From contig JAUNUL010000124.1 of the NCBI GenBank assembly GCA_030538175.1, positions 1 through 8,303 on the forward strand: a stretch of 8,303 nt of DNA. The letters run 5' to 3'. The notes beneath the pieces were generated by a model, which had not been told where the DNA came from, did no database searches, and saw nothing but the letters and a program-made list of their open reading frames with translations. Each line of letters starts with the position of its first letter. Within the stretch, counting starts at the first letter, position 1. Source of the DNA: Propionibacteriaceae bacterium (lineage in GTDB: Bacteria; Actinomycetota; Actinomycetes; Propionibacteriales; Propionibacteriaceae). This document shows, in pieces, positions 1 to 8,303 of this stretch. A program made the translations under genes and the position numbers.

Positions 1-1
1 G

Positions 2-2104
2 CCAAAGGAGTCGCAGCGCAGCGGAGACGACGACGCGAGGAACGAGGAGCGACCGTTCGCGCCGCGGATTGCGGCGCTCATCACCATGGACAATGGCTTG
101 GACCACACCAAGCCGACGACGCTGGGGTTCAACGGTCTGTTGAACATGTCCGCGGCGCTGGATGAGGTGGAGCAGCTCGCGCGGGACGGTGAGATAGTCG
201 CGGCGGCGATCACGGGCAAACCGTTCATTTTCGCCGCTGGCGCGGATTTGTCGTTGATTACCCAGGTGTCCGAGCGCTCCCACGCGCGGGCGCTGGCGGA
301 GTTCGGGCACACCCAGATGGGCCGTTTGCACAACCTCGGGGTGCCGTCGTTCGCGTTCGTGAACGGCCTCGCATTGGGTGGCGGTCTGGAGGTCGCGCTG
401 GGCTGTGACTATCGCACGATCGCCGAGGGCGTTTCGGTGGCGTTGCCGGAGACGATGTTGGGTCTGGTTCCGGGTTGGGGTGGCTGCTATCGCCTGCCTC
501 GGTTGATCGGGGTAGCGAAGGCGCTTGAGGTGATCGTCGCGAACCCGTTGCAGCAGAACAAGATGCTGTCGGCCAGCGCCGCGGTGCAGATGGGCGTCGC
601 GGATGCGGTGTTCGAGGGTGCGGAGTTCCTTGTTGAGTCGCTGCGCTGGGCTGGCGCGGTCCTGCGCGGGGAAATCGTCCCCGAGCGGCCGGACCACACT
701 CAGGATCCGGCGTGGCAGCCGACCGTTGCGGCGGCCCGGCAGCAGGTGGAGTTCCGCACCGGCGGGATGGCGCCGGCGCCGGACCGCGCGCTGGACCTGA
801 TCGCGGAGGCCCAGACGGCTGATGAGGCAGCGGGCTTCCGGGCTGAGGACAACGCGTTGACCGATCTGGTGATGGGCGATGAGTTCCGGGCGTCGATCTA
901 TGCCTTCAATCTGGTGCAGAAGCGTGGCAAGAAGCCGGCGAACGCGCCTGATCGTGAGCTCGCTCGCAAGGTGACGAAGGTCGGCATCGTGGGTGCCGGT
1001 TTGATGGCCTCGCAGTTGGCATTGCTGTTCGCACGTCGCCTTGAGGTGCCGGTCGTCATGAGCGACGTCGACCAGGATCGGTTGGATCGGGGTTTGGGGT
1101 ATGTCAAGGCCGAGGTCGAGAAGCTCGTCGGCCGCGGCCGGCTCCGCCCGGATGCGGCGAATCGCATCCTCGGTCAGGTGACCGGCAGCGTGGATAAGGA
1201 AGCGTACGCCGACGCCGACTTCGTGATCGAGGCCGTCTTTGAGGATCTCGAGGTGAAGCGGCAGGTGTTCGCAGAGCTCGAGGCTGTCGTCCGTGAGGAT
1301 TGCGTCCTTGCGACGAACACGTCCTCGCTGTCGGTGACGGCGATGGCCGAGGGCCTGGCGCATCCGGAGCGGGTTGTCGGCTTCCACTTCTTCAACCCGG
1401 TCGCGGTCATGCCGCTGGTTGAGGTCGTCAGGGCGGGCCAGACCGATGAAGCGACGAGGGCGACGGCGTTCGCGGTGGCCCGGGGGCTGAAGAAGACCGT
1501 GATCGGGGTCGATGACGCTCCGTCGTTCGTCGTGAACCGCCTGCTGGGTCGGTTCATGTCGGAGATCGGGCGGATCGTCGATGAGGGTACGCCGATCGAG
1601 GCTGCCGATCGGGCGGTCGCCGATCTCGCCCCGATGCCGCCGTTCCAGCTGATGGGTCTGGTCGGTCCGGCGATTGCCCTGCACAACAACGAATCGTTGG
1701 CCGCAGCGTTCGGTGACCGGTTCGCCGTGCCGCGCGTACTGCAGCGGATTGTGGAGCTCGGCAAACCCGCCTTCTATCTGCCGACCAAGCCTGGGGAAAA
1801 GCCGCAACTGGATCCCGACGTGGTGGCACAGCTGCGGGTCGGGGACGGGTTCTCCACACCAGGCAGGGTGCGTGGACGCATCCTCGATGCTCTGGCCGAT
1901 GAGGCGCGGCGGATGATCGAAGAGGGTGTTGTTGCCGACCCGAGTGACATCGACCTGGCGATGATCACCGGCGCAGGGTTCTCGTTCTGGAACGGCGGTC
2001 TCTTGCCGATGCTCGATCGGGAGGGGACCGCAGAGCTCGTGACCGGGCAGCGATTCCTTCCGCCGGGAGTAGCGTCACTGCCTGCAACGTGGGCAGCGGG
2101 TTGA
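2..2104 (+). CDS. fadB: FadB-type 3-hydroxyacyl-CoA dehydrogenase / enoyl-CoA hydratase (5' partial)
   Basis: Multifunctional fatty-acid beta-oxidation enzyme: it hydrates trans-2-enoyl-CoA, then oxidises the 3-hydroxyacyl-CoA with NAD+; a thiolase (FadA) is the usual partner. Numbering from ATG 86, the crotonase domain covers about residues 1-190. It holds the oxyanion-hole segment GADLS (52-56), GGGLE with Glu102, and LPETMLG with Glu122, matching the two catalytic glutamates of the family. The NAD-binding fold begins near 297 with GAGLMA (303-308). The dehydrogenase motif GFHFFNPV supplies His434, paired with Glu446; NTSS is at 411-414. The C-terminal HAD domain runs from about 479. The frame is open to the left edge with no ATG, GTG or TTG between 2 and 85, and AALITMDNG looks like the first strand of the crotonase fold. 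ATG 86 is therefore probably internal, has no ribosome binding site, and the real start lies outside the window. Family identity is clear; substrate range is not visible. Confidence 0.93.
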   Translation, partial: PKESQRSGDDDARNEERPFAPRIAALITMDNGLDHTKPTTLGFNGLLNMSAALDEVEQLARDGEIVAAAITGKPFIFAAGADLSLITQVSERSHARALAEFGHTQMGRLHNLGVPSFAFVNGLALGGGLEVALGCDYRTIAEGVSVALPETMLGLVPGWGGCYRLPRLIGVAKALEVIVANPLQQNKMLSASAAVQMGVADAVFEGAEFLVESLRWAGAVLRGEIVPERPDHTQDPAWQPTVAAARQQVEFRTGGMAPAPDRALDLIAEAQTADEAAGFRAEDNALTDLVMGDEFRASIYAFNLVQKRGKKPANAPDRELARKVTKVGIVGAGLMASQLALLFARRLEVPVVMSDVDQDRLDRGLGYVKAEVEKLVGRGRLRPDAANRILGQVTGSVDKEAYADADFVIEAVFEDLEVKRQVFAELEAVVREDCVLATNTSSLSVTAMAEGLAHPERVVGFHFFNPVAVMPLVEVVRAGQTDEATRATAFAVARGLKKTVIGVDDAPSFVVNRLLGRFMSEIGRIVDEGTPIEAADRAVADLAPMPPFQLMGLVGPAIALHNNESLAAAFGDRFAVPRVLQRIVELGKPAFYLPTKPGEKPQLDPDVVAQLRVGDGFSTPGRVRGRILDALADEARRMIEEGVVADPSDIDLAMITGAGFSFWNGGLLPMLDREGTAELVTGQRFLPPGVASLPATWAAG

Positions 2105-2163
2105 CCGGTTCGCCAAGGGCGACCCTCCATGGGTCTATGGCCCGATCGGTTGCGGCCACTGCG

Positions 2164-2207
2164 TTGTGGTGGTGCCGCACGAGTGAGGCCTGTGTACGGT
2201 CTGCGGC
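2164..2207 (+). promoter_or_regulatory. Candidate leaderless promoter of the asparaginase gene
   Basis: TACGGT at 2195-2200 fits the actinobacterial -10 pattern TANNNT and ends 7 bases before ATG 2208, the spacing expected of a leaderless transcript starting at or next to the start codon. No Shine-Dalgarno sequence lies at normal distance from this ATG. TTGTGG at 2164-2169 is too far away to be a good -35. The pattern match is weak on its own. The rest of the 103-base gap after the FadB stop holds only a weak bulged hairpin (2152-2159 with 2169-2178) that could contribute to termination. Confidence 0.35.
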
Positions 2208-3124
2208 ATGAGCGTTCGTGTGCAGACCATTGCCCCCGCCCGCCCGTGGTCGTTGGTGATCCACGGCGGCGCGGGGGGACCGCAGACCGACGCGCGGCGA
2301 AGTCGTTCGATGCCTATCACGCTGGGCTGCGTGCAGCGTTTGAGGCCGGGGAGGCCGTGCTCGCCGGGGGCGGGTCTGCTCTCGATGCCGTCTGTGCAGC
2401 CGTCCGGGCATTGGAGGACAACCCCGTGTTCAATGCTGGCCGAGGTGCGGTGCTGGCAGCCGATGGCCGGGCCGAGTTGGATGCGTCGGTCATGACCGGC
2501 GACGGCCGCGCCGGGGCGGTGACGGTGTCCCGCTGGGCCCGCAATCCCGTTGAGTTGGCCAAGGCCGTTCGCCAGCACTCCCCGCACGTGCTGTTGGCCG
2601 ATCCGCCCCGATCGCTGCTGGCGACCTGGGATGTGGTGGAGGCAGAGGTTGGTTGGTTCGAGACCGCGCCCCGGGTGGAACAGTTGCGACGGCTCCAGGC
2701 GGAGTCGGCGGAAGGACCCCGGCATGGGACGGTGGGCGCGGTCGCGCTCGACGGTGCGGGTGCACTCGCCGCAGCGACGTCGACCGGTGGCATGGCGAAC
2801 AAGGCCAACGGCCGGGTCGGGGATAGCCCGATCGTCGGTGCCGGAACGTACGCCCGGGACGGCGTCGTTGCCGTGTCCACGACCGGCGAGGGGGAGGCGT
2901 TTCTGGCGGGGGTCGTCGCCCATGATGTGTACGCCCGGATGGCCTACGGGCAAGCCACCCTCGCGCGTGCGGTTGAGGCGACGTTGACAGCAGAACTGGG
3001 CTCCCGGGATGCGATGGGGGCGCTCATTGCCGTGGGCGCCGAGGGCCAGATCGTGGTGGGAACGCGCAGTGACACCCTGTTGGCGGCCTGGCGGGACGGT
3101 GACGAGATCGTCACGCGGATCTGA
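2208..3124 (+). pseudogene. Isoaspartyl peptidase/L-asparaginase (plant-type Ntn-hydrolase), frameshifted
   Basis: Plant-type (EcAIII/IaaA-like) asparaginase: the precursor cleaves itself before a threonine that becomes the N-terminal nucleophile, and the enzyme hydrolyses isoaspartyl dipeptides and L-asparagine. The conserved N-terminus WSLVIHGGAG is read from ATG 2208, but everything from SFDAYHAGL onward is one frame away. The switch falls at six G residues, 2273-2278; one more G would give HGGAGGTADRRAAKSFDAYH and a 305-residue protein of normal family length. Downstream features are intact: HGTVG with the nucleophile Thr at 2729-2731, TSTGGMANK, the substrate-binding GRVGDSP, and STTGEGE. 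The downstream frame is open back to 2129, but the residues before the break do not resemble the family, so a start at 2129 would be misleading. Only one position is damaged, so either a sequencing or assembly error in the G run or a recent inactivating mutation is possible. Slippage is conceivable but unsupported. Confidence 0.8.
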
Positions 3125-3146
3125 GGCGCGGACCTGGAACCGCGCC
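3125..3146 (+). terminator. GC-rich hairpin directly after the asparaginase stop
   Basis: GGCGCGG at 3125-3131 pairs perfectly with CCGCGCC at 3140-3146 around an 8-base loop, beginning one base after the TGA at 3122-3124. No T-run follows, so it is not a canonical intrinsic terminator, although U-poor hairpins are common after GC-rich actinobacterial genes. It marks a likely transcript end before the 234-base gap to the next gene. Confidence 0.4.
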
Positions 3147-3327
3147 CGAAGAGGTCGACACCCCTGGTGCCAGCCGACCATTCCGAGAATGTGACGGGAC
3201 CGGGACCCAAGCCGGAATCAACGGGACCGCAACGTGAGCACAACACCGGCGTACTGCCCTGCAAAACAACGGGTTGCTAAGGATCGTCCTGACTGCACCC
3301 GCGGGCGCTCGAGAAGATCCAGAATGA

Positions 3328-3352
3328 TCTAATCGAGGCATCGACAAAGGAG
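3328..3352 (+). promoter_or_regulatory. Candidate -10 and Shine-Dalgarno site of the hydratase-family gene
   Basis: TCTAAT at 3328-3333 matches five of six positions of the TATAAT -10 consensus. AAAGGAG at 3346-3352 is a strong Shine-Dalgarno sequence six bases before ATG 3359 and fixes that start. No convincing -35 is seen 16-18 bases upstream of the -10. The ribosome binding site is secure; the promoter is tentative. The remainder of the 3125-3358 gap holds a direct repeat ACGGGACCG (3194-3202 and 3221-3229) and the inverted pair ATTCCG/CGGAAT (3180-3185, 3213-3218), of unknown meaning. Confidence 0.5.
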
Positions 3353-3358
3353 TCAGGC

Positions 3359-4129
3359 ATGGATCCCATCGAGTTGACCCGCATCCTCGACGCACTGGAT
3401 CGGGCGGAGAGCAGCGCTATCGGCATCCCGACGCTTTCGAGTCGGCATTGTGGCCTGAGCGTGGATGATGCCTGGGCGGTGGCCCGCGGTCGGGATCAGC
3501 GCCGGGCGGCCCGTGGTGAGGTGAGGGTGGGATACAAGCTGGGCTGGACCTCGGCGGCGATGCGCCAGGCCCTCGGCATCGACCAGCCCAACTATGGTTC
3601 CCTGTGGAGCCAGATGGCCACCGACGGCACGCTCTCGATGGCGACCCGCATCCACCCGAAGGCGGAGCCCGAGTTCGCCTATCGCCCGTTGCGGGACCTG
3701 GCTGGTGATGACATCACCGCCGAGGAAGTCGCCGAAGCCGGCGAATGGGCGGTGTCGCTGGAGGTCGTCGATCCGCGGTGGAACAGCTATGGATTCACAT
3801 TCGCCGACAACACCGCTGACGGTTCGTCCGCGGCGGCGTACGCCATCGGCGAGTTCCGCTCGATCGACGTCGCGCCGGAGGAGCTGCGGCTGACGATGCG
3901 CATCGACGGCGACGAGGAGCGCTCGGCGACCGGGGCCGACGTGTTCGACTCACCCGCGGAGAGTGTCGCGTTCCTGGTGCAGAGCCTGGCTGCGGAGAAT
4001 ACGCCCTTGCGGGCAGGGATGATCGTGCTCACCGGTGGGGCGACTGCCCCGGTGGATCTCAAAGTTGGGATGGTGCTCGAGGTCGAGTCACCGGAGCTGG
4101 GGGCATGTCGCCTGGAGATGGTGCCCTGA
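3359..4129 (+). CDS. 2-keto-4-pentenoate hydratase family protein (MhpD/DmpE/DmpH-like)
   Basis: A 256-residue member of the 2-keto-4-pentenoate hydratase / 4-oxalocrotonate decarboxylase family, related to the fumarylacetoacetate hydrolase fold. Characterised relatives add water to 2-hydroxypenta-2,4-dienoate or decarboxylate 4-oxalocrotonate in meta-cleavage degradation of aromatics, using a divalent metal. Family landmarks in order: GYKLGWTS (58-65) with Lys60; ALGIDQPNYGSL (71-82); EPEFAY, where Glu103 and Glu105 are likely metal ligands; SLEVVDPRW (133-141) with Glu135 and Asp138; FADNTADGSS (148-157); and the C-terminal GGATAPVDLKVGMVLEV (226-242). Length is typical. AAAGGAG six bases upstream supports the ATG start. 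No ring-cleavage dioxygenase, aldolase or aldehyde dehydrogenase is adjacent, so the substrate cannot be inferred from context, and a role outside aromatic degradation is possible. Gene symbol withheld because hydratase and decarboxylase members cannot be told apart here. Confidence 0.82.
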   Translation: MDPIELTRILDALDRAESSAIGIPTLSSRHCGLSVDDAWAVARGRDQRRAARGEVRVGYKLGWTSAAMRQALGIDQPNYGSLWSQMATDGTLSMATRIHPKAEPEFAYRPLRDLAGDDITAEEVAEAGEWAVSLEVVDPRWNSYGFTFADNTADGSSAAAYAIGEFRSIDVAPEELRLTMRIDGDEERSATGADVFDSPAESVAFLVQSLAAENTPLRAGMIVLTGGATAPVDLKVGMVLEVESPELGACRLEMVP

Positions 4130-4188
4130 CCATCAGCTCGGTGCGGGAAGCGTTGCCTGAGCGAGGGATGGACTCAGTCAACGCCGAA

Positions 4189-4224
4189 AGCCGCCGGCCG
4201 TGACGTCTCCGCAGCCGGGCGGCT
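4189..4224. terminator. Hairpin between convergent genes, possible bidirectional terminator
   Basis: AGCCGCC at 4189-4195 pairs with GGCGGCT at 4218-4224. GGC at 4196-4198 continues the stem with GCC at 4214-4216 past a bulged G at 4217, leaving a loop of about 15 bases. It lies between the stop of the plus-strand hydratase-family gene (4129) and the stop of the minus-strand peptidoglycan-binding gene (4246), where a shared terminator is expected. No T-run follows on either strand. Confidence 0.4.
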
Positions 4225-4245
4225 GGGCGCGACCCCTGCTGTTGG

Positions 4246-4971
4246 TCAGAACTGCTGGCAGAAACTGATGGGCGAGGAATAGTTGGAGCCGCCGCCACCC
4301 CCGTCGTTACCCCAGAGTCCACCGTTGCGTCGTTCGGCCTCGTAGTAGGCCTGGAGTATCGGCCGACAATAGGCGCGCATCTCCTGTTCGGCCGTCAGCG
4401 GGTTCTTTGCGACCAACTGCCGGAAGACGTCCACCGCCCTGCCCCTGTGGCCGCTGATCAGTTGCTCCGCACGTGCTCGCGCTGCTTGTTCCGCGTAGTA
4501 GCGATCGCGGTCGGCAGGATTGCCGGGGGCAGCGGTCTTGCCGCGTGAGAGTGCGTTCAGTTTGGCCCAGGTCTGGGGGCCGACGATGCCGTCGGTCTGG
4601 ATCCATCCGCGGCCCCCACCGGAGAATTTCTGGAGGGCGATGATGGCGTTCTTGGTGCGCGGGCCGAAGATGCCATCGGCGGTGATCTGCCCACCGATCG
4701 CCGGATAGGCGCGAGCCGCCGCGTTGTATTCACACTGCATCTGCTTCACCGCCGCGCCACGGGCGCCGGACTTCAGCAAGGGCTCAGCCGCCGAGAAATA
4801 GCAACCCCCGGCTCCGTTGGCCGCCTCAGCCTGGGGCAGCCCGACAAGGGCGCCTCCGGTCATCGCTACGGTCACTGCCAGGAGGGCATTGACTTCATTA
4901 ATGGAGAGATTGATTTCTCGAATAGTGAGAGGGTTCTGGCTCTGGCTTGCCCGGTCGCGGGCGGCTTGCAA
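4246..4971 (-). CDS. Secreted peptidoglycan-binding domain protein, start uncertain
   Basis: Probable exported cell-wall-binding protein. Numbering from TTG 4971 (241 residues), a hydrophobic stretch followed by the A-x-A site AEA|AN (about 30-51) looks like a signal peptide. A single PG_binding_1 domain follows (about 65-143), with TADGIFGPRTKNAIIALQKF and TDGIVGPQTWAKL as its paired helix motifs. A charged helical region (154-215) leads to a Gly-rich tail ending SFCQQF. Four cysteines (57, 80, 202, 238) could form two disulfides. No hydrolase motif is present, so it probably binds rather than cuts the wall. The TTG start is poor: no ribosome binding site, and acidic residues sit just before the hydrophobic core. 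ATG 4898 on the minus strand reads MKSMP in another frame; one extra C in the CCC at 4884-4886 would join it to LLAVTVAMTGG and give a normal signal peptide. The frame from about 4880 down to 4246 is secure; the N-terminus is not. Confidence 0.78.
   Translation of the reverse strand: MQAARDRASQSQNPLTIREINLSINEVNALLAVTVAMTGGALVGLPQAEAANGAGGCYFSAAEPLLKSGARGAAVKQMQCEYNAAARAYPAIGGQITADGIFGPRTKNAIIALQKFSGGGRGWIQTDGIVGPQTWAKLNALSRGKTAAPGNPADRDRYYAEQAARARAEQLISGHRGRAVDVFRQLVAKNPLTAEQEMRAYCRPILQAYYEAERRNGGLWGNDGGGGGSNYSSPISFCQQF
4889..4928. promoter_or_regulatory. AT-rich divergent promoter region (tentative)
   Basis: This short stretch is conspicuously AT-rich in a GC-rich window. On the plus strand TTGACT (4889-4894) resembles a -35, but the best -10-like sequences at 16-18 bases are weak; TTGATT (4910-4915) and TAGTGA (4923-4928) are other fragments. 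It lies ahead of the cysteine-rich leader on the plus strand. It also lies at or just upstream of the more plausible start (4898) of the minus-strand peptidoglycan-binding gene. A divergent promoter is the natural reading, but no complete promoter can be assigned. Confidence 0.3.
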
Positions 4972-4982
4972 GAGTCACTGCC

Positions 4983-5051
4983 ATGACCTCCACGCTCGAC
5001 GTCCGAATGCACACCCGCGCTGCCATGTGCTGCGCGTGTATGTGTCGCTGA
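4983..5051 (+). CDS. Cysteine-rich regulatory leader peptide (22 aa), candidate attenuator uORF
   Basis: A 22-codon ORF from ATG 4983 to TGA 5049-5051, ending MHTRAAMCCACMCR. Cysteine fills positions 16, 17, 19 and 21, four of the last seven codons, in a genome type where Cys is rare. It sits 73 bases before an ABC ATPase of the taurine/sulfonate/nitrate type. Short ORFs rich in Cys codons are established in mycobacteria as cysteine-responsive attenuators of downstream operons; by analogy, translation here would sense Cys-tRNA and the peptide itself would have no other job. The Shine-Dalgarno site is weak (AAGAG around 4969-4973), and internal ATGs at 5007 and 5025 could be the true start without changing the Cys block. 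The composition and position are seen; the function is inferred. Chance is possible, because a TGC/TGT-rich stretch this short has limited statistical weight. Confidence 0.6.
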   Translation: MTSTLDVRMHTRAAMCCACMCR

Positions 5052-5124
5052 CCCGTCGAGCCCGCATCGGGCATCCGGGCCCAGCGCCCACCACCCTGCT
5101 GTCCGTTCCCTTGGAGATCCCGTC
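5052..5124 (+). promoter_or_regulatory. Leader region with alternative hairpins and Shine-Dalgarno site of the ABC gene
   Basis: GCCCG at 5060-5064 can pair with CGGGC at 5068-5072 or with a second CGGGC at 5076-5080. CGGG at 5068-5071 can instead pair with CCCG at 5119-5122, continued by ATC 5073-5075 with GAT 5116-5118 across one bulge. That long-range pairing covers the end of the Shine-Dalgarno GGAG (5113-5116; 8 bases before ATG 5125). The two folds exclude each other, as in attenuators that respond to ribosome position on an upstream ORF. The pairings are direct base complementarity; regulatory meaning is inferred, and no T-run terminator is present. Confidence 0.4.
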
Positions 5125-5886
5125 ATGTCTTTCCCCACGCCTGCCCGTGCCCTGACCCTTGATCACGTGACCCTCGAGGTCCAGCGCCGCTGCGTCGAAG
5201 GCCGCCGACTCGGCATGCTGCGCGTGCTCACCGACTGCTCGTTGCACGTTGGTGTCGGCGAGATCCTCGCGGTGGTTGGTCCCGCGGGTTCTGGCAAGAG
5301 CGCGGTGCTGGATCTGCTCGCCGGGTTCGCGCACGCGAGCAGCGGTCAGGTCCTGGTCGATGGTCATGTGGTTGCCGGACCCTCCCCCGACCGCGGCTTC
5401 GTCCAGCCCTCGTATGGCCTGTTCCCCTGGCGGACCGTCCGGCAGAACGTGACGTTCGCGGCCGGAGCCGCGGGCGTACGCCGGGCCGATGCGGCCCTTG
5501 CGTTGGTCGGTCTGGCTGCGGTGGCGGATCGTCCGGTCGGGGACCTCACTGCGACGCAGAAACGACGGGTGTCCCTGGCCAAGGCGCTGGTGCACGACCC
5601 GGGCGTGCTGCTGCTGGACGATCCCTTCGCCGGTCTGGCGGATGCTGACCGGGTCGACCTGCAGGACGCCCTGTTGGGGATCCAGGCCGAGACCGGTGTG
5701 ACGGTCGTTATCGCCACCAGGAATGTCGATGAGGCTGTGCGCCTCGCGGATCGGGTGGCTGTGCTGTCACCCCTGCCCGGTCGCGTCGTGACGCAGGTTC
5801 CGGTCAACTCCGGTCGCCCGCACGCTGCCCGGCACGCGGTCTGGGCTGCGCTGGCCGGTGTTGAGGGGTACGCCGCCGCCGCTTGA
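5125..5886 (+). CDS. ABC transporter ATP-binding protein, taurine/sulfonate/nitrate type, degenerate motifs
   Basis: A 253-residue ABC ATPase closest in layout to the TauB/SsuB/NrtD group, which energises uptake of sulfonates, nitrate or similar small anions from the cytoplasmic face. Walker A is GPAGSGKS (52-59) with Lys58. The Q-loop is FVQPSYGLFPW (92-102), typical of this group, and Walker B is VLLLDD (161-166). C-terminal DRVAVLSPLPGRV also matches the group. Three catalytic sites deviate. The signature is LTATQ (141-145) where LSGGQ/LSGGM is expected, losing both glycines. Asp166 replaces the catalytic glutamate. Arg199 in ATRNVDEA replaces the switch histidine of THDVDEA. ATP binding looks preserved, but hydrolysis is probably impaired. 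GGAG at 5113-5116 supports the ATG. No permease or binding protein gene is adjacent: a long hairpin and a convergent gene follow. It may pair with components encoded elsewhere or act as a non-catalytic or regulatory subunit. The upstream Cys-rich leader hints at sulfur metabolism. Confidence 0.83.
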   Translation: MSFPTPARALTLDHVTLEVQRRCVEGRRLGMLRVLTDCSLHVGVGEILAVVGPAGSGKSAVLDLLAGFAHASSGQVLVDGHVVAGPSPDRGFVQPSYGLFPWRTVRQNVTFAAGAAGVRRADAALALVGLAAVADRPVGDLTATQKRRVSLAKALVHDPGVLLLDDPFAGLADADRVDLQDALLGIQAETGVTVVIATRNVDEAVRLADRVAVLSPLPGRVVTQVPVNSGRPHAARHAVWAALAGVEGYAAAA

Positions 5887-5916
5887 TGGGGCCGCGCTGC
5901 CTGAGTTGCATCGACC

Positions 5917-5978
5917 TTCCTACCTGACTCGGACGTTCCTACCTGTGTGTGGGTAGGAACGTCGGAGTTAGGTAGGGA
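5917..5978. repeat. Long imperfect inverted repeat, terminator-like or REP-like element
   Basis: Arms 5917-5943 and 5952-5978 form a 27-position stem with 24 Watson-Crick pairs, two G-T pairs and one mismatch (5931/5964), around the loop TGTGTGTG. Each arm carries the element ACGTTCCTACC or a close variant twice, so the whole has four copies of TTCCTACC, two per strand direction. It begins 30 bases after the ABC gene stop and lies on the 3' side of the convergent YibE/F gene. Termination is likely. The internal repetition suggests a dispersed palindromic element rather than a simple terminator. Confidence 0.7.
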
Positions 5979-6010
5979 CGTGGTGGTGGATCGCCCCTGG
6001 AAGGGCCCTA

Positions 6011-6138
6011 GCGGTCGAACCGGCGCTCAAAGCCAAGGCGGGGGTGGCCGAAACCACCACCTCGGTCGCGGTCGAACCGGCGCTCAAAGCCAAGGCGGGG
6101 GTGGCCGAAACCACCACCTCAGTCGCGGTCGAACCGGC
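6011..6138. repeat. 57-bp tandem repeat, about 2.2 copies
   Basis: Copies start at 6011, 6068 and 6125. The first two are full length and differ only at 6064 (G) versus 6121 (A); the third keeps 14 bases, GCGGTCGAACCGGC, then becomes unique coding sequence. The unit is 19 codons long, so it preserves frame. On the minus strand it would read RFDRDRGGGFGHPRLGFER over and over as a tail of the YibE/F gene, but TGA at 6119-6121 stops translation one codon into the repeat proper. Each full copy contains GGTGG-CCGAAA-CCACC (6043-6058 and 6100-6115), a small hairpin that may help end transcription from either side. Not a CRISPR: there are no spacers. Confidence 0.85.
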
Positions 6139-7423
6139 TCTTGTCGATCAGTTCATCACCCGGTGCAGCGGCGGCTTGACCGTCGGCGGCCATGGAGATC
6201 TCACCGCGGGACTTCTTGGAGGCGCTGACGACGGCGACGCCGATGGCGGTGGTCAACGGCACGGCCGCGACCAGGCCGATGGAGCCGATCAGCGTACGCA
6301 CGATCTCCTGTGAGAACTCCTCGGTCTGCAGCACCTCCAACAGCGGGCGCTGATAGATGCTCAGCAGCACCAACGTGCCCAGGGTGGCACCGGAGATGGC
6401 GAACGCGATCGTGTACACCGTCGATGCGATGTGGTCCCGGCCGATCCGCATGGCCCTGCTGAAGATCTGCTTGCCGTCGGGGTCGTCACCAGCGAGCTCC
6501 CACACCGCCGATGCCTGGGTGATCGTAACGTCGTTGAGCACGCCGAGACCGGCGAGAATGATGCCGCAGATGACGATGGACGTCATGTTCAGGTCCGGTG
6601 CTGCGGCCGAGAGGATCATGTCGTCCTCCGAGGAGACACCGGTCAGGTGTGCCCATTTCGTGGCGATCCAGCCGAGAATGGCCGAGGCGATCAACCCGAA
6701 CAATGTGCCCAACAACGCCGTGGTCGTTCTGGCGCTGAACCCGTGGGCGGCGTACAACGCCACGAACATGATCGCTGACCCGCCGACCAGGCCCACCATG
6801 ATCGGGTTCGATCCGGTCACCAGGGCCGGGAACATGAAATAGACCATGATGAAGAACGCCCAGCCCAGGCCCAAGATCGCCAACAGACCGCGCCACCGGG
6901 CGACCGCGACCACAGCGCCGACGAAGAGCAGGGTGAAGATGAGCAGCGGGGTGCCCCGCTCGAACTCGCTGAACTGATATTGGGCCGGGATCCCCTCCAT
7001 GGGGATGCGGAACAGTTTGATCTTCTGGCCCACGCTGACACCGGACTCATAGTCGGTGGCCTTCAAGGTGATGTCGTCATACGTCTGCCCGGCCTCGGGG
7101 CCATCGAGCAGCTCCACCGATGCCCGCCCACAGGTATCAGCGTGGGCGCCACCGGATCCGGAGCTGGAGCCAGGGACCCCATCACAGTTGATGGCACCAA
7201 TCTGGGTGATGCGGCCCGTCTGCACGGACAGGCCCGGCACGGAGTACTGCCCCAGGTTCTCGGAGATGTGGTCCTTGACATTGCCCGGCCACATGATGAT
7301 CAGCGCGCCCAGGGTCCACACGGCGATCGGGATCAGCGCGATGATCATCAACCGCAAGGCCCGCCGCTGCCGGGCCAGTCCCTCCGGAGAGGTCGGGGTG
7401 GGCGTGGTGTGGGAGTGTGACAT
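6119..7423 (-). CDS. YibE/F family integral membrane protein
   Basis: A 434-residue polytopic membrane protein of the YibE/F family, whose biochemical role is not established. From ATG 7423, a His/Thr-rich cytoplasmic start and the basic segment RQRRALR (19-25) precede TM1 (about 25-46). A large extracytoplasmic region (47-158) carries Cys80 and Cys98, a possible disulfide. Seven more hydrophobic segments lie at about 159-176, 179-200, 207-226, 234-258, 280-298, 333-357 and 374-401. The family signature is clear: GVLNDVTITQASAVWEL (294-310) followed by RAMRIGRDHIASTVYT (323-338). The frame stays open to 7624, but those extra codons run into the divergent gene and have no family character, so 7423 is the better start. 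The C-terminal tail, DKSRFDRD, ends at a TGA lying inside the 57-bp repeat. Without that stop the frame would continue 36 codons through the repeat to TAG at 6008-6010. Confidence 0.88.
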   Translation of the reverse strand: MSHSHTTPTPTSPEGLARQRRALRLMIIALIPIAVWTLGALIIMWPGNVKDHISENLGQYSVPGLSVQTGRITQIGAINCDGVPGSSSGSGGAHADTCGRASVELLDGPEAGQTYDDITLKATDYESGVSVGQKIKLFRIPMEGIPAQYQFSEFERGTPLLIFTLLFVGAVVAVARWRGLLAILGLGWAFFIMVYFMFPALVTGSNPIMVGLVGGSAIMFVALYAAHGFSARTTTALLGTLFGLIASAILGWIATKWAHLTGVSSEDDMILSAAAPDLNMTSIVICGIILAGLGVLNDVTITQASAVWELAGDDPDGKQIFSRAMRIGRDHIASTVYTIAFAISGATLGTLVLLSIYQRPLLEVLQTEEFSQEIVRTLIGSIGLVAAVPLTTAIGVAVVSASKKSRGEISMAADGQAAAAPGDELIDKSRFDRD

Positions 7424-7447
7424 CGAAACGTGACCTAGTCTGTGGGC
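7424..7447. promoter_or_regulatory. Overlapping divergent leaderless promoters
   Basis: On the plus strand TAGTCT (7436-7441) matches TANNNT and ends six bases before GTG 7448, ideal for a leaderless DUF3152 transcript. On the minus strand TAGGTC (7438 down to 7433) lies eight or nine bases before ATG 7423, a poorer match for the YibE/F gene. The two -10 candidates overlap on the palindromic CTAG at 7435-7438, so polymerase could not occupy both at once. Only 24 bases separate the two start codons, leaving no room for longer 5' leaders. Confidence 0.5.
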
Positions 7448-8303
7448 GTGATTGAGTCCGGTTCTGGCGGCAAGGGTGCATCTGCCTCTCCGCAAGATAC
7501 CCCTTTCACCCCCGCGAGCGCCGGGTCGGCACCCCGATACGGCAGCGAGGGCTTCCGGTGGGGAGCCGGCACGCTGGGCTTGGCCGTGGTGCTGATCTCC
7601 ATCATGGTGCTTGGTTCCTATCACGGGAACCTGGCTGGCTCAGCCAATGCGACCGGGGTTGACCAGACCGCGCCCGTCGTCCCGGGGCCTCCACCGCCGG
7701 ATCCGCAGCCGATTGCGTCCGCCTCGCCGGGCGACCCGGTTATCCAGTCGACGTCCCTCCCGGTCCCGGGGGGCAACGTGGCGAGCCCCGGTGCTGCGTC
7801 AAGCAGCGCTCCGGCACCCGCCTCCAGCCAGCCAGCCGCGAAACCGACCCCGACTCCGACCCGTCAGGCGACCGGGCCGTCCGCGGTGACGCCTGCTCCC
7901 GGTGGGCAGGCCAACGTCCCGGCCCTCGGATCGAATCAGGTCCGCGTGGCCGCATTCACCCGTGCGGCGCCTCGGGAGCAGACCGGACGCACGGTCAGGG
8001 TCAGGGTCGAGGTCGAGCAGGAGATGCCGACCGACCCCGACAAGGCGGCTACCCAGATGGCCGCGGTGCTGCAGGATCCGCGGTCCTGGTCGTCGAAACA
8101 GCGGGTGCGCTTCGCCTTCGTCGGGGAAGGCGCCCACGACTTGGTGATCCGCGTCCTCACCCCCGGGACCACCGACAAACGGTGCCTGCCGCTGCGGACC
8201 TTGGGGGAGGTCAGTTGCTCCACCGGCAACGCGGTCAACCTCAACGGCGTCCGCTGGGAGACCGGTATCGCCGACTATGCCGGTGATCTTGACGGTTATC
8301 GCA
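7448..8303 (+). CDS. DUF3152 domain protein, membrane-anchored (3' partial)
   Basis: The frame runs without a stop from GTG 7448 (or GTG 7442) to the right edge, 285 codons. The N-terminus is short and cytoplasmic, followed by one hydrophobic anchor (GTLGLAVVLISIMVLGS, about 41-57). A long Pro/Ala/Ser/Thr-rich spacer (about 65-155) resembles a cell-wall-spanning linker. From about 165 the sequence matches DUF3152, an actinobacterial domain with the look of an extracellular zinc metalloprotease: VRVRVEVEQEMP, AAVLQDPRSW, FAFVGEGAHDLVIRVLTPG, then RCLPLRTLGEVSC with paired cysteines, VNLNGVRWETG and YAGDLDGYR. The expected histidine metal-binding motif would follow just beyond the window, so catalytic status cannot be judged. 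The leaderless -10 TAGTCT favours GTG 7448 as the start. Substrate and role are unknown. Confidence 0.85.
   Translation, partial: MIESGSGGKGASASPQDTPFTPASAGSAPRYGSEGFRWGAGTLGLAVVLISIMVLGSYHGNLAGSANATGVDQTAPVVPGPPPPDPQPIASASPGDPVIQSTSLPVPGGNVASPGAASSSAPAPASSQPAAKPTPTPTRQATGPSAVTPAPGGQANVPALGSNQVRVAAFTRAAPREQTGRTVRVRVEVEQEMPTDPDKAATQMAAVLQDPRSWSSKQRVRFAFVGEGAHDLVIRVLTPGTTDKRCLPLRTLGEVSCSTGNAVNLNGVRWETGIADYAGDLDGYR

Follow-up and report, generated by a model that had tools for sequence, protein, structure and literature searches.

Polycysteine short open reading frames (ORFs) on leaderless transcripts reportedly act as attenuators in mycobacteria, as Canestrari et al. are said to have described in 2020. 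Propionibacterium acnes is a member of the Propionibacteriaceae, the family of the bacterium considered here. Cys leaders of the same design have been shown in M. smegmatis, according to the available parts of two reports (PMC9031893, PMC13236596). In 2005, Cys leaders had been proposed for the cys operons of Mycobacterium and P. acnes; in the accessible portion of that study, they are suggested to act together with Rho, a terminator hairpin being absent (PMC1262725).

The DNA analysed here, termed the window, is a stretch of 8,303 nucleotides from a Propionibacteriaceae bacterium. It contains a short ORF with clustered Cys codons upstream of a gene for an ABC nucleotide-binding protein. On balance, the comparisons described below favour the reading that this conserved 22-codon ORF is a cysteine-sensing leader, which would switch on the downstream gene by translational attenuation when charged Cys-tRNA is scarce.

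The leader ORF

The features of the locus are collected in Table 1. In the window leader, Cys is encoded at codons 16, 17, 19 and 21, followed by Arg and TGA; the last seven sense codons hold four Cys. The distance from the end of the stop codon to the ATG of the ATPase gene is 73 nt. The original prediction had described the ORF, its stop, its peptide and this spacing in the same terms, and the presence of a Cys-codon short ORF before the ATPase gene is confirmed as a real observation. Although the frame extends further upstream, without a stop, to a TTG at 4947, all three genomes that carry the locus (see the next section) share the ATG at 4983 as a start. Among 115 short ORFs of 8–60 codons, counted on both strands of the whole window, the leader is the sole one with at least four Cys in its last seven codons, and a four-Cys end arose in 0 of 60 dinucleotide-preserving shuffles. 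The window leader has zero matches in NCBIfam and Pfam, and a search of the window with Rfam at the gathering threshold returned nothing.

Table 1. Features of the leader region and of its target gene; positions refer to the window
Feature	Position	Strand	Sequence or content	Remark
Conserved 22-nt block	4915..4936	+	TTCTCGAATAGTGAGAGGGTTC	Inverted repeat TCTC-N7-GAGA at 4916-4930
Promoter-like elements	4947..4975	+	TTGCCC-N17-AAGAGT	End 7 nt before leader ATG; by eye
Cys-codon leader ORF	4983..5051	+	22 sense codons, then TGA	Peptide MTSTLDVRMHTRAAMCCACMCR
Stem A, 5' arm	4988..4992	+	CTCCA	Leader codons 2-4; complementary to ATPase ribosome-binding site
Stem B, 5' arm	4994..5000	+	GCTCGAC	Leader codons 4-6
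Stem C hairpin	5016..5036	+	CGCGCtGC-catgt-GCtGCGCG	Cys codons in 3' arm
Stem B, 3' arm	5055..5061	+	GTCGAGC	3 nt past leader stop
Hairpin D	5060..5072	+	GCCCG-cat-CGGGC	By eye from sequence
ATPase ribosome-binding site	5113..5117	+	GGAGA	GGAGA in all three genomes
Orphan NitT/TauT-group ABC nucleotide-binding protein, degenerate catalytic motifs	5125..5886	+	253 aa	

Conservation across the genus

Five genomes of the genus were compared, namely that of the window (G000) and four others (G001, G002, G003 and G004). The ATPase is found in three of them, G000, G001 (67% identity) and G003 (59%), and these three are also all the carriers among 198 genomes of the family; after them, the E-values of the family matches drop from about 1e-122 to 3e-60. 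Leader DNA was compared at these three loci only. At the corresponding place, G001 encodes MISRLDVRWLTRTALCSACMCR and G003 encodes MISLLATRVHTWSASRFMCMCAR, the latter being one codon (exactly 3 nt) longer. Start, stop, reading frame and a terminal C-M-C are common to all three leaders, and the number of Cys codons falls from four in the window to three in G001 and two in G003. In a search of the 198 family genomes with a profile of the three leaders, only these three scored below E 1e-11; the next match had an E-value of 0.0026. Matches at that level or weaker are regarded as chance, and at the eight such loci examined there was no Cys-rich leader before a sulfur gene.

Between the window and G001, 58 of 69 nt of the leader are identical, as are 22 of 24 in the Cys block and 42 of 58 at the start of the ATPase gene, with only 35 of 100 further than 160 nt upstream of the leader. 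The corresponding values for G003 are 41/69, 13/24, 34/58 and, far upstream, 34/100. The expectation of the original prediction, that the ORF, its Cys codons and its stop would be kept while the flanks drift, is borne out clearly for G001 and more weakly for G003. The differences between the window and G001 leaders are spread over the three codon positions as 4, 4 and 3. Because an excess at third positions is absent, what is retained in the leader may be its RNA sequence and not its codons. On these comparisons, strong constraint appears to lie on start, stop, ORF end and RNA pairing, and not on the peptide itself.

The upstream block and a possible leaderless start

The best-conserved piece across all three genomes is the 22-nt block, which starts 67–69 nt before the leader ATG in each of them. 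Its identity in the two relatives is 19/22 and 22/22, compared to about one third further upstream. Zero-mismatch matches to a degenerate pattern of the block occur only in the three ATPase-carrying genomes (3/37; 3/391 searched). Matches with two to three mismatches, seen in 39 further genomes, were set aside as chance, both for this reason and because a reversed control pattern also scatters matches. From its sequence, the block is likely a putative activator or operator site; its centre, near −60 if transcription begins at the ATG, would suit an activator.

Between block and leader lie promoter-like elements, identified by eye also in G003 (TTGCCC-N17-GAGAGT-N6-ATG) and G001 (TTGCCG-N18-TTGAGT-N7-ATG); a scan for the sigma-70 consensus gave no promoter match. 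In all three genomes, a −10-like hexamer, again recognised by eye, precedes the leader ATG by 6–7 nt. Since the promoter-like pair ends this close to the ATG, the sequence suggests a leaderless transcript that starts at or next to the ATG.

RNA pairing and folding

Minimum-energy folds of the RNA from the leader ATG into the ATPase gene share one common plan in the three genomes. In a MAFFT alignment, both stem B and the ribosome-binding site were out of register in G003, and pairing was therefore scored on the individual fold of each sequence. Stem B, which joins the beginning of the leader to bases just past its stop, is GCTCGAC/GTCGAGC in the window and G001, and GCTCGCG/CGCGAGC in G003. 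Its seven pairs are standard in all 21 of 21 cells over the three genomes, with two pairs changed on both sides (that is, compensatory) in G003. Its predicted probability in the free RNA is 0.99–1.0 in each genome, and the chance of such a match within the first 30 nt past the stop, estimated by shuffling, is 0.0018, 0.002 and 0.008 for the individual genomes.

Stem A has a pair probability of 1.0 in G001 and 0.99 in G003. The window fold contains it when 20 nt of ATPase coding sequence are included, and its probability there is 0.02 with 30 nt; in that longer fold, the ribosome-binding site is closed by pairing other than stem A. The third element, hairpin C, has a counterpart at the equivalent position of G001 (CGCACTGC-cctgt-GCAGTGCG); relative to the window, both partners of one pair differ there, and a T-T mismatch of the window is replaced by T-A. 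This G001 change costs one Cys codon (TGC to AGT, Ser) while preserving the hairpin pair. At this place, G003 has a longer, shifted hairpin.

Compared to shuffled sequences, the calculated folding energies are modestly lower (z −1.8, −2.2 and −3.5; 15, 5 and 1 of 300 shuffles were as low). The predicted accessibility of the ribosome-binding site in the free RNA is 0.14 in the window and 0.01 in both G001 and G003; the site is closed in all three, with robust closure by leader pairing in two (G001 and G003). With one ribosome placed on a Cys codon and pairing otherwise free, the values are 0.14–0.22 for the window, 0.01 for G001 and 0.09–0.30 for G003. When the RNA next to the ribosome is barred from pairing, or a second ribosome is queued at the start, they rise to 0.26–0.48 in G001 and 0.29–0.46 in G003; under neither assumption does the window site open (0.13–0.19). 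Placing the ribosome at the stop codon gives an equally open site (0.45–0.48 in G001, 0.42–0.43 in G003) as placing it at a Cys codon, so any discrimination between the two states would have to come from dwell time. Overall, the folding calculations support a switch only in part.

Cys leaders elsewhere in the genus and family

In two genomes of the genus, G002 and G004, a Cys leader precedes nirA, a sulfite-reductase-type gene (PF01077); the peptides are MTLRDVPFVVRRHVDLLLVASNLMCS and MRLNRVPFVVRRHVDLLRVASNQMCPR, respectively, and in both the ATG lies 7 nt past a TANNNT box. No Cys leader was found in the nirA upstream regions of G000, G001 and G003, where similar promoter sequence is retained (the upstream loci L307–L311 belong to G003, G004, G002, G001 and G000, in this order). 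The genomes with a leader on the ATPase gene are those without one on nirA (three versus two), a split that, judging from sequence, may reflect a single event in one branch.

Across the family, leaders matching the NCBIfam model NF042934 were found at E 0.001 in 24 of 117 genomes, and were over the model's cut-off in 16. At 24 of 30 such loci, the downstream sequence was examined and genes were assigned by eye from N-terminal sequence; they included those for sulfite reductase, a TcyP-like symporter, YeeE, CysK and a TauE-like protein, with several loci lacking a convincing gene. The model (cut-off 27 bits) gave no hmmscan match to the window leader at E-values up to 10, although the HMMER filters drop most matches above 0.1, and at E 0.001 there was none in G000, G001 or G003. 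It also misses the sulfite-reductase leader of G002 and is therefore not exhaustive.

Proposed mode of action

The cysteine-sensing reading can be set out in molecular terms. Transcription would begin at or beside the leader ATG. With plentiful cysteine, ribosomes would complete the leader and the RNA would refold; leader codons 2–6 would then pair with the bases after the stop as well as with the ATPase ribosome-binding site, holding the latter shut. When cysteine is scarce, a ribosome would stall at codons 16–21 with others queuing behind it; between them, stalled and queued ribosomes would hold the arms apart for longer, and the ATPase gene would be translated. This reading is favoured because G001 and G003 conserve the leader's start, stop, frame and terminal C-M-C; because stem B is conserved with two pairs changed on both sides; because the leader closes the ribosome-binding site in two of three free RNAs (0.01) and opens to 0.26–0.48 under added assumptions; and because Cys leaders of the same genus, with their ATG 7 nt past TANNNT, precede a sulfite-reductase gene in two genomes. 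What speaks against it is the variable number of Cys codons, together with the 4, 4, 3 spread over codon positions, the lack of a consensus promoter match, the low probability of stem A in the longer window fold, and the calculation in which the window site stays closed even with queued ribosomes while a ribosome at the stop codon opens the site equally well in the relatives.

Control might instead be exerted on transcription, with the short ORF sensing cysteine through Rho-dependent or some other transcriptional attenuation and without masking of the ribosome-binding site. Hairpin D is relevant in this context: it shares two bases with the 3' arm of stem B, and the two cannot both form in full, much like the alternative structures of attenuators. 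Counterparts were recognised by eye in G001 (GCCCC-cgtgt-GGGGC) and G003 (GCCC-ttcg-GGGC); the hairpin is absent from the full-length minimum-energy folds. There is no T run after it, and a scan of the region for intrinsic terminators found none, a result that would suit Rho, as would the only partial release of the ribosome-binding site in the folding calculations. For the comparable Cys leaders of cys operons in Mycobacterium and P. acnes, Rho was the factor proposed in the accessible portion of PMC1262725. Nevertheless, we consider transcriptional attenuation unlikely, as neither the conserved compensatory stem nor the complementarity between leader and ribosome-binding site is needed by Rho control.

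A further alternative dispenses with cysteine sensing altogether: the ORF would be incidental, and the region would owe its conservation to a promoter, to an operator (TCTC-N7-GAGA) and to structure in the 5' untranslated region. The even spread of leader differences over codon positions (4, 4, 3), the unequal Cys number in the three genomes, the 22-nt block being the best-conserved piece over all three, and the exchange of a Cys codon for Ser in G001 with retention of the hairpin pair are all in line with this. On the other hand, all three genomes preserve the frame, the start and the stop, with the G003 ORF longer by exactly 3 nt; none of the 60 shuffles gave a four-Cys end; and Cys leaders have repeatedly been predicted in this bacterial family. 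An incidental ORF is in our judgement a doubtful explanation.

The target: an ABC protein with degenerate catalytic motifs

The original prediction had called the target a taurine/sulfonate-type ATPase. This is only loosely right: the protein belongs to the NitT/TauT group, and its score against TauB, one of the two best NCBIfam models, is 161.9 bits for a cut-off of 357 (the other, NtrCD, gives 146.5 bits for 291.8). As none of the best 25 of 193 matched models reaches its own cut-off, the sequence places the ATPase in the NitT/TauT group and assigns it no substrate.

A search of 5.8 billion proteins gave 1343 matches, of which the best 120 were examined. The top eight of these group with the window ATPase (E up to 1.1e-59, 50–68% identity); excepted from this range is P0004, a 174-residue protein that is 99% identical to part of the window ATPase. 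Members of the group include proteins named after Granulicoccus sp. GXG6511 and a Propionibacterium sp. MAG. In a search of relatives' contigs, the top identity among the 80 relatives retained out of 230, from which the window's own and near genomes may be absent, was 46%, and no ortholog was found there.

The clade comprises eight full-length members, namely the window protein and seven others, and is degenerate in several motifs. Walker A (the P-loop) is present in all eight. In each of them, an LTATQ-like sequence stands in place of the LSGGM/Q signature, and the H-loop His is missing. The catalytic Glu after Walker B is replaced by Asp in seven of eight (P0009 has Glu), and the canonical Q-loop column contains Gln in none, with a Gln one residue earlier in five. 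By comparison, the other 112 homologs among the best 120 have the signature and the H-loop His in 111 cases and the catalytic Glu in all 112; the exception is P0048, which has neither signature nor His. This protein of 266 aa (52% identity over 72% of the query) is a more distant homolog that keeps the catalytic Glu, and its sequence suggests that it may represent an earlier offshoot of the degenerate clade. All eight full-length clade members also end in Ala-Ala, a feature found in 20 of the 112 other homologs of the best 120; we presume that this terminus resembles a protease-recognised tail.

Despite its degenerate motifs, the gene is, as judged from dN/dS values of about 0.23–0.32, under purifying selection. 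Structure prediction gives a complete NitT-type nucleotide-binding domain (pLDDT 90.7), and a PDB search with the predicted structure returned the CmpBCD and NrtBCD ATPases as best matches; prediction and search together confirm the ABC ATPase fold at the level of modelling, and nothing further. From the motifs, the product probably binds ATP but hydrolyses it inefficiently on its own, and would probably not power transport by itself. A partnership with a competent ATPase, or a role as an ATP-binding regulator, appears more likely.

Gene neighbourhood and possible partners

The ATPase gene is flanked by a divergent gene for a peptidoglycan-binding protein upstream and by a convergent gene for a YibE/F protein downstream; 'orphan' is thus an apt description within the window. 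Neither the window nor 18 kb of G003 showed a permease or binding-protein gene beside it, and none was seen on the G001 contig, which is 3 kb long; the yibE/F loci of G002 and G004 contain no ATPase gene. Some further features of the window may be mentioned here. Between the convergent ATPase and yibE/F genes, positions 5914–5981 hold a 30-nt inverted repeat (87% complementary, 8 nt between the arms), by its sequence a possible two-way terminator. Two tandem 57-nt copies, 98% identical and accompanied by an extra 14-nt partial copy, occupy 6011–6124 at the 3' end of yibE/F. An Asparaginase_2 gene (2208–3124) is split over two frames near 2270–2290, beside a G run, with its N-terminal WSLVIHGGAGG in a different frame from the remainder; this is either a real frameshift or an assembly error.

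Partners were sought in the genus through NMT1-type binding proteins and RibX-like permeases. In G003, they form five units, four with an adjoining ATPase; the one without is a RibXY-like pair behind an FMN riboswitch. The same pair, again with no adjoining ATPase, is present in G001. The G000 contig breaks off within the binding-protein gene of the pair, and an ATPase beyond the contig end is possible. G002 and G004, from which the orphan is absent, also have the pair without an adjoining ATPase, preceded by an FMN-element-like sequence recognised by pattern. The FMN riboswitches (Rfam RF00050) were located at L251:3591-3711, L254:3245-3398 and L259:1560-1703 (reverse strand); those of L251 and L254 precede a RibXY-like pair lacking an adjoining ATPase, and L259 ends inside the pair. 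A permease/binding-protein pair behind an FMN riboswitch matches the RibXY design set out in the available part of PMC4418817, where an associated ATP-binding gene is mentioned for a few Chloroflexi.

The pair is a weak candidate partner, since an FMN riboswitch precedes it and since it also occurs where the orphan is missing; RibXY may be served by the orphan but does not require it in G002 and G004. It is very improbable that the orphan is the missing ATPase of a RibXY riboflavin importer under FMN-riboswitch control, with the leader tying vitamin uptake to cysteine: the pair lacks an adjoining ATPase in G001 and G003, and in G003 (a single contig) is the sole ATPase-less unit of the five examined, but the sister genomes G002 and G004 have an ATPase-less pair yet no orphan, and the orphan is without catalytic motifs.

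Returning to the cysteine-sensing leader, the original prediction had interpreted it as a link between cysteine supply and the import of a sulfur source. Conservation of ORF, Cys codons and stop, together with a conserved stem bearing compensatory changes, lends support to the first half of this interpretation, with Cys clusters near the stop of the short ORF in the window (four) as well as in its relatives (three and two). The second half, import of a sulfur source by the target, finds no support: the models yield no substrate, no adjoining permease or binding protein was seen in the stretches covered, the catalytic motifs are lost, and the sole ATPase-less NitT/TauT-type permease/binding-protein pair found is the RibXY-like one behind an FMN riboswitch.

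Implications

Cys leaders are known before genes of sulfur assimilation; here, one with conserved RNA pairing precedes a gene that its sequence would label a transporter ATPase, although the product is probably not an ordinary one. For this otherwise unannotated pseudo-ATPase, the leader offers a clue to physiology, hinting at when the protein is needed. The sister genomes, with the leader on either the sulfite-reductase gene or the ATPase gene, offer a natural comparison for the movement of leaders between targets. A more far-reaching and speculative idea, which we think has only a small chance of being correct, is that in one branch of the Propionibacteriaceae, Cys-tRNA sensing was lost from the sulfite reductase gene and transferred to a catalytically dead ABC ATPase, which would now serve as a regulator in cysteine starvation: an on-demand ATP-binding pseudo-subunit that would dock on NitT-type transporters or other partners and set their activity.

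Comparison with known systems

On the side of the target, the NrtBCD and CmpBCD ATPases of the NitT group share the fold of the window ATPase (TM-score by query 0.77–0.83) at about 30% identity. In the alignment, signature, catalytic Glu and H-loop His are all intact in CmpD and NrtC and are replaced in the window ATPase.

On the side of the leader, the NF042934 (cis_reg_atten) leaders, of the type RRHVDLLRVASALCR, occur in the same family and genus; like the window leader, they are short actinobacterial peptides that contain an R-x-H element and have Cys close to their stop. Unlike them, the window leader lacks the HVDL core, has four Cys rather than mostly one to three (at the loci examined), and has a different target.

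The leaders proposed for the cys operons of Mycobacterium and P. acnes likewise have Cys runs near the stop and no terminator. The available portion of that study reports no conserved terminator hairpins and leaves the mode of regulation open (PMC1262725), in contrast to the bracketing stem with compensatory changes in the window. The mycobacterial attenuators, as far as the accessible parts of the reports describe them, resemble the window in their clustered Cys just before the stop, in the short gap to the target, and in the predicted masking of the target's ribosome-binding site through pairing with the leader. For them, according to the same parts, a cysteine response and a leaderless start have been shown, whereas both are putative for the window leader; moreover, their targets are loci of cysteine metabolism, whereas that of the window is an orphan, degenerate ABC ATPase in another bacterial family. 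By analogy, a Cys leader before an ABC ATPase gene fits the kind of translational attenuator shown in mycobacteria. No Cys leader on an ABC ATPase gene, or on one for a catalytically degenerate ATPase, was found among the open-access papers that literature searches listed. The logic of the Cys leader is already known; the ABC ATPase with degenerate motifs appears to be a new target for it.
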